Source: Bacteroidota bacterium (lineage in GTDB: Bacteria > Bacteroidota > Rhodothermia > Balneolales > Balneolaceae). From it: 64,000 nt of DNA. The stretch covers positions 1 to 64,000 of the forward strand of contig JAQCBZ010000005.1 in the NCBI GenBank assembly GCA_027621355.1. Direction: 5' to 3'. Shown piece after piece: positions 1 through 64,000 of the stretch. The position numbers and the translations under genes were made by a program. Positions within the stretch are counted from its first letter, which is position 1. The number at the start of each line of letters is the position of its first letter. The notes under the pieces are model-generated. The model saw nothing but the letters and a program-made list of their open reading frames with translations. It did not search any database and was not told the DNA's origin.

Positions 1-438
1 GATGACGAGGCAGGGGAGTTGCTACGCAAAGAGGGGCGTGAGTTTGGCGCTACCACAGGTCGTCCAAGACGATGCGGATGGCTCGATTTGGTTGCGCTTC
101 GGTACGCGGTACGACTCAACGGTATGAATGAAATCGCTTTGACCAAACTCGATGTGCTGGATCACTTTGAAGAAATCAAAGTGTGTGTCGCGTATGAATT
201 AGACGGCCAGCGAGTGGACGAATTCCCCACAAGATTGAGTGATTTAGACCGCGTAGTTCCGGTGTATGAAACCCTTCCAGGCTGGAAAGGTGATACTACA
301 CGCAATATCGATACGTTTGAAGGATTACCTGCAGCAGCCAGGGAGTATGTAGAATGGATTGAAGGGAAGCTGGACGTGCCATTCACCATTGTGAGTACCG
401 GTCCCGGTCGTGAAGAGACGTTGCAGCGTACAACGTAG
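1..438 (+). CDS. purA: Adenylosuccinate synthetase, C-terminal part (5' end outside window)
   Basis: Adenylosuccinate synthetase joins IMP and aspartate using GTP, the first committed step from IMP to AMP in the cytoplasm. The reading frame is open from base 1 (DDEAGELLRKEGREFG), so the gene starts left of the window and only about 145 residues of roughly 430 are seen. The family's C-terminal signature GATTGRPRRCGWLDL is intact, followed by LTKLDVL, the guanine-recognition segment. The TTG at base 19 in the ORF track is an artefact of the truncation, not a start. A tRNA-Gly gene begins 32 bases after the stop and purF, from the earlier common part of the purine pathway, follows on the same strand. 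Nothing looks broken in the visible part. Confidence 0.96.
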   Translation, partial: DDEAGELLRKEGREFGATTGRPRRCGWLDLVALRYAVRLNGMNEIALTKLDVLDHFEEIKVCVAYELDGQRVDEFPTRLSDLDRVVPVYETLPGWKGDTTRNIDTFEGLPAAAREYVEWIEGKLDVPFTIVSTGPGREETLQRTT

Positions 439-470
439 CGTCGTATATTTATTGTTCCCCTATAGGATAC

Positions 471-543
471 GCGAGAGTAGCTCAGCTGGTAGAGCACAAC
501 CTTGCCAAGGTTGGGGTCGCGGGTTCGAATCCCGTCTCTCGCT
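471..543 (+). tRNA. tRNA-Gly (anticodon GCC)
   Basis: A 73-base cloverleaf can be folded by hand. The acceptor stem GCGAGAG pairs with CTCTCGC and is followed by discriminator T. The D-arm has GCTC/GAGC, the anticodon stem CAACC/GGTTG carries loop TTGCCAA (anticodon GCC), and the T-arm GCGGG/CCCGT has loop TTCGAAT. The last T-stem pair is G-T. CCA is not encoded (the gene continues CACAC). It sits alone between purA and purF. Confidence 0.95.
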
Positions 544-616
544 CACACTTAAGACACGACTCGTCGACGTGATTCACACCGACAACTTTCCATTCACCCT
601 TCCACACGTCTTCTGA

Positions 617-2110
617 ATGGATAAACCGAGTGATTACTGCGGAATTTTTGGGATTCATGGCCACCCAGAAGCGTCACTCCTTACGTATTATGGTCTTCAC
701 GCCTTACAACATCGCGGGCAGGAATCAGCAGGGATTGTTTCTTCCTATTGGGATAAGGTGAAAGAACGCCCCAGCATGCCAAGCTATAATGGCTTTGGCC
801 TTGTATTGAGTGTCTTTGAAAAAGAGAAGGTGTTCAAAAAAGTGCTCAAGGGTGATTCTGCTATTGGACATAATCGGTATTCAACTTCAGGGTCCTCAAA
901 AAACCCAGCCAACATTCAACCGTTTCGGGTCCATTACAAAGGTGGAAACTTGGCCATTGGTCATAATGGCAACCTCAGCAACGCCAAACAGCTTCGCGAT
1001 CGGTTCCGAAAAGATGGAGTACTCTTCCAATCTACCAGCGATACGGAGCTGATTTTACACTTGATTTCGAGAAGCACAAAAGACACGGTCATTGAACAGA
1101 TTATGGATGCGTTGGGCCAAATAGAAGGAGCCTACTGCCTTGTTATCTTGACCGATGATCATCTCATTGCCGTTCGCGATCCAAACGGATTCAGACCTTT
1201 GGCGTTGGGGAAAAAGGATGATGCCTATCTAGTGGCCAGTGAAACGTGTGCGTTTGATATTATCGAGGCAGAATATGTTCGTGAGGTGGAGCCTGGGGAG
1301 GTGATCATTATTGATCGTAAGGCATCCGAGGGGGAGCCCCTTTCGCGTTCTCTCACGCCAAGACAAGGTACGAAGACAAGCCAGTGCATTTTTGAGTATG
1401 TCTATTTCGCGCGACCAGATAGTAAAATCTTTGGCGAAAATGTTGACAAGGTTCGTCGCGCACTTGGCAAGAGATTGGCTCAGGAATATCCAATCCATGA
1501 AGTTGTCACACCTGGTCTTTCCGATCGACGACCTATCGTGATTTCTGTGCCCGATTCGAGTAACACAGCTGCGCTAGGATACGCCCATGAGAATCAAAAA
1601 CTCGGATTTGACTGCAAGTATGACATTGGCTTGATTCGGAATCACTATGTTGGACGGACCTTTATCGCCCCAGGACAAGGGATGCGAGAGCAGCGAGTGC
1701 GGACCAAATTTAATCCTGTCAAGGGCGTGCTAGAAGGACGATCCATTATCATTGTGGATGATTCGGTGGTTCGTGGAACAACCTCGAGGCATTTGGTCAA
1801 CATGGTCCGGGCGGCCAATCCTGCTGAGGTTCATTTTCTTGTAAGTTCCCCTCCCATTACCCACCCCTGTTTTTATGGCATGGACTTCCCGAGCCCTGAG
1901 GAATTAATGGCGAATAAATTTGATCGGGATGTCGATCGCATGGCAGCCGAAATCGGGGTGGACTCATTAAAGTACCTCTCAGCTGAAGGGTTGGTCCAAA
2001 CCGTCCTGGAAACCAATGACTCCGGCCATACCTATTGCACTGCATGTTTTACAGGTGAATATCCTGTTCCTGTGCATGTAGAGGCTTCGAAAGACGCCAA
2101 CGACCACTAA
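617..2110 (+). CDS. purF: Amidophosphoribosyltransferase
   Basis: PurF moves the amide nitrogen of glutamine to PRPP, giving 5-phosphoribosylamine, the first step of purine synthesis. The N-terminal Ntn glutaminase domain (about residues 8-240) begins at Cys8 in YCGIFGIHG, so a seven-residue propeptide must be removed. The C-terminal PRTase domain has the PRPP loop VDDSVVRGTTSRHLV. Cysteines in QCIFEYVYF, HPCFYGMDF and YCTACFTGEYP match the four ligands of the B. subtilis-type enzyme, so an oxygen-sensitive 4Fe-4S cluster is expected. The length of 497 aa is normal. The ATG at 617 fits the propeptide and has no Shine-Dalgarno sequence. ysxC starts one base after the stop. Confidence 0.97.
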   Translation: MDKPSDYCGIFGIHGHPEASLLTYYGLHALQHRGQESAGIVSSYWDKVKERPSMPSYNGFGLVLSVFEKEKVFKKVLKGDSAIGHNRYSTSGSSKNPANIQPFRVHYKGGNLAIGHNGNLSNAKQLRDRFRKDGVLFQSTSDTELILHLISRSTKDTVIEQIMDALGQIEGAYCLVILTDDHLIAVRDPNGFRPLALGKKDDAYLVASETCAFDIIEAEYVREVEPGEVIIIDRKASEGEPLSRSLTPRQGTKTSQCIFEYVYFARPDSKIFGENVDKVRRALGKRLAQEYPIHEVVTPGLSDRRPIVISVPDSSNTAALGYAHENQKLGFDCKYDIGLIRNHYVGRTFIAPGQGMREQRVRTKFNPVKGVLEGRSIIIVDDSVVRGTTSRHLVNMVRAANPAEVHFLVSSPPITHPCFYGMDFPSPEELMANKFDRDVDRMAAEIGVDSLKYLSAEGLVQTVLETNDSGHTYCTACFTGEYPVPVHVEASKDANDH

Positions 2111-2111
2111 G

Positions 2112-2717
2112 ATGGCCTTTGCAAATGCTACGTTTATTACCTCAGCACCTGCGCTTAGTGACTGCCCACCCGAGGGGCCTCCTGAAGTGTGCTTTGCAGG
2201 ACGATCCAATGTTGGCAAGTCGTCACTGATTAATGCAATCACCAATCGGCGCAAACTTGCACGGACGTCTAATACGCCTGGCAAAACGCAGCAGATGAAC
2301 TACTATGAGATTCGTCACGGCGCTACAGAGCCTTTTTATCTCATTGACTTGCCTGGCTTTGGGTTTGCCAAGGTGCCAACTGCGGTACGCAAGCAATGGG
2401 GACGAGATATTCGGGAGTATCTCCAAAAGCGTGATACCCTGAGGCTTATCATCCATTTAGTGGATAGTCGCTATCCTCCCACTGCCTTGGATGAAGAATT
2501 TTTTTACTGGATGGCAACTAATGACCGCCCTTTTGCGGTTTGTTGTACAAAGATGGACAAGTTGTCGGCGAATCAATCCGCCAAGGCCACTCGCCAAGTG
2601 GAGAGTGTGCTCGAGGAGATGAATATTGATGTACCGGTTCTTGCCGTCTCATCTGACCACAAAGTTGGCTTGGATGATCTTCAATCCCTCATTCTTGAAT
2701 TTGTATCGGACCTTTAA
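2112..2717 (+). CDS. ysxC: Ribosome biogenesis GTP-binding protein YsxC/EngB
   Basis: A TRAFAC-class GTPase needed for assembly of the large ribosomal subunit. All G motifs are visible: G1 GRSNVGKSSL, G2 around NTPGKTQQMNYY, G3 DLPGFGFAKV and G4 TKMDK, followed by AVSSDHKVG as G5. At 201 aa it has the family's usual size. The ATG lies one base after the purF stop, which suggests a shared transcript and translational coupling. serA follows 23 bases later on the same strand. Pairing a ribosome assembly factor with purine and serine synthesis makes sense only as a growth-linked operon; no direct functional partnership is implied. Confidence 0.96.
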   Translation: MAFANATFITSAPALSDCPPEGPPEVCFAGRSNVGKSSLINAITNRRKLARTSNTPGKTQQMNYYEIRHGATEPFYLIDLPGFGFAKVPTAVRKQWGRDIREYLQKRDTLRLIIHLVDSRYPPTALDEEFFYWMATNDRPFAVCCTKMDKLSANQSAKATRQVESVLEEMNIDVPVLAVSSDHKVGLDDLQSLILEFVSDL

Positions 2718-2740
2718 GCGATAAGAACGCCCACTCTACC

Positions 2741-4363
2741 ATGCCAGAAAGCTCTTCCTCATCCGTCTCATCCTCCCGTTTTTTACTTCTCGATAATGTT
2801 GATCCAGTTTGCGCCAAAACCTTGGCTGAACGTGGATATGAAGCCGATCAACCTTCGGGTTGGAGTGAGGACGACCTCAAACGTGAAATTAGTAAATATG
2901 CCGGACTTGTCGTGCGCAGTGGCACCCAAGTGGATGAAGCGCTACTCGAGCATGCAACCGATCTTCAGGTCATTGGACGTGCTGGCGTAGGCGTCGATAA
3001 TATTGATCTTGCAGCGGCCACAACTCGTGGTGTATTGGTGATGAATACGCCAGATGGCAATACGATTTCGACGGCTGAGCATACCTGTGGCATGATTTTA
3101 TCGCTTGCACGGAATATTCCTGAAGCTGTCGCTCGAGTCAAAGGGGGAGGATGGGATCGAAAGGCGTTTATGGGTTCGGAAGTGTATGGTAAAACGCTCG
3201 GTATTATTGGTCTTGGCAAGATTGGATCAGAGGTTGCCCGACGGATGTCTGCGTTTGGTATGACGATAGTCGGCTTCGACCCCTTTGCGACGCAAGAACA
3301 CGCCGATGAGTTTGGCATTAAACTCATGAGCCTAGAAGAGGTCTTGGGGGCTGCCGATTTTCTGACGGTCCATACTCCTTTGACCGATAAGACACGTGGT
3401 CTGATTTCTGCAAAAAACAAAACGTTGTTGAAGCCTGGTGTTCGGTTGGTGAATTGTGCACGTGGAGGCATCATTACAGAGATGGATTTACCTGAACTCC
3501 TAGATGAAGGGATTGTCTCGGGTGTCGCGCTGGATGTTTACTCGGTGGAACCCCCAAGTGATGAGCTTCGTGAAGTGTTGGCCCATCCTGCTGTAGTGTG
3601 CACGCCTCATTTGGGTGCATCCACGGAGGAGGCCCAGGAGAAAGTGGCCGAACAGATTGCGCATCAACTTGCCGATGCAATCGAAAACACATCCTACAAA
3701 GGCAGCGTGAATGCCAAATCTGTAGCTTTGCTTGCGAATCCTGATGTAAAACCGTTTTTGGTGATGGCCGAAAGGCTTGGGGCGATGTGTGGTCAACTCA
3801 TTAAAGAGCATGCTGGTGACCTGAAGGTGGAATACACGGGGCAATGTGCCAAATTTGCCGACTTACTAACCGATGGGATCTTGAAAGGGATGCTAACTCC
3901 CTACATTAGCGGAAGTGTGAATTTGATTAATGCTCGTACCTATGCAAATGAGCGTGGATTTTCGGTTTCGGAAACAACGACGACCGCCAAAGGGCAGTAC
4001 AATGACCTCGTGCGTGTCACGCTGGAGGAGAATGATGTGTACCATACGCTCACTGCGACGCTGTTTGGTGGCGAGGATCCACGTGTGGTTGGGATCGATA
4101 ATTTCCAGATTGAACTTCGTCTGGAGGGTGAATTATTGGTCTACCAAAACCAGGATATTCCAGGGATGTTGGCGTCTGTTTCAGGAGCCCTGGCCAGTCG
4201 CGAGATCAATATTGGTGCCTTGTCTTTGGGTCGCTCTTCTAAAGGGGAACGAGCATTAACCGTGTTGCAAGTAGACCGAGCGCTCGACGAAGATGATTTA
4301 GCGGCTATTCAAGGGATTGACGGGGTCGAGAATGTACATGTTTGTTCGCTAAGTCGTTTCTAG
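2741..4363 (+). CDS. serA: D-3-phosphoglycerate dehydrogenase (long form with ACT domain)
   Basis: SerA oxidises 3-phosphoglycerate with NAD, opening the phosphorylated serine pathway; serC in this window does the next step. Residues about 12-325 form the 2-hydroxyacid dehydrogenase domains. Visible are GRAGVGVDNID, the Rossmann motif GLGKIG, the catalytic Arg in NCARGG and the catalytic His in TPHLGAST. A middle ASB-like domain (about 330-465) precedes a C-terminal ACT domain beginning near NQDIPGMLASVSGAL, the usual place for serine or regulatory binding. At 540 aa it is the long type I form, as in Bacillus and Mycobacterium. The N-terminal run of serines (SSSSSVSSSR) is probably a disordered lead-in. 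It is the last gene of the purF-ysxC-serA run and faces rdgB. Confidence 0.96.
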   Translation: MPESSSSSVSSSRFLLLDNVDPVCAKTLAERGYEADQPSGWSEDDLKREISKYAGLVVRSGTQVDEALLEHATDLQVIGRAGVGVDNIDLAAATTRGVLVMNTPDGNTISTAEHTCGMILSLARNIPEAVARVKGGGWDRKAFMGSEVYGKTLGIIGLGKIGSEVARRMSAFGMTIVGFDPFATQEHADEFGIKLMSLEEVLGAADFLTVHTPLTDKTRGLISAKNKTLLKPGVRLVNCARGGIITEMDLPELLDEGIVSGVALDVYSVEPPSDELREVLAHPAVVCTPHLGASTEEAQEKVAEQIAHQLADAIENTSYKGSVNAKSVALLANPDVKPFLVMAERLGAMCGQLIKEHAGDLKVEYTGQCAKFADLLTDGILKGMLTPYISGSVNLINARTYANERGFSVSETTTTAKGQYNDLVRVTLEENDVYHTLTATLFGGEDPRVVGIDNFQIELRLEGELLVYQNQDIPGMLASVSGALASREINIGALSLGRSSKGERALTVLQVDRALDEDDLAAIQGIDGVENVHVCSLSRF

Positions 4364-4400
4364 CGTTTCTTTAGAGACTGCTCTTTGATGTCTGCTTTTT

Positions 4401-5042
4401 TTAGCGAGTCTTTAACGTCTGCTCCTTAATAACAGAGACAAGCATCCGTACGGCTCGGGCTCGATGGGACACTTCATTTTTTTGGTCAGGCGTGAGTTCG
4501 GCAAACGTTTTATGGGATTCGGCAGGTGTGTTAGGCACAAAAATAGGATCGTACCCAAAACCTTTGGCTCCACGTGGCGTTGGGACAAGTACACCCTCAC
4601 ATCGCCCTTCAACAGCATGAATTTGAATCCGTTGATCTACGTGGCGAGCCCAGACCATTACGGTCGCAAAATGGGCTTTAATGGGTGTGGATAGGGGTAA
4701 TCCCCTGGTTTTTAAGGCGGTTTGCACCTCCTCAAGTAGTTTGGCAACATTATCCTGATAGGTTGCCTCTAGACCCGCATATCGAGCCGAGTAGACCCCT
4801 GGAGCCCCGTCCAAAAGTTCTACAAAGAGGCCAGTATCATCCGCGATGGCGTCTGTAGATTGACGTTGTGCCCAAAACCGCGCCTTTTTAATGGCATTAC
4901 CCAATAAGGTGAGCGCATCTTCTACAACATCCAAACGCTCTCGCTCAGCAAGATCAGCAATACATTGCAATGGAATGCCCAGTGGCGTCAGAAGTTCTTG
5001 AAGCTCAGCCCGTTTGTCTGGATTTCCGGTGGCAAGAAACAT
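4401..5042 (-). CDS. rdgB: dITP/XTP pyrophosphatase (RdgB/HAM1 family)
   Basis: Hydrolyses non-canonical purine nucleoside triphosphates (dITP, XTP, ITP) to monophosphates and pyrophosphate, cleaning the nucleotide pool. Family motifs are clear: ATGNPDKRAEL at the N-terminus, IADDTGLFVELLDGAPGVYS with the catalytic and metal-binding aspartates, and GFGYDPIFVP for base recognition. At 213 aa it is slightly longer than the E. coli protein. The ATG at 5042 starts directly on the conserved MFLATGN. It lies 12 bases downstream of the PfkB-type kinase stop, so the two are probably cotranscribed. It faces serA convergently with 37 bases between stops. Confidence 0.95.
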   Translation of the reverse strand: MFLATGNPDKRAELQELLTPLGIPLQCIADLAERERLDVVEDALTLLGNAIKKARFWAQRQSTDAIADDTGLFVELLDGAPGVYSARYAGLEATYQDNVAKLLEEVQTALKTRGLPLSTPIKAHFATVMVWARHVDQRIQIHAVEGRCEGVLVPTPRGAKGFGYDPIFVPNTPAESHKTFAELTPDQKNEVSHRARAVRMLVSVIKEQTLKTR

Positions 5043-5054
5043 TGTTGTCAGCCC

Positions 5055-5975
5055 TTAATGCTGCGGGTCAGGGATCTCGCTTAGGGCTTGGAATTCGTAA
5101 TAGCGCTCTTGAATCTCATCGTTGGTGAGGTTATCAAGACGCTCAGGGCCAAACTCTTCGACGGTAAAACTAGCCATCACCGACCCAAAAATGACCGCAC
5201 GACGCATGTTGTCTTTGCTAAAATTATCGGTGTAGGAAAGCCAGCCCAAAAATCCACCCAAGAAGGCATCACCTGCCCCGGTTGGATCAAAAATATCGAC
5301 AATGGGGTATGCAGGCGCAGAAAACAGCTCCCCATCGGTGAATAAAAGTGCCCCATGCTCCCCTTTTTTGATCACAAGGTGCTTGGGTCCCATGGCGAAT
5401 ATAGCCTCAGCTGCCTTGAGTAAGCTATGTTCACCCGTGAGCTCTCGAGCTTCGGAGTCATTTACCACCAACATATCGACGCGAGCAATGGTCTCCTTGA
5501 GTTGTTCATTCCACCCCTCAATCCAAAAATTCATGGTATCCATTGCCACAAACTTGGGTTTTTCTACTTGGTCCAACACACGCAATTGCAGGCGTGGTTC
5601 GATATTACCCAGTGCAACCACATTCGCTTTTTTGGCCACATCGGTTAAAACAGGGTCAAAACGTTCAAAAACATTGAGATCGGTCTGTAAGGATTCGCGA
5701 TGATTGAGATCATAACTGTATTTGCTGGCGTAATAAAACGTATCGCCACTATTATCCCGTTGTAAGCCTTCCAAATCAATGCCTCGCTTTTCGAAACGCT
5801 GAATGTCTTCCGTCGCATAATCTTTGCCCACTATGCCAATTAGATGGACAGGATTCGTAAAAAACGATGCACTTAAGGATAAAAATGTAGCCGAGCCACC
5901 GGGGACTCTATCACGTTTGCCAAAAGGGGTTTCGGTGCCATCATAAGCAACCGATCCAACAACGAGTAAACTCAT
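5055..5975 (-). CDS. PfkB/ribokinase-family sugar or nucleoside kinase
   Basis: A member of the ribokinase fold, which phosphorylates a sugar or nucleoside hydroxyl with ATP. The N-terminus MSLLVVGSVAYDG and the GGSA loop are the substrate side. VNDSEARELTG is the conserved PfkB N-E segment and DPTGAGDAFLGGF holds the anion hole and the catalytic Asp. At 306 aa it is a typical length. The substrate cannot be read from the sequence. Members of this general type are usually annotated only as sugar kinase, and adenosine-kinase-like activity is possible. It sits 12 bases upstream of rdgB on the same strand, which weakly hints at nucleoside or nucleotide metabolism, and 63 bases downstream of the M20 hydrolase. 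Confidence 0.85.
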   Translation of the reverse strand: MSLLVVGSVAYDGTETPFGKRDRVPGGSATFLSLSASFFTNPVHLIGIVGKDYATEDIQRFEKRGIDLEGLQRDNSGDTFYYASKYSYDLNHRESLQTDLNVFERFDPVLTDVAKKANVVALGNIEPRLQLRVLDQVEKPKFVAMDTMNFWIEGWNEQLKETIARVDMLVVNDSEARELTGEHSLLKAAEAIFAMGPKHLVIKKGEHGALLFTDGELFSAPAYPIVDIFDPTGAGDAFLGGFLGWLSYTDNFSKDNMRRAVIFGSVMASFTVEEFGPERLDNLTNDEIQERYYEFQALSEIPDPQH

Positions 5976-6038
5976 AAGTCTAGGTTTGATTCGAGGGTAT
6001 TAGAAGGAATTTGTACAGGTTTGCACTGGATTTGCTGG

Positions 6039-7280
6039 TCATTTCGCGCCAAACGTGGAATGAGTTGCAAGATAGTGGATAAACAAGGCAACACCATGCG
6101 GAATAGCGGCTTCGTCCACATTATACTTTGGGTGGTGCCACATATGTTGTGAGTCAATGGATGGTTCAGCATTGCCCGAACCTAAAAAAACCAGTGCACC
6201 GGGAATCGACTGTTGGTAGAAGGAGAAATCCTCCCCAGCCATGAGTGGTTTATCCAAGGCTTGGATGTTTAATGCTGACGCAGTGGCCGCTTGGTGGAGG
6301 TGTTTTGTAGGATCAGGATGATTGATCACCGCTGGGTATCCCTGACGATAGGTAAAGGTCGCTTGCCCTCCATAGGATGCGGCGACGCCGTCGGTAATGC
6401 GTCTCATGGCTGACTCCACAAGGGCTGCTTGCTCAGCACTAAAGGTCCGAACGGTCCCTTTCAGCTCGGCCGTTTCAGGAATCACATTAAAGGTATGGCC
6501 TGCATGTAGAGAGCCAACTGTGACCACCACGGGGTCGGCTGGATGATTCTGACGCGACGCAATGGTTTGAAACTGGCTCACAACATCAGAAGCCATCACG
6601 ATCGGGTCAATGCACTCGTGAGGCGATCCTGCATGCCCCCCTTTTCCGTGAAGGGTCAGCTCAAATTCATCCGGACGAGCCATCAACATTCCCTCTTTGA
6701 GGGCGATGGTTCCTGTGGGTAGAAACGGCGCTGTGTGTAAGGCTACAATCTCCTCAACTCCAATGCGTTGGAGCGTCCCTTCTTCCATCAATAATCGTGC
6801 TCCGCCAGGTGTGGTTTCTTCGCCAGGTTGAAACACCAACACGACATGAGGTGCTGCTGGATCTAGATGCTTTGATGAGTAAAGAGCGGCCATTGTTTGC
6901 GCAACACCCAACAGGATGGTGGTGTGCGCATCATGACCACAACAGTGTGCGACGCCTGCATGTTCGGAAAGAAAAGCTTGCTTGGCCTCCCCCTCTTCTT
7001 GCATGGGCAGGGCATCAATATCGGCACGAATAGCTATTTTTTTTGCATCAGAAGCCCATTCTCTTGGACTCCCCCATGTGGCGACACATCCTGTCTCAAG
7101 AGGTCGTTCCACGTGCCATCCCCACTGAATTAGCAAATCAATAATCGTTTGAGTCGTTTCAAACTCCTGATAGCTCACTTCTGGACGGCGATGAAATCCG
7201 CGACGCATCTCTATCCATTCGAATTGGTGTTCGACTAGGTGCTGCGCAATTTGTGCCGTAAGTTCATTATTTAAGGACAT
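6039..7280 (-). CDS. M20 family metallo-amidohydrolase (hippurate/N-acyl-amino acid hydrolase type)
   Basis: A cytoplasmic M20D peptidase-family enzyme that removes acyl groups from N-acyl amino acids or related amides using two metal ions. Motifs in order: the N-terminal HRRPEVSYQE, IRADIDALP, CCGHDAHTT with the metal-binding Cys/His pair, QPGEETTPGGARLL with the catalytic Glu pair, and the C-terminal metal His in HHPKYNVDEAAIP. The central dimerisation or lid domain spans about residues 190-300. I start at the ATG at 7280 (MSLNNEL, 413 aa); the ORF-track start at 7301 is a GTG seven codons upstream. There is no signal peptide, so it acts inside the cell. Exact substrate is not readable. It diverges from the alcohol dehydrogenase gene across 140 bases. 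Confidence 0.88.
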   Translation of the reverse strand: MSLNNELTAQIAQHLVEHQFEWIEMRRGFHRRPEVSYQEFETTQTIIDLLIQWGWHVERPLETGCVATWGSPREWASDAKKIAIRADIDALPMQEEGEAKQAFLSEHAGVAHCCGHDAHTTILLGVAQTMAALYSSKHLDPAAPHVVLVFQPGEETTPGGARLLMEEGTLQRIGVEEIVALHTAPFLPTGTIALKEGMLMARPDEFELTLHGKGGHAGSPHECIDPIVMASDVVSQFQTIASRQNHPADPVVVTVGSLHAGHTFNVIPETAELKGTVRTFSAEQAALVESAMRRITDGVAASYGGQATFTYRQGYPAVINHPDPTKHLHQAATASALNIQALDKPLMAGEDFSFYQQSIPGALVFLGSGNAEPSIDSQHMWHHPKYNVDEAAIPHGVALFIHYLATHSTFGAK

Positions 7281-7420
7281 AGTAAAACGTGGATAAACCA
7301 CGAGCGTTCAAGTGTTGTTTATGGGGACAGTCGCGAGCCTTTGATCGGCTCCAATCCCGAACGGTGTACACATGAGGGTTGTTCAAAATACGTCGAATCT
7401 TTCAACCTAACCCACACATT

Positions 7421-8635
7421 ATGCATTCCTTTGCCCTACATATGTCGACCCGTCTTTTGTTTGGACCCGAAAAAGAAGCCGACTTTATCTCATCGATTGC
7501 CAGCAACGGAGCCCATGTCTTAGTGGTCATAGGGGGTGGATCGGTGGAGCGTATTGGCTTAGTCGACCGCGTACTCACAGGACTTGACGCGGCAGGGATT
7601 CAACACACGCTCTTTCGAGGCATAGAACCTAATCCTATCGATGGTACAGTGGATCGAGCGGCGGCTGAGGGAAAAGCGGCGGGTGTTGACAGTGTCTTGG
7701 CCATTGGAGGTGGGTCTGTAATGGACGCGTCGAAGGCGATTGCCGCACTCATTCACGAGGATGAGGCCCATGTTTGGCCTTTTGTTACGGGACAGCCAAA
7801 ACGTGGTACCATGAAAGGGGCGTTGCCTATTTTTACGGTCCCAACGACGGCTGCAACAGCATCTGAATTAACGCCTCATGCGGTGATCTCAAAGCCTGAG
7901 GAACAAGGCAAGTGCGCCATTTCTTATCCTTTTTTGCAGCCCCTGGTTTCATGGCTAAACCCTGAGTTTCATACCAGTCTCCCAGCTCACGTCACAGCCG
8001 ATGGTGGGGCGGATATTTTGTCGCATGTTTTTGAGAATTATATCCTTGGTGATGATGCCTCCCCATTTGCAGATCGCTATTCTGAAGGGGTCATGGATAC
8101 CGTGATCGATGTGTTGCCTCGCCTCTTAAAGGATCTCAACAATGTTGCCTACCGAGGGCAGCTCCAGTGGGTCTCCGCAATGGCTTTAAATTCCATTCAG
8201 GTGGCTGGGCGACAGCCTTCCCCTTTTCCGCTCCATGCGATTGAGCACTCCATGAGTGGATACCACCCAGCATTGGCACATGGACGCGGATTGGCAACCT
8301 TGTTTCCAGCCTATTTTCGGATGTTACTCGATCGAAAGGAGCACGTGAATCGCCTTGCACAATTTGGTCGCCGTATCTTTTGGGTAACGCCTCAAGAGGA
8401 TCAAGCTGCAGCGTTGGCTGGAATTGAGGCCTTCGAAGAGTGGTTACGCGGTGTGGATTTATATCAATCCATGGAGGATATTGGGATTCCAGAAGAGGCC
8501 TTTGAGTCGATTGCCAGTTATGCCGTGAATGTATATGGTAATGGCAAGACCCTTCCTGTCTCAGGACCTTGGACCAAAGAGGAGGTGATCGAACTTTTCA
8601 ACCGTGCCAATGAACAAAAAAGACCCAATGCATGA
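7421..8635 (+). CDS. Iron-containing (group III) alcohol dehydrogenase
   Basis: An NAD(P)-dependent, metal-dependent alcohol or aldehyde oxidoreductase. Family marks: start-proximal STRLLFGPEKE, the nucleotide loop GGGSVMDASKAIA, TVPTTAATASELTPHAV, ADGGADILSHVFENY with metal-ligand Asp, and HAIEHSMSGYHPALAHGRGLA with metal-ligand histidines. This pattern resembles the butanol dehydrogenase/YqhD branch, which often detoxifies aldehydes with NADPH; that narrower assignment is inference. I start at ATG 7421 (404 aa) because family members begin shortly before the T-R-x-x-F-G motif. The ORF-track start at 7379 is a TTG. The 3' end overlaps the mnmD gene, so the two are probably cotranscribed. Confidence 0.92.
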   Translation: MHSFALHMSTRLLFGPEKEADFISSIASNGAHVLVVIGGGSVERIGLVDRVLTGLDAAGIQHTLFRGIEPNPIDGTVDRAAAEGKAAGVDSVLAIGGGSVMDASKAIAALIHEDEAHVWPFVTGQPKRGTMKGALPIFTVPTTAATASELTPHAVISKPEEQGKCAISYPFLQPLVSWLNPEFHTSLPAHVTADGGADILSHVFENYILGDDASPFADRYSEGVMDTVIDVLPRLLKDLNNVAYRGQLQWVSAMALNSIQVAGRQPSPFPLHAIEHSMSGYHPALAHGRGLATLFPAYFRMLLDRKEHVNRLAQFGRRIFWVTPQEDQAAALAGIEAFEEWLRGVDLYQSMEDIGIPEEAFESIASYAVNVYGNGKTLPVSGPWTKEEVIELFNRANEQKRPNA

Positions 8636-9392
8636 GTTTGAGATTCGGCCCACAGTAGATGGGTCTGATACCCTCTTTGCATCCGCATTTGGGCAGCATT
8701 ATCACAATCCAAATGGAGCCTTGGCAGAAAGTCAGCATGTTTTTTTTAAGCCCTTAGGGCTCATTCCCGATTTACTTTGCCACCGTCCTATTACCGTTCT
8801 TGAAATAGGATTTGGTACGGGGCTGAATCTTTTGATTCTGACGGATTGGGTCAAGCGACTCCGATCCAAAAGCGAGATTCGCTATATGAGTGTTGAAGGG
8901 TTTATGGCGCCTACTGAAACGCTAAAGACATTAAATCACGCTTGCTCGTTGGGTTTGCAAGCGCCCTGGGAATCCTTTGTGGATAGACTTGGAACAGGGC
9001 AAAAGGATCAGAATAGCTGGCACTCTCTTGGCCTGTTCATCCCAAATATCACCGTAGACCTTTTTTTAGGCCCGTTTGAGGCGTTGACCACCCCTCCTGC
9101 GAAGGCAAATGTGTTGTTTCACGACCCTTTTTCACCAGAATCGAATCCAGAGGGGTGGACCTTGGAATTATTTGAGCAGCTGCGTCAATGGTCCACTGAG
9201 GATGCTACCCTGCGGACGTATGCTGCTTCAACGGCATGCAGACAGACCTTGATTGAAGCGGGATGGATTGTCGGTTCCGCTAAAGGAGCTCTTGGCAAAC
9301 GGGAGATGACATTGGCGGCGCATTCCGAAGATTATCTACCTGGGGTAAAGCTGGTGAAAAAACGCCAAGAAGACTACACATCCTCTACTTGA
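8628..9392 (+). CDS. mnmD: MnmC-like tRNA (mnm5s2U34) methyltransferase domain protein, MnmD
   Basis: DUF752-type, SAM-dependent methyltransferase that methylates the 5-aminomethyl group on U34 of tRNAs. Features are IRPTVDGSDTL and YHNPNGALAESQHVF at the N-terminus, the SAM loop LEIGFGTGLNLLIL, and FHDPFSPESNPEGWT, which is the family's catalytic-region signature. At about 254 aa it is the stand-alone methyltransferase half; the FAD-dependent MnmC oxidase domain of E. coli is absent. Possible starts are GTG 8604, ATG 8610 and ATG 8628. I chose 8628 because it matches family N-termini and overlaps the upstream stop by 8 bases. Its 3' end overlaps the convergent helicase gene by 19 bases. Confidence 0.88.
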   Translation: MHEFEIRPTVDGSDTLFASAFGQHYHNPNGALAESQHVFFKPLGLIPDLLCHRPITVLEIGFGTGLNLLILTDWVKRLRSKSEIRYMSVEGFMAPTETLKTLNHACSLGLQAPWESFVDRLGTGQKDQNSWHSLGLFIPNITVDLFLGPFEALTTPPAKANVLFHDPFSPESNPEGWTLELFEQLRQWSTEDATLRTYAASTACRQTLIEAGWIVGSAKGALGKREMTLAAHSEDYLPGVKLVKKRQEDYTSST

Positions 9393-11368
9393 GACAATCG
9401 TGTAATGAGCTTTCCTAAGGTTTTGTCATGATAAAGTTTTCGAATATGTCGCATATCGGCAAAAATGAGGAGCTCCTCCTTGGCGCGTGAGCAGGCAACG
9501 TTGAGAAGTCGTTGGACATGCAATGGGTTCTCATTTTTGGTCTCATCAAGCGGTCGAACCGTATAATGGCGCTCCCCTTTTGAAGAGCTTCGATCCCCAC
9601 TCATGACGGTATCAAAGATAATAATGGGCTTTTCCCGCCCTTGAAACGTGTGAATGGTCCCCACTTCGAGATCGCCTAATCCCTCTTGTGTCCATCGGCG
9701 CATTAGTTGATTCGCTACATGACGAAACGGGACAATGACTCCAATATCGTGTTGAGACCACCCCTTTTCGAGGATTTTGAGAATCGTTTTGGATACTGCA
9801 TCGGAATGGACAGGATTCATGGGACGAAATCCACGCTCTCCCTCCTCTTGGATGACATAAGGGTCTTTTGACTCGGTATTGATGATGGTTGCAGGCGGAT
9901 TTTCTATGGCAAGGGATTGTTGCTCATCAGGCGGGCTATCAGCTTGATCTTCGGCCAATTCTGTACGAAGGCGTCCATCATAAAACACGGAGCTTATGAC
10001 CTTTGCCAAACGATCTTTCATTCGGTATTGCTGGTCAAAAAAGAAGGTGACATCCCGGTGCTGATCATGCCAGTCAAACAACGCACTAGACGTTTTGGCT
10101 TCGGAGACCAAGCTGAAAATATCAAGCTCCATAAACGCCCTCGCTTCTGGCTCTTCTGCCACAGAAATCGGGGGTAATTGCATGGGGTCACCCGCTACGA
10201 TGACCCTTTTCTTGGCATGAGACGCCGCGACAAGGAGTTGAGGAATATGGGCCATAGAGGCTTCATCAACCACCAACACATCAAACTCATGTTGGCGAAA
10301 CAAATCCGACGTGCTCACCTTGGCTAGGGTCGTAGCCACAAGAGATTTACGCCGAAACTCCGTGCGCTCTCGTGTGTAGACAGACTCATCAATGAGTTCT
10401 TCGAGTTCGTCCAAACTCCCGTAAGGCTTGAGCGCTTCCTGGACAAGCTCCCATTCTAATTGGACCGTCGAAGAGGGTTTTTTTCCTTTAGCCACTCTGT
10501 CCAGAGCCTCTTTGGCTTTGGTGGCTCGATTCAGCAACTGAATCTCATCACTGACTTGATCTCGCCTCTCAGCCTGAATCTGCTCCAATTGACATGAAAA
10601 GGCCAATCCTTGAATTTGATCATCATCAATGACAGGATCGCCAAAACGGGTTAATCGATTTGGCTGAATGGCCACTTGATTTCGTTCAAGTGCCAAGCAT
10701 GCGCTTTTCAGGACAACATCGACAGCACGATTGGTATTTGAGACAAGCAACACCCGATCCCCTTGGGCTAAACTCAGCGCTACAATATGTCCCAAAGTGG
10801 CTGTTTTTCCCGTTCCAGGAGGCCCCCAAAGATAAATACAAGGCTTTGATAGGGCTGCATGAATGGCTGCTTTTTGGGATGCATTAAGCATGGGATCCAT
10901 CATGGGAGGGGACGCAGAAGCCGCAAAAGCGTCCTGTTCTTGCTCAGAACCACTCAGTAGGCCCAGCACCTCAGTCCGCTGAAGCCACTCTTCCTGCTTG
11001 GTCAAGCCTACCATCTCATCACGCGTTTTGCGTGGCACAAACTCATTTTCCCACTCAAGACGCAGATTCGACAAAACCGGTCGATCAAAATGGGTAAACC
11101 GAAGTACGGTCTCCCCATGCTCCATAGAGACGACTTCGGCCTGGTCTTCTTTCTCTTGTCCTGGAATCAAGCCCCGTATGGATTCAGCGAAGCGAAGTGC
11201 AGGATGCATCGACCTAAATTTAAATTCCCGAGCCCCCACGCGAGCGCCGTCTCGCCACTCCACCATCGCGGGATAAGCGCGCAATGTATCAATCTCAGCC
11301 TCAAGAGCCTGGATAGACTGTTTGGCCAAAGCGACGGGATCAAAAGATTTTTTGGGGGTGGCTGTCAT
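9374..11368 (-). CDS. UPF1/IGHMBP2/Dna2-like superfamily 1 helicase
   Basis: An SF1B-type ATP-dependent DNA or RNA helicase (AAA_11/AAA_12 modules). The N-terminal 150 residues form the stalk and 1B-like region. Walker A is GPPGTGKT (about residue 182), motif II is VDEAS, then VAGDPMQLPP (motif III), QQYRMKDRL (motif IV), VGTIHTFQGREKPI (motif V) and NVACSRAKEELLIF (motif VI). A predicted helical, Lys/Glu-rich insertion sits between motifs Ia and II. I start at ATG 11368 (664 aa) because it gives a TGATG overlap with the upstream regulator stop; the ORF-track start at 11377 is TTG. It is the third gene of the mutS-gntR-helicase operon, which suggests a role in nucleic-acid metabolism or repair, but the substrate is unknown. 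Confidence 0.88.
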   Translation of the reverse strand: MTATPKKSFDPVALAKQSIQALEAEIDTLRAYPAMVEWRDGARVGAREFKFRSMHPALRFAESIRGLIPGQEKEDQAEVVSMEHGETVLRFTHFDRPVLSNLRLEWENEFVPRKTRDEMVGLTKQEEWLQRTEVLGLLSGSEQEQDAFAASASPPMMDPMLNASQKAAIHAALSKPCIYLWGPPGTGKTATLGHIVALSLAQGDRVLLVSNTNRAVDVVLKSACLALERNQVAIQPNRLTRFGDPVIDDDQIQGLAFSCQLEQIQAERRDQVSDEIQLLNRATKAKEALDRVAKGKKPSSTVQLEWELVQEALKPYGSLDELEELIDESVYTRERTEFRRKSLVATTLAKVSTSDLFRQHEFDVLVVDEASMAHIPQLLVAASHAKKRVIVAGDPMQLPPISVAEEPEARAFMELDIFSLVSEAKTSSALFDWHDQHRDVTFFFDQQYRMKDRLAKVISSVFYDGRLRTELAEDQADSPPDEQQSLAIENPPATIINTESKDPYVIQEEGERGFRPMNPVHSDAVSKTILKILEKGWSQHDIGVIVPFRHVANQLMRRWTQEGLGDLEVGTIHTFQGREKPIIIFDTVMSGDRSSSKGERHYTVRPLDETKNENPLHVQRLLNVACSRAKEELLIFADMRHIRKLYHDKTLGKLITRLSQVEDV

Positions 11369-12270
11369 CAATCCCAATACTCTGAGCGTATCATCTCTTT
11401 GGTTTTTTCCGAAAGGGTATAGCGCAAGGCAATGCGTTGTGATGAAGGGTACTTTGATTCGACGAGCTTTGCCGCTGTCGTAGTATGAACAATGACATCA
11501 CAATTCCTTACAAACAAGGGTAGCGATTTTCCATAGGTCGCCCCGGCCACAAAGGACCCCTCAATTTGAACGGCACTTTTGAGCATTTGAAGCAGATACG
11601 GCAACGTCGCTTCTTGGGTCGTTACCAAACCTAAGGTTTCGTTGTTGAGCCGCTCAGAAATCATCAAAAGAGCCTCCTGCTCGAATTGAGTCATCATCGG
11701 AATAAGACGTAACTCATCCTCATGGACTCGGTAGGGATTAAACAGATGAATCGGGATAAAAAGGGCATCGTAATTGTGCACTTTGGGAGAAGAAGGGTCT
11801 AGACTTGTGATCGTCATGGCCTCCGCCCGCACCCCAACTTCCCGTTTAATGGCCTCAGCATGCATATTGGCAAGCTCCTCCGTCTCAGCAATGACCACAC
11901 TACGTTGAATTCGATTGGGCCATTCCTGATAAAGCAACTGCTCTTCGAAAAGCGTTTCAAGCTCCCCTTCGTCAAGCCCATATCCAATAAGCTCCTCGAT
12001 GACCGCTCGCATTTTCTCCGCACCCATTTCGAGGCGAGCTGATTTGTCAAGTAGAGTCGATTGCCTTTTCACGATAAATCCCACCCCCACACGCCCTTCT
12101 AGCAACCCTTCCTGCTCCAGAGATTGATAAGCTTTGCGGACCGTGTGAAAACTTGCTTCCAACTGCTTCCCTAATTCCCGGGTCGATGGCATAGCCTCCC
12201 CCATCTGAAACTGCTTGGTGGCAATCATTAACCTGATTCGGTCGGCAATGTGTTTGGCACTGTGTTTCAT
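11368..12270 (-). CDS. GntR-family transcriptional regulator with unassigned C-terminal domain
   Basis: Residues about 1-72 are a winged helix-turn-helix of the GntR type (IADRIRLMIATKQF, GEAMPSTRELGKQL, VRKAYQSLEQEGLLE, GVGFIVKR). The remaining 225 residues match none of the common effector domains (FCD, UTRA, MocR aminotransferase) that I can recognise. They read as an alpha/beta domain with two Rossmann-like stretches: VVIAETEELANMHAEAI, and YDALFIPIHLF followed by LGLVTTQEATLPYLL and CDVIVHTT. This could be a two-lobed small-molecule binding domain, by inference only. Its ATG overlaps the mutS stop (ATGA) and its stop overlaps the helicase start (TGATG), so it is locked into the mutS operon. 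Confidence 0.85.
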   Translation of the reverse strand: MKHSAKHIADRIRLMIATKQFQMGEAMPSTRELGKQLEASFHTVRKAYQSLEQEGLLEGRVGVGFIVKRQSTLLDKSARLEMGAEKMRAVIEELIGYGLDEGELETLFEEQLLYQEWPNRIQRSVVIAETEELANMHAEAIKREVGVRAEAMTITSLDPSSPKVHNYDALFIPIHLFNPYRVHEDELRLIPMMTQFEQEALLMISERLNNETLGLVTTQEATLPYLLQMLKSAVQIEGSFVAGATYGKSLPLFVRNCDVIVHTTTAAKLVESKYPSSQRIALRYTLSEKTKEMIRSEYWD

Positions 12271-15083
12271 TTGTGGTCCTCGCGATTACGCTCCCCGTGA
12301 TTTCGATCCTCGAGTGATTGCTTGAGCTCCAATAACAACTGAAACGCATCGATGGGTGAGAGCCGCTCCATCTCGAGGGCTTTCATTTTGTCCAACAAAG
12401 CCTCTTCTGCGGGGGTTACGGATGAGCTTAGGCCAAACTGTCCACTTGCACCCTCATTAACACCAAAAAGCGCCATTTGGGCGATGGTCGTAGAGGGTGG
12501 AATCGCCCCTGTTTGAGGCTTGGAAGATCGTGCCTTATCCACCGATAATTCTTGGGTCTCCAAGGATTGCAGGATTTCCCTAGCTCGGTGTAATACGGGT
12601 GCCGGAAGTCCCGCTAAGGCAGCCACCTGGATTCCATAGCTATGATCGGCCCCACCTTCGACAAGTTTGCGCAAAAATATAATCGCACCCTTATGCTCTT
12701 TGACGCTCACATTGGCGTTGACAATACGTGGATAGCGTTCGGCAAGCTCATTTAGCTCATGATAATGGGTGGCAAAAAGTGTTTTGGCAGCCACGGATGG
12801 CTCTTCGTGGAGGTATTCTGCCATGGCCCATGCGATGCTTAATCCATCAAACGTTGACGTCCCTCGACCAATCTCGTCAAGAAGAATCAGCGATCGAGGG
12901 GTCGCGTTATTCAGAATATTAGCCGCCTCGTTCATCTCGACCAGAAACGTACTCTCGCCGCCCGCCAAATTATCCGACGCGCCCACTCGTGTAAAAATCT
13001 TGTCAACCAGCCCAATTGACGCTTCTGCCGCAGGGACAAAACACCCCAACTGAGCCATGAGTACAATGAGTCCGGTTTGTCGCAGGATCACCGACTTACC
13101 TGCCATATTTGGACCTGTGATCATCATAATCTGCCGGGATGCAGGATTGAGTGTCAAATGATTAGGGATAAAGGGCTCATCAGAGCCTAGCAAGGTTTCC
13201 ACAACCGGGTGACGCCCTTTGACAATGTTTAGAGACGTACCCTCATGCACTTCGGGTCGGCAATATCCTTGTCGAAACGATACCTCTGCAAAGCTGCAGT
13301 ATACGTCTAGCTCTGCAAGAGCCGCGGTGGTGCGGGCAAGCGCTTCAGCATAGTCTGATACCAAGCTAGTAAGCTCCTCAAAAAGGGCGCGCTCGAGGCG
13401 TTGAGTCGTCTCTTCCGCATCCAAAATGCGCTCTTCAAGCTCTTTGAGCTCAGGGGTGATGTACCGCTCCGCATTGGTCAGCGTTTGCTTCCGAATAAAT
13501 GAGTCCGGAATAGGTTCTTTCCGAGCTTTGGTTACTTCGATGTAATACCCAAAAACACGGTTATAGCCTAATTTGAGTGAAGAAATCCCTGTTTGCTCGA
13601 TCAGTTCTTGTTTCATCTTGGCCAAGACCCCCTTGGAGTCGCGCGACAAAGCACGGGCTTCATCCAAATCTGCACGAACCCCTTCCTTGAACGTTGAACC
13701 GTCGCCAAGCTGTGCAGGAAGTTCCTCCTCAAGGTGACGGTCTAGCAACGCATACAAATCCTCATGAGGTGAGATATGTTCGATGACGCTCTGCAAGGGC
13801 GCAAGACCTTGATGTTGGCTCAAGCTGGCAGCAAATTGATCCATCATGGGTGGGATTCGGCCCAAGGCACTTCGAATCGACCCAAGGTCTCTTGGTGAAC
13901 ATCGCTCCAATACCACACGTGTCATGATACGCTCCACATCAGGAAATCCTTGCAAGGCTTGACGTAATGCTTGCCTCACTTCATGATGCTGTACCAAGGC
14001 ATCGACTCGCTCTAGACGCTGTTGGATTGGATCGAGGGCACGCAAAGGGCGATGAAGCCATTGGCGAAGTAACCTCCCCCCAAAGGGTGTTTCGGTGCGA
14101 TCAAGTAACGACACAAGTGCCCCCTCTTCGACTCGAGTTGCCGAACGCTGTGTGAGCTCGAGGTTCAGTCGCGTGACATCATCGAGGGTCATATACTCTT
14201 CAGGCTCAAGCACCCGAATCGTACGAATGTGGCGCAGTGCAGTCTTTTGGGTCTCTTGAAGATAGTTCAGAAGCCCCGCCATCGCTTTTTGGGCTAGAGG
14301 TAGCTGTTCTAATCCAAATCCTTTCAGCGAATGGGTGCCAAAGTGTTCAGTCACTATTTTATAACTTGCATCTCCTTCAAATACCCACTCTCCAACCGAT
14401 GAGCTAGGAACTTGGTCGTACCCCATGATGCCTTGTCGACGCCATGATTCAGGAAGAATCACCTCCGAAGGCTCCAAAAACTGCTTAAAATGAGTGAGCT
14501 CGGCCATTGAGTACTCACACACACCACATTCCCCCGTTGAAGCATCCGCGTAGGCTACACCCACTCGCAATTCCCCTACGGACTTTCCGATTGAGGTTTT
14601 TTCTGGGTAAAGCGAGAGTAAATAATTATTACGGCTTCGGTCCAACACATGATCCGAGAGGGTAACCCCAGGCGTTGCTACCTCTGTGACCTCACGAGAG
14701 ACAATTTTTTTTCCCGCTTTTTTGGCCGTCTCTGGATCCTCTGTCTGATCACAAATCGCCACTTTGTACCCCTTTTTCACAAGCTTAGGGAGATAGCTAT
14801 CCACCGCATGATGAGGGAAGCCAGCCAAAGGCGTTTGATCCCCCCCATTATTGCGATTGGTCAAGGTAATGCCAAGCTCTTTGGAGACGAGTTTTGCGTC
14901 TTCCCCAAACGTCTCATAAAAATCCCCTACCCGAAACAGTAATACCGTCTCTGGATAGGCATCTTTTACCTCCTGATATTGTCTCATTAATGGCGTAACC
15001 TTCTTGGAAGGTATGCCTGGCGACTTGCCAGAGGGTCCATTAGCTGATGCAGAATTCGACAAAGATGAGTTTGACACTTCCAT
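12267..15083 (-). CDS. mutS: DNA mismatch repair ATPase MutS
   Basis: MutS recognises mismatches and small loops and starts mismatch repair with MutL. The N-terminal mismatch-binding domain has FRVGDFYETF, containing the Phe-x-Glu that stacks on the mispair. The connector, core and clamp domains follow. The C-terminal ABC-type ATPase has Walker A TGPNMAGKS (about residue 657), signature/Walker B LLDEIGRGTSTFDG and the His switch ATHYHELNEL. At 938 aa it is somewhat longer than E. coli MutS, with a serine/glycine-rich N-terminal lead (about 25 residues) and a low-complexity stretch near residue 865. It is the first gene of the three-gene operon and starts 21 bases from the divergent glycosylase gene. 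Confidence 0.97.
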   Translation of the reverse strand: MEVSNSSLSNSASANGPSGKSPGIPSKKVTPLMRQYQEVKDAYPETVLLFRVGDFYETFGEDAKLVSKELGITLTNRNNGGDQTPLAGFPHHAVDSYLPKLVKKGYKVAICDQTEDPETAKKAGKKIVSREVTEVATPGVTLSDHVLDRSRNNYLLSLYPEKTSIGKSVGELRVGVAYADASTGECGVCEYSMAELTHFKQFLEPSEVILPESWRRQGIMGYDQVPSSSVGEWVFEGDASYKIVTEHFGTHSLKGFGLEQLPLAQKAMAGLLNYLQETQKTALRHIRTIRVLEPEEYMTLDDVTRLNLELTQRSATRVEEGALVSLLDRTETPFGGRLLRQWLHRPLRALDPIQQRLERVDALVQHHEVRQALRQALQGFPDVERIMTRVVLERCSPRDLGSIRSALGRIPPMMDQFAASLSQHQGLAPLQSVIEHISPHEDLYALLDRHLEEELPAQLGDGSTFKEGVRADLDEARALSRDSKGVLAKMKQELIEQTGISSLKLGYNRVFGYYIEVTKARKEPIPDSFIRKQTLTNAERYITPELKELEERILDAEETTQRLERALFEELTSLVSDYAEALARTTAALAELDVYCSFAEVSFRQGYCRPEVHEGTSLNIVKGRHPVVETLLGSDEPFIPNHLTLNPASRQIMMITGPNMAGKSVILRQTGLIVLMAQLGCFVPAAEASIGLVDKIFTRVGASDNLAGGESTFLVEMNEAANILNNATPRSLILLDEIGRGTSTFDGLSIAWAMAEYLHEEPSVAAKTLFATHYHELNELAERYPRIVNANVSVKEHKGAIIFLRKLVEGGADHSYGIQVAALAGLPAPVLHRAREILQSLETQELSVDKARSSKPQTGAIPPSTTIAQMALFGVNEGASGQFGLSSSVTPAEEALLDKMKALEMERLSPIDAFQLLLELKQSLEDRNHGERNREDHK

Positions 15084-15104
15084 AACCTCAAAGGTACAAA
15101 ACAG

Positions 15105-15761
15105 ATGAGACTGGACGTATGGGAAAGTTATAAAGGGTCACTTGAGCCTATCCCGGTGGAGATACTTCAACGGGAGCCTGTGGTAGATGTGGCCCGAGAA
15201 TTGCTTGGGGGAATCCTTGTCTCAGGTGAGGGTTCAGAGCGTGTTGTGGCGCGCATTCTCGAAATAGAAGCCTATGCAGGCACGGGAGATCGGTCCTGTC
15301 ATGCTGCCAATGGACGTCGAACTCCTCGCAACGAGGTAATGTACGCCGCAGGAGGAACCGCCTATGTGTATGTATGCTACGGTATTCACCATCTGATGAA
15401 CATTGTCACCAATCAGGAGGGAACCGCAGACGCCGCATTGATTCGAGGGGTTGCTATTATCGAGGGGTTGGACACGGTTGCTGCACGCATGAAACGGACC
15501 CAAAAGGATTTAGAATCGCCAAAAAAACGGCTTCAGATGACTTCGGGTCCAGGCAAGGTGACCAAGGCATTAGGAATTACCATGCAACATAATCGCAGGC
15601 CTTTGGTTGGTGTAGGATCCTCAGATTTCCAATTAATGCGTGACGAGTTTGTGGTGGATCCATTACAAATAGAAGCTTCACCACGGGTCGGGCTCAATTA
15701 TAAGGAAGCCGGAGACGATATCTATTTTCCGTGGCGATTTACACCAAAAGGGTATTTGTGA
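15105..15761 (+). CDS. DNA-3-methyladenine glycosylase (AAG/Mpg family)
   Basis: A monofunctional glycosylase of the eukaryotic AAG type, which flips out and removes alkylated or deaminated purines (3-methyladenine, hypoxanthine). Signature segments are VARELLGGILV, the catalytic Glu region ILEIEAYAGTGDRSCHA, RRTPRNEVMYAAGGTAYVY, CYGIHHLMNIV and DAALIRG. At 218 aa it is the usual bacterial size. The ATG at 15105 gives about 15 residues before the conserved PVEILQREPVVDVA. A GTG at 15156 is closer to family N-termini, so the true start may be shorter. The start-to-start distance to divergent mutS is 21 bases, so the promoters must overlap or lie inside coding sequence. The pairing joins two DNA-repair functions. 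Confidence 0.94.
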   Translation: MRLDVWESYKGSLEPIPVEILQREPVVDVARELLGGILVSGEGSERVVARILEIEAYAGTGDRSCHAANGRRTPRNEVMYAAGGTAYVYVCYGIHHLMNIVTNQEGTADAALIRGVAIIEGLDTVAARMKRTQKDLESPKKRLQMTSGPGKVTKALGITMQHNRRPLVGVGSSDFQLMRDEFVVDPLQIEASPRVGLNYKEAGDDIYFPWRFTPKGYL

Positions 15762-15773
15762 GTCGTTTGACCT

Positions 15774-15793
15774 ATCGTTCCGATAGGAACGAT
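15774..15793. promoter_or_regulatory. Perfect inverted repeat between mpg and yceI
   Basis: ATCGTTCC-GATA-GGAACGAT is a perfect 8-bp inverted repeat 12 bases after the glycosylase stop. An overlapping alternative hairpin, CCTATCG-TTC-CGATAGG (15771-15787), shares the same bases. There is no T-tract, so it is not a classical terminator. It lies just before a TTGACC hexamer at 15796, so an operator or 5'-UTR element for yceI is possible. Confidence 0.3.
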
Positions 15794-15859
15794 TCTTGAC
15801 CTAGATTAAGTTTTATTAGTTCAAATTAATGAATGAAATATCACAAAGCTTAAACCACT

Positions 15860-16450
15860 ATGAATATCTTTTTAGCAAGCATTTTAACGATTGCGCTGGG
15901 CTTCAGCCCGTTGCAGTTGGATCCCCCCACATGGAATGTGGACAAGTCTCACACAAACGTTGGATTCACGGTAAAGCACTTCCAAGTGACACCCGTTCAA
16001 GGTGAATTCAAGGAGTACGACGTAGACCTTAAGTTCAGTCCTGATGACTTGGAAAACAGCTCGTTGAGTGTCGTTATTGATGTCAACAGCATTGACACAG
16101 ACAACGAGCGTCGCGATGGCCACCTCAAAAGCGAAGATTTCTTCAATGTGGCGGAATTCAACAACATTACGTTTGAAAGCCAGTCTATTGAGGCTGTTGG
16201 CGAAAATCAGTTTGTCGCCATAGGGCAACTCACCATGCGTGATGTAACCCAAGACTTTGAATTACCCTTCACGCTATTGGGTCTTGTTCAAAATCCATTT
16301 AATGAAAATGAGACCGTAGCGGCTTTCCAGTCTGAATTCCAGATTAATCGCATGGACTATGAAGTGGGTCAAGGAGACTGGATTGCTAATATTATAGTGG
16401 CCCACGAAGTCGATGTTGAGCTACTCGTTGAGGTCAACGCAGAGCTATAA
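15860..16450 (+). CDS. YceI family protein, probably exported
   Basis: A lipocalin-like beta-barrel protein of the YceI family. Members bind polyisoprenoid chains and are found in the periplasm; a physiological substrate is not established for most. The family pattern is clear: WNVDKSHTNVGFTVKHF near the start of the mature part, the central FNVAEFNNITFES, the strand GQLTMRDVTQDFELPF, and a closing VDVELLVEVNAEL. Residues 1-18 are a hydrophobic segment that probably serves as a signal peptide, but no clean Ala-x-Ala cleavage site is visible. At 196 aa the length is normal. It is a single-gene unit, closed by a strong terminator at 16493-16524. Confidence 0.93.
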   Translation: MNIFLASILTIALGFSPLQLDPPTWNVDKSHTNVGFTVKHFQVTPVQGEFKEYDVDLKFSPDDLENSSLSVVIDVNSIDTDNERRDGHLKSEDFFNVAEFNNITFESQSIEAVGENQFVAIGQLTMRDVTQDFELPFTLLGLVQNPFNENETVAAFQSEFQINRMDYEVGQGDWIANIIVAHEVDVELLVEVNAEL

Positions 16451-16492
16451 CCTCTTTGTAGTTTCGCGTGCCTGATGGACGTGTAAAATCTC

Positions 16493-16524
16493 AAAAGCCA
16501 TTCGATCACCGGATGGCTTTTTTT
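16493..16524 (+). terminator. Intrinsic terminator after yceI
   Basis: AAAAGCCATTCG, loop ATCAC, then CGGATGGCTTTT forms a 12-pair stem with one T-G wobble and runs into TTTTTTT. It lies 42 bases after the yceI stop and is the clearest plus-strand terminator in this half of the window. Confidence 0.9.
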
Positions 16525-16549
16525 ATTTGTTGAGCAGCTTTTTTTGTAG

Positions 16550-16568
16550 TTTAAACTTATCGTTTAAA
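16550..16568. promoter_or_regulatory. AT-rich inverted repeat upstream of the DUF6580 gene
   Basis: TTTAAAC-TTATC-GTTTAAA is a perfect 7-bp inverted repeat 30 bases before the DUF6580 start codon. It lies between the yceI terminator and the next gene, where a promoter or operator is expected. The AT-rich arms make chance occurrence more likely. Confidence 0.25.
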
Positions 16569-16598
16569 GCACTTCTTCGACTCAACTTTTAACGTATA

Positions 16599-17177
16599 AT
16601 GAATCAAAAATATTCACTCCCTTTTTGGGGAATTTTGTTAGTGATTGGCGTGGCTGTGATGTCAAGGCTATTGCCACATCCATTGAACATGAGTCCTTTG
16701 GCTGGGATTGCCCTATTTGGGGCTGCCTCGCTGAAAAATCGGGGTCTTGCCATAGTATTACCTCTTTTGGCGTTTTGGTTGAGCGATCTTGTGTTGAACA
16801 ACACCCTCTATCGGGGCTTTTATGATGGAGTAACGCTGGTCCATTCAGGGATGATATGGACCTATGGGGCGATGATTTTAATTGCTCTAATCGGGTTTAT
16901 CGCCTTACGAAAAGTATCTATGACTCGGCTTGTGGGAGCGTCACTTACAAGCTCGTTTCTTTTCTTTGCAGTCTCTAATTTTGGTGTCTGGATGAGTGGA
17001 ACGATGTACCCAAAAACAATCGAAGGATTGGTCGCGTGTTATGTAGCTGCTATTCCTTTTTTCCAGAACACGGTTGCTGGCGATCTTTTTTACACCCTTG
17101 CTATCTTTGGTGGCGTAGCTGTAGCGCAATCTAGACATGAATTACGCCATTCTTGGAGCCACCTCTGGAATCGGTGA
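16599..17177 (+). CDS. DUF6580-type integral membrane protein
   Basis: A small polytopic inner-membrane protein. Five or six hydrophobic segments can be seen (around residues 8-22, 28-42, 48-65, 82-100, 108-130 and 160-175). The stretch LNMSPLAGIALFGAASL near residue 30 is what I recognise from DUF6580 proteins common in Bacteroidota, sometimes described as putative transport proteins resembling ECF S-components. No catalytic motif is seen and no substrate can be named. Its last 41 bases overlap the start of the SDR gene in another frame, so the two are almost certainly cotranscribed. The ATG is part of a TATAATG sequence. Confidence 0.7.
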   Translation: MNQKYSLPFWGILLVIGVAVMSRLLPHPLNMSPLAGIALFGAASLKNRGLAIVLPLLAFWLSDLVLNNTLYRGFYDGVTLVHSGMIWTYGAMILIALIGFIALRKVSMTRLVGASLTSSFLFFAVSNFGVWMSGTMYPKTIEGLVACYVAAIPFFQNTVAGDLFYTLAIFGGVAVAQSRHELRHSWSHLWNR

Positions 17178-17862
17178 GGCTCTAGCCAAACTTCTTGTAC
17201 GTGAAGGACATTCTGTTGGAATAACAGGGCGCAGGACGGAGCGTCTCGGGGCCATAAAGCGTGAGATCGAGGAGGCGCCTGGCGAAATCTATATCCAAAC
17301 CATGGATATCACTAAGCCTGATGATGCATGGGATGCATATCTGGCATTGGAGACCGCACTGGGGCATATTGATATCTGCGTGTTAAATGCTGGGGTGTCA
17401 AACTATCAAGGCTCTCGAGCCGTGGAAGTGGAAGCACGTGTTGTTCAAACCAATGCCGTTGGCTTTGCTGCCATGTTTCGGCGGGTTTATGAGCGATTTG
17501 AGCAACAAGGATGGGGGCATTTGGTGGGGGTCTCCTCGGTTGCTGGATTGATTGGGTATTACGATTCGGCAGCCTATTGTGCATCCAAGGCGTTTGTGTC
17601 CAATTATATGCAGGGATACCGGCAACTTGCACGCCGAAGTCATGCCTTAATTCACGTCACAGACGTACGGCCAGGGTATATTGACACACCCATGACCGAA
17701 GGGAAGCGAAATATGTTTTGGGTCGTCTCTGCAGACGAGGCAGCAAAACATTTGTTTATAGCCATTCGGCGAAAAAAAGCTCGAGCGTATATCCCTCCTC
17801 GGTGGATGTTGGCAGGATGGGTGCTCCGCTATGCTCCTGCGTGGATCACGGATCGGATTTAG
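17137..17862 (+). CDS. Short-chain dehydrogenase/reductase (SDR) family oxidoreductase
   Basis: A classical SDR using NAD(P). The nucleotide-binding motif is GATSGIG (residues 7-13), with GRRTERL after strand 2 suggesting NADPH preference, then LNAGVSN. The catalytic Ser is in GVSSVAG and the Y-x3-K pair is Tyr147/Lys151 in AAYCASK. RPGYIDTPM closes the substrate pocket. At 241 aa it is normal. The substrate is not readable. The gene begins 41 bases inside the upstream DUF6580 gene and its 3' end overlaps convergent yifB by 17 bases. The C-terminus (YIPPRWMLAGWVLRYAPAWI) is hydrophobic and may associate with the membrane. Confidence 0.9.
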   Translation: MNYAILGATSGIGEALAKLLVREGHSVGITGRRTERLGAIKREIEEAPGEIYIQTMDITKPDDAWDAYLALETALGHIDICVLNAGVSNYQGSRAVEVEARVVQTNAVGFAAMFRRVYERFEQQGWGHLVGVSSVAGLIGYYDSAAYCASKAFVSNYMQGYRQLARRSHALIHVTDVRPGYIDTPMTEGKRNMFWVVSADEAAKHLFIAIRRKKARAYIPPRWMLAGWVLRYAPAWITDRI

Positions 17863-19513
17863 CCATTCTCTTGGGTCGAAACATCAAAGCCTCTGCCACA
17901 TGGTAGGGTGTGACCTGATCTGATTCCTCTAAATCTGCAATCGTCTGGGCAACCTTGAGAAGTCGGTGCCTTGCTCTCATCGATAGACCAAATGTCGACA
18001 TCGCTTGATGGAGGACTTTATCCACATCCCGATGTTTTTTGATAAGGGATTTGACTTGCGAGGCGCTCATTGTGCTGTTGGTTGCGAGCAGGCCTATACT
18101 AGAGGACCTTTCGCCCCCTTGATCATGACTCTGCCTCGTTTGGAACCTATGCGCTTGACGATTACGCGCTTCAAGAATTTGACTGCGTAACTCCCCAAAA
18201 TCCATTCTCGACTCTTCAGATGGGTCTTGCACCTCCTGGCTAGAAACCCGGTCCATCTCCACAAAGAGATCAAAACGATCTCTCAATGGTCCACTTATTT
18301 TTTCCTGATACAATCGTGCTTTTCGCTCTTGAGCAACATCATGTAGCATTGGGTCTGGCCATTGTCCCTCTGGGGACGGGTTCATCGCCGCTAGCACCAG
18401 TGCATTCGCTGGATAATCTACTGTACGCTTTTGGCGGGTTAATGTAATAACCCGATGCTCGATTGGCTGTCGTAATGCTTCCAATACCCCTCGTTTATAC
18501 TCTGCTAGCTCATCCAAAAACAACACTCCATGGTGCGCCAACGAACACTCTCCAGGAGTCGCTTTTGTACCTCCACCCAAAAGACTGACAACAGTCGCTG
18601 AAGTATGCGGCGCTCTAAATGGACGTTCTCTAAACAAACGCGCGCTCAGTTGGCCTGTTGCAAATCCAGTCAAGTCGCCACTCGACCTTTTAAACGCTCC
18701 CACAATAGAGTGTATGGACATCACTTCTAACCTCTCTTCTGCATTCAAAGGGGGTAATAGATGTACCATAGTTTTGGCAAGCATCGTTTTTCCACATCCT
18801 GGAGGGCCAACCATGAGCGTATGATGGTGACCTGCAGCTGCGATGACCATAGCGCGTTTAGCAAGTGTTTGGCCAACAATCGAATCAAAAGGATGGGCAG
18901 ATGCATCAGGCACTCGACCAGACTCTCGATCATGCGCATCGACCTCGTCCAAACCGATCGTTTGAACCTCGGTTCGTGATTCCAAGGGGCACCCGTCATG
19001 AAGCCAATCAAAGGCTTCCCGAAGCGAGGCAATCCCTTTCACATGCAATCCCTCGACAAGTCGCGCCTCCTCGACATGTTGCCTTGGCAACACAATGCGC
19101 TCAAAGCCATGTTTTTTGAGCTCCAAACAGATTGGCAACACGCCACGCACCGAACGACACTGTCCAGAGAGTCCCAATTCTCCAATAAAGGCTGTTTGAG
19201 AAAGGACTGGCGCCAAGCGATCCATTAACGTTTTGTGGCTGGCGCCATACAGGCCCACTGCAATCGGAAGATCAAACGTCGACCCCTCTTTATGCACATC
19301 TGCAGGGGCAAGATTCACGATAATCCGACCCCTTGGAAACTGTGTGGCCGATGACTTGAGAGCAGACTCAATTCGCTCTCGGGATTCATTAACGGTTCGG
19401 TCGGGTAGGCCGACTAAATAAAATCTTGGCAGCCCACCCGTGGCATTGACTTCCACTTGAATAAGGGTTCCATGCATCCCTGTGGGGGTTGCGCTCCAAA
19501 TTTGGACAATCAT
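17846..19513 (-). CDS. comM: YifB/ComM family Mg-chelatase-like AAA+ ATPase
   Basis: ComM is a hexameric AAA+ helicase that helps branch migration during natural transformation in Haemophilus; most bacteria carry a homologue of less certain role. The N-terminal ChlI-like domain (FYLVGLPDRTVNESRERIESAL, NLAPADVHKEGSTFDLPIAVG) precedes an AAA+ core with Walker A VGPPGCGKT (about residue 234), RPFRAPH, Walker B GVLFLDELAEY and FDLFVEMDRV. The C-terminal Mg_chelatase_C domain ends ADLEESDQVTPYHVAEAL. At 555 aa it is longer than the usual ~510, through inserted polar stretches near residues 180-205 and 460-480. The symbol is by family only. It lies downstream of trxB with 110 bases between. Confidence 0.93.
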   Translation of the reverse strand: MIVQIWSATPTGMHGTLIQVEVNATGGLPRFYLVGLPDRTVNESRERIESALKSSATQFPRGRIIVNLAPADVHKEGSTFDLPIAVGLYGASHKTLMDRLAPVLSQTAFIGELGLSGQCRSVRGVLPICLELKKHGFERIVLPRQHVEEARLVEGLHVKGIASLREAFDWLHDGCPLESRTEVQTIGLDEVDAHDRESGRVPDASAHPFDSIVGQTLAKRAMVIAAAGHHHTLMVGPPGCGKTMLAKTMVHLLPPLNAEERLEVMSIHSIVGAFKRSSGDLTGFATGQLSARLFRERPFRAPHTSATVVSLLGGGTKATPGECSLAHHGVLFLDELAEYKRGVLEALRQPIEHRVITLTRQKRTVDYPANALVLAAMNPSPEGQWPDPMLHDVAQERKARLYQEKISGPLRDRFDLFVEMDRVSSQEVQDPSEESRMDFGELRSQILEARNRQAHRFQTRQSHDQGGERSSSIGLLATNSTMSASQVKSLIKKHRDVDKVLHQAMSTFGLSMRARHRLLKVAQTIADLEESDQVTPYHVAEALMFRPKRMAKSDP

Positions 19514-19532
19514 GGTTCTGAGTAACGTGTCA

Positions 19533-19550
19533 AGGTGTTTAAGAACACCT
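19533..19550. promoter_or_regulatory. Perfect inverted repeat upstream of yifB/comM
   Basis: AGGTGTT-TAAG-AACACCT is a perfect 7-bp inverted repeat, 19 bases before the comM start codon on the minus strand and directly next to a TTGACA. There is no T-tract, so an operator or a leader hairpin is more likely than a terminator for trxB. Confidence 0.28.
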
Positions 19551-19623
19551 ATTCAGAACGACCTGGACTAGAATCCTTACAACTCAGATGTGTTTTTGTC
19601 TGAAAATCTATGGATGGCTGAAA

Positions 19624-20565
19624 TTATGCTTCTGCCAACCATCGCTCGGCATCAATCGCAGCCTTACAACCCGACCCTGCGGCGGTAACAGCTTGACGAT
19701 ACGTCGCATCCATGGCATCACCACAGGCAAATACACCTGGTAGATCCGTATGGGTGGAGTGCTCTTTGGTTTGGATATACCCAACATCATCCATCGTGAG
19801 GACCCCTTTAAATAAATCGGTATTTGGCTTGTGACCGATGGCTACAAATAACCCAGTCACATCATCCATGAGTGTCTCTTCACCCGTTTTTAGATTACGA
19901 ACGGTTAGTCCCGTCATGACTGGATCGCCATGAACATCTACGACTTCAGAATCCCATACAAAATCGATTTTTGGGTTTTCAAATGCCCGGTTTTGCATCG
20001 CTTTGGAGGCCCGAAGCTCATCACGGCGATGAATGACAGAGACTTTACTGGCAAACTTTGTCAAAAAGGTCGCCTCTTCCATCGCAGTATCGCCACCCCC
20101 AACTACAGCCACGTGCTGCTCACGGAAAAATGCCCCGTCACAGGTTGCGCAAGCACTGACACCTTTCCCTTTGAGGCGTGTTTCGCTCGGAAGATTTAAC
20201 CACTTAGCCGATGCACCCGTGGAAATAATAATCGCCTTGGCAAACAGCTCTGTCTTTTCGTCCACTGTTAATTTGTATGGATGGCTATCAAAGTCGATAT
20301 CCGTCACAAATCCATACTGACAGTCGGCGCCAAATCGGCGAGCTTGCTCACGGAAATCTTCCATCATTTTGGGTCCCAACACACCTTCAGGATACCCTGG
20401 GTAATTCTCCACATCGGTCGTCTGCATTAATTGACCTCCTGGTTCAGGCCCTTCTATTACCAATGGCTTTAAATCTGCCCGTGCAGCATACAATGCAGCT
20501 GTCAGGCCTGCAGGCCCGCTTCCAACGATCACGACGTCGAGTGTCTCTCCTTGATATTCTTCCAT
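19624..20565 (-). CDS. trxB: Thioredoxin-disulfide reductase
   Basis: Reduces thioredoxin with NADPH through FAD and a redox-active disulfide. The FAD motif VIVGSGPAG is at the N-terminus, the active-site pair is Cys139/Cys142 in ACATCDG, the NADPH motif VAVVGGGDTAMEEA and the FAD-closing GVFACGDAMD follow. At 313 aa it is a low-molecular-weight bacterial TrxR of ordinary length. The ATG at 20565 directly precedes EEYQGETLDVVIVG. It diverges from pntAA across 51 bases; both deal with NADPH supply and use, a plausible functional grouping. comM lies downstream on the same strand but is separated by 110 bases containing an inverted repeat. Confidence 0.97.
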   Translation of the reverse strand: MEEYQGETLDVVIVGSGPAGLTAALYAARADLKPLVIEGPEPGGQLMQTTDVENYPGYPEGVLGPKMMEDFREQARRFGADCQYGFVTDIDFDSHPYKLTVDEKTELFAKAIIISTGASAKWLNLPSETRLKGKGVSACATCDGAFFREQHVAVVGGGDTAMEEATFLTKFASKVSVIHRRDELRASKAMQNRAFENPKIDFVWDSEVVDVHGDPVMTGLTVRNLKTGEETLMDDVTGLFVAIGHKPNTDLFKGVLTMDDVGYIQTKEHSTHTDLPGVFACGDAMDATYRQAVTAAGSGCKAAIDAERWLAEA

Positions 20566-20616
20566 TTGAACTGAATCTTTCGTTACTTTGTTTCACAGTA
20601 AAGGTACGAAAATTCA

Positions 20617-21831
20617 TTGCTCGCTTTGACACAAGATCCAGTCTCCTCTCCGAAATCTTCCCCTATTTTGCTCGCCATTCTTCATGAAGCCAAAGATGGA
20701 GAAACCAGGGTTGCCATGACACCTGATGTGGTGAAACAGTGGGTCGAGAAAGGGGTTAACGTGGTGGTTGAGACGGGTGCTGGAGCTATGGCCAGCTGCA
20801 CTGATGAGTCCTACAAAGAGGCGGGAGCAACCATTGCAAAAACGGCCAAAGAGGCAACTTCAAAGGCCAATATCCTTGTGGCATTACAAATGCCCTCTGC
20901 TGAAGTGCTCGATTTACTGCCTGAAGGGGCGTTAGTGATCAGTTTTGTGTGGGGACTTGCCCACCCTGAACGAATCACAGAATTTACCAAGCGAGGCCTG
21001 CAAGCGCTCTCTATGGATGCGATTCCTCGCACAAGTCGAGCTCAAACGATGGACGCATTATCCTCGATGAGTAATATTGCCGGATATAAATCGGTGCTCA
21101 TTGCCGCGTCAACCTTGGATCGTTACCTTCCCATGATGATGACGGCTGCCGGAACCGTTCCCCCTGCCAAAGCGTTGATTGTGGGTGCTGGCGTGGCGGG
21201 TCTTCAAGCAATTGCGACAGCCAAGCGGCTAGGTGCGGTGGTTGAAGCATATGACATTCGCCCTGTGGTCAAAGAACAGGTGCAAAGTTTAGGAGCTAAG
21301 TTTGTCGAGATTCCTCTTGAGGAGGAAGACACCGAGTCTACTGGCGGTTATGCCAAAGAACTAAGCGATCGCAACAAAGAAATTCAGCGCGAAACACTCG
21401 CCAAGCATGTCGCAAAATCAGACATCGTCATTACCACGGCTTTAATTCCAGGACGACCTGCCCCTAAATTAATCTTTGAAGATATGGTTGAAGCCATGGG
21501 TGAAGGGGCTGTGATTGTAGATCTTGCCGCCGAACAAGGTGGAAACTGCGTGTACACCAAGGCCAATGAAACCGTGGTAGAACATGGGGTCAAAATTGTA
21601 GGCCCCGTGAATCTGCCCGCCACGCTAGGGTACCATGCATCTCAATTGTATGCCAAGAATATTCACGCACTCCTTCAGTTGGTGATTCAAGAAGGTGCAA
21701 TACACCTTGATTATAGTGATGACATCATCGAGGCTGCGCTGATTACAGCTGTAAAACCAACGGAATCCTCGGCAGAATCCTCAACTGCATCGCCAGCGGC
21801 GGACACTGAAAAAACTTCCAAAACGAGTTAA
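20617..21831 (+). CDS. pntAA: NAD(P) transhydrogenase subunit alpha part 1 (PntAA)
   Basis: The NAD(H)-binding domain I of the proton-translocating transhydrogenase, which drives NADPH formation with the proton-motive force. Alanine dehydrogenase/PNT modules are clear: HEAKDGETRVAMTPDVV, the nucleotide loop IVGAGVAGLQAIATAKRLGAVVEAYDIRP, and GPVNLPATLGYHASQLYAKN. At 404 aa with no membrane segment, it is the split form in which the transmembrane part is encoded by the next gene. It ends in a Ser/Ala/Thr-rich tail (about 370-404) that looks disordered. No ATG is available: the start is TTG at 20617 or 20626, with AAAGG twelve bases before the first. It is the first gene of pntAA-pntAB-pntB. 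Confidence 0.95.
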   Translation: MLALTQDPVSSPKSSPILLAILHEAKDGETRVAMTPDVVKQWVEKGVNVVVETGAGAMASCTDESYKEAGATIAKTAKEATSKANILVALQMPSAEVLDLLPEGALVISFVWGLAHPERITEFTKRGLQALSMDAIPRTSRAQTMDALSSMSNIAGYKSVLIAASTLDRYLPMMMTAAGTVPPAKALIVGAGVAGLQAIATAKRLGAVVEAYDIRPVVKEQVQSLGAKFVEIPLEEEDTESTGGYAKELSDRNKEIQRETLAKHVAKSDIVITTALIPGRPAPKLIFEDMVEAMGEGAVIVDLAAEQGGNCVYTKANETVVEHGVKIVGPVNLPATLGYHASQLYAKNIHALLQLVIQEGAIHLDYSDDIIEAALITAVKPTESSAESSTASPAADTEKTSKTS

Positions 21832-21840
21832 TGAACGACT

Positions 21841-22143
21841 ATGGATCTAATTTTTAACCTGTTTGTCTTTGTCTTGGCATCATTCGTTGGATTTGAGCTG
21901 ATTTCTAAGGTTCCACCAACACTTCACACGCCCCTCATGTCAGGGGCCAATGCCATTTCTGGAATCACTTTGATTGGGGCTGTGCTCATTACAGGGAGTC
22001 TCCCGCTGTTGCTGCCTGAATCGACCGCCGATTGGGTTGTTGGAATTTTGGGGTTTTTGGCCATCGTCTTTGCTACGGTGAATGTCGTAGGCGGTTTTAT
22101 GGTGACGGACCGAATGCTCGAAATGTTTAAAAAGAAAAAATAA
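21841..22143 (+). CDS. pntAB: NAD(P) transhydrogenase subunit alpha part 2, membrane (PntAB)
   Basis: The small membrane subunit of split transhydrogenases. It contributes the first helices of domain II, the proton channel. Three or four hydrophobic segments fill its 100 residues: FNLFVFVLASFVGFELI, SGITLIGAVLITGSLPLLL, and DWVVGILGFLAIVFATVNVVGGFMV. The motif PPTLHTPLMSGANAISG is the family signature. It ends in a basic FKKKK tail on the cytoplasmic side. It starts 9 bases after pntAA and 3 bases separate it from pntB, so the three are one transcript. Confidence 0.96.
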   Translation: MDLIFNLFVFVLASFVGFELISKVPPTLHTPLMSGANAISGITLIGAVLITGSLPLLLPESTADWVVGILGFLAIVFATVNVVGGFMVTDRMLEMFKKKK

Positions 22144-22146
22144 GCC

Positions 22147-23565
22147 ATGGGCGCTGAAACCTCCTCTTTTCTGGACTCTGCGATCATGTTGCTTTACTTG
22201 GTCGCTACCAGCTTTTTTATCATTGGGATTAAACGCCTTGGCTCGGCTGGAACAGCTCGATCTGGTAATCAGTTGGCGGCCATTGGGATGCTTTTAGGTG
22301 TCGCCGTCACCCTGTTTGATCAACAAATCCTACGGTATGAATGGATCGTCGCTGGAATGGTCCTCGGGGGGCTTGTGGGTGCGGTATTGGCTCGATCCGT
22401 TGCGATGACCTCTATGCCAGAACTTGTGGCGCTGTTTAATGGGCTTGGCGGAGCAGCCTCTGCACTTGTCGCATGGGGAGAATGGGAACGAGTGGGTGCA
22501 GCAGGATTGGGTCCTGATGCACTTGTCACCATTGGATTGAGCTTGCTTATTGGCTCCATTACACTGACAGGATCCTTGATGGCATTTGGAAAGCTTAACG
22601 GTTTCATCACAGGGAAACCCATCACGTTTCCTGCACAAAATATCTTGACGATTGTGTTGATGGCAGCCATGCTCGTCGCTTCAGGCCTATTTGCATGGGA
22701 TCCATCGATGGAGATGTTGTTTTGGATCATCCTTGGAGGCTCGTTATTGCTAGGGGTATTGACGGTATTACCCATTGGCGGTGCGGATATGCCTGTGGTC
22801 ATCTCATTATTGAATTCTTACTCGGGTCTGGCTGCATCAATGGCTGGATTTGTATTGAATAATCCACTCTTGATTGTCTCTGGCGCCCTTGTGGGTGCTG
22901 CAGGATTGATTCTCACCAACATTATGTGTGTGGCAATGAATCGATCGCTGCTAAATGTCTTGTTTGGTAGTTTTGGTGGAGGGGATAGCACTGCTGGTGG
23001 GGCAGATAGTGCTGGAACAGCCACAGATATGATTATTAAGGAAACCAATGCAGACGACATCGCCATCCAGTGTGGATATGCCAATAAAGTGGTCATCGTC
23101 CCAGGGTATGGGTTGGCTGTTGCTCAGGCACAGCATGTGGTCAAAGAGGTGGCTACATTATTGGAGCAGAAAGGAGTTGAGGTTCTTTATGGGATTCATC
23201 CAGTCGCAGGTCGGATGCCAGGACATATGAATGTGTTGCTTGCCGAAGCCGACGTGCCATATGATCAGCTTTATGACATGGAGCAGATTAATAGTGAGTT
23301 TTCAACGACGGATGTTGTGCTCATTATTGGGGCCAACGATGTAGTGAATCCAGCGGCTAAATCGAATCCAGGATCTCCGATATATGGCATGCCTGTACTG
23401 AACGTCCAAGAAGCAGGTCGGACGATTGTCTTTAAACGTAGTCTCAAGCCAGGGTTTGCTGGGATTGAAAACGAGCTCTTTGGTGCTGAACAAAATCAGA
23501 TGTTCTTTGGAGACGCAAAGAAATCACTTCAAGATCTTGTCCGTGCCTTGAAGGAGAATGAGTAG
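22147..23565 (+). CDS. pntB: NAD(P) transhydrogenase subunit beta
   Basis: The beta subunit carries the rest of the proton channel (about eight helices, residues 1-265) and the NADP(H)-binding domain III (about 290-472). Landmarks are MTSMPELVALFNGLGGAASALVA, GGADMPVVISLLNSYSGLA, a linker rich in Gly/Ala/Asp (GGGDSTAGGADSAGTA), then VVIVPGYGLAVAQAQHVV, YGIHPVAGRMPGHMNVLLAEA, VVLIIGANDVVNPAAK and VFKRSLKPGFAGIENELF, all typical of dIII. At 472 aa it is a normal size. It is the last gene of the operon; the stop faces the stop of an MFS gene four bases away, with a hairpin across the junction. Confidence 0.97.
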   Translation: MGAETSSFLDSAIMLLYLVATSFFIIGIKRLGSAGTARSGNQLAAIGMLLGVAVTLFDQQILRYEWIVAGMVLGGLVGAVLARSVAMTSMPELVALFNGLGGAASALVAWGEWERVGAAGLGPDALVTIGLSLLIGSITLTGSLMAFGKLNGFITGKPITFPAQNILTIVLMAAMLVASGLFAWDPSMEMLFWIILGGSLLLGVLTVLPIGGADMPVVISLLNSYSGLAASMAGFVLNNPLLIVSGALVGAAGLILTNIMCVAMNRSLLNVLFGSFGGGDSTAGGADSAGTATDMIIKETNADDIAIQCGYANKVVIVPGYGLAVAQAQHVVKEVATLLEQKGVEVLYGIHPVAGRMPGHMNVLLAEADVPYDQLYDMEQINSEFSTTDVVLIIGANDVVNPAAKSNPGSPIYGMPVLNVQEAGRTIVFKRSLKPGFAGIENELFGAEQNQMFFGDAKKSLQDLVRALKENE

Positions 23566-23579
23566 CCTCCTACTCTTCT
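23555..23579. terminator. Hairpin spanning the convergent pntB / MFS stop codons
   Basis: AGAA(T)GAGTAG-CCTC-CTACTCTTCT forms a 10-pair stem with one bulged T. It covers the pntB stop, the 4-base gap and the end of the MFS gene. There is no T-tract on either strand, so it may act as a weak bidirectional terminator or as a barrier to converging polymerases. Confidence 0.35.
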
Positions 23580-24883
23580 AGAGCATCTTTACCATACCGT
23601 TGTATCGCGATCAAAAACGCCCCGGCGGCTAGAATAGACGCACTCACAATCACAATAGACAAAGCCATGGGTAGTGCCTGATTCCCTAATCCTTGTGTGG
23701 TAAATGTGTCAGCGAGTTGCCCCGCCAAGGCCGGTCCAACACCCAAACCCACCATTGAAATCACAAATAAGTAGAGCGCGCTAGCTTGGCCCCTTACAGC
23801 GTCAGGGACATACATCTGAATAAGCCCTGCAGCCAATCCATTATAAGACGAACAGAACCATAGGCCGAGGCCAAATAGCCAAAATGTTACCATTGGAGAG
23901 GCTGCGAATACTCCCCCCACATAGCTTGGAACACCTAGTAAGGCAACCAACGCTGGGATGTAGCGCAAAGCTCCAGACCGGTTGGCCAGTCGATCAGCAA
24001 AGCGACCAGAAACGATATTCATCACAGCGACACCAAAGAAAAACCATCCCAGCATCGGAATCAGGTCGGGGCGGTCGTGCGTTTCTGCGAGTATACTGCC
24101 CATAAACGCCAACATCGTATAACCAATCATGGCCATGGCGGAGAAACCTACTAGATGAAGCCATAGTGATGGATTCATGATCCATGTTGGCCCCAGAGGC
24201 GCGTTTGCCTCGGCCGAGACCTTAACACCCGGCTCAACGTTCGCCTGAGTGTCATTCTCATCACCGCCCCCACCACCATCCTCCTGCCACGACTCGCGCT
24301 CCACGTCAAAAGAAGCTTTTGCCACTCTCCAGAGCCCCAATGCAATCACAAATCCAGGGGCTGCGACAATCGCCATCGCCCAACGCCAGTCCAACCATTG
24401 AGCTACAGAGCCTCCTATCAAAAAGGAGAGGGCAATTCCCACAAAAATGGCAGAGGAGTAGATTGAAAACACCGTCGCACGGCGAGAGACGTCAAATCGA
24501 TCGGCCATATAGGCATGCACGGCCGGACTCAGCATTGATTGAAACACCCCCAGGGCCAAACGACCTGCAACCAGCATCCCAAATGTTTGGGCAAACGCAC
24601 CCGATAACGACGCAGCGCTCCAACCCAAGACGCCTATAGTGATGAGCCCTACGCGGGACCACCGATCCGCCAACCAGCCCATAACAAGGCCACTCAGAGC
24701 ATACACCACAGAAAAGGCTGTTCCATACAGAAGTCCAAGCTGAAACTGACTCAACTCAAACACCTCTCGAATCACCGCCCCGTTCACCGCCACAATTTGA
24801 CGGTTCATAAAACTCAGGACATAGGCCAGCGCAAAAAGGCCTAGCGGAACCCAAGTCGAGATTGAGCGGTAACGTTCATACAT
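23570..24883 (-). CDS. Major facilitator superfamily transporter, spinster-like
   Basis: A twelve-helix secondary transporter. The first helix region LGLFALAYVLSFMNRQIVAV, the MFS signature GWLADRWSRVGLI after helix 2, and the second-half equivalent GRFADRLANRSGALRY are all visible. The N-R-Q/N-Q type helix 1 resembles spinster-like MFS proteins. The substrate cannot be assigned. The central cytoplasmic loop (about residues 185-220) carries an odd acidic and poly-glycine stretch, EDGGGGGDENDTQAN. I start at ATG 24883 (437 aa) rather than the track's 24985, because the longer form would run into the divergent nth gene and lacks family similarity. Only 23 bases separate the two start codons. 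Confidence 0.85.
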   Translation of the reverse strand: MYERYRSISTWVPLGLFALAYVLSFMNRQIVAVNGAVIREVFELSQFQLGLLYGTAFSVVYALSGLVMGWLADRWSRVGLITIGVLGWSAASLSGAFAQTFGMLVAGRLALGVFQSMLSPAVHAYMADRFDVSRRATVFSIYSSAIFVGIALSFLIGGSVAQWLDWRWAMAIVAAPGFVIALGLWRVAKASFDVERESWQEDGGGGGDENDTQANVEPGVKVSAEANAPLGPTWIMNPSLWLHLVGFSAMAMIGYTMLAFMGSILAETHDRPDLIPMLGWFFFGVAVMNIVSGRFADRLANRSGALRYIPALVALLGVPSYVGGVFAASPMVTFWLFGLGLWFCSSYNGLAAGLIQMYVPDAVRGQASALYLFVISMVGLGVGPALAGQLADTFTTQGLGNQALPMALSIVIVSASILAAGAFLIAIQRYGKDALEE

Positions 24884-24906
24884 TATGACAAAGTACACAT
24901 CCCTAC

Positions 24907-25599
24907 ATGAAAGAAGCACGCAAAACACGGGCACAAAAAGATCGGGCGGAAGCACTCCTTGCAGATCTCTATGCTGAATACCCAAATCCCCATTGCGAGC
25001 TCATTCACCGCAATGCCTTCGAATTGCTATGCGCCACCATTTTGAGCGCCCAATGCACAGACGTCCGTGTCAATATAGTCACGCCAGCTCTTTTTGAGGC
25101 TTACCCAACCCCTGAGCTCATGGCCGAGGCGCCAATCAAGCACTTGGAAGAGCTCGTCCGAACGACAGGATTTTACAAAAACAAAGCCAAGTCCCTAAAA
25201 GAAACAGCCGATTCATTGGTCCAAAACTTCAACGGCGAGGTGCCACAAACCATGGATGAGCTGTTGACCCTTCGAGGCGCAGCACGAAAAACCGCCAACG
25301 TGGTACTGGGTAATGCCTTCAACATCAATGTAGGCGTTGTGGTCGATACCCATGTCAAGCGTTTGGCCTACCGATTTGGGCTCACGCGAGAAAAAGAAAA
25401 TACCGCCCGTATTGAACGTGATTTAATGGGATTATTTCCTCAAGAAAGCTGGGCTGATCTCTCTCACTTAATGATCCATCATGGACGAGGCCCTTGCAAA
25501 GCGCGTTTTGCTACCCCTTCGTTTCATCCCATCTGTATGAAATATGGCCGACGCTGCACCTGCGTCAAAGAAGCCCAAAAACGGAGCGAATCTTCATAG
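24907..25599 (+). CDS. nth: Endonuclease III (DNA glycosylase/AP lyase) with atypical Cys pattern
   Basis: A base-excision repair enzyme for oxidised pyrimidines. The HhH-GPD fold is clear: LLCATILSAQCTDVRVN, the helix-hairpin-helix with catalytic Lys128 in RKTANVV, and catalytic Asp147 in VVVDTHVKRLAYR. The hairpin reads LRGAARKT where the family usually has LPGVGRKT. The 4Fe-4S site is unusual. The family's C-x6-C-x2-C-x5-C is replaced by Cys197, 210, 217 and 219 (C-x12-C-x6-C-x1-C), beginning with the normal HGRGPCKAR. So the cluster may be bound differently or be lost. At 230 aa it has normal length, and I see no simple frameshift that restores the pattern. The 3' end overlaps a convergent gene by 35 bases. 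Confidence 0.9.
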   Translation: MKEARKTRAQKDRAEALLADLYAEYPNPHCELIHRNAFELLCATILSAQCTDVRVNIVTPALFEAYPTPELMAEAPIKHLEELVRTTGFYKNKAKSLKETADSLVQNFNGEVPQTMDELLTLRGAARKTANVVLGNAFNINVGVVVDTHVKRLAYRFGLTREKENTARIERDLMGLFPQESWADLSHLMIHHGRGPCKARFATPSFHPICMKYGRRCTCVKEAQKRSESS

Positions 25600-26293
25600 T
25601 CCACACTCGCCACATCGCCTCGCGAACAATCTTCTTCGACATCTTAGAGACGCCCTCCTCTCGCTCGCGGAAAATGATACTCACTTCTGATAGCTTGAAT
25701 CCAGCTCTCCAGGCACGGAAATGAAGCTCTATTTGAAAGGCGTATCCATTGGACCGAATCTTTGAAAGATCAATCGTTTCCAGTACGGCCCTCCGAATAC
25801 ACTTAAAACCAGCCGTTGTGTCTTTGACGGGCAGTCCGGTGATTACTCGTGCGTACAAATTTGCAGAGTATGACAGGATCAACCGCGATAATGGCCAGTT
25901 AATAATAGAAATCCCATCGGAATAGCGGGATCCAATGGCCACATCACTATGCCCTGCTTCCACCTCAGCCACCAAGCGAGGAATATCCTCAGGGGAATGA
26001 GACAGATCCGCATCCATTTCGCAGATATACTCATACTCTCTTTCTAACGCATATCGAAACCCCGCAACATACGCTGTCCCCAGGCCTTGCTTTCCTTCAC
26101 GCTCAAGCAAATGAATATGTTCCGGGTAGCTCACTTGCCATTCACGCACCACATCGGCTGTTCCGTCTGGAGAACCGTCGTCAATAATGAGCACATCGAC
26201 TTCTCGGTCCAGTGACATCAACGCACTCAGCACCTTAGGCACATTAGCCGATTCATTGTACGTCGGGATAATTACAAGAGTATCGGAAGCCAT
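25565..26293 (-). CDS. Polyprenol monophosphomannose synthase-like glycosyltransferase (GT2)
   Basis: A family 2 glycosyltransferase of the dolichol/polyprenol-phosphate mannose synthase type, which moves a sugar from a nucleotide donor to a membrane polyprenyl phosphate on the cytoplasmic face. Visible are VIIPTYNESANVPKVL, IIDDGSPDGTADVV, the metal-binding DAD in CEMDADLSHSPEDIP, and GSRYSDG. The C-terminal part has KDTTAGFKCIRR and the interface motif FREREEGVSKMS. At 242 aa it is the soluble form without C-terminal membrane helices. The donor sugar cannot be read. It lies 35 bases downstream of a polyprenyl-phosphate sugar-1-phosphate transferase on the same strand, so both probably serve cell-surface glycan synthesis. 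Confidence 0.9.
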   Translation of the reverse strand: MASDTLVIIPTYNESANVPKVLSALMSLDREVDVLIIDDGSPDGTADVVREWQVSYPEHIHLLEREGKQGLGTAYVAGFRYALEREYEYICEMDADLSHSPEDIPRLVAEVEAGHSDVAIGSRYSDGISIINWPLSRLILSYSANLYARVITGLPVKDTTAGFKCIRRAVLETIDLSKIRSNGYAFQIELHFRAWRAGFKLSEVSIIFREREEGVSKMSKKIVREAMWRVWTMKIRSVFGLL

Positions 26294-26328
26294 GTTGGAT
26301 TGGCGAGTGTGTCTGATCTTTTTTTACC

Positions 26329-27738
26329 CTATTTCCCTTCCGCTCGAAGGACAACAAATAGAGTGTTCATGAGAATTTTTACGTCGAGTCGCAACGAAAT
26401 GTTCTCTACATAGAAAAGATCGTATTTCGTGCGCTCTTTTACATCATCAAAAGATTCATCGTATTTCCACTTCACTTGCGCCCACCCCGTGATCCCTGGT
26501 TTCACCCGAAGCCGACGACTGTATAAAGGGATAGAGCGCTCATACTTCTTCACAAAATGAGGCCTTTCTGGACGAGGTCCCACAAGGCTCATGTCCCCAA
26601 AAAGGACATTGAAGAATTGAGGAATCTCATCGAGACGCGTTTTTCGCAGCCAATACCCTATTCGAGTTACACGAGGATCATCATCTGTTGCCCAAATGGG
26701 CCCAGTATTGGCCTCAGCATTGTTGACCATCGACCGAAACTTGTACATGGTAAACTCGCGCCCATGTTTACCTAACCTTTGTTGTTTATAAATCGCGGGA
26801 CCTTCCGACGTTAAGCGGACAGCAATTGCAAGGATCAAAATCAGTGGGAGGAGCGCCACCAATACGACTGCAGAGACCAAAACATCCAACGAACGTTTTA
26901 AAAACCACTCCCATGTGGGCATCTCTGCAGGCTGAATATCCACCAAGGGAAGGCCGAAAATCTGGTGCGTCTTGGCGTACCCCCCAACCATCTGATGAAA
27001 ATCAGGCAACATTTTGAGTGTTACCTTAGGGTCATCGACACTTGAGACAACCGGCAGCCACTTTTCCTGCTGTTCTTTCTCAAGCGCGATAATAACATCC
27101 TGAACTCTCATCTCCGCCGCCATAGCACGGAATTCCTCCACATCACCAAGGATATCCCCTTTGTCCACCTCAGGCACCTCTCCATTCACAGAATAATACC
27201 CTAACACTTGCATCCCTAGAGTTTTGTATTGATCGAGTTGTTGCCCAATCATTTTGGCTGTACCTCCTGTGCCCACAATCACCGCGCGATGAAGCCCTTT
27301 TCCACGCTTGGCATAGGCACGTTGTATCGTACGGATGACCAGGCGATTCACAAGCAACCCACCCCCAACCAATCCAACATAAGGGATGACAATCGAAATC
27401 GCCGAAAATACACTCTCAGATGCTGTCAGGTCCACGGTGCTTAATCGGAGCACCAAAAACACAAAAACCCCAATCAATGCGGTAGCTCCAACACGAAAAA
27501 CCTCATCAATCCGCGAAATCAAAAAGAGCTTTTTATACATCCCGGCAAACAGACTTATCGTCATCCACACAACGAGGTGAATGAATCCAACGAGATACAA
27601 AGAAGAAGGAAACCCGAGTGGGGTATAGAGTGTCACCCACTGATTTGAGCCCGCAAAGAGCAACCAGACAAACGATAGCATTAAGCCATCAGCAAGGGCT
27701 GTATAAGCAACCTCTCTTTCTTGATTAAGTCCGAACAA
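26329..27738 (-). CDS. Polyprenyl-phosphate glycosyl-1-phosphate transferase (WcaJ/WbaP-type)
   Basis: Starts assembly of exopolysaccharide or O-antigen repeat units by moving a sugar-1-phosphate from a nucleotide sugar to undecaprenyl phosphate. Four N-terminal helices (about 15-125) precede a Rossmann-like CoA-binding domain (IVGTGGTAKMIGQQLDQY). The catalytic domain begins with the re-entrant helix KRSLDVLVSAVVLVALLPLI and contains the catalytic pair region RLGKHGREFTMYKFRSM, then WLRKTRLDEIPQFFNVLFGDM and VGPRPERPHF. At 469 aa it is the full-length form. The start is a TTG at 27738; the next Met is 19 residues in. It diverges from tgt over a short AT-rich promoter region. Confidence 0.93.
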   Translation of the reverse strand: MFGLNQEREVAYTALADGLMLSFVWLLFAGSNQWVTLYTPLGFPSSLYLVGFIHLVVWMTISLFAGMYKKLFLISRIDEVFRVGATALIGVFVFLVLRLSTVDLTASESVFSAISIVIPYVGLVGGGLLVNRLVIRTIQRAYAKRGKGLHRAVIVGTGGTAKMIGQQLDQYKTLGMQVLGYYSVNGEVPEVDKGDILGDVEEFRAMAAEMRVQDVIIALEKEQQEKWLPVVSSVDDPKVTLKMLPDFHQMVGGYAKTHQIFGLPLVDIQPAEMPTWEWFLKRSLDVLVSAVVLVALLPLILILAIAVRLTSEGPAIYKQQRLGKHGREFTMYKFRSMVNNAEANTGPIWATDDDPRVTRIGYWLRKTRLDEIPQFFNVLFGDMSLVGPRPERPHFVKKYERSIPLYSRRLRVKPGITGWAQVKWKYDESFDDVKERTKYDLFYVENISLRLDVKILMNTLFVVLRAEGK

Positions 27739-27770
27739 CAGATTGACACTCTAATTGATAGAAGGATTGA

Positions 27771-27778
27771 AGTATAAT
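27771..27778. promoter_or_regulatory. Shared -10 element between the sugar-transferase gene and tgt
   Basis: AGTATAAT reads TATAAT on the plus strand (27773-27778) and, on the minus strand, TATACT (27776-27771). It can serve as overlapping -10 boxes for both divergent genes. A TTGACA at 27743 is too far upstream (24-base spacer) to be its -35. Transcription from the plus-strand box would begin near 27785, almost at the first tgt ATG (27787). Confidence 0.4.
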
Positions 27779-27807
27779 CATTTTTTATGTTTTACCTTTC
27801 CTTTACT

Positions 27808-28944
27808 ATGCCGAAGATTTTTGAGCACCACCACACAGATGCCTCCTCCAAAGCACGCCTAGGGACCCTTCACACAGATCATGGGACCATTGAGACGCCT
27901 ATTTTTATGCCCGTTGGCACCCTTGGGACGGTCAAGGGGGTGAGTCGTGAAGACTTAAAGACACGGATTAATGCGCCCATTATCCTTGGCAACACCTACC
28001 ACCTCTACTTACGGCCAGGAGTGGACTTGATGAGAGAGGTGGGGGGATTGCATGCCTTTATGGGATGGGATCGCGCGATTTTGACAGATTCGGGCGGGTA
28101 TCAAATCTTTAGTCTGTCAGATATGCGCTCCTTGGAAGAAAAAGGAGCAAAGTTCAAAAGTCACCTTGACGGTTCAGAACATTGGTTTACGCCAGAGAAT
28201 GTGGTGGATATTCAGCGAGATTTGGGGTCGGACATTATGATGATCCTGGATGAATGCCCTCCATGGCCCGCGTCCTACAAGTATGTTCGAGAGTCGATGG
28301 AACTTACCCACCGTTGGGCCCAGCGAGGACGTGACGCTTTTGAGCAAAGTGAGCCTCGTTACGGACACAATCAACTACAATTTGGGATTGTACAGGGTGG
28401 TACGTACTCGGATCTGCGCAAAGCCTCTGCCGAATTTATGGCGTCCCTTCCTTTTGAAGGATTAGCTATAGGAGGCTTGAGCGTAGGTGAGCCAACTGAG
28501 GTGATGATGCAGATTGCCGACGAGAATACCGATGTATTGCCAGAAGATCGCCCTCGGTACCTAATGGGGGTTGGCACACCGGCTAATTTACTCGAAGCCA
28601 TTCGTAGGGGCATCGATATGTTTGACTGCGTCATGCCCACACGCAATGCCAGAAACGGGATGTTATTCACTCGCCATGGCATTGTGAACCTTCGTAATGC
28701 TCATTGGCGCAATCATCACAAGCCGCTGGACCCTGAATTTCCATCGGATGTATGCCAAGCCTACAACACGAGTTATCTACACCATTTATTTCGGTGTAAT
28801 GAGCTTTTGGGCATGGAATTAGCCTCTGAGCATAATCTTACGTTTTACCTGTGGCTCATGGCAGAAGCGCGTCAAGCGATTGCTGAAAACCGCTATCAAG
28901 CATGGGTAGGGTCCATGATTGAGGATGTCACGAGGCGTTTATAA
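27808..28944 (+). CDS. tgt: Queuine tRNA-ribosyltransferase (Tgt) with reduced zinc site
   Basis: Exchanges guanine 34 for queuine or preQ1 in tRNAs for Asp, Asn, His and Tyr. The TIM-barrel enzyme shows TPIFMPVGTLGTVKGV, the general-base Asp in LTDSGGYQIFSL, GGLSVGEP, and the nucleophile Asp in MFDCVMPTRNARNG. The C-terminal zinc site normally reads C-x-C-x2-C plus His; here the segment is EFPSDVCQAYNTSYLHHLFRCNE, so two cysteines are replaced by Phe and Ser while Cys and the His (SEHN) remain. I start at ATG 27808 (378 aa), matching family N-termini. An ATG at 27787 adds seven residues and could be used by a leaderless mRNA. The yhhQ gene 3.3 kb away encodes a likely precursor transporter. 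Confidence 0.94.
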   Translation: MPKIFEHHHTDASSKARLGTLHTDHGTIETPIFMPVGTLGTVKGVSREDLKTRINAPIILGNTYHLYLRPGVDLMREVGGLHAFMGWDRAILTDSGGYQIFSLSDMRSLEEKGAKFKSHLDGSEHWFTPENVVDIQRDLGSDIMMILDECPPWPASYKYVRESMELTHRWAQRGRDAFEQSEPRYGHNQLQFGIVQGGTYSDLRKASAEFMASLPFEGLAIGGLSVGEPTEVMMQIADENTDVLPEDRPRYLMGVGTPANLLEAIRRGIDMFDCVMPTRNARNGMLFTRHGIVNLRNAHWRNHHKPLDPEFPSDVCQAYNTSYLHHLFRCNELLGMELASEHNLTFYLWLMAEARQAIAENRYQAWVGSMIEDVTRRL

Positions 28945-29757
28945 CGAGTCTTGGGTCCTTTTTTTGAAATAAATCCCCATCGACCGGCCAAATTGGAGCC
29001 AAAATTGCAAAGATTGACGTGACTGGCTTGAGGTTTTGAAGTGAATGGCCTCCACTGTGGGTAGTACATGGAGCTTCCACCCACTTTGGCGTAATCGAAC
29101 CGATAAATCGGTGTCTTCCCAGTACAAAAAGAACTCAGGATCAAACCCGCTAACCTCACGAAACGCTTCTACTCGTATCACCATGCAGGCCCCCGAGAGG
29201 ATATCCACCACTACAGGCTCTGATTGATCTTTCAGAGCGTCCAAATCCATGTAATAATCGGGCATCCCCAACGCTCGCCTTATCGCTTTTGGGACATGCA
29301 AATATTTGGCTATACTCGCTGTTTTGGTGGGTTGATACCGAAACGACTCAGCTGCCACCTCACCATCTCGACTCACCATCGCACACCCTACCGCAGCAAC
29401 ATCGGGATGGGTGTCTAAATACTCAGCCATGGTGGTGAGCGATTTATCGGTTAACCGTACGTCCGGATTCACCAGACAAACATAAGCGGTATCAACCTGC
29501 TCGATGGCTTGATTATTGGCCCGTCCAAAGCCGATGTTTTGTTGATTCCATTCAATCTGGACCTTCCCTTGAAGATGAGATAATTGTTCTCTGGAATCAT
29601 CACTGGAGGCATTATCGATAATGATGGCTTGAGCAATGCGTGGATGTGAGTCCACAGATAGTGTCTCTAAGCTTCGCAATACATGGTGTGCGGTGTTAAA
29701 ATTCACCGTCACAACACTAATCATAGGAAGGGTTTGCGAGCTAGTAGATGGAGTCAT
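28939..29757 (-). CDS. Family 2 glycosyltransferase (rhamnosyltransferase-like)
   Basis: A GT-A fold glycosyltransferase of the WbbL type, which adds sugars to lipid-linked glycans at the inner face of the membrane. Motifs are SVVTVNFNTAHHVLRSLETL, IIDNASSDDSREQL, NIGFGRANNQAI, the nucleotide-sugar Asp-x-Asp equivalent VNPDVRL, and the later WEDTDLSVRLRQSGWKLHVLP. At 272 aa it lacks an N-terminal signal; the C-terminus is weakly amphipathic. I start at ATG 29757; the track start at 29769 is TTG. It is the last gene of the hflK-hflC-yhhQ-propeller run, 39 bases after the propeller gene. It overlaps the convergent tgt 3' end by 6 bases. Donor and acceptor are unknown. Confidence 0.88.
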   Translation of the reverse strand: MTPSTSSQTLPMISVVTVNFNTAHHVLRSLETLSVDSHPRIAQAIIIDNASSDDSREQLSHLQGKVQIEWNQQNIGFGRANNQAIEQVDTAYVCLVNPDVRLTDKSLTTMAEYLDTHPDVAAVGCAMVSRDGEVAAESFRYQPTKTASIAKYLHVPKAIRRALGMPDYYMDLDALKDQSEPVVVDILSGACMVIRVEAFREVSGFDPEFFLYWEDTDLSVRLRQSGWKLHVLPTVEAIHFKTSSQSRQSLQFWLQFGRSMGIYFKKRTQDSL

Positions 29758-29796
29758 GGCCTGGGGCAATCAAAACGTCGGTTCACGATACGCAAC

Positions 29797-32271
29797 TCAA
29801 CGAACGATTGCTACTTTTCCAACAGCACGTTCTTTTCCGTCTCGATCAAGAGCAATCACGATATACACACCGGTACTGAGTCGCTTCCCATCATCCGAGA
29901 GCCCATCCCAACGCACACGGCCACCCTCTGCATCCATTCCCTTGACCCGCTGCCCATCGATGGTCAAGACACGGACACGAGACCGAGTTGGCAACCCTTC
30001 CAAAATCATCTCTTCATGTCGTTCATAAGAGAAAGGACTTGGGTACACCGATAGATTATCAAGTTTAGAGGCACCTTGGTTTGCGCGATCCTGATAGAGC
30101 TGGACACCAGCGCTCGTACTCACAAATAGATTCCCAGTCGATGGGTCAAAGGCTAGGTCTTGAATGGCATTGCTCAGCAACGGAGAATTCTCCTGTGTAA
30201 AGTGTTCAAGAATGGCTGTTCCAGCCGCATTCAAAAGCCATAACCCATCATTCGCCGTCGCAACCCATTTCTGGTTCGCCCCATTGACGACCATTGCTGT
30301 CACATTAATATCTCGCAGAAGATACGGTGATGGACCTGTTGGATTTTCAGCGATGAGCCACTGAGCCGTCCGTTCGGCCACACCGCCCACCAGTAGTAAG
30401 TCCGGAAACAACAATTTTGCAATGCCACGCTCCGTACCTATCCATATCTCTCCCCGTTGATCTTCGATTACAGCCGTTACGGTGGCATCGGGCAGATTAC
30501 CCGATGAAGAGCCTGCATTGAGCACCACAGCTTGATCATCTTGGGGTGACGTAGGATCTGGACCTGTATCAAGCACCATGACCCCACGACCCACTCGGCT
30601 GGCTGATTTCAAAAATACCCACTTCCAATCGCGCGAGTCAATAAACAGCCCCTCATATAAGTCCAAGGAGCTCAACCCTGAGACCTTGGGGACCAATGTC
30701 CAGTCTGCCGATCCCTCGTCGTGAAACGCTAGAGCTCGAGAGGCAAATCGACTCACCGTCCACAAACGGCCCTGACTATCGGTCTCAAGTCCAGAAATCA
30801 CTACATACTGATCGTTGTCCAATTCCCAGCCACGAAGAGAGCTGGTCACCGCATTAAACAGAGTCACATCTCCAGTAGGCGTACCCACTGCATCCAATGC
30901 CATCCGGGCAATGCCAGAGCCCCAACTCCCAACATAAGCATAGGACTCGGTCGCGACGCTCTGAAACGAAAGCTGAAAATTCGCCTCGGCCATGGTGGAA
31001 TTGGTAAACTGATTCACATTGGTCCAACCCGTGGACGTTGAATAGACCGTCATCCCTTTCTTTCGATCCGAGATGAAATTATTGTCGAATGTCTCCGACA
31101 CTGCACCCAGGAAACCATTGGCCGTCATAGTAATGGACTTTAGAGCGTTGGTTGCCGGCGTATTTAACCTCATCGTGGACGTTGAAACCTCGGCCCAATT
31201 CCCATCGAATCGATGCTCGATCACTCCTCGAGTCAGCGATCCTCGAAGGAGTGTAATCTCACCAGAGCTCGATGCGTTTGAAGTGGAGGAACCAAGTACT
31301 ATTCTGGCCGATCGGTCTTCAAAGGGGATATTTTTGAGCACATTATCACCCTGGAAGACCAACATTCTGACGCGCTGTAATAGCACTCGTTGATCCGTAC
31401 CCAGGACCTCGACCACATCGAAGGATTCCATCGACCCCGCTTGGATCCATTCACTCCAGCCAACTCCGTCTTTGTACTGCGTTACACTACTTGATGTGGC
31501 CGCTACAATACCTTGATCCAATGCACGAATCCATGTAAATGGGGTACTCCCAATCTCATCCATCGACCACGTTTGCCAAGACGCTGGCAAGTTCAGCGAG
31601 GAGGCAGAGGGCGCCGTCGCAACACCCTCAGACGTCGCAACCCAAATCGAGCCATCAGGGCGAATATCCATCGATTGAACCCCCAAACCAAGAGGCCATG
31701 CGCCAAATTGAAGGGCCGATTCACGTACAAGCCATGTATTGGCATCATACACCACGATACCAAATCCAGTAGCGATATACGCGGCGCCCCCACCCACTGC
31801 GACAGACCGTACAGATTTATCTGGAAAACGGGTAGACCGAACAATATCATTAAGTGTTCTTACTTGACGAGTTTCTAACTCAACAATGTCCAAAGCTCCG
31901 TCGCGGTAACCAATCACCAACCCCGCGCCATCGGACGTGAGCGCCATAGTCGTAGGGTTTGTTGCGTGTAGTCCGTCATTGGTCGTAAACACATCCGCAA
32001 TCAAACCTTCAGAGAGTTCAACCCCAAAAATTCCTCCTGTGGTAGCAATCCAGGCAATTCCCGACGCAGCGACCTCCATCTCAACGACTTGTTCCAAGGA
32101 TGAGATGGACAGCCAATCACCTGGAATAAGCGACTCCAAATCGAACGCTTGCGTGGACTCATTGGCTGGAGCGCCCACGGCAGGTGAAACGTTTTGAGCA
32201 TGTGTAAGCGATGCGTGGAACACGAAGCTCAACCAAACACTCACCCCCAAGATCGTCACATAGGATTTCAT
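29797..32271 (-). CDS. Exported two-component-regulator-type beta-propeller protein with C-terminal sorting domain
   Basis: An 824-aa secreted protein. Residues 1-26 are a signal peptide (cleavage after THA). Most of the body is repeated propeller blades of the regulator-propeller type, seen as recurring G-x-I-W-V/I-A/G-T segments: GIAWIATTGGIFGVEL, GSIWVATSEGVATAP, GEIWIGTERGIAKLL, NLFVSTSAGVQLY. The last 85 residues (from LSVYPSPFSYERHEEM to VAIVR) form a FlgD-like/type IX C-terminal domain with DGLSDDGKRLSTGVYIVIA. The architecture recalls PorZ, a surface component of type IX secretion, but I cannot prove orthology. It begins 4 bases after yhhQ on the same strand, so it belongs to the hflKC transcript. 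Confidence 0.82.
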   Translation of the reverse strand: MKSYVTILGVSVWLSFVFHASLTHAQNVSPAVGAPANESTQAFDLESLIPGDWLSISSLEQVVEMEVAASGIAWIATTGGIFGVELSEGLIADVFTTNDGLHATNPTTMALTSDGAGLVIGYRDGALDIVELETRQVRTLNDIVRSTRFPDKSVRSVAVGGGAAYIATGFGIVVYDANTWLVRESALQFGAWPLGLGVQSMDIRPDGSIWVATSEGVATAPSASSLNLPASWQTWSMDEIGSTPFTWIRALDQGIVAATSSSVTQYKDGVGWSEWIQAGSMESFDVVEVLGTDQRVLLQRVRMLVFQGDNVLKNIPFEDRSARIVLGSSTSNASSSGEITLLRGSLTRGVIEHRFDGNWAEVSTSTMRLNTPATNALKSITMTANGFLGAVSETFDNNFISDRKKGMTVYSTSTGWTNVNQFTNSTMAEANFQLSFQSVATESYAYVGSWGSGIARMALDAVGTPTGDVTLFNAVTSSLRGWELDNDQYVVISGLETDSQGRLWTVSRFASRALAFHDEGSADWTLVPKVSGLSSLDLYEGLFIDSRDWKWVFLKSASRVGRGVMVLDTGPDPTSPQDDQAVVLNAGSSSGNLPDATVTAVIEDQRGEIWIGTERGIAKLLFPDLLLVGGVAERTAQWLIAENPTGPSPYLLRDINVTAMVVNGANQKWVATANDGLWLLNAAGTAILEHFTQENSPLLSNAIQDLAFDPSTGNLFVSTSAGVQLYQDRANQGASKLDNLSVYPSPFSYERHEEMILEGLPTRSRVRVLTIDGQRVKGMDAEGGRVRWDGLSDDGKRLSTGVYIVIALDRDGKERAVGKVAIVR

Positions 32272-32275
32272 TAGG

Positions 32276-33037
32276 TCAGCCGTTGGAATGCCAATCAGGG
32301 TCTTCGTGATACTTTCGGAATACTCGCACTCCCAAATACATCAACGGGGTATCAAACGCTGCAAAGAAAAATTTGAAGAGGTAGGAGTTCACAATCAAGA
32401 TGCCTAGAGCTCCTAGGGTTGTCACCTCAGACCCCAAGCCTCCAGTAAAATAAAGAATGCTCAAAATAGCCGAGCTATCCACCAATTGGGAAACCATGGT
32501 CGAGGCATTGTTTCGAAGCCATAAGTGCTTACCGTTTGTGAGACGCTTCCAAAAATGAAACAACCGTACATCCACCGTTTGCGCCGTGAGATAAGCAATC
32601 ATACTCGCAATGGTGTTTTTGATCATAAATTCATAGACCCCTTCAAACAATGACGTGCCTCCACTCACCCCAGACGCATCTGGAAGCCAGTGGTTGATGC
32701 TCATCAACAAGAGCATGAACATATTCATAAAAAAGCCAATCCAGACCACCATTTGAGCTTTTTTTCGACCAAAAAGCTCGCTAATTAAATCTGTCGCTAG
32801 AAACGTGAATGGATAGGCGATCACTCCAACGGGGACAATCATGGAGTAAACCCGTTCATTACGAACCAATTCAGGCGTAATGGAAAGCAACCAGTCTGGC
32901 AACGAAAGAGAAAACAACGTGACAAACTTTGTCGTCCCAATCACATTCCCAAGGACAAGTGAGGTTAAAAAGACCCCTGCGAGGAAGAAAAAGAAAAAAT
33001 CCCTCTGGTCTGATGTTGGTTTCTCACCAGCACTCAC
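32276..33037 (-). CDS. yhhQ: Queuosine precursor transporter YhhQ (VUT family, DUF165)
   Basis: An inner-membrane transporter for queuosine precursors (preQ0/preQ1), shown for E. coli YhhQ. Family marks are FLTSLVLGNVIGTTKFVTLF, VIAYPFTFLATDLISELFGRKKAQMVVW and TVDVRLFHFWKRLTNGKHLWLRNNASTMVSQLVDS. About six helices are visible and the length of 253 aa fits. The start is GTG at 33037, forming a TAGTG overlap with the hflC stop; no nearer ATG exists. It is downstream of hflK-hflC and upstream of the propeller gene in one tight run. Together with tgt it supports uptake and insertion of queuosine precursors rather than full de novo synthesis, since no que genes are in this window. Confidence 0.92.
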   Translation of the reverse strand: MSAGEKPTSDQRDFFFFFLAGVFLTSLVLGNVIGTTKFVTLFSLSLPDWLLSITPELVRNERVYSMIVPVGVIAYPFTFLATDLISELFGRKKAQMVVWIGFFMNMFMLLLMSINHWLPDASGVSGGTSLFEGVYEFMIKNTIASMIAYLTAQTVDVRLFHFWKRLTNGKHLWLRNNASTMVSQLVDSSAILSILYFTGGLGSEVTTLGALGILIVNSYLFKFFFAAFDTPLMYLGVRVFRKYHEDPDWHSNG

Positions 33038-33984
33038 TAATCTACACTTTGAAGATACTTATAAAACTCACTGTCGCTGGAGATGACAATGGTCGTTTTT
33101 TCATCAAAAGCGACTTTATACGCCTCCATGGCTCGTGTGAAGTCATACAATTCTCGAGCTGCAGCCGATTTATTGTACGATTCATTAAAAATAGCCGCTG
33201 CTGCTGCATCTCCATCCCCTCGAATTTCCTTGGCTTCCCGGAAAGCTTCAGACTGGATTTGAAGTAGATCACGCTCTTTCTCTCCATTGATTCGTGACGC
33301 CTCCCCTTGTCCTTCCGACCGGAACAAGTCAGCAATACGATTCCTCTCAGAGATCATTCGATCATACACGGTTACACGCACCTCTTCCACATAATTAATA
33401 CGCTTGAAGCGGAAGTCAAGGACTTGAATGCCAAGATCTGCTGCTCGTTCATTGGCCAGCTCCAGGACGATATCTTGAATAGCATCACGGCCTGTCTGAA
33501 TGGTATCAAGGGAGTCGGAGAGTAATTCTGATAGTTCATCATCCGCAACGGGTGTACGGTTGGATGTGCGAACAAGCTCATCTAGGTCATGATTTGCCAC
33601 CGCATTACGAGTCTCTCCATCCAAAATGTCATCTAGACGAGATTGTGCACCCCGTTCATTACCCAATCGACGGAAAAACTGCAACGGGTCGGTAATTTGC
33701 CAGCGTGCGTAGGAGTCGACAAAAATAAATTTCTTGTCTTTGGTTGGGACCTGATTTCGGTCACCATCCCACTCCAAATATCGTTTGTCAAAGTAGTTCG
33801 CGTCTTGAACAAATGGCAGTTTAAACTTTAGGCCTGGATCTGTAACCGCATCCCCCACGGGCGCACCAAATTGTGTGAGGACCACTTGTTCGGTTTCATC
33901 TACGATGTACACGGAATTAGAGATCAGGATTATGGCGCCAAAAAGTGCCGCCAAGAGAATCGATGTTGAGCGATTTAATTTCAT
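33037..33984 (-). CDS. hflC: Protease modulator HflC
   Basis: An SPFH/band-7 membrane protein that, with HflK, forms a large cage around the FtsH protease and controls its access to membrane proteins. One N-terminal helix (ILLAALFGAIILISNSVYIV) is followed by the SPFH domain (DETEQVVLTQFGAPV, PGLKFKLPFVQDANYFDKRYLEW, FVDSYARWQITDP) and a coiled-coil region rich in Ala/Glu/Arg (SEGQGEASRINGEKERDLLQ). At 315 aa it is typical. The ATG overlaps the hflK stop (ATGA) and is preceded by a good GGAGG six bases upstream, one of the few clear Shine-Dalgarno sequences here. yhhQ overlaps its stop. Confidence 0.95.
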   Translation of the reverse strand: MKLNRSTSILLAALFGAIILISNSVYIVDETEQVVLTQFGAPVGDAVTDPGLKFKLPFVQDANYFDKRYLEWDGDRNQVPTKDKKFIFVDSYARWQITDPLQFFRRLGNERGAQSRLDDILDGETRNAVANHDLDELVRTSNRTPVADDELSELLSDSLDTIQTGRDAIQDIVLELANERAADLGIQVLDFRFKRINYVEEVRVTVYDRMISERNRIADLFRSEGQGEASRINGEKERDLLQIQSEAFREAKEIRGDGDAAAAAIFNESYNKSAAARELYDFTRAMEAYKVAFDEKTTIVISSDSEFYKYLQSVD

Positions 33985-35039
33985 TGTGATCCTCCACTAG
34001 AGGCTACGGGTGTTGATGAGCCTGTTCTTGTTGCGCTAGTTGGGCCTGAAACACCCAGTCCTTGACCTTGCAACTGCAGCAAAGGCAATACGTTGTTACC
34101 GTTTTCGTCCACGATCACTTTGTTGCCAACTTTAGGTAAGATTTCTTGCATCGTTTCGTAGTAAATACGCTTTTTGGTGATGCTTGGTGCTTTGATGTAT
34201 TCGTTGTAAAGCGCGTTAAAACTGGCCACTTCACCTTCTGCTCTATTCACACGGTCAATAGAATACCCTTCAGCCTGTTGAATCGTTTGTTGAGCCTCTC
34301 CTCGAGCTCGTGGAATGATGCGGTTGTAATCTGCTAAGGCCTCGTTTACGAGGGTTTCACGTTGCTGTTGGGCTTCATTAACCTCATTAAACGAAGGTTT
34401 TACTGGGTCTGGTGGGTTAATGTCCTGAAGAACGACCTGTTCAATTCGAAGGCCCATCTCATACTCGTCACATAACGCTTGGAGTAGACTCTGCACCTGC
34501 AAGGCAACTTCTGCACGCCCAACCGTCAGTACTTCATTGACAGTCCGGTCTCCCACAACTTTACGCATAGCGGATTCACTCATATCTCGAAGTGTCTGTT
34601 CGGGATTACGGACTTTAAACAAAAACTGATATGGATCCGCAATACGGTATTGAACCACCCACTCGACATCGGCAAGATTCAAATCACCCGTTAACATAAG
34701 TGACTCCCCTTCGTACCCTGCTTTTCGATAGGTCGACTCCACATCAGCCCGAACGGTACGGTAGCCAAATTCCTGCTTTAATTGACGCTCTACAGGTACA
34801 ATACGAGCTTGTTCTACAAATGGAATCTTAAATCGTAGACCCGATTCTGCGGTTCGGATATACTCACCAAACCTCATAATCATACCGACCTCCTCTGGAC
34901 CCACAGTATAGAATGACTGGAATCCCATCAAGATCACTGCACCACCGATAATGAAGTTGCGCAGATTGCCCGTTAGGTTTTGAATTGCTTCTTGAAAATT
35001 TGGACCGCCACTTGCGCTCTCTTTATTTTGATTAGCCAT
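33981..35039 (-). CDS. hflK: FtsH protease activity modulator HflK
   Basis: The partner of HflC in the FtsH-associated SPFH cage. Residues about 27-48 (NFIIGGAVILMGFQSFYTV) form the membrane anchor. The SPFH domain follows (GPEEVGMIMRFGEYI, GLRFKIPFVEQARIVPVERQ, MLTGDLNLADVEWVVQYRIADPYQFLF), then a helical part with AQQQRETLVNEALADYNRIIPRARGEAQQTI. The C-terminal 40 residues are Gly/Ser/Thr-rich. I start at ATG 35039 (MANQNKES, 352 aa); the track start at 35057 is GTG. The N-terminus lacks the long Gly-rich region of E. coli HflK. It is the first gene of the leftward run and diverges from mscS over 76 bases containing an 8-bp inverted repeat. Confidence 0.95.
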   Translation of the reverse strand: MANQNKESASGGPNFQEAIQNLTGNLRNFIIGGAVILMGFQSFYTVGPEEVGMIMRFGEYIRTAESGLRFKIPFVEQARIVPVERQLKQEFGYRTVRADVESTYRKAGYEGESLMLTGDLNLADVEWVVQYRIADPYQFLFKVRNPEQTLRDMSESAMRKVVGDRTVNEVLTVGRAEVALQVQSLLQALCDEYEMGLRIEQVVLQDINPPDPVKPSFNEVNEAQQQRETLVNEALADYNRIIPRARGEAQQTIQQAEGYSIDRVNRAEGEVASFNALYNEYIKAPSITKKRIYYETMQEILPKVGNKVIVDENGNNVLPLLQLQGQGLGVSGPTSATRTGSSTPVASSGGSQ

Positions 35040-35068
35040 AAGAATGTTACATTTCACACGTTGACACT

Positions 35069-35089
35069 TCGAATCAGCGATTGATTCGA
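35069..35089. promoter_or_regulatory. Perfect inverted repeat in the divergent hflK-mscS spacer
   Basis: TCGAATCA-GCGAT-TGATTCGA has perfect 8-bp arms around a 5-base centre. It is nearly in the middle of the 76-base spacer between the hflK and mscS start codons and overlaps the area just after a TTGACA (35061). That position suits an operator controlling one or both genes. Confidence 0.4.
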
Positions 35090-35115
35090 GACACGCCCTT
35101 GAACCATAGTATACA

Positions 35116-36324
35116 ATGTCCTACGACCAAGACTCAACACAAGTTTCAACAATTTCTGAACCATCGAGCGTTTCCTTAGATAGCGTAGAATCACTTCAAA
35201 GCCCCCTTGAATCTACCCTCTCAGTTGCCGTTGTTCAAGTTGTAGACTCCCTTCCTTCCTTTTTTAGAGCAGATCTATTTGGATTCGAGCTTTGGCAGTT
35301 CGCTGCCTTGGCGATTTGGATCGCGATTGCAGCAAGTTTATCGTGGCTTTTTGAGACGCTTGTGAGTCGATATCTTCGGCCATTTCTTAAGCGATTTGAA
35401 CAAGGGACTACAGAGGCTTTTGTCGACTCTATGGCAAAACCGATCCGTTGGTGGCTCCTCTTTATCATCTTGAGCCTCACGAGCACATTGCTTCAGCTAG
35501 ACCCAGAGCTTAACACTCGCCTAACACAAGTTCTCGCGGTCTTTGCCTCCATCGCCACAATCGTCTTGGTCTATCGTCTCACCGAGTTTATTGCTGAGCG
35601 CGCTCTTGAATACACTGCTAAAACAGAAAGCTCTTTTGATGATCAACTTGTTCCTTTAATCCGAAATTCGATTCAAGTGATTGTCATTGTTGTTGGGGTG
35701 TTGTTCATTCTGCAGAATAATGGCGTAAACGTCACCAGCCTCATTGCAGGACTAGGCCTTGGGGGGCTCGCCTTTGCTCTTGCGGCTCAAAACACGCTGG
35801 CCAACTTTTTTGGCTCCATTACACTGTTTCTTGATCGACCGTTTCAAGTGGGTGATGTAATCTCTGCAGGTGGGATTGATGGGACTGTGGAGGAGGTTGG
35901 GTTCCGCTCAACTCGCCTACGGACGTTTTACAACTCTCAAGTCACTATGTCCAACGCAAAACTCGCTGATCTTGATATCGATAATTTGGGTCGACGACAG
36001 GTTCGTCGCTTCCGCACCAATATTGGACTGACCTATGATACCCCAACGGATAAAATTCAGTCTTTTGTGGAAGGAGTTCGCAAGATTGTAGAAGAGACCC
36101 CCGAAATCTGGAATGACTCTCATGAAGTTCATTTTAACAATATGGGTGCCTACAGTCTAGATATACTGGTGAATATTTTCTTCGACGTGACAACCTGGAC
36201 TGAGGAATTAACCGCGCGTCATACCTTTTTGATAAATGTGATGAAACTGGGAGAGGAATTGGGCGTTGAATTTGCGTTTCCTACTCAAACGCTGCATGTA
36301 GAGAGTATGCCCAAAACATCTTAA
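35116..36324 (+). CDS. Mechanosensitive ion channel, MscS family
   Basis: A small-conductance-type mechanosensitive channel that releases solutes during hypo-osmotic shock. After a Ser-rich N-terminus, three or more helices are visible (about 50-75, 110-130, 140-165, 195-225). The pore helix TM3 follows: GLGLGGLAFALAAQNTLANFFGSI, with the Gly/Ala packing typical of MscS. Next comes the beta domain entrance LFLDRPFQVGDVI and GTVEEVGFRSTRLRTF, and a C-terminal domain to residue 402. This is longer than E. coli MscS (286 aa), because of extra N-terminal helices as in YbdG/YnaI-like members. The ATG directly follows TATAC. It stands alone, divergent from hflK and convergent with the sugar transporter. 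Confidence 0.92.
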   Translation: MSYDQDSTQVSTISEPSSVSLDSVESLQSPLESTLSVAVVQVVDSLPSFFRADLFGFELWQFAALAIWIAIAASLSWLFETLVSRYLRPFLKRFEQGTTEAFVDSMAKPIRWWLLFIILSLTSTLLQLDPELNTRLTQVLAVFASIATIVLVYRLTEFIAERALEYTAKTESSFDDQLVPLIRNSIQVIVIVVGVLFILQNNGVNVTSLIAGLGLGGLAFALAAQNTLANFFGSITLFLDRPFQVGDVISAGGIDGTVEEVGFRSTRLRTFYNSQVTMSNAKLADLDIDNLGRRQVRRFRTNIGLTYDTPTDKIQSFVEGVRKIVEETPEIWNDSHEVHFNNMGAYSLDILVNIFFDVTTWTEELTARHTFLINVMKLGEELGVEFAFPTQTLHVESMPKTS

Positions 36325-36368
36325 GGGACTTTTGAATCGTAAGGCCACAGGTCTAGCTGGCAGTTATT

Positions 36369-37703
36369 TTATCCAGCCGCTGGCGATGGCCTAACCGACG
36401 AACCTTTCGCTCCATACCACGCAATATAGAGGTAGCACAGGGCAGGGACGACAAACGCCAATGCAAGGCCGCCCGATATGTCTGCAACCCAGCCATAAAG
36501 AGGAGGAATAAGAGCTCCACCCACGATAGCGGTACACAGAATTCCTGAGCCTTGAGCGGTACGATTACCCAGTTTGGCAATTCCGAGGGAGAAAATGGTT
36601 GGGAACATAATAGAGTTAAAGAGTCCAATACTCAGGACGGTCCACATCGATGCGGCGCCAGTCGTCAGTATCGTCACACCAAGAAGGGTCACATTCACCA
36701 AGGCATACACAGCCAATAGCGTACCTGGGCGGATAAATAACTGGAGCGCGGAGCCAATAAAACGACCCACCATAGCGCCACCCCAATAAAACACAACAAA
36801 GGTGCCTGCTAATCGGGCTGCAGGAATACTTGAAGGGTCCGATCCTGAGAGGGTGCTGGCAAGGGAGCCCATCCATCCGTTAGCGTCCACAATGGATTGG
36901 ACATCAAGCTCCAAAAAGTAGTTGACCAAGTAGCTCCCAATCGAGACCTCTGCGCCAACATAAACAAAGATCGCCAGGGCACCATACATGACATGAGGTG
37001 TCCGAAAGGTATCCATGTACCCAGACATACCCTCTTGCCCATCATCTAAAATGCGTGGCAGTTTAAACAGGGCAAACACACCCGCTAAGAGAGCCAAGAT
37101 GCCGGCAATCACCGTAAAGGGTTGCCTCACAGCCATAGCTTCGGCTTCCACATAAACCTGTTTTGCGGCTTCCGTCATGGAGGCCACCTCTTCGGGGGAT
37201 GCCACCACATCGCCAAGCAAATACGCAGCACCAATCAGCGGCGCAATCGTTGTGCCCAGTGAGTTAAAGGCTTGGCTCAAATTAAGGCGAGAGGCAGCCG
37301 AGTCTTCCGGGCCTAGGGTGTTGACATAAGGATTGGCTGCAACCTGCAACAGGGTGATACCCGCAGCTAACACAAACATGGCAAGCAAAAAGATAGGAAA
37401 CACCCGCAGCCCAGCTGCTGGAATAAACAACAAACAACCCACAGCCATCGTCAATAACCCAACAACGACACCACGCTTGTATCCAATCCGTGATATGAGA
37501 CCCCCACCTGGAATCGAAAAGACAAAGTAGGCCGTAAAAAAGGAGAACTGAATGAGTCCTGCCTGAAAATAGGTTAACTCAAAAATCTCTTTGAGTCGCG
37601 GGATGAGCGCATCGACCAATACCGTTATGAATCCCCACATAAAGAAGAGGGAGGTAACGACAATCAGTGCTATAGGGTACGTTTTACCTGACGGGTTGCT
37701 CAC
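36369..37703 (-). CDS. Sugar MFS transporter, FucP/GluP family
   Basis: A proton- or sodium-coupled sugar symporter of the fucose/glucose-galactose permease branch. The opening segment SLFFMWGFITVLVDALIPRLKEIFELTYFQAGLIQF is strongly family-typical, followed by YFVFSIPGGGLISRIGYKRGVV, LLQVAANPYVNTLGPEDSAASRLNLSQAFNSLGTTIAPLIGA, and FIGSALQLFIRPGTLL. Twelve helices fit the 444 aa. Which sugar is carried cannot be read; glucose, galactose or fucose are the usual ones. Its first 20 bases overlap the 3' end of the upstream bacilliredoxin gene, so the two are cotranscribed, though a functional link is not obvious. Confidence 0.93.
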   Translation of the reverse strand: MSNPSGKTYPIALIVVTSLFFMWGFITVLVDALIPRLKEIFELTYFQAGLIQFSFFTAYFVFSIPGGGLISRIGYKRGVVVGLLTMAVGCLLFIPAAGLRVFPIFLLAMFVLAAGITLLQVAANPYVNTLGPEDSAASRLNLSQAFNSLGTTIAPLIGAAYLLGDVVASPEEVASMTEAAKQVYVEAEAMAVRQPFTVIAGILALLAGVFALFKLPRILDDGQEGMSGYMDTFRTPHVMYGALAIFVYVGAEVSIGSYLVNYFLELDVQSIVDANGWMGSLASTLSGSDPSSIPAARLAGTFVVFYWGGAMVGRFIGSALQLFIRPGTLLAVYALVNVTLLGVTILTTGAASMWTVLSIGLFNSIMFPTIFSLGIAKLGNRTAQGSGILCTAIVGGALIPPLYGWVADISGGLALAFVVPALCYLYIAWYGAKGSSVRPSPAAG

Positions 37704-38133
37704 TTTTCAAGCCCTCAAAGACCATTTTGAGATCTTCGGCAACTTGCTCTGCCGTGCGACCTTCTATTCTGTGACGAGGAATCATCGCTTTGATTTCGCC
37801 GTCGACAAAATAGGCGAACGCAGGTGATGACGGGGGATAATCAGCAAACTTTGCTCTTGCATGGGCTGTTGCCTCCTTGTCTTGACCTGCAAAGACACTG
37901 TACATTCTGTCGGGATGTGTATCGCAGTGATCGAGGGCAATTTTCAAACCAGGGCGAGCATTCCCTGCAGCGCAACCACACACGCTATTAATCACAAGCA
38001 ACGTTGTCCCTTTTTCGGCCTCTTTGAAAGCTGCATCGACCTCTGCAGTTGTGGTACACTCTTTCACACCTTGAGTTGTGAGTTCTTCGCGCATCCACGC
38101 CGTGTCGGGGCCCGTGCCAAAACCAAATTGCAT
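37684..38133 (-). CDS. BrxA/BrxB-type bacilliredoxin (YphP/YqiW family)
   Basis: A small thioredoxin-fold protein that removes bacillithiol from oxidised protein cysteines in Firmicutes. The family motif CGC is present as Cys52-Gly-Cys54 in NSVCGCAAGNARPG. KIALDHCDTHPDRMYSVFAGQDKEAT and PPSSPAFAYFVDGEI are also typical. At 149 aa it has the full family length and no signal peptide. Bacillithiol is known from some Bacteroidota and relatives, so the partner thiol may exist here, but no bacillithiol synthesis gene is in the window. It overlaps the downstream sugar transporter by 20 bases and lies 1-3 kb from superoxide dismutase and SthA genes. The oxidative-stress grouping is suggestive only. 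Confidence 0.9.
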   Translation of the reverse strand: MQFGFGTGPDTAWMREELTTQGVKECTTTAEVDAAFKEAEKGTTLLVINSVCGCAAGNARPGLKIALDHCDTHPDRMYSVFAGQDKEATAHARAKFADYPPSSPAFAYFVDGEIKAMIPRHRIEGRTAEQVAEDLKMVFEGLKSEQPVR

Positions 38134-38238
38134 AACGGTAGTCCTAGTGTTTAGAGGTTGCTGATCAATACAATCATGATCTACACAAGATTTCTGTATT
38201 GAATATGAAAACTACTCAAAATTGAAGATTTTGTCCCT

Positions 38239-39108
38239 ATGAAACCACGCACTCTTTTACATTCATTTGCCTTTGCCTTAATCACACTCGGATTGATAGG
38301 CTGCTCAGGAAGCAAAAATACGGCTTCATTATCCACTATGGACACCTCCATGACGATAGATGGCGAGCCTGCTGAATGGGATCTGGAATCTACTCGGTTA
38401 TTGATGGATGATAGATTCCATATCTATGCCTCCAAAAATCCAGCCGGGGACGTTCTATATGTGTATATCAACGTAGCCAGTCCTTTTTTACAGGAGGCCG
38501 TTAAACGCTCGGGACTCACCCTTTATTTGAGCTCTGATAAAGAAAATCCCGAAGCCCGAGGTGTAACCTATCCTTCGGGCACCTTCAATCTGCTAAGGGA
38601 TAATCCAGGATTTTATGATGATTTTTTGCGTGACAAAGAGTGGCTTAGCAAAAGGGAAAATATTGATGATCTCCAGGCAAGTGAGTCAAGGATTTATCAA
38701 ACAACTACCCTCAAGGAGAAATACGATAAGAAATCAACTCAGGATGCTGCCAATGTTCCATTATCGATGATACAATCTGAGGGTACGGTGATAGGATTGG
38801 ACACCGTACAAACGGGATTATCCTTGGAATGGATGATTCCCCTGGACCGTACCGCGCCATTTCAGGTGGAGTCGGATGAACTCGTCATGGGGATTGCAAT
38901 CGAACCCCCCATGTTTGTGTTTCGCAGTGAAGAAGACATTACCCAACCCTCATCAAGAGTAGGGCAAGGATATGGAAGTGGCTATGGATATGGTGGCTAC
39001 GGGCAAGGACGCTATGGCCGTCGTCCCCAGCGTCGCGCCCCTACCGACCAAGGGCATGCCATTCGGCGTTCCCTTGGCGAAACAGAGGTTTGGTTTACAC
39101 TAAAGTAG
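38239..39108 (+). CDS. Lipoprotein with CBM9/DOMON-like domain and Gly/Tyr/Arg-rich tail
   Basis: A predicted lipoprotein of unknown role. The signal is LLHSFAFALITLGLIGC, with lipidation at Cys22. From about residue 33 the sequence resembles the beta-sandwich of carbohydrate-binding family 9/DOMON-like proteins: MTIDGEPAEWD, HIYASKNPAGDVLYVYINVASPFLQEAV, GLTLYLSSDKENPEARG, and a late SLEWMIPLDRTAPFQVESDELVMGIAIEP. A low-complexity segment (about 237-262) consists of repeated G-Y-G/G-Q-G units and then RRPQRRAP. I recognise no enzyme motif. The protein is anchored in the outer or inner membrane and the tail could bind surfaces or nucleic acid, which is speculation. It diverges from the bacilliredoxin gene over 105 bases. 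Confidence 0.75.
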   Translation: MKPRTLLHSFAFALITLGLIGCSGSKNTASLSTMDTSMTIDGEPAEWDLESTRLLMDDRFHIYASKNPAGDVLYVYINVASPFLQEAVKRSGLTLYLSSDKENPEARGVTYPSGTFNLLRDNPGFYDDFLRDKEWLSKRENIDDLQASESRIYQTTTLKEKYDKKSTQDAANVPLSMIQSEGTVIGLDTVQTGLSLEWMIPLDRTAPFQVESDELVMGIAIEPPMFVFRSEEDITQPSSRVGQGYGSGYGYGGYGQGRYGRRPQRRAPTDQGHAIRRSLGETEVWFTLK

Positions 39109-39190
39109 GCGCGGTTCGTCTATCGCACGTCACGATGTTTGGATCGCAGTTTCTATCCCATGCAGCGACGTCACAGACCTTATCTCCAGA

Positions 39191-39799
39191 TTACAGCGCA
39201 GCGTCGTAGTATGTTTGGACTTGCTCCCAGTTCACGACATTCCAAAACGCAGAGATGTAATCAGGACGACGGTTTTGATAATGCAAATAGTAGGCATGTT
39301 CCCACACATCAAGACCCAGAATAGGCGTATGTCCATCCATAATGGGGCTGTCCTGATTGGCCGTTGAGGTGACATGAAGTTTGCCTTGTCCATCCACCAC
39401 TAACCAAGCCCATCCAGAACCAAAACGTGTCGATGCCGCATTTGCAAAGGCTTCTTTGAATGCATCGAAGGATCCAAACTCAGCATCGATTGCCTCAGCC
39501 AAAGAGCCTGATGGTGATCCGGAACCGTTTGGCGATAGAATGGTCCAAAACAAATTATGATTGGCATATCCACCTCCATTATTGATTACACCTTGACGAA
39601 TCGAAGTGTCAACAGTGTCAAGGTTTTGCAAAACCTCTTCGATGGGCTTTTCTGCCAAGGCATGTCCTTCAAGGGCGGCGCTCACCTTCGAGGCATACCC
39701 TGCATGATGCTTGGTGTGGTGTATTTCCATCGTTTTAGCATCAAAATGAGGCTCTAAAGCATCATATGCATACGGGAGGTCGGGGAGTGTAAAAGCCAT
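39191..39799 (-). CDS. Superoxide dismutase, Mn/Fe family
   Basis: Converts superoxide to peroxide and oxygen. All four metal ligands are present: His27 (MEIHHTKHH), His in [10 protein letters not shown], and Asp and His in [20 protein letters not shown]. The second-sphere Gln appears in TANQDSP, the position typical of manganese or cambialistic enzymes rather than strict iron types, so Mn preference is likely. At 202 aa it is normal, with no signal peptide. I start at ATG 39799 ([10 protein letters not shown]), the usual family start; the track's 39826 adds nine unlike residues. It diverges from the SthA-like gene over 144 bases, which are AT-rich with no clear binding-site palindrome, and faces the lipoprotein gene. 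Confidence 0.96.
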
Positions 39800-39943
39800 A
39801 ATCTTAGAATTATTGAATTGTTTCAACTGACTGTTATAAGGTAAAAAACGAGTGTCAAGTTGTCCACGTTCCCTTATCTTTTTTCCACGGTATTATCTAT
39901 TACTGTGCCTCCACGCTAGCAAGCATTCACCAACCCTCACGTT

Positions 39944-41404
39944 ATGTCAACCTCTTCCAAACATTTTGACCTTATTGTTCTCGGAAGTGGCCCTGCAGGG
40001 TACTCCTGTGCCGTCCAAGCTGCTAAAATGAATAAACGTGTGGTTGTGGTAGAAGCCCAACGTGACGAGTTAGGTGGGACATGGATTCACACAGGTACCG
40101 TTCCTAGCAAAGCTCTCAAAGAGGCAGCCAAAACCATTTTCAAGTTTCATAATCAGTTTGGGGACGAAAAAGGTCGTAAACCCTTTGAGCGTTTTCAAAT
40201 GGAAGACCTTATCCAGTATAAATCATCCATTTTGGAGTCCAAAGGACAGAAGATTATGGAGGATTTGGTGGGGTATGATGTGCAAATCATCCGAGGGCAT
40301 GGCGCACTGAAGGATCCCCATACGATCGACGTCACTCATGCTGATGGAAGTACATCCACACTGCAAGCAACCCATATATTGCTCGCTACAGGCAGTCGGC
40401 AGCCTCTACCCGAAACATTTGAACTCAACGGAACAACCGTCCTCGACATACGGGCGATCCTCACACTCACGCACATCCCACGTCGACTGACCATCGTTGG
40501 CAACACTGTAAATGCGTACGAGTTCGCGACTATTTTTGCTTCTTTAGGGACACATGTGGCTATTTTGTGTGGCAAGCCAGAGCTATTGTCATTTCTAGAT
40601 CGTCGGATCAAGAAGGAGATGCAAAAGGTACTCGATCACCTTGACATACGTTTGTTCACCTCTGCTACGATCGATCACATTACCAAAAACCCACTACGTA
40701 ACTGCACAGAGGTTGGCTTCCATAGTGAACCAGAACCCGATCGTCTTCAAATTCTGGAAACAGATCTTGTACTGCATGCTGGTTCTACCATACCGAATAC
40801 AGAGGGACTTGGACTTGAGCATGTGGGTGTCCAGCTCGATGAAAAAGGGGCCATATTGGTCAACGAAGGATACCAGACAGCCGAGCCCTCCATTTATGCC
40901 GCAGGGGATGTCGTGGGGACAACGTCTTTTGCCTCTGCTTCTTTCGTTCAAGGCTATTTAGCTGCGTGTCATATGCAGGGGGATACGGCATTTAATGCAG
41001 AACAAAATCAGTTAGTTCCATACGGGATCTACTCCATCCCAGAAATTGCAGGCGTTGGGCTTACGGAAGAAGAAGCCATTGAGCGTGGCTTTGATGTTGC
41101 CGCTGGACGGGCAAAGTATAAAAACGTGACCCAGGCGGATGTTTCGAGGACAGAATTAGGGGTCTTAAAGCTCGTTTTTGAGAAAAAAAGTCACAAGTTG
41201 CTTGGCGTACATATTCTGGGTGAATACGCAACAGATCTAATTCATACAGGGCAGTCGGTCATGGGAAATGGCGGGACCATTGATTATTTCACACAGTCCG
41301 TGATGAATTATCCAACCTTTAGTGAAGCTTACCGTTTGGCTGCTTTCCATGGCTTGAATCGACTAGAAAAGAATTTAAAACTTCTAGACACGAGCGAAGA
41401 TTAG
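39944..41404 (+). CDS. sthA: Soluble pyridine nucleotide transhydrogenase-like flavoprotein (SthA)
   Basis: A flavoprotein disulfide reductase homologue. SthA exchanges hydride between NADPH and NAD without pumping protons. FAD motif: IVLGSGPAGYSCAVQAAK. The active-site segment reads GGTWIHTGTVPSKALKEAA. The Thr in the second Cys position is the SthA hallmark (GT-x-PSK), and the first Cys, still present in E. coli SthA, is Trp here, so no redox disulfide can form. Later segments are YAAGDVVG and the dimerisation domain with LGVHILGEYATDLIHTGQ. At 486 aa it is slightly longer than E. coli SthA. It stands alone. The window also holds pntAA-AB-B, so the cell probably has both transhydrogenase types. 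Confidence 0.88.
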   Translation: MSTSSKHFDLIVLGSGPAGYSCAVQAAKMNKRVVVVEAQRDELGGTWIHTGTVPSKALKEAAKTIFKFHNQFGDEKGRKPFERFQMEDLIQYKSSILESKGQKIMEDLVGYDVQIIRGHGALKDPHTIDVTHADGSTSTLQATHILLATGSRQPLPETFELNGTTVLDIRAILTLTHIPRRLTIVGNTVNAYEFATIFASLGTHVAILCGKPELLSFLDRRIKKEMQKVLDHLDIRLFTSATIDHITKNPLRNCTEVGFHSEPEPDRLQILETDLVLHAGSTIPNTEGLGLEHVGVQLDEKGAILVNEGYQTAEPSIYAAGDVVGTTSFASASFVQGYLAACHMQGDTAFNAEQNQLVPYGIYSIPEIAGVGLTEEEAIERGFDVAAGRAKYKNVTQADVSRTELGVLKLVFEKKSHKLLGVHILGEYATDLIHTGQSVMGNGGTIDYFTQSVMNYPTFSEAYRLAAFHGLNRLEKNLKLLDTSED

Positions 41405-41413
41405 ACGGACGCT

Positions 41414-42292
41414 TTAAGGCTTTGCATAATGGATGGTCATAGGCCGTCCTTTTGCGTCTCGAGGGGACTCCACTTCTGGAAAAACCCTCCCAGCACCATT
41501 CACCGCCTGATAGCAGCCCCAGGCTAATGCCATGGCGTCCAGGACATCATCAGGCTGGACATCCTTTCTCTTTGTTTGAGTCATGCAATTCTCATAGCAC
41601 GAAGGTGCCTCAACAAACCCCTGAGTTTCAAGTAATACAAGTCGTTGATGTCGCCCCTCGGCCGTTTTCTTAGAGGCAAGCGATGGATGGTTTTGAGAGC
41701 GTTCAAACGAAGGGTCTGGTACGTTGCCTGGCGAGTGGCCTGGCGCGTGGTCTGTGGATAATGCAGGCATCCCATGTACCCAACACTGAAATTGCCATTC
41801 TGGGTGTGCTTCATGCAGACGCTCATCCGCATTATCGAGCCTATCCCAAAGAGCATCCATTTGTCGAATCTTGGGCATAAGATTCCATGCTTGAATCGAA
41901 CATTTCGAGCCAATAAGCTGGTGCTGGAAGGCCATTGCCTCGTGATACGAATCAAAATCAAGTACCTCACGAATGGGTGGCGTAAAGATGGAGGAGCGCT
42001 TGGATCCCAAAGCATCACGCACAGCAAGATCACACGCCCGTTTGGGTGCGTCCACATCCGTAGATGAGGCTAGGCCTATAGGGACATCGATCCAAGCTTG
42101 ATGACAGTTCTGGAGTAGATCAAAAAGATCCTCTTGCCCCATTAGCAGGCTCCACTCCACATGACTTACCTCACTCGTTGGCGAAACATCAGGGTTGGTG
42201 CGGAGCCATAGCGAAATAGCTATCCATCCTGCACGACATCCATCCAATCCCACCACTCGTTGTACTTCGGACTGAGTGGGCGAAGCGCTCAC
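41414..42292 (-). CDS. DUF429 family protein (predicted RNase H-like fold)
   Basis: The opening VVGLDGCRAGWIAISL is the DUF429 signature, a predicted nuclease-like domain of the RNase H superfamily whose activity is not established. Other conserved parts are WIDVPIGLASSTDVDAPKRACDLAVRDALGSKRSSIFTPPIREVL and KRKDVQPDDVLDAMALAWGCYQAV. The acidic residues in DG, IDVPIG and DDVLDAMA could form the metal site, which is an inference. At 292 aa it is typical. The start is GTG at 42292, overlapping the aspS stop in a GTGA arrangement, so translation is probably coupled to aspartyl-tRNA synthetase. It converges on sthA with 9 bases between stops. Confidence 0.85.
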   Translation of the reverse strand: MSASPTQSEVQRVVGLDGCRAGWIAISLWLRTNPDVSPTSEVSHVEWSLLMGQEDLFDLLQNCHQAWIDVPIGLASSTDVDAPKRACDLAVRDALGSKRSSIFTPPIREVLDFDSYHEAMAFQHQLIGSKCSIQAWNLMPKIRQMDALWDRLDNADERLHEAHPEWQFQCWVHGMPALSTDHAPGHSPGNVPDPSFERSQNHPSLASKKTAEGRHQRLVLLETQGFVEAPSCYENCMTQTKRKDVQPDDVLDAMALAWGCYQAVNGAGRVFPEVESPRDAKGRPMTIHYAKP

Positions 42293-44106
42293 GACTCTTG
42301 GTCGGTCTCTTGGGGCTTCACACCCTCAGCAAGCCGAATATGAAGCTCATCTAATTGTTCGGTAGATACAGCACTTGGTGACGCATCCATTAAACTTTGT
42401 GCACGCTGATTTTTGGGGAAGGCAATCACTTCACGGATGGAATCGGCGCCCGTCATAATCATTAAAATGCGATCCAGCCCTAACGCAATTCCGCCATGAG
42501 GGGGTGCTCCGTAGGAAAAGGCCTTTAATAAGAACCCAAACTTTTCTTCCGCCTCTTTTTCTCCAATACCGAGCAAGTCAAAGACCTTGCGCTGCATATC
42601 CTGCTCGTGTATCCGGATAGACCCTCCACCTATTTCACTACCGTTCAGGACCAAATCATACGCTCGGGACCTTACAGATCCAGGATCGGATTCCAATTGA
42701 GCAACATCCTCAGGATGGGGTGACGTAAATGGATGATGCAACGCAAAATAGCGCTGTTCTTCTTCGTCCCACTCTACTAACGGAAAATCAGTGACCCAGC
42801 AAAAGGCCCACGGCCCAAATGAGGATGGATGAGTCTCGCGCAGGTTCCACTCATCTGCAGCAAGCAACCTCATGGTGCCCATGTGGGAAAAAAGCTGCAT
42901 CCCTTCGCCTGCAAGGATTAGGACTAGATCCCCTTTTTCTGCTCCGGATGCCTCCATGATTGCCTGATGATGATCCTCCGTAAGGAATTTAGCAACACTA
43001 CTGGTCAGCCCCTCATCTGTCCATTTCGCATAAATCACACCCGGGACACCCGTCGCATGCTTCACTTTCTCAATAAATCGATCCAAGGCTCCACGCCCTA
43101 GGGAACCCTGCCCAGGGATACGAATTCCGAGAACATGCCCACCAGCTGCAACAGCACCATCAAACAGCTTAAACCCTGTGGAAGAGAGCACTTCAGATAG
43201 ATCTACAATGGGCGAACCAAAACGTACATCCGGCTTATCAGACCCATAGGAGTGAATCGCCTCCTCATAGGTCATCCGATGAAATGTCTTAGGCAGTTCA
43301 ACATCCATAAAGGTGGACCACAAATGCCCCATTAACCCTTCATGAAGCGTATATATATCTTCCTCATCCACAAAAGACATTTCCACATCGACCTGGGTAA
43401 ACTCAGGCTGTCGATCAGCACGTAAATCTTCGTCCCGGAAGCATTTCACAATTTGGACATATCGATCAAAGCCAGAAACCATCAGCATTTGCTTGTAGGT
43501 TTGTGGGCTTTGGGGTAATGCGTAGAAGGTTCCAGCATTCACACGACTAGGCACCAAATAGTCACGAGCACCCTCGGGTGTGGACTTCATCAAAACAGGC
43601 GTCTCAATCTCGGCAAAATCGTGTTGGTGGTAAAAACCACGAATAGCATGAGCAACCCTCGAACGCAATTGCAGCTTTTGCTGCAGGGGCTGACGACGTA
43701 GATCGAGGTAGCGGTATCGTAGTCGCAAGTCGTCTGATGCTTGTACGTCCGTTTTGACCTCAAATGGTGGCACATCGGACTTTGAATACACAACGAGTTC
43801 GGTGACGACAATTTCAATATCCCCAGTAGGTAACTCGGGGTTCTTTGATTCACGCTCTCGCACAACGCCACGACATCCAACCACATCTTCAGCTCTGAGT
43901 TTTGCCGCTTGCTGCATCATTTGGTCAGAAATAGCCTCATCAGATTCATCAATCACAATCTGCGTCACACCATAACGATCACGAACATCCGCAAACACAA
44001 GCCCCCCCAAATCACGATGACCGTCAATCCATCCATTAATGACAACATCCTTGGATTGATCGTCCAGTCGCAATTCACCACATGTGTGGGTTCGTTTGAG
44101 TAGCAT
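42289..44106 (-). CDS. aspS: Aspartate-tRNA ligase (bacterial type)
   Basis: Charges tRNA-Asp (and possibly tRNA-Asn if non-discriminating). The N-terminal OB anticodon-binding domain (about 1-105) has VVINGWIDGHRDLGGLVFADVRDRYG. The class II core follows, with motif 2 in CFRDEDLRADRQPEFTQVDVEMSF and motif 3 in GIALGLDRILMIMTG. The bacterial GAD insertion lies about residues 300-410. At 605 aa it matches bacterial AspRS. Whether a separate AsnRS exists cannot be told from this window. It lies 35 bases downstream of the amidohydrolase gene and overlaps DUF429 by four bases, so it is the centre of a three-gene leftward unit. Confidence 0.97.
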   Translation of the reverse strand: MLLKRTHTCGELRLDDQSKDVVINGWIDGHRDLGGLVFADVRDRYGVTQIVIDESDEAISDQMMQQAAKLRAEDVVGCRGVVRERESKNPELPTGDIEIVVTELVVYSKSDVPPFEVKTDVQASDDLRLRYRYLDLRRQPLQQKLQLRSRVAHAIRGFYHQHDFAEIETPVLMKSTPEGARDYLVPSRVNAGTFYALPQSPQTYKQMLMVSGFDRYVQIVKCFRDEDLRADRQPEFTQVDVEMSFVDEEDIYTLHEGLMGHLWSTFMDVELPKTFHRMTYEEAIHSYGSDKPDVRFGSPIVDLSEVLSSTGFKLFDGAVAAGGHVLGIRIPGQGSLGRGALDRFIEKVKHATGVPGVIYAKWTDEGLTSSVAKFLTEDHHQAIMEASGAEKGDLVLILAGEGMQLFSHMGTMRLLAADEWNLRETHPSSFGPWAFCWVTDFPLVEWDEEEQRYFALHHPFTSPHPEDVAQLESDPGSVRSRAYDLVLNGSEIGGGSIRIHEQDMQRKVFDLLGIGEKEAEEKFGFLLKAFSYGAPPHGGIALGLDRILMIMTGADSIREVIAFPKNQRAQSLMDASPSAVSTEQLDELHIRLAEGVKPQETDQES

Positions 44107-44141
44107 TAATTCTAATTAGTGGATACTAACTCCAGTTAACA

Positions 44142-45428
44142 TTATGGTTGGGTGATTATTACGCCACTTTTCATAATAAAAGATGGGCGCTCCATCACCT
44201 CAATAGATTCAAACGGATTTCCTGGAACAGCCACAAGGTCAGCTATAAAGCCTGGAGCTACATGCCCGATTTCCTCCTCAAGCCCTAAGACCTTTGCAGC
44301 AATTGATGTGGCACTTTGAATGACTTCCATTACCGGCATCCCGGCCTCAACCATATAGCCAAACTCTTTTGCATTCTCACCGTGAGGAAACACTCCTGCA
44401 TCTGTTCCAAACGCTATGGGTACACCATAGGCATATGCTTTAGCAAACGTGCTGGTAATTTGGGGTCCAATTGCCTTCGCTTTTGGTACTACGATTTCAG
44501 GATAATATCCATCGATTTCAGCCTTTTCTGCGACAAAATTACCTGCTGAGATCGTCGGTACGTAATATGCACCCTTCTCAATCATTTTATCCATTACACG
44601 CTCACTCATGTAGGTACCGTGCTCAATGGTTCGCACGCCAGCCTCCACCGCACGCAACATGCCCTCCTCACCATGCGCATGAGCAGCAACGTGCATTTCA
44701 TAATCGTTTGCTGTTTCTACAATGGCGGCAAGTTCATCATTCAGGAACTGAGGGTTTTGGCCTGATTTTGCAACGCTCAAAACACCCCCAGTAGAGGTGA
44801 TTTTAATATGGTCTGCACCATTTTTGTATCGTTGACGTACAGCCTCTCTAGCCTCAAAAGGTCCGTTAATCACTCCTTCAGGAGGACCAGGTCGACCCAT
44901 GAGTTCATTTTTCCACCCATTCGTTGGATCTGCATGACCTCCAGTTGTAGCAATTGATTTTCCCACTGTGATCACTCTAGGACCAAGAGTGTATCCTTTA
45001 TTAATAGCATTTCGCAATGCGATATTCACCCCAGTACCACCTAAATCACGTACCGTTGTAAATCCTGCCATCAATGTCTTTTCGGCATAAACTGCCGACT
45101 GAAACGCTATATCAGCGTCGTTTAGCCTGTACGAATCAAGATATCTCGTTGGACTCGTTTCATTTTCTAAGTGAACATGCAGGTCAATCCAGCCAGGCAT
45201 GAGTGTATGATTGGATAGATCAAGGACTTCTGAACCATTATCTGGACTCAAGAAATCCTTCTCAACCGAAACAACATGCCCATCTTCAACGATCACAGTG
45301 ACATTTTGCAAAGGATTGTCTGTATAACCGTCGATAAGCTGACCCGCATGGATATAGATAGACTGTCCATAAAGTTGTGTAGAAAGCGAACATAGAATGG
45401 ATAGAAAGAGTAAGGGAAGCGTCTTCAT
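44142..45428 (-). CDS. Exported amidohydrolase-superfamily protein (imidazolonepropionase/prolidase-like)
   Basis: A metal-dependent hydrolase with an N-terminal signal peptide (residues 1-21, cleavage near LYGQS), so it acts in the periplasm. The amidohydrolase barrel motifs are present: GWIDLHVHLENE (metal His pair), FTTVRDLGGTGVNI, HIKITSTGGVLS (the carboxylated-Lys region), HVAAHAHGEEGMLRAV, VRTIEHGTYMS and FGTDAGVFPHGEN with the metal Asp. At 428 aa it matches the group often annotated as Xaa-Pro dipeptidase or amidohydrolase. The true substrate in such proteins is usually unknown; dipeptides or amides are candidates. It is the first gene of the amidohydrolase-aspS-DUF429 run, 36 bases after a tRNA-Met gene on the same strand. 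Confidence 0.88.
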   Translation of the reverse strand: MKTLPLLFLSILCSLSTQLYGQSIYIHAGQLIDGYTDNPLQNVTVIVEDGHVVSVEKDFLSPDNGSEVLDLSNHTLMPGWIDLHVHLENETSPTRYLDSYRLNDADIAFQSAVYAEKTLMAGFTTVRDLGGTGVNIALRNAINKGYTLGPRVITVGKSIATTGGHADPTNGWKNELMGRPGPPEGVINGPFEAREAVRQRYKNGADHIKITSTGGVLSVAKSGQNPQFLNDELAAIVETANDYEMHVAAHAHGEEGMLRAVEAGVRTIEHGTYMSERVMDKMIEKGAYYVPTISAGNFVAEKAEIDGYYPEIVVPKAKAIGPQITSTFAKAYAYGVPIAFGTDAGVFPHGENAKEFGYMVEAGMPVMEVIQSATSIAAKVLGLEEEIGHVAPGFIADLVAVPGNPFESIEVMERPSFIMKSGVIITQP

Positions 45429-45464
45429 AGTCGTCTCAATAATTAGAGAAAGAAGGGAATGAGT

Positions 45465-45538
45465 AGCGTGGGGCGGAATTGAACCGCCGACCTCCGGGTT
45501 ATGAATCCGACGCTCTAACCATCTGAGCTACCACGCCA
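45465..45538 (-). tRNA. tRNA-Met (anticodon CAT)
   Basis: On the minus strand a 74-base tRNA folds. The acceptor GGCGTGG pairs with CCACGCT (G1-T72 wobble) and discriminator A follows. The D-arm is GCTC/GAGC, the anticodon loop TTCATAA sits on stem TCGGA/CCCGG, and the T-arm is GGCGG/CCGCC with loop TTCAATT. The closing anticodon-stem pair is an A-C mismatch and the outer pair is T-G. It lacks the initiator C1-A72 mismatch and the run of three G-C pairs, so an elongator tRNA-Met is likelier than initiator; a lysidine tRNA-Ile cannot be fully excluded. CCA is not encoded. Confidence 0.9.
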
Positions 45539-45627
45539 TTATGAAATCTTAATGAGCCTATAAAATTAAGGACTTTTTTGCATAAACAATGGCTCTAAAG
45601 AAAATCCTATCTTAACTCTCAAGAAAA

Positions 45628-45643
45628 GTGCGTCCTGACGCAC
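45628..45643. promoter_or_regulatory. Short GC-rich hairpin upstream of proS
   Basis: GTGCGTC-CT-GACGCAC is a perfect inverted repeat 48 bases before the proS start codon. The stem probably opens to six pairs around CCTG. Flanking CTTAA (45611) and TTAAG (45645) could extend it over a larger loop. It may be a leader hairpin. It does not resemble a T-box. Confidence 0.28.
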
Positions 45644-45691
45644 CTTAAGCCACACCTAGTGCAACCAAAAACGCATTCAAGAACGACTCGC

Positions 45692-47224
45692 ATGGCTAAT
45701 CGCATTACCTCACAAGAAACTGACTACGCTCAATGGTATCTGGATGTGATCCGGGAGGCCAAGTTAGCTGAACACTCTCCGGTTCGGGGTTCGATGATTA
45801 TTCGTCCCAATGGGTACGCCATCTGGGAGTCTATGCAAACGACCTTGGATCATATGTTCAAAGAGACAGGCCACGAAAACGCCTACTTCCCCCTCTTTAT
45901 CCCAAAATCGTTTCTCTCCAAAGAGGCAGAGCATGTGGAGGGTTTTGCGAAGGAGTGTGCAGTTGTCACTCATAGCCGCTTGCGTGCGACAGATGGCGGA
46001 GTAGATGTAGATCCTGACTCAAAGCTTGAGGAAGAGCTTATTGTCCGTCCCACATCAGAAACCATTATTTGGGATGCCTACCGTGGGTGGATACAGTCGT
46101 ATCGCGACCTACCTATTCTGATTAATCAATGGGCAAATGTTGTACGGTGGGAGATGAGAACGCGTCTTTTCCTGCGCACGATGGAATTTTTGTGGCAAGA
46201 GGGGCATACCGCTCATGCAACCCGTGACGAAGCGATTGATGAAACGCTAAAAATGCTTGAGGTCTATAAAACGTTTGCTGAACAGACGATGGCCATGCCT
46301 GTGATCACCGGGGTCAAAACAGCATCGGAGCGCTTTGCAGGTGCAGAGGATACCTATTGTATTGAGGCTATGATGCAAGACGGCAAGGCGCTTCAGGCTG
46401 GGACCTCTCATTTCTTGGGACAAAATTTTGCAAAGGCATTTGATGTGACCTACCAAACCAAAGAGGGTGGGTTGGAGCACGTTTGGGCAACCAGTTGGGG
46501 CGTCTCAACACGATTGATTGGGGGGATAATTATGACGCACAGCGATGATCAGGGGCTCGTCCTCCCTCCTGCTCTGGCTCCTCTACAGATTGTGATTGTG
46601 CCAATTTTCAAATCTGAGGAAGACTTGGATGCCATTGAAGCTCATTGCAAACCTTGGATAGAGGGCCTCAAATCTAGAGGTGTGAGGTGTAGATTTGATC
46701 ATCGCTCGCAGTACAAACCCGGCTTTAAATTTGCAGAACATGAAGCGCAGGGTGTTCCTATTCGTATTGCTATCGGTCGTCGAGATATGGATGGGCAGGT
46801 CGCTGAAGTGGCTAGAAGAGACACCTTATCCAAAGAAAGCATGCCAACAGACGATGCAACCCTCTTTTTAGATGGCTTGGTAGCGTTGCTGGACACCATT
46901 CAAGCAGATCTTTTAGCTTCGGCGCGATCAAGAATGATTGAGTCAACCCGCAAAGTGGATACCTATGAAGAGTTCAAAGAGGCCATAGAGCATGGAGGCT
47001 TTGTCATAGCCCACTGGGATGGCACCGCAGAGACTGAGAAAAAAATCAAAGAGGAGACCAAAGCAACCATTCGATGCATCCCACTTGGTGGTGACTTAGG
47101 TGCTCACTTTAATGACTATTTAGGGCTTCAAGGATCAACCCAAGAGGGTACACCTTCACTAGCGCCTTGCATGGTGACAGGTACACCTGAAGTGCGTCCT
47201 GTCCTTTTTGCAAGATCGTACTAA
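45692..47224 (+). CDS. proS: Proline-tRNA ligase, archaeal/eukaryotic-like type (ProS type 3)
   Basis: Charges tRNA-Pro. The sequence begins [37 protein letters not shown], the mark of the ProS form that lacks the bacterial editing insertion and carries a C-terminal zinc-like extension. Class II motifs are visible in [40 protein letters not shown] (motif 2) and [27 protein letters not shown] (motif 3). The C-terminal domain ends in VLFARSY, with the aromatic terminus typical of this type. I start at ATG 45692 (510 aa); the track's 45659 is an upstream GTG. It is followed 12 bases later by a VanZ-like gene. Confidence 0.96.
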
Positions 47225-47236
47225 TCCTCTCTCGCG

Positions 47237-47617
47237 GTGACAACCTCAAATACATGGTCCTGGGTGGGATTTACGCTATTCACTCTAGCGCTTTTGTGGT
47301 TGACACTTACCCCCATGGACAGACCCTCTGTGAATCCTGGTGGATTCCTCGATAAAATGGCACATTTCAGCCTTTTCGGTTTCTGGAGCTATCTCTTCGG
47401 ATCGTTTATGGATGGAAAATGGAAGGGAGTGCACCTATTTGCCCTAACTGCGGTCGTCGGTACCCTGTTTGGCGCCTTGGTGGAAGGCTTGCAACTGACA
47501 CTTGCAGTGGGACGCTCTTTTGAAGTATTAGACATGGTCGCTAATGCAGCCGGTGCCACTTGTGCTGGGATTGCTACTTCTTTAAATCTTGGGTTAAGGC
47601 GTTGGAGAACCGAATGA
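47237..47617 (+). CDS. VanZ-like small membrane protein
   Basis: A 126-aa membrane protein with the VanZ-like fold: helix 1 WVGFTLFTLALLWLTLTPMD, the conserved cytoplasmic GFLDKMAHFSLFGFWSYLFG, then FALTAVVGTLFGALVEGLQ with the conserved Glu, and SFEVLDMVANAAGATCAGIA. VanZ confers low-level teicoplanin resistance in enterococci, but most distant homologues have no known function, so resistance should not be inferred. The start is GTG at 47237, 12 bases after the proS stop. A sigma-70-like promoter for tonB lies across its 3' end. Confidence 0.85.
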   Translation: MTTSNTWSWVGFTLFTLALLWLTLTPMDRPSVNPGGFLDKMAHFSLFGFWSYLFGSFMDGKWKGVHLFALTAVVGTLFGALVEGLQLTLAVGRSFEVLDMVANAAGATCAGIATSLNLGLRRWRTE

Positions 47618-47630
47618 AATCGTGTATACT
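47602..47630 (+). promoter_or_regulatory. Sigma-70-like promoter for tonB
   Basis: TTGGAG (47602-47607), a spacer of exactly 17 bases, then TATACT (47625-47630) preceded by GTG. It overlaps the last codons of the vanZ-like gene and lies about 62 bases before the tonB ATG. Spacing and hexamers are the best promoter match I found in the window. Confidence 0.5.
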
Positions 47631-47692
47631 AAAAGCTCAACTGTGCCGTCAATATGTAAGGGCCCATTGAACTACGCTAATCAAACTAGATT

Positions 47693-48343
47693 ATGATTGA
47701 ACGCAAGAAACCAAATGCTGATCTGCGCCGATTTTATGGCGTATTATATCAACTAGGGCTCATTATTGCCTTAGTGATTTTCATCGCTGCAGTACGATTC
47801 GAGTTTCGCTCGTCTCCTCCAGATGAGATTGTACTCAATGAGCAAGAGATCGTGGAAATGGAAGAGATTATTCAAACTAGACAGATGGAGACCCCTCCAC
47901 CTCCACCACGCCCACCGGTCCCCGTTGAGGTTCCCAACGATGAGATCATCGAAGATATTGACATTAACATTGATGCCGATCTTACCCTAGACGGTCCTCT
48001 TAATCTCCCACCCCCTCCACCTCCTGCTGAGGATGAAGAAGAGTTCTTCACCGTTGTGGAAAATATGCCAGAACTCATTGGTGGATTGGCTGGACTTCAG
48101 ACAAGCATTATCTACCCCGAGATGGCACGAAAAGCAGGGATTGAAGGACGGGTTTTCCTACAGTTTATCGTGAACGAACGTGGTGAAGTTGAAAACCCTC
48201 GTGTCATTCGTGGAATTGGTGGTGGCTGTGATGAAGAAGCACTCAAAGCCATCCAGAAAGCGAAATTCAAACCAGGGCTTCAGCGTGGGCGTCCAGTTCG
48301 TGTGCAGTATAACTTGCCGGTTGTGTTTAAACTTCAGAACTGA
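47693..48343 (+). CDS. tonB: Energy transducer TonB
   Basis: Transmits proton-motive force from ExbB/ExbD to outer-membrane TonB-dependent receptors. One N-terminal helix (LYQLGLIIALVIFIAAV) anchors it. The periplasmic linker is acidic and proline-rich (TPPPPPRPPVPVEVP, LPPPPPPAEDEEE), and the TonB C-terminal domain covers about 130-216: IIYPEMARKAGIEGRVFLQFIVNERGEV, CDEEALKAIQKAKFKPGLQRGRPVRVQYNLPVVF. At 216 aa it is of common Bacteroidota type. No exbB/exbD gene is adjacent, so the complex partners are elsewhere. It appears to have its own promoter and a strong terminator embedded in the opposing nudix gene. Confidence 0.94.
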   Translation: MIERKKPNADLRRFYGVLYQLGLIIALVIFIAAVRFEFRSSPPDEIVLNEQEIVEMEEIIQTRQMETPPPPPRPPVPVEVPNDEIIEDIDINIDADLTLDGPLNLPPPPPPAEDEEEFFTVVENMPELIGGLAGLQTSIIYPEMARKAGIEGRVFLQFIVNERGEVENPRVIRGIGGGCDEEALKAIQKAKFKPGLQRGRPVRVQYNLPVVFKLQN

Positions 48344-48351
48344 TTTGACAC

Positions 48352-48368
48352 AACCTACTAGGTAGGTT
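48352..48368. repeat. Perfect hairpin just after tonB
   Basis: AACCTAC-TAG-GTAGGTT is a perfect 7-bp inverted repeat starting 9 bases after the tonB stop. It lacks a T-tract and is followed 18 bases later by a true terminator, giving two stacked hairpins at the mRNA 3' end, possibly protecting it from exonucleases. Confidence 0.35.
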
Positions 48369-48383
48369 CAAGCCACAATCCTT

Positions 48384-48857
48384 TTATGGGGTGATGAGTT
48401 CGTCACCCCATTTTTTTTGCCCAAAAGCGTCCAGAACTAGCCGAAGGTTATCAAACCCAACAAGGCTGTGCGCTTCTCGTAACGATACCCATTGCAGCTC
48501 GGTAATCCCCTCTTCGATTTGTGGCTGGCCTAATTCTTCTAAGGACGCTTCCATCCAGTACCAATGTGTTGTTTTGTCTATGGCTTGGCCATCTAGGTGA
48601 TATTGATGTTGCGTCAAACCTATCGACTCGCAAATGACGGGGGGTGCAATACCCGTTTCTTCTACCACCTCTCGAATCGCAGCCTCCGCCCAGGTTTCTC
48701 CAGGGTCAACCTTCCCTTTTGGTAGATCCCAGACACCTCGTCGAAACATAATCAAAAGACGCTGTTTCGACCCTTTACCGTAGGTCACTACGCCTCCAGC
48801 TGCATGGATGGTTTGCCTAGGGTACCCATGCTGGATCGAATCGTTAGACGACATCAA
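48384..48857 (-). CDS. NUDIX hydrolase
   Basis: A pyrophosphohydrolase of nucleoside diphosphate-linked compounds. The Nudix box is complete: residues 48-70, GKVDPGETWAEAAIREVVEETGI, matching G-x5-E-x7-REU-x-EE-x-GU. Before it, RRGVWDLPKGK is typical of the diadenosine polyphosphate (Ap4A)/MutT-like group, which suits an Ap4A hydrolase or housecleaning role; the substrate is inference. At 157 aa it is a one-domain enzyme. The start overlaps the stop of the DUF1844 gene in an ATGA arrangement, so the two are translated together. Its 3' end contains the tonB terminator on the other strand. Confidence 0.93.
   Translation of the reverse strand: MMSSNDSIQHGYPRQTIHAAGGVVTYGKGSKQRLLIMFRRGVWDLPKGKVDPGETWAEAAIREVVEETGIAPPVICESIGLTQHQYHLDGQAIDKTTHWYWMEASLEELGQPQIEEGITELQWVSLREAHSLVGFDNLRLVLDAFGQKKWGDELITP
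48387..48418 (+). terminator. Intrinsic terminator of tonB, inside the nudix coding end
   Basis: TGGGGTGA, loop TGAGTTCG, TCACCCCA, then eight T. It is a textbook plus-strand terminator. The stem and the T-tract lie within the last codons of the convergent nudix gene (encoding KKWGDELITP), so the same bases serve both roles. There is no T-tract in the other direction. Confidence 0.92.
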
Positions 48858-49147
48858 AAGGTAGTTGATGCAAACTTTAAACGGAGTTGACTCAGTACAG
48901 AGGTCAAGTAGTCGCCCATCTCTTTGGTTCGATTCCCCTCTGTCATGGCCTCTAGCATCTCTAGTGTATCGATGGCATACTGTGCAGAGGATCGATCTTT
49001 CTCCTTCTGATTGGTCGCTGGGTTCTCCTCTTCCCCTAGTCCGACCATCGCAATTTGTTGGTGTTGTTGGACAAGCATCATAAATAAAAACTGGCGCTTT
49101 TGTTCAGGTGTTGCGCTATCAAGTGGATTTTGGGCAGATTCAGACAT
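48854..49147 (-). CDS. DUF1844 family small protein
   Basis: A 97-aa cytoplasmic protein. The pattern QKRQFLFMMLVQQHQQIAMVGLGE, then YAIDTLEMLEAMTEGNRTKEMGDYLTSVLSQLRLKF, fits DUF1844, a helical family of unknown function found in several phyla, where the second half usually reads ID-LL-ML-KT-GNLT. No signal peptide, cysteine or catalytic motif is present. It is translationally coupled to the nudix gene downstream (ATGA overlap) and diverges from serC over 71 bases. Function is unknown. Confidence 0.75.
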   Translation of the reverse strand: MSESAQNPLDSATPEQKRQFLFMMLVQQHQQIAMVGLGEEENPATNQKEKDRSSAQYAIDTLEMLEAMTEGNRTKEMGDYLTSVLSQLRLKFASTTF

Positions 49148-49218
49148 AAGGATTCGTTTGTGATTTCTTTTGCTGTATTTTCTAAAACACTCTCAAAGTT
49201 AAGAAAGCTTTCTGCCCT

Positions 49219-50322
49219 ATGCATCGTGTTCACAATTATAGAGTTCACAATTTTAGCGCTGGCCCTTCCCAGCTGCCCCTATCGGTTCTTGAACAAGTCC
49301 AAGACGAACTGCTAGACATTCAAGGGATGGGTGCCTCCATTATGGAAATTAGTCATAGAGGAAAAGTTTTTGAACCTATTTATGATCAAGTTCGTGAACG
49401 TCTCCGAAAGGCTTTAGGTCTTGATGAATCGTGGCGCGTTGGTTTTGTGACCGGTGGAGCAACGATGCAATTTGGACTCATTCCCATGAATTTCTTAGCT
49501 GAAACAGGCCGTGCAGCCTATTTTCACACGGGAACGTGGTCCAAAAAGGCCATAGCAGATGCGAGGCTTTACGGTCAGGTCGATCTCCCCTTTGACAGTA
49601 GTGAGTCCGATTTTGATCATGTTCCTCACCCGGGTCAATCATTTGAGCTGGACCCAGACACGAGGTATGCCCATTTTACATCAAACAACACAATCGTAGG
49701 CACCCAATTTGCTTCAGAGCCAGACACAGGTAGCATTCCACTCGTTTGTGATGCCTCCTCTGATTTTTTAAGTCGACCAATTGATGTGGATCGCTATGGC
49801 ATGATCTATGCAGGAGCTCAAAAAAATGTAGGCCCTGCTGGAGTTACTATTGTATGTATTCGAGATTCCTTTTTGGCTTCGAACAAGGTCTCTGACCGAG
49901 CAATCCCGGCCCTCATGAATTACGAGCAACATCTCGATCAGATGCCCAATACGCCTCCAGTATTTCCGATCTACATGGTTAACCTAGTCCTTGAGTGGTT
50001 GCTTGAGCAGGGTGGTGTCACAGCCATGCAAGAAAAAAGTGGCGCAAAGGCTGCATTACTTTATGATGAGATAGACAAAGATGACTATTACCGTGGCACT
50101 GCACAAAAAGAGTCCCGATCGGTGATGAATATTCCTTTTCGCTTATCAAACGAAGAAGCTGAAGCACATTTTATCGAACAAGCCGAGGCAGCGGGGCTCC
50201 ATGGCCTAAAAGGTCACCGTTTTGTGGGAGGTATGCGAGCATCTATTTACAATGCATGCCCGATAGAGAGTGTCAAGGCACTTGTTGATTTTATGGCTGA
50301 GTATCGACGAGTAAACGGGTAA
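49219..50322 (+). CDS. serC: Phosphoserine aminotransferase
   Basis: A PLP enzyme that converts 3-phosphohydroxypyruvate and glutamate to phosphoserine, directly after SerA; it also serves pyridoxal phosphate synthesis in some bacteria. Landmarks are RVHNFSAGPSQLPLSVL, MGASIMEISHRGKVF, GGATMQFGLIPMNFL, and the Schiff-base Lys in YAGAQKNVGPAGVTIV. The C-terminus has GLKGHRFVGGMRASIYNACPIESVKALVDFM with the substrate Arg. At 367 aa it is normal. The ATG at 49219 gives nine residues before NFSAGPS, which repeat the family start (HRVHNYRVHNF); a start at the second unit is conceivable. It is 45 kb from serA, so the pathway is not one operon. Confidence 0.96.
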   Translation: MHRVHNYRVHNFSAGPSQLPLSVLEQVQDELLDIQGMGASIMEISHRGKVFEPIYDQVRERLRKALGLDESWRVGFVTGGATMQFGLIPMNFLAETGRAAYFHTGTWSKKAIADARLYGQVDLPFDSSESDFDHVPHPGQSFELDPDTRYAHFTSNNTIVGTQFASEPDTGSIPLVCDASSDFLSRPIDVDRYGMIYAGAQKNVGPAGVTIVCIRDSFLASNKVSDRAIPALMNYEQHLDQMPNTPPVFPIYMVNLVLEWLLEQGGVTAMQEKSGAKAALLYDEIDKDDYYRGTAQKESRSVMNIPFRLSNEEAEAHFIEQAEAAGLHGLKGHRFVGGMRASIYNACPIESVKALVDFMAEYRRVNG

Positions 50323-50329
50323 AACGCCA

Positions 50330-50929
50330 TCAAAAGAATCGCTCGGCAAGTGTCCAAAGATGATCCCAGCTTCGTGGGATAAAGATCAAAGGATAGACCC
50401 AACCCCATAATGCTCCGGCTAAGTGAGCTTCATGGTTTATGAGCCCCCCTTTACCCACCGCAGACACCCAAGAATACACCAAAAAACCTAGGCCAAAAAT
50501 CCACGCAGGAATACCAATTGGAAAGATGAACAGGATCAATTTGTCTGTAGGAAAGAAAAATATAAACGTGAACAGTACCGCCTCGACTGCACCAGAGGCT
50601 CCCAAAGTAGCGTAGTTAGGCTGTTGCCCATACCGGATCATCGACGGAAGAGCCGACACTACAAGTCCAGAGCCATACAACCCTAAAAAATGCCCCGCCC
50701 CAATAGCCTGCTCGACAGTGAGACCAAAAAACAACAGAACAATCATATTGGTGAGTAAATGCCAATTCGATCCATGGACAAACCCACTCGTGAGCAATTC
50801 ATAATAGGTTTGCTGGCATAAGACTCTGTATGGGCGCAACATCCAGCGATTCCAAACAGACTCTCGGAATCGAAACGCTACCAACGAAATCACAGAAGTA
50901 CTTGCAATGAGGAGAAGAGTAAGGCTCAT
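50330..50929 (-). CDS. Rhomboid family intramembrane serine protease
   Basis: A six-helix membrane protease that cuts transmembrane segments. The catalytic dyad is visible: Ser112 in LGASGAVEAVLF and His169 in NHEAHLAGALWGW. HGSNWHLLTNMIVLLFFG is the conserved oxyanion/helix-2 region. At 199 aa it is a compact rhomboid without extra domains, close to the GlpG core in size. The substrate is unknown. It is a single gene on this strand. The stop lies 7 bases from the convergent serC stop. An intrinsic terminator on the same strand lies 27 bases upstream of its start, which is unusual and could mean leader attenuation. Confidence 0.92.
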   Translation of the reverse strand: MSLTLLLIASTSVISLVAFRFRESVWNRWMLRPYRVLCQQTYYELLTSGFVHGSNWHLLTNMIVLLFFGLTVEQAIGAGHFLGLYGSGLVVSALPSMIRYGQQPNYATLGASGAVEAVLFTFIFFFPTDKLILFIFPIGIPAWIFGLGFLVYSWVSAVGKGGLINHEAHLAGALWGWVYPLIFIPRSWDHLWTLAERFF

Positions 50930-50956
50930 GGAGTTGAGGTCAACACAGATGGGAGC

Positions 50957-50986
50957 AAAAAAAAACGCTGGACGGTCGATCCAGCG
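50957..50986 (-). terminator. Intrinsic terminator upstream of the rhomboid gene (minus strand)
   Basis: On the minus strand CGCTGGA, loop TCGACCG, TCCAGCG is followed by nine T. It is a well-formed terminator, but no minus-strand gene lies upstream of it; the next gene to the right (rlpA) runs the other way. It may end a small RNA, stop antisense transcription coming out of rlpA, or act as an attenuator in the rhomboid leader. On the plus strand there is no T-tract. Confidence 0.75.
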
Positions 50987-51089
50987 CTTAGCCTAAAAGA
51001 GAGCAGGTTAATAAACTCAGTGTTAAATTAACAAAGCATCATCAGAATTCAACATGTGAATTTTGGTGTCACTTTAATGATCAAGCCTC

Positions 51090-51803
51090 GTGAACTTTTC
51101 AGTTTTTTCCTCCAACAAGCCCGTCCATCTACTTCTAGGACTCGTACTTATTACCCTTGCACAAGGTTGTGCCTCAAGTCGTCCATTTAATCTTCCAGAC
51201 GGCGCGGTGGACCGTGGGAGCACCCTTGGATCAGCACCCTTAAACAAAGGAGATGTGATTCAAGAAGGCTTGGCTAGTTGGTACGGCCCCAACTTTAATG
51301 GTAGACCCACAGCCAACGGAGAAACGTTTGACATGGATGGGATTTCAGCAGCTCATAAGACGTTGCCATTTAACACGATGGTCCGGGTTGAGAATCTTGA
51401 TAATGGCCGCACCATTGATGTCCGCATCAATGACCGTGGACCCTACGTTGGAGATCGGATTATCGATTTATCAAAAGGGGCTGCTGAAGCGATTCAAATG
51501 ATTGGGCCTGGCACCGCGCGTGTTCGGTTGATTTTGCTTGATAATGGTGACGCTCCTGTTCGTCCAGCAGCCATCAAAGACGAACTCTTTACCATACAAT
51601 TGGCAGCATTTGAGTCCCGTGATGAAGCGATGGCGAAGGCGAAAACTGTTCGTGGTGCAACGGTGGAACGTCGCGTATCGAATGGAAGAGTCATTTATCG
51701 TGTGTTTTATGGCGCGTATAAATCAAGGGATCGAGCAGAATCGATTCTAGCACAACTTGAACGACGTGGTTACTCTGGGTATGTTCGGCAATATCAAAAT
51801 TAG
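51090..51803 (+). CDS. rlpA: Septal ring lytic transglycosylase RlpA-like lipoprotein with SPOR domain
   Basis: RlpA proteins cut glycan strands lacking stem peptides at the division site. The signal (VHLLLGLVLITLAQGC) ends in a lipobox with Cys27; Gln at -2 is slightly unusual. The double-psi beta-barrel (about 60-150) is canonical: GLASWYGPNFNGRPTANGETFD, TLPFNTMVRVENLDNGRTI and RINDRGPYVGDRIIDLS, containing the conserved Asp. The SPOR domain (about 165-235) starts at LFTIQLAAFESRDEAMAKA and targets denuded septal glycan. At 237 aa it is a compact RlpA. The start is GTG at 51090, as no ATG precedes the signal. It is followed 57 bases later by crtI. Confidence 0.93.
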   Translation: MNFSVFSSNKPVHLLLGLVLITLAQGCASSRPFNLPDGAVDRGSTLGSAPLNKGDVIQEGLASWYGPNFNGRPTANGETFDMDGISAAHKTLPFNTMVRVENLDNGRTIDVRINDRGPYVGDRIIDLSKGAAEAIQMIGPGTARVRLILLDNGDAPVRPAAIKDELFTIQLAAFESRDEAMAKAKTVRGATVERRVSNGRVIYRVFYGAYKSRDRAESILAQLERRGYSGYVRQYQN

Positions 51804-51828
51804 CAGACTCAAAATGAACCAGATTGGA

Positions 51829-51856
51829 TTGATAGAGGTCTAATCGTTGTTATAGC
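51829..51856 (+). promoter_or_regulatory. Candidate promoter directly before crtI
   Basis: TTGATA (51829-51834), 16-base spacer, TATAGC (51851-51856). The -10-like hexamer ends four bases before the crtI ATG, so transcription would start at or just after the start codon. If this promoter is used, the mRNA would be leaderless. Confidence 0.35.
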
Positions 51857-51860
51857 TCCT

Positions 51861-53339
51861 ATGAAAAAGAATATTATTGTTATTGGATCAGGTTTTGGTG
51901 GATTAGGCGCTGCTTCTAGGCTCCTTTCTGCAGGCCATAATGTGACAATCCTGGAGTCAAGGGATAAGCCTGGTGGGCGGGGATACACGTATGAAATGGA
52001 TGGATTCAAATTTGATGGCGGGCCCACGGTCATTACAGCGCCTTTTTTGTTTGACGAGATTTGGGAGGCTGCAGGTAAAAAAAGGGAAGATTACTTTGAA
52101 TTAGTCCCCTGTGACCCTTTCTACAGAATTTTCGATTGGAACAATCAACCTTTTGATTACAACGACAATCACGAGTTTATTCTTAGCGAGATTGAAAAAC
52201 GGAATCCTCGTGATAAGGAAGGCTACACGAAATTTTTGTCCACTACCAAGGCCATCTTCGAAAAAGGGTTTGTAGAACTTGCAGATAAACCCTTTTTGAA
52301 CATTAGCGACATGCTCAAAGTAGCTCCTGATTTGGTGCGCCTCAAATCGCACGAAACGGTGTATCAATATGTATCAGGGTTTATAGAAGATGAATTTTTG
52401 CGACGTTGTTTCTCGTTTCACCCACTTCTTGTAGGAGGAAATCCCTTTGACACCACATCCATTTATGCCATGATCCACTATTTGGAGCGAGAATGGGGGG
52501 TGCATTATGCACTCGGTGGCACGGGGAGTATCGTCAACGCAATGGTGAAACTTATTGAAGAACAAGGAGGCCAGCTGCATGTGAACCAAAAAGTGGATGA
52601 AATTTTGGTATCAAATGGCCGTGTGAGAGGTGTACAACTTGCCAATGGTGACAAATTGGATGCGGATATTGTGGTTTCAAACGCCGACGTTGCGACAACC
52701 TATCGCAAACTCATTGCACCGCAACATCGCCGAAAGTACACCGACCGACGACTTGAGCGGATGCGCTACAGCATGTCGTTGTTTGTGATCTATTTTGGCA
52801 CGAATCGTCTCTACAGGGATCAAGGTTTGGCTCACCATAATATTATTCTAAGCGATCGGTACAAAGGATTACTCAACGATATCTTTAAGAGTAAGAAGGT
52901 GGCCGATGATTTCTCACTCTACCTGCACATGCCAACCCTAACGGATCCATCCATGGCGCCTGAGGGACATGAGGCGTTTTATGTGCTGTCTCCAGTCCCT
53001 CATCTTGATAGTGGGACAGATTGGACGGAGTTTGCACCGATCTACAGGGATCGTATTATGAATTTCCTAGAAGAAAACTACCTGCCCGGTCTAAGTGATT
53101 CACTGGTCTCTGAACACTACATTGACCCTCTTCACTTTAGAGATACGCTACATTCCTACAAAGGCTCTGCTTTCTCTGTGGAACCCATACTAACACAATC
53201 CGCTTGGTTCCGTCCTCACAACAAGAGTGAAGATGTTGACGGGCTTTACTTTGTGGGAGCTGGAACGCATCCTGGCGCTGGGCTACCTGGAGTCTTATCA
53301 AGTTCCAAAATTGCTGAGAATTTAATCGGCCCGAGTTAA
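51861..53339 (+). CDS. crtI: Phytoene desaturase (CrtI family)
   Basis: An FAD-dependent desaturase that introduces double bases of conjugation into phytoene on the way to lycopene or neurosporene in carotenoid synthesis. The FAD-binding start [41 protein letters not shown] is typical, followed by [18 protein letters not shown] and the C-terminal signature [63 protein letters not shown] is the substrate-side region. At 492 aa it has the expected length. No crtB, crtE or cyclase gene is adjacent, so the pathway is scattered or partly elsewhere. Other CrtI-like oxidases (CrtN, CrtD) are possible alternatives. It converges on the transaldolase gene. Confidence 0.9.
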
Positions 53340-53354
53340 CAGTACGGCAAGCGC

Positions 53355-54014
53355 TTATCCCTTTTTGGACGCTTGCAGGGTTTTCCAGTCCTCTAGAAAC
53401 TGCTCAAGGCCTGCATCTGTGAGTGGGTGCTTAAGCAATGCAAGTATCACCTTTAGTGGCATCGTTGCCACGTCAGCCCCCATTTCTGCGGCTTGAAGCA
53501 CGTGTAATGGATGGCGGATGCTTGCTGCAAGAACCTCTGTTTCAAGCGCGTAATTATCATAAATCGTGATGATCTCGGAGATTAAGTTCATCCCATCATG
53601 CGAGACATCATCGAGTCGACCAATAAACGGTGAAATATAGGTCGCACCTGCTTTGGCAGCAATAAGCGCTTGGGTTGCAGAAAAGCATAGCGTACAGTTG
53701 GTACGAATCCCTTCATCAGAAAAGGTTTTGATTGCTTTGATTCCGTCCTTTATGAGTGGCACCTTTACCACGACATTGGATGCAAGACCGGCCAACCGCC
53801 GCCCTTCCTCGATCATGCCATCATAATCGGTAGCGATTACTTCAGCGGACACATCGCCATCAACTATCTTACAGATCTCCTTGATATGCCCTTCAAAATC
53901 GTGTACTCCTATTTTCGCACAAAGACTCGGATTGGTCGTCACTCCATCGAGAACGCCAAGGTCATGGGCTTCTTTGATTTCGTTAAGATCGGCTGTATCA
54001 ATAAAAAATTTCAT
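53355..54014 (-). CDS. tal: Short transaldolase (TalC/FSA family)
   Basis: A small class I aldolase that forms a Schiff base on Lys84 (VVVKVPLI). [34 protein letters not shown] at the start and [33 protein letters not shown] in the middle are typical. Fructose-6-phosphate aldolases carry Tyr where this protein has Phe in SPFIGR, so a transaldolase of the pentose phosphate pathway (as B. subtilis YwjH) is more likely than an aldolase. That call rests on family knowledge and one residue. At 219 aa it is the decameric short form. It is a single gene between convergent crtI and divergent ytxH. Confidence 0.9.
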
Positions 54015-54117
54015 AATGCTGTGGGTTGAAAGCGTGTCCGCCTATTGAGTTTGGTAACTTTTTAAACCATTTTCACGTAAGAAAATACAACATCTCGCAT
54101 TAAGACCATTTGGACAA

Positions 54118-54429
54118 ATGAGTAAAACATCAGATTTCATTACAGGAGTCATCGTAGGTGCGGCCGTAGGGAGTGTCGCTGCATTATTATATGCCCCAGA
54201 AAAGGGCAAAACGATGAGAGATAAGCTCTCCTACAAAGTGTCACATTATACTGACGAGCTTACAGCCAAGATTGAGCAACTTCGAAAAGAACGAGACCGT
54301 TTGGTTTCTGAAGCGAAGGAGCGAGGCAATCAAGTCGTCGATGAAGCTCGTGAAAAAGCAGAGGATCTTATGCAAGAGGCAGAAGAATTGCTGCATAATG
54401 CGTCCGAAGCGTTAGACGACAAAGCATAA
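54118..54429 (+). CDS. YtxH domain protein
   Basis: A 103-aa protein with an N-terminal glycine-rich helix (FITGVIVGAAVGSVAALLYAPEKGKTMRDKL), the YtxH signature, and a long charged coiled coil from about residue 40 (LTAKIEQLRKERDRLVSEAKERGNQVVDEAREKAEDLMQEAEELL). Such proteins are membrane-associated and often induced by stress in Firmicutes; biochemical role is unknown. It diverges from the transaldolase gene over 103 bases and precedes ggt by 11 bases on the same strand, so they may share a transcript. The ATG at 54118 is preceded by GGACAA, no real ribosome-binding site. Confidence 0.88.
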   Translation: MSKTSDFITGVIVGAAVGSVAALLYAPEKGKTMRDKLSYKVSHYTDELTAKIEQLRKERDRLVSEAKERGNQVVDEAREKAEDLMQEAEELLHNASEALDDKA

Positions 54430-54440
54430 CACGCCGAACG

Positions 54441-56168
54441 TTGACAAATAGACGGCGTCTATCGATTACGCGTTGTTTCTGTGCGCTGTTGATCTTTGCA
54501 GGGGTCTGTACATACACAGCGCAAACACAATCTCTTTGGGTAGACACCTACACACAGGCAGCCGTGAGTTCAGCTGATCCTGTCGCATCAAGCATTGGTG
54601 TAGAGATAATGGCTCAAGGTGGGAATGCCATCGATGCTGCCATTGCAGTTCATTTTGCACTAGCTGTGACAACCCCACGCGCTGGGAATCTTGGTGGTGG
54701 TGGATTTATGGTCATCCAGCATAGTGATGGGTCTTCTTCAGCCCTTGATTTTCGAGAGAAAGCACCGATTGACGCATTTCGAGAGATGTATTTGGATGAA
54801 CAAGGAGAGGCCATAAGTCAAAAAAGCCTTCTGGGGCATCTAGCCTCAGGTGTTCCTGGCTCTGTTGATGGCATGGTAAAGGCACATGAAGCCTATGGGC
54901 ACCTTTCTTGGCATGACTTACTTCAGCCTGCTGTTGAATTGGCTCGCGAAGGATATCCTCTTCGAGCGTCCCAAGCCCAATCCTTGAATGCTGCCAAAGA
55001 TGATTTCTCATTATTCGAGGGGTCTGCCCTCTATTTTATAAAGACTGATGGTTCTGCGTGGAAGGCAGGCGATGTATTTCGTCAAGATGACTTAGCACGA
55101 ACACTCGAACGCATTCAATCAGAAGGTCGAGCAGGGTTTTATGCTGGGGAAACGGCTACCGCTCTCATCCAAGAAATGGACAAGGGTGGTGGCTATATCC
55201 GCCAGCAAGATCTAGATGAGTATGAATCTGTCTGGCGCACGCCTATCAAGGTGGCCTACAAGGATGTTGAATTGGTGATGATGCCCATGCCAAGTAGTGG
55301 TGGGGTCGTAATCGGACAACTAATGAGGATGCTAGAGATGAGTGGGGCTTCATTTGACTCACCTCAATCCATAGAGCGGACACATTTTTTAGTCCAGCTT
55401 ATGAGTCGTTCATTCGCAGACAGAGCGACGTATATGGGTGATGCTGATTTTGGAGAGGTGCCTGTCCATGAGTTGCTAGACACAGAGTATCTAGAGACGC
55501 GACTTTCTACTCTTTCATTAAAGAAACATACGCCATCAGATGAGATATCTCATGGCCCTATCGATGGTTGGACCTACACGACAGAATCGACTGAAACAAC
55601 TCATTTTTCGGTGGTCGACGGTGAAGGGAATGCCGTAGCGGTGACTACAACACTGAATGGTAGTTTTGGAAGCAAAGTTGCGGTCCGTAACGCAGGTTTT
55701 CTGCTTAATAATGAAATGGATGATTTTTCGGTCAAGCCAGGCACACCGAACATGTTTGGATTGGTGGGCTCAGAGGCCAACGCTATCGCACCCGGCAAAC
55801 GGATGCTAAGCTCTATGTCTCCTACCATTGTAACTAGGGATTCAAAACCCGTCATCATTGCTGGAGCGGCTGGTGGACCTAGGATAATTACGGCCACCTG
55901 GTTAGCCATCCTAAACATATTGGATTATGAGATGAATGCCATGGAGGCCCTAACCTTCCCTAGATTTCATCATCAATGGTATCCTGATCGCCTACTTGTG
56001 GAGAAACAGACACTCGACCCAGACTTACATCGAACGCTCACCACAATGGGGCATGAGATTGTAGAGTCCTCAGCGCTTGCAAGGGTCCATCTTCTACACA
56101 TCGCAGAAGATGGGGTCATCGAAGCTGCGGCTGATCCCCGTGGTGACGGGGGTACAGCAGGCTTCTAG
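54441..56168 (+). CDS. ggt: Gamma-glutamyltransferase
   Basis: A periplasmic Ntn hydrolase that cleaves glutathione and other gamma-glutamyl compounds or transfers the glutamyl group. The N-terminal signal ITRCFCALLIFAGVCTYTAQTQS is followed by AVSSADPVASSIGVEIMAQGGNAIDAAIAVHFALAV and GGGGFMVIQ. Autoprocessing occurs at Thr386 in ETTHFSVVDGEGNAV, giving large and small subunits. The glycine pair for the oxyanion hole is in the region MLSSMSPTIV. At 575 aa it has usual length, and it ends RGDGGTAGF. The only usable start is TTG at 54441. It converges on rpoC with 7 bases between stops. Confidence 0.95.
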   Translation: MTNRRRLSITRCFCALLIFAGVCTYTAQTQSLWVDTYTQAAVSSADPVASSIGVEIMAQGGNAIDAAIAVHFALAVTTPRAGNLGGGGFMVIQHSDGSSSALDFREKAPIDAFREMYLDEQGEAISQKSLLGHLASGVPGSVDGMVKAHEAYGHLSWHDLLQPAVELAREGYPLRASQAQSLNAAKDDFSLFEGSALYFIKTDGSAWKAGDVFRQDDLARTLERIQSEGRAGFYAGETATALIQEMDKGGGYIRQQDLDEYESVWRTPIKVAYKDVELVMMPMPSSGGVVIGQLMRMLEMSGASFDSPQSIERTHFLVQLMSRSFADRATYMGDADFGEVPVHELLDTEYLETRLSTLSLKKHTPSDEISHGPIDGWTYTTESTETTHFSVVDGEGNAVAVTTTLNGSFGSKVAVRNAGFLLNNEMDDFSVKPGTPNMFGLVGSEANAIAPGKRMLSSMSPTIVTRDSKPVIIAGAAGGPRIITATWLAILNILDYEMNAMEALTFPRFHHQWYPDRLLVEKQTLDPDLHRTLTTMGHEIVESSALARVHLLHIAEDGVIEAAADPRGDGGTAGF

Positions 56169-56175
56169 AAACGGC

Positions 56176-59100
56176 CTATTCCTCAGCCGCTCCTTCTTTT
56201 CCTTTAACATCCGTTGGTGCAACAGACTCATCGCCAGATGCAATCTCATCAAGAGTCGTATCGAGTGTTGAGATCGGTGATATAGCTTCCATCTCCGTTT
56301 TCGATCGTACAATGAGATTGTTGTATCGACGCAATCCAGTTCCTGCAGGTACTTTGTGACCTACAATCACATTTTCCTTCAGACCTAGTAAATAGTCTCT
56401 CTTCGCTTCAATCGCAGCTTGAGTTAACACCTTCGTTGTTTCCTGGAATGAGGCGGCAGACAACCAGCTATCGGTAGACAGCGATGCACGGGTGATGCCA
56501 AGAAGTATCGGTCTCGAAATCGCAGGTTGCGCTTCGTGGAATTCCAATTCTTTCTTGTTTTCCTTGATCAACTCATTGTTGAGTTCGCGAGCTTCGCGAC
56601 GATCCAGTAGCGCACCTCGAGAGAGTTCACTATCCCCTGGGTCATCGACAACAACCTTGCCAATCAACTCATCATTTTTACGATTGAGCTCAAAGCGGTC
56701 TACTTTGTCCTCTTCTAGATAGTGCGTGTCGCCAGAATCGGTCACTTCAACTTTCTGCATCATCGTGCGAACAATCACCTCGATATGCTTATCGTTGATG
56801 TTTACCCCTTGGAGGCGATAAACTTCCTGAATCTCATTCACTAAGTAGGACTGTACTGCAAATGGACCCGAAATGTTTAGGATTTCCTGAGCTGGAATGG
56901 TTCCATCAGAAAGTGGGTCTCCAGCACGAACAAAATCATTTTCCTGAACAAGAATGTGCTTGGACAAGGAGATAAGATATTTCTTCACATCTTCTGGATC
57001 ATCGCTCTCTTTCGGACGAACAATGACTTCTTGTGATCCACGCTTACGAGCGCCCATCTGAACGATACCATCAATTTCAGAAACCACAGCTGGATCCGAA
57101 GGACTTCGTGCTTCGAACAATTCCGTCACACGAGGTAGACCCGCGGTAATATCTTTCGATTTTGAGGTTGCTCGTGGAATCTTTGCAAGAACCTGACCCG
57201 CTGATACCTTCTCTCCATCATCAACGACAATATGCGTATCGACAGGTAGCGTAGCTTCGCGAGTGTTGCCTTTACCCCCATTCACTACAATGGTCGGGAC
57301 AAGATTCTTTTCACGATGCTCTACGATCACTTTTTCACGGTGACCCGTTTGCTGATCGGTATCTTCGCGATAGGTGACATCGGCGAGAATATCTTTGTAT
57401 TCAATCTTTCCGTCGATTTCACTGTAGATCAAGGCATTGTAAGGGTCCCACTTGCACAGAGGCATTCCCTTTTGAACCATATCGCCATCTTCTACCATGA
57501 TTTCAGAGCCATACGGAACATTATACGACGCGAGAACCTTCCCATCATCGGCAAGGAGTCGAATCTCACCCGCACGGCTAAGTACAACGCTAGTCACATC
57601 TTCACCGTCATCATACTCTACAACGCGGACATTCTCGAACTCTATCTTCCCATCAAACTTCGCCCTGTGAGTAGAATCGGCTTCCATACGAGAAGCTGTA
57701 CCCCCAACGTGGAAGGTTCTGAGTGTTAGCTGTGTACCAGGCTCACCAATGGATTGAGCAGCAATAACCCCTACGGCTTCACCAAGCTGAACCATACGGT
57801 TTCTCGTCAAGTCGCGACCATAGCACTTAGCGCAAACACCACGTTCTGCTTCACACGTTAATACGGAACGAATGTCAACTTCCTCGATGGACGTTTCGGC
57901 AATCTTCCGAGCAATTTTCTCTTCAATGAGTTCATTTGCCTCACAAAGCACATCATTTGTGAGTGGGTCACGAATCTCTTCAATAGATACACGACCTAGA
58001 ATACGATCTTCAAGTCGCTCGATAATATCCTCGTTATCCTTGAGGGCTTTCATCGTAATGCCACGAAGCGTACCACAATCCAACTCGTTGATGATCACGT
58101 CTTGGGCTACATCCACAAGTCGACGCGTCAAATACCCTGCATCAGCTGTTTTAAGAGCTGTATCGGCAAGACCTTTCCGCGCGCCGTGTGTTGAGATGAA
58201 GTACTCAAGAACCGTTAGACCTTCACGAAAAGAGGAAAGAATAGGGTTTTCAATCACCTCATTTCCTTGTTGAAGAGACGATTTCTGAGGCTTAGCCATC
58301 AATCCACGCATCCCACCAAGCTGACGAATCTGCTCTTTAGAACCACGGGCCCCAGAGTCGGCCATCATAAAGACAGGATTGAACCCATCACGGTCATCTG
58401 CCAGAGATTGGAATAGAACCTCAGAGACACGGTTTGTCGTCGAGGTCCACTTATCGATCACCTGGTTGTAGCGCTCATTGTCAGTAATAAAGCCCATTTC
58501 ATAACGCTCTTGAATCTCACTGACCTCTTTTTGTGCGCCTTCAATAAGCTGACGCTTGGCATCTGGGATAATGATATCTGTAAGGTTGAACGAGAGTCCT
58601 CCACGAGTCGCTTGCTCAAACCCAAGATTTTTCATGTTATCCAAGAACTCAGCTGTCTTTTGTGTTCCTGCTACGGCCACAATCTCTCCGATGAGTACAC
58701 GTAACTGTTTCTTGCCAAGGGTCTTGTTGATGAAGCCCATTTCTGGAGGGACAATCTCATTGAACAAGACACGACCTGTGGTGGTTTTGACTACTTCTGT
58801 CTGGACGCTACCATCTTCGGCAGGGACCATTGGAACACGGGCATTAATCTTGGCATGCAAATCGATATGACCTTGGTCATATGCAATACGAACCTCGTCC
58901 ATTCCTGAGAATGTTTTGCCCTCACCTTTGAGTCCATTCCCCATTTTGGTGAGGTAGTAGATACCCAAAATCATATCCTGAGAAGGTACCGCAATCGGCC
59001 CCCCATTTGCAGGACTTAAGATGTTGTGAGAACCCAACATTAAGATGCTTGCCTCAAGAACCGCATCTTGACTTAATGGAAGGTGAACTGCCATTTGGTC

Positions 59101-60540
59101 ACCATCAAAGTCGGCGTTGAATGCAGTACAGGCAAGAGGGTGTAGACGGATAGCGCGATCCTCAATCAAAACTGGCTGGAAGGCCTGAATTCCAAGTCTG
59201 TGAAGGGTGGGAGCACGGTTTAGAAGAACAGGATGTCCTTTGATCACGTTCTCGAGGACTTCATAAACCACCGCGTCGCGACGATCCACGACTTTTTTGG
59301 CGCTCTTGACGGTTTTGACATACCCACGCTCAATCAAGCGACGAATCACAAACGGCTTGTAAAGTTCGACCGCCATCTCTTTGGGAAGACCACACTCATG
59401 CAGCTTCAACTCAGGGCCGACCACAATCACGGATCGACCAGAATAATCAACACGCTTTCCAAGCAGGTTTTGACGGAAACGCCCACTTTTCCCTTTGAGC
59501 ATATCGCTCAAAGATTTGAGTGCACGATTGTTGTTTCGAATCGCATTGACTTTCTTCGAGTTGTCGTAGAGCGAATCGACTGACTCTTGGAGCATCCGCT
59601 TTTCATTACGAAGAATAACCGCGGGCGCTTTGATCTCGATGAGTCGCTTGAGGCGATTATTTCGGATAATCACTCGACGATATAAGTCATTCAAATCTGA
59701 CGTTGCAAAACGGCCCCCTTCAAGAGGAACAAGAGGTCTTAACTCTGGTGGAATGACTGGAAGAACACGTTGAACCATCCACTCGGGGCGATTCTCTGTA
59801 TGCTCATTACCAGAACGGAAGGACTCAACAACTTGAAGCTCTTTAAGAAGTTTTTTCTTCTTCATCTGAGACTTCTCGCTCTTGACCAACTCTTTCAACT
59901 CGTAGGCGCGGCTGTTGAGATCAATTCTGGCTAATAATGCCTCGATGGCATCCGCTCCTTCCTTGACAATAAACTTGTCAGGGTCGGAATCTTCCAACAT
60001 TTGATTATCCTCTGGCAACGAATCCAAGATTTCGTACTTCGTTTCTTCAGAAATCATGTCCCCTACTTTGACACCTGCAATGTCCTTGGCCGCACCTGGC
60101 TGGGTTACGACAAAGGTCTCGTAGTAGACAATTCGCTCAAGATTTTTGGAACTGAGGCCAAGTAGATAGGCAATCTTGTTAGGTAAAGATTTGAAGTACC
60201 AAATGTGAACAACTGGAACTACCAACTCAATGTGGCCCATGCGCTCACGTCGAACAGCTTTGCGTGTTACTTCGACACCACAACGATCACATACAATACC
60301 TTTGTATCGAATACGCTTGTATTTGCCGCAGTGACATTCGTAGTCCTTTACAGGGCCAAAGATTTTCTCACAGAACAAACCATCCATTTCAGGCTTGAAT
60401 GTTCTGTAGTTGATCGTTTCTGGGGTCTTTATCTCACCATTGGATTTTTCCATGATGCTCTCGTCAGATGCTAACGAGACACCAATGCTTTGAAAATCCT
60501 TCGTGATGTTGAGACTTTGATTTGGGATTAAATTTTCCAA
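56176..60540 (-). CDS. rpoC: DNA-directed RNA polymerase subunit beta'
   Basis: The beta' subunit forms one half of the RNA polymerase clamp and holds the catalytic Mg in [16 protein letters not shown]. The N-terminal zinc site [20 protein letters not shown] and the second zinc site [16 protein letters not shown] are intact, as are the bridge/trigger region [25 protein letters not shown] and the rudder/lid segments. At 1454 aa it has the usual Bacteroidota-like length. The start is TTG at 60540, backed by a perfect GGAGG seven bases upstream. It follows rpoB by 34 bases. The tail ([11 protein letters not shown]) is acidic. It ends 7 bases from ggt. Confidence 0.98.
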
Positions 60541-60547
60541 GTGGATT

Positions 60548-60552
60548 CCTCC
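60548..60552 (-). promoter_or_regulatory. Strong Shine-Dalgarno (GGAGG) for rpoC
   Basis: On the minus strand GGAGG, then AATCCAC, then TTG. The spacing of seven bases fixes the non-ATG rpoC start at 60540. It stands out because most other genes in the window have no such sequence. Confidence 0.8.
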
Positions 60553-60574
60553 GTGTTTTCGGATGTTCTATCGA

Positions 60575-63500
60575 TTACTCAACATGAATTTCTAGTCCAA
60601 GTCCTATCAGCTCGCGCAACAGTACTTTGAACGACTCTGGCACATCACCTTGTGGGAGATTCTCTCCTTTCACAATCGCCTCGTAGATTTTCGCACGACC
60701 TTTGACGTCATCAGATTTCACCGTCAACATCTCTTTAAGGACATTTGAAGCACCATAGGCATACAGTGCCCACACTTCCATCTCTCCAAGACGCTGACCC
60801 CCAAATTGAGCTTTACCGCCCAATGGTTGTTGCGTAATGAGTGAGTATGGACCAATCGAGCGAGCATGCATCTTGTCTTGAACCAAGTGGTTCAGCTTCA
60901 GCATGTAGATCACTCCAACGGTTGTCGGCTGTGCAAATCGCTCTCCAGTACGGCCATCGATCAACGTGACGCGGCCATCTTCTGGAAGGCCTGCTTCTTT
61001 CATTTTATCCTGAACCTGTTCGAATGTAGCACCGTCAAATACAGGAGAAGCAAACTTGACACCAAGCTCTTTTCCTGCCCATCCAAGAATGGTTTCATAA
61101 ATCTGACCAAGGTTCATTCGCGAAGGTACCCCAAGCGGATTGAGCAAGATGTCGACAGGTGTGCCATCTTCGAGGAATGGCATGTCTTCCATCGGAACAA
61201 TTTTAGCCACAACCCCTTTATTTCCGTGACGACCCGCCATCTTATCACCTACCTGAAGCTTACGCTTTTTGGCTACGTAGACTTTCGCTTTTTTGATAAT
61301 ACCCGGTGGCAATTCATCCCCAACAGAAATTTGATACACATGTTTCTTGTGTTGTGAATCTAATCCACGACGCTTATCGCGATAGTTTTTGAACAAGAGC
61401 TGTACATTTTTGACCACTTCCTCATCCGTTGCCCAATCGATATTCTCGTTGATTGTCATTGGATCGAGTTTTTCAAAAGCAGACTTCTTGTACTTCTCCC
61501 CTTTTGCGATGAGTTCCACCAAGGAGTAGTTGAATACACCCGGTGAGGTCTTGTCACGTAGAAGGGTGTAGATTTTGTCAGCCCATTGCTGGTTTAACTC
61601 ACTAACCTCATCCTCATAACGCTTTGACTCATCTTCAAGACGTTTTTTCTCTTCCTTGCGAGACACAAGCTCATCACGCTTACGACTAAACATTTGCGTT
61701 TTGATGACCACCCCTGAAACTCCAGGAGGTGTACGCAAGGATGCATCTTTGACATCGCCAGCTTTGTCACCAAAAATGGCACGGAGTAGCTTTTCTTCTG
61801 GAGTTGGATCAGACTCACCTTTGGGCGTGATCTTACCGACTAAGATATCACCAGAATGTACTGTCGCACCAACACGAATCAACCCTTCTTCGTTGATGTC
61901 GGCCGTCGCCTCCTCACTTACGTTGGGAATCTCACGAGTTAACTCTTCTTCACCACGTTTCGTATCACGAACTTGTTGCTCAAACTCGGCAATGTGAATC
62001 GACGTATAGACATCATCCTGAACAATACGCTCACTTACGATAATGGCATCCTCGAAGTTGTATCCACGCCATGGCATGAACGCAACAAGAAGATTTCGTC
62101 CAAGCGCAAGCTCACCGTTATCCGTAGAGTATCCATCGGCGAGGGTTTGTCCCTCCACAACTTTATCACCTACTTTTACAACAGGTCTTTGATTAACCGT
62201 TGTATCCTGGTTGCTTCGCTCAAACTTCGTAAGAATGTAACTCTTCACACCACCATCGAAGTAGCACACTTCTTCTTGTTTGCCGCGGTTGTACCGTACA
62301 CGAATCTCCGTTCCACTTACATACACAACTTCACCGTTGCCTTCAGAAGTTATAATGGCACGTGAGTCTTTCGCCGCACGACGCTCAAGGCCCGTTCCAA
62401 CAATTGGGGAGTCTGGGCGTAGTAAGGGTACACCTTGACGCTGCATGTTTGAACCCATCAACGCACGGTTGGCATCATCATGCTCGATGAAAGGAATCAA
62501 AGCGGCAGCGAGAGACGTAATCTGGTTGGTTGCTACGTCCATGTACTCAACTTCCTCAGGCTTCGCGAGACCGACGTTGGAGTCGCGAAAACGAGAGAAA
62601 ATTGAGTCATTCTCAAAGGTACCGTCAGTAGTTAGTGGGGCATTGGCCTGTGCAATCACCGTTTCGTCTTCCTGCTCAGCAGCTAGGTAGTCAATCGATT
62701 TGGTGACTTTTCCACCCGTTACCTTGCGGTAAGGAGTTTCGATAAAGCCAAAATCGTTGACCTTTGCATGAATACATAGCGATGAAATCAGTCCAATATT
62801 TGGACCCTCAGGTGTCTCAATGGGGCAAAGTCGCCCATAATGCGTGTAGTGAACGTCACGAACCTCAAATCCAGCGCGCTCTCTGGTTAGACCCCCTGGG
62901 CCGAGAGCAGACATCCGACGCTTGTGAGTAATCTCTGCCAGTGGATTCGTTTGATCCATAAACTGCGAGAGCTGATTGGTACCAAAGAATGTATTAATCA
63001 CACTAGATACCGTACGGGCATTCACAAGATCTTGAGGAGTGAGCTGTTCCGCATCACGAGAGCTCATACGCTCACGAATGGTGCGTGCCATACGCGCTAG
63101 ACCAATCGCAAATTGCTGGCCAAGCTGCTCACCCACGGTTCGGACACGTCGATTACTCAGGTGATCAATGTCATCCACCTGAGACTTCATGTCCTTGAGG
63201 CGAATAAGCTCTTTGATGATCGTGATAATGTCCTCTTTGGTGAGGTATTGAATCTCTTGATCAATATCTAGTTTTAGACGCTTATTGAGTCGATAACGAC
63301 CTACTTCACCGAGGTCATATTTTTTATCGCTAAAGAATAATCTTTCTAGAACTTGACGTGCCGTTTCTTTATCCGGCATTTCACCCGCACGGATTTGCTT
63401 GTAGACCTCTGCAAGTGCTGTTTCTTCATTCCAAGTCGGATCTTTGCGAAGCGTATTGTAAATCACGGAGCGATCAGACTGCTCAGGATTGATGGTTTGC

Positions 63501-64000
63501 ACCAATGCAGATTGAAGGCCGCGCTCTTTGAATAATTCAAAGTCGTCCTCCGTGAGTATATGATCACGGTCGAGGACAACCACTTCTTCGGTAATCGTAG
63601 AAATCTCACCGGTCTCCTCATCGGTCACTTCTTTTTCAACCTGATCCAAAATCTTTGTTGCTAGCTGGCGACCTACAACCCGTTCTGTAAAGAGTTTCTT
63701 ATTCTTAAACTCCACTTTTTCGGAGAGATCAAACATACCTAGAAGCTCTTCGTCTTCAGAAAATCCTAATGCACGTAGTAATGTCGTCGCTGTAATCTTC
63801 TTCTTGCGATCGATGTACGCCCACAGGACATCACGGATATCCGTCGTGAACTCAATCCACGATCCTTTGAATGGAATGACACGTGCAGAATAGAGTTGGG
63901 TGCCGTTCGGGTGGAGACTTTGTCCAAAAAAGACCCCAGGCGAGCGGTGAAGCTGACTCACAATCACACGCTCAGCTCCATTAATGATGAACGTCCCTTG
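60575..64000 (-). CDS. rpoB: DNA-directed RNA polymerase subunit beta, N-terminus outside window
   Basis: The beta subunit, cut by the right edge. The frame is open to base 64000 ([11 protein letters not shown] before [14 protein letters not shown]), so the track's start at 63967 is an internal GTG and roughly the first 130-150 residues are missing. Visible are the rifampicin-pocket region [29 protein letters not shown] with Asp, His and Ser at the usual resistance positions unaltered, [16 protein letters not shown], and [13 protein letters not shown]. It also shows [25 protein letters not shown] near the end. A lineage insertion rich in charged residues appears around [23 protein letters not shown]. 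It precedes rpoC by 34 bases in the usual rpoBC order. Confidence 0.98.

Follow-up and report, generated by a model that had tools for sequence, protein, structure and literature searches.

Regulators of the GntR family are divided into six subfamilies defined by their C-terminal domains, and in the YtrA subfamily this part is reduced to about 50 residues with two helices (PMC4494728). Members of the latter, such as Lin1836, Lmo2241 and YtrA itself, consist of the DNA-binding domain and these two helices, and end there. BusR, a YtrA-like GntR protein, adds to the GntR core a C-terminal domain that binds c-di-AMP. Among helicases, the layout of the UPF1-like SF1B enzymes, including their subdomain 1B, has been described (PMC5452015), and the SF1B helicase-nucleases DNA2 and Bad are defined by an iron-staple RecB nuclease domain with four cysteines (PMC7430649). 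In MutS-MutL-UvrD mismatch repair the helicase is the SF1A enzyme UvrD. The locus analyzed here also places a helicase gene beside mutS, but its product is of the UPF1-like SF1B type, and a gene for a GntR-type regulator lies between the two. Our literature search found no paper on GntR regulators in Balneolaceae or on operons combining a GntR gene with mutS.

Organization of the locus

The window, i.e. the whole 64,000-nt stretch of DNA that was analyzed, belongs to a genome of 1.5 Mb in 59 contigs. It carries mutS (15083-12267), the regulator gene, here called reg (12270-11368), and the helicase gene, here called hel (11368-9374), in succession on the minus strand. The features of the locus are as follows.

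8604-9392, plus strand: mnmD/MnmC2-type tRNA methyltransferase gene, convergent to hel (NCBIfam NF033855)
9374-11368, minus strand: hel, UPF1/IGHMBP2-like SF1B helicase, core only, 664 aa, Balneolales-specific (AAA_11/AAA_12)
10802-10825, minus strand: Walker A motif GPPGTGKT, residues 182-189 of Hel, invariant in 32 of 32 orthologues
10919-11338, minus strand: predicted helicase subdomain 1B, with stalk helix 11-31, β-barrel 34-106 and stalk helices 110-150 (AlphaFold2 model)
11366-11370, minus strand: TGATG, 1-nt stop/start overlap of reg and hel (shared A)
11368-12270, minus strand: reg, GntR-type regulator, 300 aa, single-copy, found throughout the class Rhodothermia (Pfam GntR, 2.4e-15)
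11371-11919, minus strand: predicted C-terminal α/β domain of Reg, about 180 aa, residues 118-300, in two similar halves (AlphaFold2 model)
12070-12258, minus strand: GntR winged-helix DNA-binding domain, residues 5-67 of Reg, nearly invariant in Balneolales (Pfam, alignment)
12267-12270, minus strand: ATGA, 4-nt stop/start overlap of mutS and reg
12267-15083, minus strand: mutS, full five-domain MutS1, 938 aa (NCBIfam NF003810, 1013 bits; Pfam MutS_I-V)
15105-15761, plus strand: mpg, methylpurine-DNA glycosylase gene, divergent from mutS (Pfam Pur_DNA_glyco)

MutS scored as an equivalog at the 1013 bits listed, and Reg matched GntR at 56 bits. The start of hel was taken as the ATG at 11368; the mechanically called open reading frame begins upstream, at a TTG at 11377. 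The 3′ end of hel runs 19 nt into the convergent mnmD (9374-9392), and mpg is separated from mutS by 21 nt; mnmD is a recurrent neighbour of hel and mpg recurrently adjoins mutS in relatives. In a search of the whole genome Reg matched only itself, and hel is the only AAA_12 gene.

Both stop/start overlaps described in the initial annotation are present in the window. The coding density of the window is about 97%, and of its 28 same-strand neighbour pairs 9 overlap and 16 lie no more than 20 nt apart. Overlap is therefore the usual state in this compact genome and argues only weakly for a special system. The overlaps themselves are not conserved across relatives. The 4-nt overlap of mutS and reg occurs in a minority of the loci where the two genes are directly adjacent (L031, L039, L044, L049, L010, L024), the remaining ones having gaps of 31-111 nt. 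The 1-nt overlap of reg and hel occurs in the window, in L031 and L032 and, as TAATG, in L002, the usual spacing in relatives being 25-400 nt. Recurrence of the 4-nt overlap in several lineages would fit occasional translational coupling of mutS and reg. Unlike the overlaps, the conserved gene order exceeds chance.

The regulator and the helicase

An N-terminal GntR winged helix was detected by Pfam in all 64 members of the Reg family, which are thus GntR proteins. In the AlphaFold2 model it is followed by two helices (residues 76-96 and 101-112) that resemble the tail of YtrA. Whereas YtrA proteins end at this point, Reg continues with the further α/β domain, for which no relatives are known, and so falls outside the YtrA subfamily. 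The blocks of this domain are modelled mostly with pLDDT values of 76-96, and an internal repeat is weakly indicated. No Pfam match was obtained for it, either within the 64 members or with the domain alone, and no PDB profile matched below an E value of 0.09. Likewise, no FCD, UTRA, aminotransferase or LacI-type C-terminal domain, as expected of FadR, HutC, MocR or AraR proteins, was found in Reg. Reg fits none of the GntR subfamilies tested. A fold search with the whole chain gave matches that are accounted for by the DNA-binding half. BusR, which like Reg carries an additional C-terminal domain behind its GntR core, is among these hits; however, its match also lies mostly in the DNA-binding half and lends no support to a relationship between the two C-terminal domains.

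In the AlphaFold model of Hel (mean pLDDT 86) one stalk helix precedes a β-barrel and more follow it; then come RecA1, into which a helical segment is inserted, and RecA2. Each of 32 orthologues carries helicase motifs I, III, IV, V and VI. Foldseek ranked IGHMBP2 first (4b3f, E 2.8e-29), with senataxin (SETX), UPF1 and DNA2 next. Hel thus has in common with IGHMBP2 and UPF1 the SF1 motifs, the RecA1-RecA2 core, the stalk and barrel of subdomain 1B and the helical insertion 1C, which places it among the UPF1-like SF1B helicases. In contrast to these proteins it has no CH, R3H or zinc-finger domain, and identity is only about 20%. The IGHMBP2 family model TIGR00376 scored 174.8 bits on Hel, below its cut-off of 348.9, so that Hel is not a member of that family in the strict sense. 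The SF1B helicase domain is also common to Hel and the DNA2/Bad helicase-nucleases. However, a family search found no RecB-type nuclease domain in Hel; the window protein has only four scattered cysteines, and a single cysteine column is conserved among orthologues. Hel was rejected as a DNA2/Bad enzyme because it has neither the nuclease domain nor a conserved Fe-S cysteine set. As modelled, Hel amounts to the bare SF1B core of the UPF1/IGHMBP2 type, and is a putative 5′-3′ translocase.

Gene order and putative transcription signals in Balneolales

The reading that we consider probable is that reg and hel form a conserved unit, that mutS stands before it through family-level synteny tightened by compaction, and that Hel works on RNA or single-stranded DNA apart from mismatch repair. 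The order Balneolales comprises marine and halophilic bacteria. Among its 80 genomes with reg and hel on one contig, hel directly follows reg on the same strand in 70 and lies within 8 kb in 7 more. For mutS the corresponding figures are lower. Of the 71 Balneolales genomes in which mutS and reg share a contig, 39 have mutS at most 1.5 kb upstream of reg, another 14 have it within 8 kb, and 18 have it far away or inverted. The three-gene order is found across Balneolaceae and is therefore not a one-species accident, and relatives do not usually carry the two families elsewhere. In the other Balneolales families mutS lies elsewhere and reg-hel mostly stays together. In 80 GTDB loci reg-hel stands behind mutS, pdxJ or a TonB-type receptor gene, or next to a D-Ala-D-Ala ligase-like gene; in a further arrangement a sugar-isomerase-like gene is inserted between mutS and reg. 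Mapped on the regulator tree, the gene order requires five or more changes of mutS context, usually with reg-hel kept together, and three or more changes of hel adjacency. Many Balneolaceae loci retain mutS and reg-hel together, which keeps the count of changes on the tree modest. The pair itself is broken in several lineages outside Balneolaceae; in L099, L106, L108 and L109 an AsmA-like gene stands between its two genes. Finally, six genomes are without both reg and hel (Fisher p = 2e-6, a value confounded by linkage and by incomplete MAGs), which fits a linked reg-hel unit. The conserved arrangement that the initial annotation singled out is thus real, with its weight on the wrong pair: reg-hel is the constant element, and mutS looks like an exchangeable upstream neighbour rather than a constant member of the unit or a working partner.

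Terminator-like hairpins were found in 2 of 61 gaps from reg to hel (mean of shuffled sequences 0.6) and in none of 19 direct gaps from mutS to reg (0.2). When another same-strand gene precedes reg, 18 of 35 gaps contain such hairpins (shuffled mean 0.6), often strong ones. Moreover, a TA[CT]CTT box occurs within 60 nt of reg at 22 of 72 loci, compared with 4.2 in shuffles; it resembles the Bacteroidota -7 element and may represent a promoter.

The opposite-strand flanks mpg, YceI and mnmD are conserved neighbours as well, and in the rest of the class reg functions in genomes that have no hel. Both observations would be expected if reg and hel were functionally unrelated and were kept together by slow rearrangement, so that only vertical synteny was seen. 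We regard this as unlikely, since the pair survives several changes of upstream context and almost no terminators separate its two genes.

Possible roles in regulation, mismatch repair and defence

The distributions of the three genes differ. Reg was found in 51 of 59 relatives and, within the class Rhodothermia, in 164 of 196 genomes, with one match each except for one gene split over two contigs; the phylum sample gave no match outside the class. In the form seen in the window, hel occurs in 92 of the 196 class genomes, every one in Balneolales, and is absent from the other Rhodothermia among them. Outside the class, three genomes of the phylum sample have weaker hel matches (E 1e-65 to 1e-74), which lie in longer proteins. 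mutS is near-universal (188 of 196). At 20 loci on the Rhodothermales side, reg has neither mutS nor hel nearby. Reg is thus class-wide and hel confined to Balneolales, which argues that reg is the older of the two and independent of mutS. In Rhodothermales the usual convergent neighbour of reg is a PgpH-type 7TM-HD gene, which we take to belong to the c-di-AMP phosphodiesterase family. A functional link between Reg and PgpH is an idea only, as genes that converge may be unrelated in function. An aldehyde dehydrogenase gene, presumably of the proline type, often lies upstream of reg at these loci.

Reg could be a local repressor that tunes the expression of mutS and hel in response to a signal. 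Given the translational overlaps in the window, co-expression of the genes is probable. GntR proteins often regulate locally, and YtrA-type regulons mostly consist of a single operon (PMC4494728). However, Reg predates hel and stands beside neither mutS nor hel in Rhodothermales. A search for exact inverted repeats (arms of 4-6 nt, gaps of 0-18 nt) upstream of reg at 80 loci found no shared operator-like repeat, the output consisting only of A/T-rich words and clade-specific matches; autoregulation of reg is therefore without support. We give this explanation a low probability. The earlier suggestion that Reg tunes repair is likewise not supported, given its occurrence across Rhodothermia without hel and away from mutS.

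A dedicated mismatch-repair operon, with Hel as a MutS-coupled helicase in an undescribed branch of repair, is less probable still. It could draw on the span of the mutS-reg-hel order across Balneolaceae, on the recurrent 4-nt overlaps and above all on one genome (G114, apparently Gracilimonas mengyeensis; loci L035/L147/L148), in which hel follows mutS at a distance of 74 nt and reg lies apart from them, behind pdxJ. This genome is an exception to the reg-hel rule and, of the single observations, the one that most favours a link between mutS and hel. However, hel is absent from Rhodothermia outside Balneolales although mutS is near-universal, and in the other Balneolales families mutS has gone elsewhere with reg-hel mostly intact; hel neither co-occurs obligately with mutS nor obligately adjoins it. 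MutL and UvrD are both encoded elsewhere in the window genome, so that no mismatch-repair helicase is missing. Hel was rejected as a replacement for UvrD on the same grounds.

Comparison with a sister genome (G001) points the same way. In most places the window differs from it by 62-65 mismatches per kb. Over 12480-15761, which covers mutS and mpg, the figure is 4.3 per kb, and from 15761 to about 21.5 kb it is 18-19 per kb. The synonymous divergence dS amounts to 0.012 in mutS and is 0 in mpg, compared with 0.18 in reg and hel, and the break in divergence falls at the 3′ end of mutS, at the mutS/reg junction. The near-identity of mutS and mpg beside diverged reg and hel indicates that mutS was exchanged separately, and the simplest reading of these alignments would be a recent recombination exchange of the mutS allele between sister species. 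On this reading, mutS moves between species without reg-hel. The proposal of a MutS-specific helicase is thus not supported, given the exchangeability of mutS, the presence of UvrD and MutL, the persistence of reg-hel behind other genes, the terminator-like hairpins that often lie before reg when another gene stands between it and mutS, and the generally tight spacing of genes in this compact genome. A MutS-specific role for Hel or Reg is possible, with little in these data to support it.

An anti-phage defence module related to Mokosh or to other SF1-helicase systems can be practically dismissed: the PADLOC MkoA profile does match the helicase core of Hel at E 2.7e-57, but only with its helicase part (positions 612-1100 of the 1112 in the profile). 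Moreover, hel is a core gene present in one copy across the order and has no extra effector domain, and the full-length MkoA/MkoC architecture with its partner and effector domains was not found.

In the preferred reading of a conserved reg-hel unit, Reg would be a GntR repressor or sensor with a YtrA core and an undescribed α/β effector domain. reg and hel would be transcribed together from a promoter before reg; wherever mutS stands immediately upstream and no terminator intervenes, read-through from mutS would provide part of the transcription. mutS would have become the upstream neighbour in Balneolaceae, and compaction would have fused the mutS/reg/hel junctions in the lineage of the window. 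Co-expression with a ligand- or state-sensing Reg would set the level of Hel together with that of its regulator, and Hel most likely acts on RNA or single-stranded DNA independently of mismatch repair. It is also conceivable, though tentative, that Reg founds a new GntR subfamily, a Rhodothermia core gene with a two-lobed α/β domain, which captured hel as its operon partner in Balneolales and placed it under signal-responsive control.

What is new here is mainly the effector domain, as yet unclassified, of a GntR protein found across the class, together with a core-only, order-specific UPF1-like helicase. The lead towards a new mismatch-repair helicase can be cheaply set aside. A GntR regulator with an unclassified sensor is kept throughout the class, even in streamlined genomes of 1.5 Mb, where it is the sole GntR-type gene found. 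Its association, in a single order, with a UPF1-like helicase would make a role for bacterial core-only UPF1-like helicases testable.

Sequence shared with the sister genome

Identity to the sister genome G001 is about 93-95% over most of the window and 98-100% for mutS, the methylpurine-DNA glycosylase gene (mpg) and the genes that follow (12480-21500, compared with loci L145 and L146 on G001 contig C25). The high-identity tract ends sharply at the 3′ end of mutS. As the simplest reading of these alignments, 12480-21500 would be a recent recombination tract. The start codons of the divergent mutS and mpg genes are 21 nt apart (15084-15104), and the two are repeatedly neighbours in Balneolaceae; a tiny intergenic region is therefore common to two DNA-repair genes. 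A further difference from G001 lies at:

17846-19513, comM/yifB-like Mg-chelatase gene

Since approximately 1.1 kb of this gene (17954-19078) is without a counterpart in G001, it appears to be truncated, or else misassembled, there.

The helicase and regulator genes among relatives

The GntR-type regulator is 99.7% identical between the window and the sister-species locus L031. For the UPF1-like helicase (9374-11368), amino-acid differences from L031 are clustered in residues 1-50 and 451-500; model confidence is low for the loop at residues 451-500.

G114, apparently Gracilimonas mengyeensis, is the only genome (loci L147, G114:C2:247901-252555, and L148) where the helicase gene directly follows mutS (by 74 nt) while the regulator gene lies elsewhere, on a separate contig downstream of pdxJ. 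This gene order may represent a rearrangement intermediate, or differential loss following duplication. In one Balneolales branch (L099, L106, L108 and L109), an AsmA-like gene of about 1000 codons separates the regulator and helicase genes.

Regulator neighbourhood on the Rhodothermales side

In most of the Rhodothermales-side loci L111-L130, a PgpH-type 7TM-HD gene lies convergent to the regulator orthologue, and in many the orthologue is flanked by an aldehyde dehydrogenase gene; its neighbours also include a gene for a small unassigned protein. A second-messenger link may exist for the regulator orthologue in these loci.
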